A stretch of 8,879 bases of DNA from Candidatus Rokuibacteriota bacterium (GTDB lineage Bacteria > Methylomirabilota > Methylomirabilia > Rokubacteriales > JACPHL01). The DNA lies in contig JACPHL010000181.1 in NCBI GenBank assembly GCA_016188625.1, positions 1 through 8,879 on the forward strand, written 5' to 3'. A model generated the notes under the pieces. That model was not told the origin of the DNA. It saw only the letters and a program-made list of their open reading frames with translations, and ran no database searches. Shown here in pieces: positions 1 through 8,879 of the stretch. How positions within the stretch are numbered: the first letter of the stretch is position 1; every line of letters begins with the position of its first letter. A program made the position numbers and the translations under genes.

Positions 1-62
1 AGCCGGCTGGGGTTGTCCTCCCAGCGTGCCGGCTTCCCGCGGACGGGGCAGGGGAATCCGTG

Positions 63-91
63 TTGAAGGGAGGGTCGGGTCACGCGATAAT
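63..91 (+). promoter_or_regulatory. Possible sigma70-type promoter reading into repeat copy 1
   Basis: TTGAAG (63-68), a 17-base spacer, then GATAAT (86-91): 4/6 and 5/6 matches to the sigma70 consensus. It lies in a locally AT-richer patch and points at the three-hairpin element, against the minus-strand receiver gene. No gene follows downstream on this strand, so a transcript would be non-coding or antisense. The second element copy has no comparable box on its matching side, which argues against the promoter being part of the element. A TATGAT-like box on the other strand lacks a -35 partner. Low confidence. Confidence 0.3.
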
Positions 92-113
92 CATACCACG
101 CCGATCCCGGCCC

Positions 114-137
114 GGAGGGGCTCCTAGGAGCCCCTCC
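114..137. repeat. Perfect 24-bp palindrome at the left edge of repeat copy 1
   Basis: The segment is its own reverse complement (12-bp half-site GGAGGGGCTCCT), so single-stranded DNA or RNA could form a hairpin of about 10-11 bp. It overlaps the first 13 bases of the interspersed element. No T-run follows on either strand, so it does not look like a standard intrinsic terminator. In the second element copy the matching outer region is not a long palindrome, so this feature is specific to this copy. It could be a protein-binding site or part of an insertion boundary. The palindrome is seen directly; its role is unknown. Confidence 0.6.
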
Positions 138-272
138 GCGCAAGGCTGTGCGGCTCGCGCGCTCTGACCCTCGGCGCGCGGAGGGATGGTCCGCTCCGGG
201 CGCGGGCTTGCCCGCGCAACCTTGGGGGGAGGTTCGGAAGGGGGGCGTCAGCCCCCCTCCGAGGCAGCTAGC
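125..272 (+). repeat. Interspersed three-hairpin element, copy 1
   Basis: This 148-bp segment matches the reverse complement of 7052-7199. The inner 128 bp (145-272) is about 90% identical by eye with two single-base gaps; the outer 20 bp is weaker but in register. Three hairpins can form: H1 with arms 156-163 and 173-180 (8 bp, 9-base loop); H2 with arms 200-206 and 211-217 (7 bp, CTTG loop); H3 spanning 233-263 (8 bp of AGGGGGGC/GCCCCCCT, a bulged A, then 5 bp). Differences from copy 2 mostly fall in loops or make G-T wobbles, so pairing survives. The last bases hold the stop codon (268-270) of the minus-strand receiver gene. It could be a REP/BIME-like or MITE-like repeat or a structured RNA; no T-run follows H3. 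Confidence 0.85.
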
Positions 273-594
273 GAAGGGCGTCCACGAAGGCGTAGAAGAG
301 GGGGAGGGGGATGGGCTTGGGGAGCACGAGGCAGACGCCGTGCCGCCTGGCGGTGGCGACGCGGGAGCTGAGGAGGACGGTCGGCAGCTCCCTCGACCAC
401 CGGCGGATCAGCTCGCGGTGGGGAGTCCCCTCCGGCAGGTCGTCCGCATCCACGACCAGGAGCTGGGTGGCGGCTCCCCGGAGGTCGTCGGGCGGGGGCC
501 AGACGGCGAGGACCTCGTCGTCGGGGAGGAGGAGGTCGCGGATCAGCTCCCGGAGCCCCGAGTCCTGGACGAGCACGAGGGCATGGAGCCCCAT
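268..594 (-). CDS. Stand-alone response-regulator receiver (REC) domain-like protein
   Basis: A 108-residue protein with the length and pattern of one CheY-like receiver domain and no output domain. An initial beta strand (LVLVQDS, residues 6-12) carries one acidic residue, D11, where receivers usually have a pair. The LLVVDADD strand places D49 at the phosphoacceptor position. LPTVLLSS supplies S76/S77 at the conserved Ser/Thr site, and LVLPKP supplies K93-P94, the conserved lysine-proline. The start ATG lies one base after the stop of the upstream winged-helix gene (TGAGATG), suggesting translational coupling; no clear ribosome site is visible. The pair may be a response regulator split into output and receiver chains. 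The reduced acidic pocket makes phosphorylation uncertain. The stop codon falls inside repeat copy 1. The family call rests on motif pattern only. Confidence 0.65.
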   Translation of the reverse strand: MGLHALVLVQDSGLRELIRDLLLPDDEVLAVWPPPDDLRGAATQLLVVDADDLPEGTPHRELIRRWSRELPTVLLSSRVATARRHGVCLVLPKPIPLPLFYAFVDALR

Positions 595-595
595 C

Positions 596-886
596 TCAAG
601 CCCCGGGCCGACCGAGCCGGACCTCCACCAGGGCGCGGCGGGTCATCGGGGCGGTCACCAACCCCTTCCGGGCGAGCCCGCGCCAGGCGCGGTCGAGCCG
701 GGTCGCGGTGAGGCCCAGCCGGTGGCGCAGGCGGCCCCGCGAGACCCGGTACCGTCGCCGGAGATCGGGGACCATCAGCACCAGGTAGAGGTAGAGGGTC
801 AGCTCGTCGCGCGTCATGGTCCGGAGCAAGTCGCTGGCGGCCAGCGCCCGGATGTAGGAGAGCCTGGAGCGGCCGACCCGTCCCAT
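596..886 (-). CDS. Small winged-helix/HTH-like protein, coupled to the receiver gene
   Basis: A 96-residue basic protein if begun at the ATG at 886; a GTG at 910 would add 8 residues. I prefer ATG 886 because a good promoter (924-896) overlaps the GTG, whose codon would be upstream of the expected transcript start. No clear Shine-Dalgarno is seen for either. The body MTRDELTLYLYLVLMVPD, then a basic stretch, then RLGLTATRLDRAWRGLARKG and LVTA resembles a winged-helix domain: a first helix starting at TRDEL, a recognition region around LTATRLDRAWRGL, and a wing after GLVTA. It is probably DNA-binding. It lies one base upstream of the receiver gene and is divergent from the XRE regulator, so all three may share control. 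I do not recognise a named family. Confidence 0.6.
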   Translation of the reverse strand: MGRVGRSRLSYIRALAASDLLRTMTRDELTLYLYLVLMVPDLRRRYRVSRGRLRHRLGLTATRLDRAWRGLARKGLVTAPMTRRALVEVRLGRPGA

Positions 887-895
887 CCGAGGTCG

Positions 896-924
896 AGGAT
901 AAATAGTCACTCAAAAGTTGTCAA
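896..924 (-). promoter_or_regulatory. Promoter for the wHTH-receiver gene pair
   Basis: On the minus strand, TTGACA (924-919, 6/6) is followed by a 17-base spacer and TATCCT (901-896, 4/6). Transcription would begin near 889-890, only a few bases before the preferred ATG at 886, giving a leaderless or nearly leaderless mRNA. This fits the lack of a ribosome-binding site. The box lies inside the AT-rich operator-like region shared with the XRE gene. Confidence 0.55.
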
Positions 925-936
925 TACAATGACTAT
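903..936. promoter_or_regulatory. Candidate operator between divergent regulator genes
   Basis: An exact 7-bp inverted repeat, ATAGTCA (903-909) and TGACTAT (930-936), is separated by 20 bases. Between the arms lies a smaller near-palindrome, TTGTCAA (918-924), which includes the minus-strand -35 box. The stretch of about 898-944 is sharply AT-rich against a very GC-rich background. The right arm runs into TATATAT (934-940), a possible -10 for the XRE gene, and TACAAT (925-930) is another; neither has a convincing -35. The layout suits binding by a dimeric regulator, plausibly the XRE protein itself, controlling both directions. The repeat is seen; the binding protein is inferred. Confidence 0.5.
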
Positions 937-968
937 ATATCCTTCACACGCCCTGGCCGCGCACCCTC

Positions 969-1388
969 ATGCGTGACCCGCTGGGCAAGGCCATCGGCGT
1001 CCGGCTCAGGGCGCTCAGGCTTCGCCGCGGGCTCACCCAGCGCGAGCTGGCCGGCCGGGTGGCGGGGGGGATCGATCTCTCTTATGTGGGCAAGATCGAG
1101 CGGGGGGAGCAGCTCCCGTCCCTCAAGGTCCTCCGGCGTCTGGGCGAGGTGCTCGAGGTCCCGCTCCGCCAGTTCTTCGAGGGTGGGGCCACCCCCGCGC
1201 CCGTGGACGAGGCCGACCGGCTCTGGCGCGAGGCGCGGCGGCTCCATCCTCGGGACCGGGTCCTGGCGGTCGAGCTCCTCCGGCTCGTCAACCGGCACCG
1301 GCGGGAGCGCGCGGCCCGGCGCCCGGTCGCCCGGGTGGCCGAGCCCGGCCGGCGCTACCGGCGCCGGCGCGGCCCCGGGCGGTCGTGA
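969..1388 (+). CDS. XRE-family helix-turn-helix transcriptional regulator
   Basis: A 139-residue protein with an N-terminal Cro/C1-type HTH at about residues 10-70. Helix 1 is IGVRLRALRLRRGLTQ; TQRELAGRVA forms helix 2; LSYVGKIERGEQLPSL carries the recognition helix and the typical IERGE-x-x-PS signature; LRRLGEVLEVPLRQFF completes the fold. The rest (about 75-139) is Arg-rich and has no ligand-binding or peptidase domain that I recognise, so the effector, if any, is unknown. The ATG at 969 lacks a clear ribosome site. It is divergent from the wHTH/receiver pair across an inverted-repeat control region, which suggests autoregulation and control of the neighbours. It also lies about 200 bp upstream of the pyrophosphatase operon, whose promoter carries a different inverted repeat. 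Confidence 0.85.
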   Translation: MRDPLGKAIGVRLRALRLRRGLTQRELAGRVAGGIDLSYVGKIERGEQLPSLKVLRRLGEVLEVPLRQFFEGGATPAPVDEADRLWREARRLHPRDRVLAVELLRLVNRHRRERAARRPVARVAEPGRRYRRRRGPGRS

Positions 1389-1414
1389 CGCCCCGACGGC
1401 CCGTGCGGCGAGGT

Positions 1415-1430
1415 TGAGAAAAATTTCTCA
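1415..1430. promoter_or_regulatory. 16-bp inverted repeat next to the pyrophosphatase-operon promoter
   Basis: TGAGAAA (1415-1421) and TTTCTCA (1424-1430) form an exact 7-bp dyad with two central A bases, ending one base before the -35 box of the next promoter. A two-base centre is too short for an RNA loop and the stem is AT-rich, so a DNA-binding site is more likely than a terminator for the XRE gene. The position just upstream of -35 suits an activator or a repressor that blocks polymerase. I do not recognise the motif as a known regulator box. Confidence 0.45.
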
Positions 1431-1459
1431 TTGACCTTCCCGGGCTTTTCGGCTAGAAG
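1431..1459 (+). promoter_or_regulatory. Promoter of the pyrophosphatase operon
   Basis: TTGACC (1431-1436, 5/6), a 17-base spacer, and TAGAAG (1454-1459, 4/6). The inferred start near 1466 gives a leader of about 120 bases before the ATG at 1588. No riboswitch consensus is recognised in that leader. No other promoter of similar quality is seen before 6480, so this probably drives all five genes. Confidence 0.5.
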
Positions 1460-1587
1460 TAGCGAGGCGGTTCTGCCCTTTCGTCCGAGGCGTATGAAGG
1501 CCGGCGCCCCAACGACGTGTTCGGCGATCCGCGTGTCCCCATGCCATCCTGCCGACCCGGGAGGTCCCCTGAGGAGGAGATGACGGT

Positions 1588-3558
1588 ATGAACTGGATCT
1601 GGCTCGCGCCCCCGGCGGGTCTCCTGGGCCTGGGTCTCGCCCTCGCCATCCAGCGGGCCGTCCTGGCCCGCCCGGCCGGGACCGGGGCGATGATCGAGAT
1701 CTCCGAGGCGATCCACACCGGCGCCATGGTCTTCCTCCGCAAGGAGTACACCGTCCTCGCCGGCTTCATCGTGATCGTCGCCGCCCTGCTGGCCGCCATC
1801 AGCCCGTTCACCGCGTTGAGCCCCTTCACCCCGCTGGCCTTCATCGCCGGGGCCGTCTCCTCGATGCTGGCCGGCTTCATCGGGATGAATGCGGCCACCC
1901 GGGCCAACGTCCGCACGGCCAACGCCGCCGCCAAGGAGGGGCGGGACCGGGCGCTGTCGGTGGCCTTCTACGGCGGCTCGGTCATGGGCCTCTCGGTGGC
2001 GAGCCTGGGGCTCCTGGGGCTGGGGGTCTTCTACCTCAGCTTCCCCGACCCCGTGGTCATCAGCGGCTTCGCCATGGGGGCCTCGTCCATCGCCCTCTTC
2101 GCCCGCGTCGGGGGCGGGATCTACACCAAATCGGCCGATGTCGGAGCCGACCTGGTGGGGAAGGTCGAAGCCGGGATCCCCGAGGACGATCCCCGCAACC
2201 CGGCGGTCATCGCGGACAACGTGGGGGACAACGTGGGGGACGTGGCCGGGATGGGCGCGGACCTCTTCGAGTCCTACGTGGGCTCGGTGGTCGCGGCGAT
2301 TGCCATCGGGGCCACGCTGGACGACCCCGTGCGGTGGATGACCCTGCCCCTCGCGATCGTCATGGCGGGCCTGGTCGCCTCCGCGATCGGGATCGGGGCC
2401 ATGGGCGTCCTCCAGCGCATGGACCCTCAGGCGGCCCTCCGTAACGCGACCTACATCGCGGGCGGGCTCCTCGTCATCGCCGCCTTCGTCATCGTCCGGG
2501 CCTACGGGGTGGGGCTCGCCCCCTTCTGGGCCATCGTCTCCGGGCTCATCGCCGGGGTCCTGATCGGGCTCCTCACCGAGTTCTACACCTCGGGCCCCCC
2601 CATCCGCCGGATCGCGGAGGCCTCCCAGACCGGCGTGGCCACCAACATCATCTCGGGGCTGGCCACGGCCATGGAGTCCACGGTCCTGCCCGTCCTGGCC
2701 ATCTGCGCGGCCATCTTCGTGGCCTTCCAGACCAACGGCCTCTACGGGATCGCCCTGGCGGGGGTGGGGATGCTGGCCACCATCGGGATCACCATGTCGG
2801 TGGACGCCTACGGCCCCATCGCCGACAACGCAGGGGGGATCGCCGAGATGGCCCACCTCGGTCCCGAGGCCCGCCAGATCACCGACCGCCTCGACGCCCT
2901 GGGGAACACCACGGCGGCCATCGGGAAGGGGTTCGCCATCGGCTCCGCGGCCCTGACCGCCCTGGCGCTCTTCTCCGCCTACACCCGGACCGTGGGCCTC
3001 CAGAGCATCGACCTGACCCAGGCCCGGGTCATCATCGGCATCTTCCTGGGCGGGATCATCCCCTTCCTGGTCGCTGCCCTCACCATGAAGGCGGTCGGAC
3101 GGGCCGCCTTCCGGATGGTCCAGGAGGTCCGCCGCCAGTTCCGGGAGATCAAGGGGCTCATGGAGGGGACGGCCAGACCCGACACCGCCCGCTGCGTGGA
3201 CATCGCCACCGGGGCGGCGCTCAGGGAGATGATCGCCCCCGGGGTGACGGCCGTCATCGTCCCCCCGCTCATCGGCTTCGCCCTGGGGCCCGAGGCCCTC
3301 GGCGGCCTCCTGGCCGGCGCGACGGTCGTCGGCGTCTTCCTGGCCCTCATGATGGCCAACGCCGGCGGGGCGTGGGATAATGCGAAGAAGTACATCGAGG
3401 CCGGGAACCTGGGGGGGAAGGGCTCTGCCACGCACAAGGCCGCGGTGGTCGGCGACACCGTGGGCGACCCGTTCAAGGACACCTCGGGGCCCTCGATGAA
3501 CATCCTGATCAAGCTCATGTCGGTGGTCTCGCTCGTGATCGCCCCCCTCCTGGCGTAG
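1588..3558 (+). CDS. hppA: Membrane-bound ion-pumping pyrophosphatase, K+-dependent type
   Basis: Hydrolyses pyrophosphate to two phosphates in the inner membrane and uses the energy to export H+ or Na+. The protein has 656 residues, near the short end for the family, with many hydrophobic helices. The catalytic loop [18 protein letters not shown] starts at D184 (K192) and continues through [20 protein letters not shown] (D210, D214, D218, D225, E228). The C-terminal loops show DNAKK (597-601) and [18 protein letters not shown] (615-632). [10 protein letters not shown] (439-448) has alanine at 443 and glycine at 446, where K+-independent pumps have lysine and threonine, so K+ dependence is predicted. 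Glutamate in DLFES is at the site used by Na+-pumping members but is not exclusive to them, so the ion stays open. GAGGAGGAG (1571-1579) sits 8 bases before the ATG. First gene of the operon. Confidence 0.97.
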
Positions 3559-3560
3559 CG

Positions 3561-4196
3561 ATGGAGGTCATCGCCGGGGCCTTCGCCCTCCTCCACGGCC
3601 TTTACGGCTGGACCGTTTCATGGGCCGGGAGCCCGTACGGGGTCTGGGCCCTGGCCGCCATCGCCTTCGCCGAGTCCTCCGTCTTCCCCGTCCCGCCCGA
3701 TGTCCTGCTGATCGCCCTCTGCCTGGGGAATCCCGCCGGGGCCCTCGGGTACGCGGCGGCCTCGACAGCGGGCTCGGTCCTGGGGGGAATGGCCGGCTAC
3801 GGGATCGGCTACGGGGGCGGGCGGCCGATCATGGAGCGGCTCTTCTCCCACGCGAAGGTCCAGCGCGTCCACGACGCCTTCCAGCGCTACGAGGCCTGGG
3901 CGGTGGCGATCGCCGGCTTCACCCCCATCCCCTACAAGGTCTTCACCATCGGGGCGGGGGTCTTCTACGTGGACTTCAAGGTCTTCGTCCTGGCCTCGGT
4001 GCTGAGCCGGGGCGCCAGGTTCTTCCTGGTCGCCGGGCTGCTCTACGCCTACGGCGACCCCGTCAGGGCCTTCATCGAGCGGTACTTCGAGGTCCTGACC
4101 GTGGTCTTCGTCGCGCTCCTCCTCGCCGGCTTCGTCGTGTTGCGGCGTGTCGGCTCCCGCGCGGCCCGGGGCGCGGCCACGACTCCCGGGCGTTGA
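3561..4196 (+). CDS. DedA/YqaA-family (VTT domain) integral membrane protein
   Basis: A 211-residue membrane protein of the DedA superfamily. The re-entrant loop signature [15 protein letters not shown] holds the conserved acidic residue E38 with D47. [15 protein letters not shown] (119-133) is the second conserved loop, in the form seen in YqaA-like members, and is followed by SRGARFFL with conserved basic residues. Hydrophobic segments lie at about 28-36, 58-80, 111-135, 140-160 and 177-196. Characterised DedA proteins act as undecaprenyl-phosphate flippases or affect membrane potential and lipid homeostasis, and need the ion gradient. The exact substrate here is not visible. The ATG is two bases after the pyrophosphatase stop with no strong ribosome site, so translation is probably coupled. 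Confidence 0.88.
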
Positions 4197-4207
4197 GGGA
4201 GGTAGGG

Positions 4208-4825
4208 ATGTTCCGTCTGGTCCCCCGTCGCGAGGACTTCTACGACATGTTCGAGCGGCAGTCCACGACCATCGTCGAATCCGCTCGGCTGTTGCGCGGG
4301 CTCATCTTCGACTTCGCCGACGCCCCCGCCAAGGCCCAGGCCATCAAGGAGCTGGAGCACGCGGGCGACGTCATCACCCACGAGATCATCAAGAAGATCA
4401 ACACCACCTTCGTGACCCCCATCGACCGCGAGGACATCTACGCCCTCGCCAGCCGGCTGGACGACGTCCTCGACCTTATCGAGGCGGTGTCGGATCGGCT
4501 CGTCCTCTACAAGATCAAGGAGCCGACCTCGGGGGCCCGGGCCATGGCCGAGGTGATCGTGAAGACGGCCGAGGAGACCGACCGGGCGGTCCGGCGCCTC
4601 CGGAAGATGAGCCCCTTCTACCACCAGCACTGCGTGGAGGTGAACCGGCTCGAGAACGAGGCCGACCGGCTCCTCAAGGACTACCTGGCGGTCCTCTTCG
4701 AGAACCACTACGATCCCATCGACGTCATCAAGTGGAAGGAGCTGTACGAGACCATGGAGGGGATCACGGACCGCTGCGAGGACGTCGTCAACGTCATCGA
4801 GGGCATCATGCTGAAGAACGCCTGA
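4208..4825 (+). CDS. DUF47 family protein (PhoU-like, phosphate-transport associated)
   Basis: A 205-residue all-helical soluble protein of the DUF47/PhoU-like family. The start MFRLVPRREDFYDMFERQ is typical of the family. Acidic motifs ELEHAGDVITHEIIKKIN and IDREDIYALASRLDDVLDLI, then RLENEADRLLKDYLAVLFEN and the C-terminal LYETMEGITDRCEDVVNVIE, form the two related three-helix halves whose acidic residues bind metal ions in PhoU-type folds. Family members usually sit beside and modulate low-affinity PiT phosphate transporters; no PiT gene follows here. GAGGGAGG (4195-4202) sits 5 bases before the ATG. The gap from the DedA stop is 11 bases. Its place in an operon that produces phosphate from pyrophosphate suggests a role in phosphate sensing or export control, which is inference. 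Confidence 0.9.
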   Translation: MFRLVPRREDFYDMFERQSTTIVESARLLRGLIFDFADAPAKAQAIKELEHAGDVITHEIIKKINTTFVTPIDREDIYALASRLDDVLDLIEAVSDRLVLYKIKEPTSGARAMAEVIVKTAEETDRAVRRLRKMSPFYHQHCVEVNRLENEADRLLKDYLAVLFENHYDPIDVIKWKELYETMEGITDRCEDVVNVIEGIMLKNA

Positions 4826-4837
4826 GGTCGCCGACCG

Positions 4838-5773
4838 GTGTCGCGTCGCCGCCGTCGGGCCCCCCCCGTCCCCGCCGCTCTCCGGTGGACCGACGGCGTC
4901 CTGGCGCGGCTCGTCGAGGCCGTGGCGAAGGGCGTGGGACGGCTCCCCCCGGCCACGGCGGACCGGCTCGGACGCGGGCTCGGCGCCCTCGCCTACCGCT
5001 GCCTCGGGCGACGCCGCGCGATCGCCCTGCAGAATCTGGCCATCGCCTTCGGGGACCGGGCTCCCGGGGAGTTGCGCGACCTGGCCCGGCGGAGCTTCCA
5101 GCACCTCGGCGTTACCGCCGCCGAGTGCTGCCGGCTCTTCTTCGGGCCGCCCGGGCTCCTCCTCGGGCGGGTCCAGGTCGAGGGGCTCCCGCACCTCAAG
5201 GCGGCCATGGCCCAGGAGCGGGGGGCCCTGCTCCTCTCCGCCCACTTCGGGAACTGGGAGCTCCTGGCCGCGGCCCACGTCCTCACGGGCTACCCCCTGA
5301 GCGTGGTGATCCGTCCGCTGGACAGCCCCGCCCTGGAGGCCGTGCTGGCACGGTGCCGGGAGGGGGTCGGGCTCCAGCTTATCCCCAAGCGCGAGGCCCT
5401 GCGGGGGGTGGTGACGGCCCTGGCGCGGGGTGGGATGGTGGGGGTCCTCCTGGACCAGAACGCGACCCTCCACGAAGGGGTCTTCGTCCCCTTCTTCGGT
5501 CGCCTCGCCTCCACCTCCAAGGGGCTCGCGCTCCTGGCGCAGAAGACCGGGGCCCCGGTTGTGCCGGTCCTCATCCGTCGCGAGCCGGACGGGACCCATC
5601 GCGTGACGGTCGACCCGCCGGTTCCGCTCCAGCAGTCGGGCGATCGCGAGGCGGACGTCCTGGCGAACACGGCCGCCTTCACGCGGATCATCGAACGCCA
5701 CGTCCTGGCCCATCCGGAGCAGTGGTTCTGGGTCCACCGGCGCTGGAAGACCCGGCCCCCCGACGAGGGATGA
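4838..5773 (+). CDS. LpxL/HtrB-type lipid A acyltransferase (LPLAT superfamily)
   Basis: A 311-residue inner-membrane-associated acyltransferase, the usual length for LpxL/LpxM. It carries the HX4E catalytic motif in SAHFGNWELL (H136, E141). LLDQNATLHEGVFVPFFG (D206, Q207, N208) matches the family's second block, and the C-terminal PEQWFWVHRRWKTRP is the hallmark tail. Members transfer a secondary acyl chain to lipid A precursor; related enzymes acylate phosphatidylinositol mannosides in actinobacteria, which the context does not suggest. The basic N-terminus is followed by an amphipathic helix (about 17-37). The start is GTG at 4838, with TGAGGT (4823-4828) 9 bases upstream and overlapping the DUF47 stop. 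The stop overlaps the next start (ATGA). The exact substrate and acyl chain cannot be told from sequence. Confidence 0.9.
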   Translation: MSRRRRRAPPVPAALRWTDGVLARLVEAVAKGVGRLPPATADRLGRGLGALAYRCLGRRRAIALQNLAIAFGDRAPGELRDLARRSFQHLGVTAAECCRLFFGPPGLLLGRVQVEGLPHLKAAMAQERGALLLSAHFGNWELLAAAHVLTGYPLSVVIRPLDSPALEAVLARCREGVGLQLIPKREALRGVVTALARGGMVGVLLDQNATLHEGVFVPFFGRLASTSKGLALLAQKTGAPVVPVLIRREPDGTHRVTVDPPVPLQQSGDREADVLANTAAFTRIIERHVLAHPEQWFWVHRRWKTRPPDEG

Positions 5774-6480
5774 GGCGGCCCGGCCTCGCCCTGGTCCTGG
5801 CGCTCCTCCCGCTCGGCCCGGCCTCCCCCGAGGAGGTCGGCGTCGTGGTCCGGCGCCTCGCCGGGGCCGAGCCCGGGCAGCTCTGGGGGCGGCTGGGCCT
5901 CGAGGAGGAGTCCCCGGAGGGTCCCTCGACCCCGCTGATCGGGGCCCCGGTCACCCTCTACCCCGACCTCCCCGCCGTCCACGCCGAGCTGGAGTCGATC
6001 CGGAGGACGGCGCGCGAGACGGCCGCCAACTACGAGACGGCCGTCCGGCGGAGCCTCGCCGCCCTCGCCGCCTACCGGGCGCGCCTGGAGGCGGTCGAAG
6101 GCGCCCAACTCGTCCGGACCCACGAGACCGATCGGACCGGGTTCTTCGCCTTCGAGGCCGTTCCCGAGGGTGAATGGCTGGTGGTGGCGGCCCACTCCAC
6201 CTCCTACCGCCCCGGCCAGGGACGGAAGCCCCAGGCCGCCAGGAGGCAGGAGCCGGTCCGCGCCCTGGGTGGGGGGGTGCGGGCGGGGAGGGTGGGGCCG
6301 GGGTTCCTCCCCGGAGGCCGAGGGGAGGCGAAGGAGGTCGATCTCTGGATCTACCGGGTGCGCGTGTCGGCGGGGCAGGCGGTCGGCGTGAGGCTGACCG
6401 ACCGGAACCGCTGGCTCACCGGTCCGAGCTGGGAGGCACCTCGGGAAGAGAAGGCCCCCCAGGGTCCGGTGAGGCCTTGA
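5770..6480 (+). CDS. Secreted protein with carboxypeptidase-regulatory-like fold and helical insert
   Basis: A 236-residue protein of unknown function. A signal peptide (RRPGLALVLALLPLGPAS, about 1-20) predicts export. GAPVTLYPD (58-66) and HETDRTGFFAFEAVPEGEWL (118-137) look like the first strand and the D-x-x-G-x-F-x-F...VPEGEW turn of carboxypeptidase-regulatory/transthyretin-like domains. Between them lies a charged, probably helical stretch of about 40 residues (about 69-112), unusual in that fold. A second strand-rich part (about 190-215, EVDLWIYRVRV then VGVRLTDRN) follows a Gly-rich, poorly ordered section. The ATG overlaps the acyltransferase stop by 4 bases, so the two are coupled. 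The terminator hairpin starts inside the last codons. A partner in outer-membrane or cell-wall work is plausible but unproven. Confidence 0.75.
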   Translation: MRRPGLALVLALLPLGPASPEEVGVVVRRLAGAEPGQLWGRLGLEEESPEGPSTPLIGAPVTLYPDLPAVHAELESIRRTARETAANYETAVRRSLAALAAYRARLEAVEGAQLVRTHETDRTGFFAFEAVPEGEWLVVAAHSTSYRPGQGRKPQAARRQEPVRALGGGVRAGRVGPGFLPGGRGEAKEVDLWIYRVRVSAGQAVGVRLTDRNRWLTGPSWEAPREEKAPQGPVRP

Positions 6481-6494
6481 GCCCTGGGGGGCCT
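6452..6494. terminator. Terminator-like hairpin between convergent genes
   Basis: An exact 13-bp inverted repeat, AGGCCCCCCAGGG (6452-6464) and CCCTGGGGGGCCT (6482-6494), has a 17-base loop that contains the stop codon of the operon's last gene. It sits between convergent coding ends at 6480 and 6511, so it could serve both strands. Neither side has a real U-run; the minus-strand side is followed by a pyrimidine-rich TTCTCTTCCC. It may therefore be a non-canonical terminator or an mRNA 3'-end stabiliser. The arms are seen; termination is inferred. Confidence 0.6.
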
Positions 6495-6510
6495 GAGGGA
6501 GGGATGGCGA

Positions 6511-6966
6511 CTACTTCTTGGCCGCGCAGGGCTGCTTGGCCGCACACGGCTGCTTGGCCGCGCAGGGCTGCTTGGCCATCTTCTTGGCCACCTTAATGGT
6601 GACCGACTTCGCCACCATCTTGCCGTCCTGCTCGGCGTAGGACACGGTCGCCGAGTCGCCCGCCTTGACGTCGCCGGCCATGACGGCCTTGCCCGCCTTG
6701 GAGATCTTCGTCGTCTTCGCCAGGGCGAAGGCCATCTCCTTCTTCTCCTTGCCGACCTCGAGCACCAGCGAGGCCTCGTCGGCGGACTTCACCGTGCCGC
6801 TCGCCCGCATGGCCTTCATGGCGGGCTTCGCCGCGCAGGGCTGCTTGGCGGCGCAGGGTTGTTTGGCCGCGCACGGTTGGGCCGGCTTCTGCTGGGCCGC
6901 CGCCACCCCCGCGGTCCCGAGCACGAACACAGAGGCGATCACGAGAGCCAGAACCCTTCTTACCAT
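6511..6966 (-). CDS. Small secreted protein: DUF5666-like core between QPCAAK repeats
   Basis: A 151-residue exported protein. A clear signal peptide (about 1-24, VLALVIASVFVLGTAGVAAA) is followed by three QPCAAK repeats (30-47; C32, C38, C44). The core at about 54-126 (ASGTVKSADEASLVLEVG to DGKMVAKSVTIKV) has the beta-rich pattern of DUF5666-type domains, including the VKAGDSATVSY strand. The end (133-150) carries three more QPCAAK repeats (C135, C141, C147). The six cysteines are all in repeats and spaced every six residues, which suggests metal binding, thiol chemistry or surface crosslinking; none is shown. ATG 6966 lies 9 bases after AGGAGG; an earlier ATG closes after three codons. It has its own strong promoter and is convergent with the operon, so it is a separate unit. 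Lysine- and alanine-rich composition predicts a basic protein. Confidence 0.85.
   Translation of the reverse strand: MVRRVLALVIASVFVLGTAGVAAAQQKPAQPCAAKQPCAAKQPCAAKPAMKAMRASGTVKSADEASLVLEVGKEKKEMAFALAKTTKISKAGKAVMAGDVKAGDSATVSYAEQDGKMVAKSVTIKVAKKMAKQPCAAKQPCAAKQPCAAKK
6517..6570 (-). repeat. Three 18-bp tandem repeats coding the C-terminal QPCAAK units
   Basis: Units at 6517-6534, 6535-6552 and 6553-6570 share the plus-strand form CTTGGCCGCGCAGGGCTG; units 1 and 3 are identical and the middle one differs at two bases. High DNA identity points to recent duplication or gene conversion. The copy number may vary between strains. Confidence 0.85.
6826..6879 (-). repeat. Three 18-bp tandem repeats coding the N-terminal QPCAAK units
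   Basis: Units at 6826-6843, 6844-6861 and 6862-6879 are versions of the same 18-bp unit as the C-terminal array but more diverged, with a few base changes each that are mostly silent. The pattern suggests that the C-terminal array is younger or has been homogenised more recently. Confidence 0.8.
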
Positions 6967-7011
6967 CTCATGTCACCTCCTTTCCGCGCTGTGTCACGGA
7001 TCTGCGGCATG

Positions 7012-7040
7012 ACTCTAGGCGCGGCCTGAGAGCGTGTCAA
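7012..7040 (-). promoter_or_regulatory. Strong promoter of the QPCAAK-repeat gene
   Basis: On the minus strand, TTGACA (7040-7035, 6/6), a 17-base spacer and TAGAGT (7017-7012, 4/6) predict a start near 7005 and a leader of about 40 bases. AAAGGAGGTGA in the leader is a near-perfect ribosome site, so strong expression is expected. The -35 lies only 11 bases from the end of repeat copy 2. Confidence 0.65.
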
Positions 7041-7051
7041 GAAATTTGTCG

Positions 7052-7199
7052 GCTAGGTACCTCGGAGGGGGGCTCAGCCCCCCTGCCGAGCCTCCCCCCA
7101 ACGTTGCGCGGGCCAAGCCCGCGCCCGGAGCGGACCAACCATCCGCGCGCTGAGGGTCAGAGCGCGCGAGCCGCACAGCGTTACTCGGACGAGCTCCTA
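7052..7199 (-). repeat. Interspersed three-hairpin element, copy 2 (inverted)
   Basis: Second copy of the element at 125-272, in opposite orientation. On the minus strand the same three hairpins form. H1 closes perfectly (CGCGCGCT with AGCGCGCG), where copy 1 has one wobble pair. H2 is GCGCGGGC/GCCCGCGC with a 3-base loop. H3 (plus-strand 7061-7090) has a bulged C and a fully Watson-Crick outer 5-bp stem. The element fills the space between two divergent promoters (7012-7040 and 7228-7257), so it may insulate them or be a passive insertion. No transposase gene or clear target duplication is visible. No coding function is supported: the reading frames across the two copies differ by frameshifts. 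Confidence 0.85.
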
Positions 7200-7227
7200 C
7201 CCGCGGGCCCCCGGCGCCACTTTTCAG

Positions 7228-7257
7228 TTGACAGGGTAAAACACCGTGTGCTAAAAG
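7228..7257 (+). promoter_or_regulatory. Promoter of the lytic transglycosylase gene
   Basis: TTGACA (7228-7233, 6/6) is followed by an 18-base spacer and TAAAAG (7252-7257, 4/6), preceded by a TG (7249-7250) in the extended -10 position. The expected start near 7264 leaves a leader of about 20 bases before ATG 7283. The ribosome site is weak (GGGATGGA directly before the start). Confidence 0.55.
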
Positions 7258-7282
7258 GGGGCGATCGCCGCGCTGGGATGGA

Positions 7283-8746
7283 ATGCGGATCGTCTGGTTG
7301 AAGCTACCGCGGCAGTTCTTTCTCACGGTCCTCTCGCTGGTCTTCCTCGCGCCCGCCAGCCTCGGCTGGGGGTGGGGGGGAGACCCGATCGCCCTTTCTC
7401 TCCCTTCCGGCCTCGATGAGCTGGTCGCGCCCCTTCCACCCCCCGCCCTGCCCGTCTCGCCCATCGAGCCCATGGCGGAGGAGTGGCCGTTCCAGGCTGA
7501 GCCCCTGGCGGAGCCGCCGCTGGTCCTGGATGACCCCCTGCTGGAGGATCCCCGGACGGAGGCGCTGGGGCTCGCCGCCCGGCTCGACCGGCCCCTTGCT
7601 CCCCCCTATCCGCTGGTCGTCAACGAGAGGGTCGAGTCCCTGATCGAGATGTTCAGCTCCGAGCGAGGCCGGGAGCGGTTCGCCCTCTACCTGGCCCGCT
7701 CCGGCCGGTACCTCGGGATGATTCAAGAGATCCTCCGGACCCGCGGCCTGCCCGAGGAACTGGCCTACACCGCGCTGATCGAGTCCGGGTTCTCCCCGCG
7801 GGCGGTCTCCCGGGCCGGGGCCCACGGCCTCTGGCAGTTCATGGAGGCTACGGCCCGCCGCTACGGGCTGGTGGTCGACCGCTGGGTGGACGAGCGCCTG
7901 GACCCGGTCAAGTCCACGGTCGCCGCCGCCCAGTACCTCCAGGACCTCTTCCAGCAGTTCGGCCACTGGTTCCTGGCCCAGGCGGCCTACAACGCCGGGG
8001 AGGCCAGGGTCGCCCGGGCGATCCAGCGGGCCAACACGACCGACTTCTGGTCGCTGACCCGGACCCGGCACCTCCGCACCGAGACGAAGCTCTTCGTCCC
8101 CTCCATCCTGGCCGCCACCGTCATCGCCCAGGACCCCGGCCGCTACGGCTTCGAGGTCGAGTACCACGAGCCCCTGGCCTTCGACGAGGGGACGGTCCCC
8201 AAGCCCATGGACTTCGAGACCATCGCCTCCCTGGCCGGCGTCTCGGTGGAGAAGCTCCGGGAGCTGAACCCCGCCCTGAAGAGCGGCGTGACCCCGCTCC
8301 CGGGCCCCTACAGGATCCGCCTGCCCGAGGGGAGTGGCGCCCGGTTCGAGCGGGCCCTGACTTCGCTTCCCGCCGACGGGATCGCGGAGTGGGGCCTCCA
8401 TCGGGTGAGGCAAGGCCAGGGGCTGCGGCAGATCGCCAAGCTCTACCAGATCCCGCCCGAGCGCCTCGCCGAGGTCAACCGACTGCGCAACTGGCGCCTG
8501 CGCCAAGGGACGGAGCTCCTGGTCCCGCTGTCCCGGAGGGTCGAGGAGAAACGGCCGCCGGTCGAGCTGGCCCGGGCCCCCAGGAAGGAGGCGCCGGGGG
8601 CGGTCCACGTGGTGCGGCGCGGCGAGACCCTCTGGGGGATCGCCTCCCGCTATCGCATGGAGGTCAAGACCCTGGCCCGGCTCAACGGGCTCGAGTCCGA
8701 CGAGGTCCTCTACCCCGGCGACCGCCTCCGGGTGCTCGCGGACTAG
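7283..8746 (+). CDS. mltD: Membrane-bound lytic murein transglycosylase D-like, with LysM repeats
   Basis: Cleaves the glycan strands of peptidoglycan to form 1,6-anhydro ends in the periplasm. 487 residues. A signal peptide (about 1-28, FFLTVLSLVFLAPASLGWG) has no clear lipobox cysteine, unlike many MltD lipoproteins. A Pro-rich linker follows to about residue 110. The SLT domain (about 113-270) contains AYTALIESGFSPRAVSRAGA with catalytic E167, then GLWQFMEATARRYGL and AQAAYNAGEARVARAI, the usual MltD signatures. A degenerate LysM-like segment (about 310-345, FETIASLAGVSVEKLRELNP) precedes two LysM domains, at 373-417 (HRVRQGQGLRQIAKLY) and 442-485 (HVVRRGETLWGIASRY), which bind N-acetylglucosamine-containing glycans. 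ATG 7283 is chosen because the ATG at 7278 is out of frame and soon stops. It is a single-gene unit with its own promoter. Confidence 0.94.
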   Translation: MRIVWLKLPRQFFLTVLSLVFLAPASLGWGWGGDPIALSLPSGLDELVAPLPPPALPVSPIEPMAEEWPFQAEPLAEPPLVLDDPLLEDPRTEALGLAARLDRPLAPPYPLVVNERVESLIEMFSSERGRERFALYLARSGRYLGMIQEILRTRGLPEELAYTALIESGFSPRAVSRAGAHGLWQFMEATARRYGLVVDRWVDERLDPVKSTVAAAQYLQDLFQQFGHWFLAQAAYNAGEARVARAIQRANTTDFWSLTRTRHLRTETKLFVPSILAATVIAQDPGRYGFEVEYHEPLAFDEGTVPKPMDFETIASLAGVSVEKLRELNPALKSGVTPLPGPYRIRLPEGSGARFERALTSLPADGIAEWGLHRVRQGQGLRQIAKLYQIPPERLAEVNRLRNWRLRQGTELLVPLSRRVEEKRPPVELARAPRKEAPGAVHVVRRGETLWGIASRYRMEVKTLARLNGLESDEVLYPGDRLRVLAD

Positions 8747-8789
8747 CCCCCGGGTCCCTCCTCGCCCCGCACTTCCTGCCTCCGGGGGC
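8746..8789 (+). terminator. Weak terminator-like hairpin after the transglycosylase gene
   Basis: GCCCCCGG (8746-8753) pairs exactly with CCGGGGGC (8782-8789) across a long pyrimidine-rich loop of 28 bases, beginning at the last base of the stop codon. No U-run follows. It could end transcription or protect the mRNA 3' end, but GC-rich arms of this size occur by chance in such sequence. Confidence 0.35.
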
Positions 8790-8814
8790 CCGGCTCCTCC
8801 CGAGGCCGGCGAGG

Positions 8815-8843
8815 TTGCCGGGTCCGGCCGAGGATGGTACACT
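8815..8843 (+). promoter_or_regulatory. Possible promoter for a gene beyond the right edge
   Basis: TTGCCG (8815-8820, 4/6), a 17-base spacer and TACACT (8838-8843, 4/6). It is followed by a short hairpin-like GCCCTGACGGGC and the window end. No start codon with a supported frame is seen, so the downstream gene is unknown and could be RNA or protein. Confidence 0.4.
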
Positions 8844-8879
8844 CCAAACGTTTCGCGCCCTGACGGGCCTCGCGGCTGG

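Follow-up and report, generated by a model that had tools for sequence, protein, structure and literature searches.

The locus and its two copies

The window, that is, the whole stretch of 8,879 nucleotides analysed here, contains two inverted copies of a repeated element at positions 125-272 and 7052-7199, which the initial annotation had already described and which are 89-90% identical; as it had also stated, no transposase lies within the window. The features of the two copies are as follows.

125..272, plus strand: copy 1 of the element, consisting of a left module (125-192), the core (193-265) and the right end, as delimited by sequence alignment of copies
193..265, plus strand: 74-position core of copy 1, matched by covariance model R1 with 84.5 bits
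200..217, plus strand: hairpin H2 of copy 1, an 8-bp stem (GCGCGGGC/GCCCGCGC) with compensatory changes
224..232, plus strand: conserved linker GGGGGGAGG between H2 and H3 of copy 1, from the alignment over the order
234..262, plus strand: hairpin H3 of copy 1 (TCGGAAGGGGGGC/GCCCCCCTCCGA) with compensatory changes
268..271, no strand: CTAG (YTAR) target at the right end of copy 1, from the sequence, the ORF list and the YTAR offset statistics
124..127, no strand: CTAG at the left end of copy 1, a probable target-site duplicate, from the sequence and the alignment of copies
7052..7199, minus strand: copy 2 of the element, inverted, between the divergent genes 6511-6966 (minus) and 7283-8746 (plus)
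7059..7131, minus strand: 74-position core of copy 2, matched by R1 with 82.9 bits
7106..7124, minus strand: hairpin H2 of copy 2, from structure and covariation analysis
7062..7089, minus strand: hairpin H3 of copy 2, from structure and covariation analysis
7053..7056, no strand: CTAG (YTAR) at the right end of copy 2, from the sequence and the YTAR offset statistics

At the right end of copy 1, the CTA at 268-270 is the TAG stop codon of the minus-strand gene 268-594. The gene at 6511-6966 (minus), beside copy 2, encodes a small protein with KQPCAAKQPCAAK motifs repeated near both ends and a signal-like N-terminus, for which no Pfam family was found above the cut-off.

Copy number, range and extent of conservation

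Many further copies are present in the source genome, a draft of 2.6 Mb that is 84% complete. When the 148 bp of copy 1 served as the query, 41 copies could be aligned, with identity down to 80%, far more than chance would give, and R1, which was built from the 74-nt core alignment A1, scored at least 150 places, the weakest of which are doubtful and at least 112 of which exceed 69 bits. Within the order, 59 of the 60 genomes carry the core, spread over four families, and many of these genomes hold at least 51 scored places each. Genome size, G+C content and gene content suggest that the order is probably Rokubacteriales of the Methylomirabilota. Outside the order, among genomes of other families in the phylum, 32 of 35 lack the core; the other three have few or weak matches, which in two of them are weak single hits. 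No Rfam family matched at gathering thresholds, and a match to a known IS end was probed by motif and transposase-family searches only. None of the results that the initial annotation had named as contrary to its reading was obtained, as further copies are numerous, covariation is above that of shuffles and Rfam gave no match. Searches of the open-access literature revealed no account of such a repeat in this bacterial group. Spread by viruses was rejected, because two exact core patterns had zero matches in viral contigs.

The core of 74 nt comprises H2 and H3 joined by the GGGGGGAGG linker, and its consensus over the order begins with TCGAGCGC and ends with CCTCCGAG. In relatives, conservation is limited to this right half of the element. 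Aligned copies have sharp outer ends in unrelated flanks; they start with (CT)AGGAGCCCGTCCGAGTAACG and finish with CTCCGAG and about four variable bases, followed in many copies by CTAG. The left module differs in length by lineage: it spans about 67 nt in the source genome and, in the largest sister family (f2), anything from 0 to about 55 nt; no conserved left module was found in genus g15. The proposal that the left arm of 45-56 nt is a decayed duplication was not borne out by a gapless offset test, which was not significant. At several source-genome loci (for example, L206, L213, L220, L226, L229, L232 and L238), left modules of types B and C precede the same core, so the left part of the element seems to be exchangeable. 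At the secY-adk junction of two close genomes (L191/L250), a shared insertion has diverged far more in its left arm than in its core or in the genes beside it. A second core subtype, with an H3 of the form CGGAGGGGGCCGTCGAGGCCCCCTCCGA, was observed at L191:6708-6786, L194:5577-5657, L117, L128 and L297, at times in tandem with the main form.

Conserved hairpins

Selection on structure, which the initial annotation had suggested for three hairpins, is borne out for H2 and H3. In an alignment of 82 source-genome copies, which was itself fitted to the core model, 98.9% of the H2 and H3 cells are paired, and 8 of the 19 pairs are changed on both sides (46 cells, compared with 1.9 and 10.2 in shuffles). 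The covariation score of the two hairpins, 0.096, likewise exceeds the 0.029 obtained in shuffles. A compensatory swap from G-C to C-G in H2 is carried by 27 of the 82 copies, and the same swap appears in the MAFFT alignment over the order. Single copies are also folded more stably than their shuffles (z = -2.9 and -2.5). The claim does not extend to H1, which was rejected as a conserved hairpin because 11 of 19 full-length copies cannot form its central pair; the alignment prefers another pairing in this region, itself without covariation.

Placement at gene junctions

Genes around the copies were called by a codon-usage script trained on the fetched loci rather than taken from standard annotation. 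Among 74 source-genome copies, 51 lie between co-directional genes, 13 between convergent genes and only two, one of which is copy 2 of the window, between divergent genes, the remainder being at contig ends. Divergent arrangements account for none of the 64 fetched gene pairs with an element, compared with 29 of the 272 pairs without one (p = 0.002). Operon junctions hold the element in both orientations. In two genera, the element lies between apparent rpsJ and rplC genes of a ribosomal protein operon (L127 in G042 and L134 in G038), with the rplC start just past its right end.

In the source genome and in f2 alike, gene boundaries lie flush with the right (3′) end of the core. When the right-hand gene is on the minus strand, its stop codon is mostly found -2 to +4 nt from this end, and when it is on the plus strand, its start mostly lies at 0-8 nt in f2 and no more than 20 nt away in the source genome. 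The stops flush with the element in the source genome are 24 TAG, 17 TAA and 4 TGA, compared with 91, 41 and 162 for all genes in the loci, so that TAG or TAA makes up 41 of 45 flush stops and 91 of 249 other stops (p ~3e-12). Of 80 source-genome copies, 30 have YTAR at one exact offset, where 0.06 would be expected. Because YTAR also lies at most one base from that offset in 10 of 26 copies with a right-hand plus-strand gene, the bias points to a target motif and not solely to selection for intact genes.

Filled and empty sites

Orthologous junctions aligned among three genomes of g15 (G037, G033 and G019) were found both filled and empty, at sites read as yggS-proC, obgE-proB, secY-adk, livM-livG, miaA and others. 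At one such site, the native sequence GGATTAGCG corresponds to GGGCTAGCG-core-GATCTAGCG in the filled form; at another, native GTGATGACC corresponds to CTGATG on the left and ATGACC on the right of the insertion. As judged from the empty sites of g15 and the flush distances, insertion occurs at overlaps of stop and start codons and leaves both genes intact. Short target duplications, such as CTAGCG, TCAGC, AGCGATGAG and AACCGTGA, are seen at individual loci, and the bulk excess is modest: f2 flanks contain 14 direct matches of at least 7 bp (range, 7-13 bp), compared with about 6 in shuffles.

One junction of these three genomes (L185, L297 and L304 in G037, G033 and G019, respectively) carries two differing core subtypes and, in the third genome, only a remnant, which fits repeated use of one target; gene conversion would also explain it. 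Long direct repeats of neighbouring DNA flank copies L128 (~85 bp), L131 (64 bp) and L139 (~34 bp), and include a second mutL-like and a second hemH-like gene start. Long target duplications were rejected as a rule, since tests with 160-bp flanks found them at few loci only (L128, L131 and perhaps L139), with no excess in G037.

Frame bridging between flanking genes

The initial annotation had stated that the element has no coding capacity, which has to be qualified, because the elements of relatives are often crossed by an open frame that links two genes. A bridging frame was taken to run either from a start codon overlapping or adjoining the upstream stop or from the upstream gene itself, and to end between -8 and +6 nt of the downstream start. 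At operon junctions of f2, such a frame crosses the element in 32 of 62 cases, compared with 15 of 124 frame-shifted controls in which one or two bases had been removed inside the core (p ~1e-8). Bridging was found for 23 of 42 sense insertions (controls, 5 and 8) and for 9 of 20 antisense insertions (controls, 1 and 1). A stricter test gave 17 of 26, compared with 2 and 3, from a sample whose effective size is slightly reduced because a few of the insertions are orthologous (for example, L191/L250 and L279/L287). The frame of the core that is used differs from copy to copy, which led us to reject a conserved peptide and suggests that bridging as such, rather than a peptide, matters. In the source genome, bridging was not significant (5 of 19, compared with 3 and 2) and is therefore not claimed for the window copies; this weakness is in line with the CTAG-type targets of that genome.

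Searches for a mobilizing enzyme

Profiles for Y1_Tnp, RVT_1, DDE_Tnp_1 and DDE_Tnp_1_2 all gave no match in the 84% complete source genome, and none of these families tracks copy number among the draft genomes of its relatives; G033 has at least 51 copies yet contains none of the four. Y1_Tnp was found in 11 of the 59 genomes of the order searched and is missing from the other 48, including the copy-rich G033 and G025. A RAYT was accordingly rejected as the mobilizer, as were DDE transposases, for which neither DDE_Tnp_1 nor DDE_Tnp_1_2 is present in the source genome, and reverse-transcriptase-driven spread, because the source genome and several copy-rich genomes lack a reverse transcriptase. 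A left-end motif search of the draft genomes revealed no evident autonomous partner with the same ends.

A probable mobile repeat at stop/start junctions

The element probably belongs (at roughly 75%, in our estimate) to a family of non-autonomous mobile DNA repeats that is specific to the order and resides at stop/start junctions. Copy number, phylogenetic range, filled and empty sites, flush placement, the YTAR bias, the two covarying hairpins and the preserved frame are the observations behind this reading. Its constant part is the 74-nt core with two strong GC-rich hairpins, preceded by a lineage-variable left module. Insertion would take place, with short target duplications, at sites that coincide with stop codons or stop/start junctions, the targets probably being YTAR (mostly CTAG) for the source genome and, for f2, YTAR or NTGA junctions. 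Because such a duplication keeps both neighbouring genes intact, insertions between tightly packed genes would be tolerated, and insertions between divergent pairs are rare. In f2 operons, translation may pass through the element to the downstream start from either the upstream gene or a short ORF that begins beside its stop, so that the inserted DNA would often keep translation connected. We suggest that a trans-acting enzyme recognizes the core and mobilizes the element, that selection for coupled translation keeps the frame and that the transcribed hairpins may affect the mRNA.

The initial annotation had offered a REP-like family, a MITE or a structured RNA, and an interspersed repeat of the REP or MITE kind is indeed what we find, although membership of a REP superfamily, a classical MITE and a stand-alone RNA are not supported. 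A true REP/BIME family, moved by a RAYT (an IS200/IS605-type Y1 enzyme) whose gene happens to be missing from the draft genome, would account for a palindromic repeat of more than 100 copies that lies mostly between unidirectional or convergent genes near 3′ ends, sometimes in tandem pairs, as REPs are placed alike (PMC3733652). However, core alignments A1 and A3 lack the GTAG tetranucleotide at the palindrome end, and the core consensus lacks the CGTC end with its CCA-like tail; together with the absence of a Y1/RAYT gene from the source genome, this sets the element apart from the REP superfamilies as defined in PMC3733652. The distribution of Y1_Tnp over the order and the apparent duplications of 5-9 bp, which are not known as a trait of IS200/IS605, also argue against this origin, which we regard as improbable. 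Slightly less probable still is a cis-regulatory RNA (an attenuator, a terminator or a 3′ stabilizer) that is selected at gene ends and is not mobile: strong hairpins with compensatory changes, flush to stop and start codons, would suit such a function, but a U-tract is absent, and the occurrence of both orientations relative to operons, together with junctions that are filled in one genome and empty in a congeneric one, makes a stand-alone structured RNA unlikely.

The idea of an IS5-like MITE that duplicates a YTAR target deserves somewhat more weight, while still being unlikely. YTAR at a fixed offset, reported as the target consensus of IS711 in Brucella (PMC2266754), the sharp ends and a faint end symmetry (CTAGGAGCC / CTAGGTNCC) would fit it, and target-site duplications, a MITE trait, are present at individual loci with empty sites, with a modest excess in bulk. 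The symmetry is CTAGGNNCC-like in the source genome, with no counterpart conserved in the sister family, and terminal inverted repeats appear too minimal for a classical MITE; moreover, the left ends vary by lineage while the core is constant, the DDE families are absent from the source genome, and the left-end motif leads to no evident autonomous relative. A bolder form of the mobile-repeat reading, about as doubtful as the MITE, is that the element belongs to a new class of mobile repeat, with junction targeting independent of Y1, RT, DDE_Tnp_1 and DDE_Tnp_1_2 enzymes and with the H3 end fixed and the other end variable, and that insertions persist mainly where the two flanking genes are linked by an open frame (any of the three), so that the element would be a translational-coupling cassette spreading across the order.

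If the mobile repeat has been read correctly, a dense genome can bear more than 100 copies of such a repeat without gene breakage, since a target that spans stop and start codons is duplicated on insertion, which would restore both. If the frame bridging holds, the effect of coupling on operon expression can be tested directly at the many junctions that are filled in one genome and empty in another within a single genus. The repeat also accounts for some of the breaks in these draft assemblies and can serve as a marker for the order.

Comparison with known repeats

REPs are intergenic, lie near gene 3′ ends, are rare between divergent genes and occur in tandem pairs (PMC3733652, PMC2817692), and the present element resembles REP/BIME sequences in all of these respects as well as in its palindromic nature and high copy number. 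CGTC-REPs also have no dedicated transposase, and none was found here among the families searched. The element differs from REPs and BIMEs in its two-hairpin core of 74 nt with a fixed linker and a fixed right end, and in its apparent target duplications. With MITEs and IS5-type YTAR targeting, as in Brucella IS711 (PMC2266754), it shares small size, a lack of coding function of its own and the YTAR target; it differs in that clear terminal inverted repeats were not seen and the searches described above revealed no partner transposase.

MIRUs are short mobile repeats at start codons whose internal ORF is coupled to the gene downstream with a spacing of -4 nt (PMC12548453). The likeness to MIRUs is one of arrangement: insertion at overlaps of stop and start codons leaves both genes intact, and in f2 an ORF across the repeat is predicted from the sequence to be coupled to the gene that follows. 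The element differs from MIRUs in its core of two GC hairpins, in its occurrence in both orientations and, for the source genome, in the predominance of CTAG/YTAR targets and in bridging that is not significant. If the frame bridging holds, MIRU-like translational coupling would have evolved or spread well beyond mycobacteria. The element is REP-like in its placement and, among the relatives, MIRU-like in its coupling, and we assign it to neither group.
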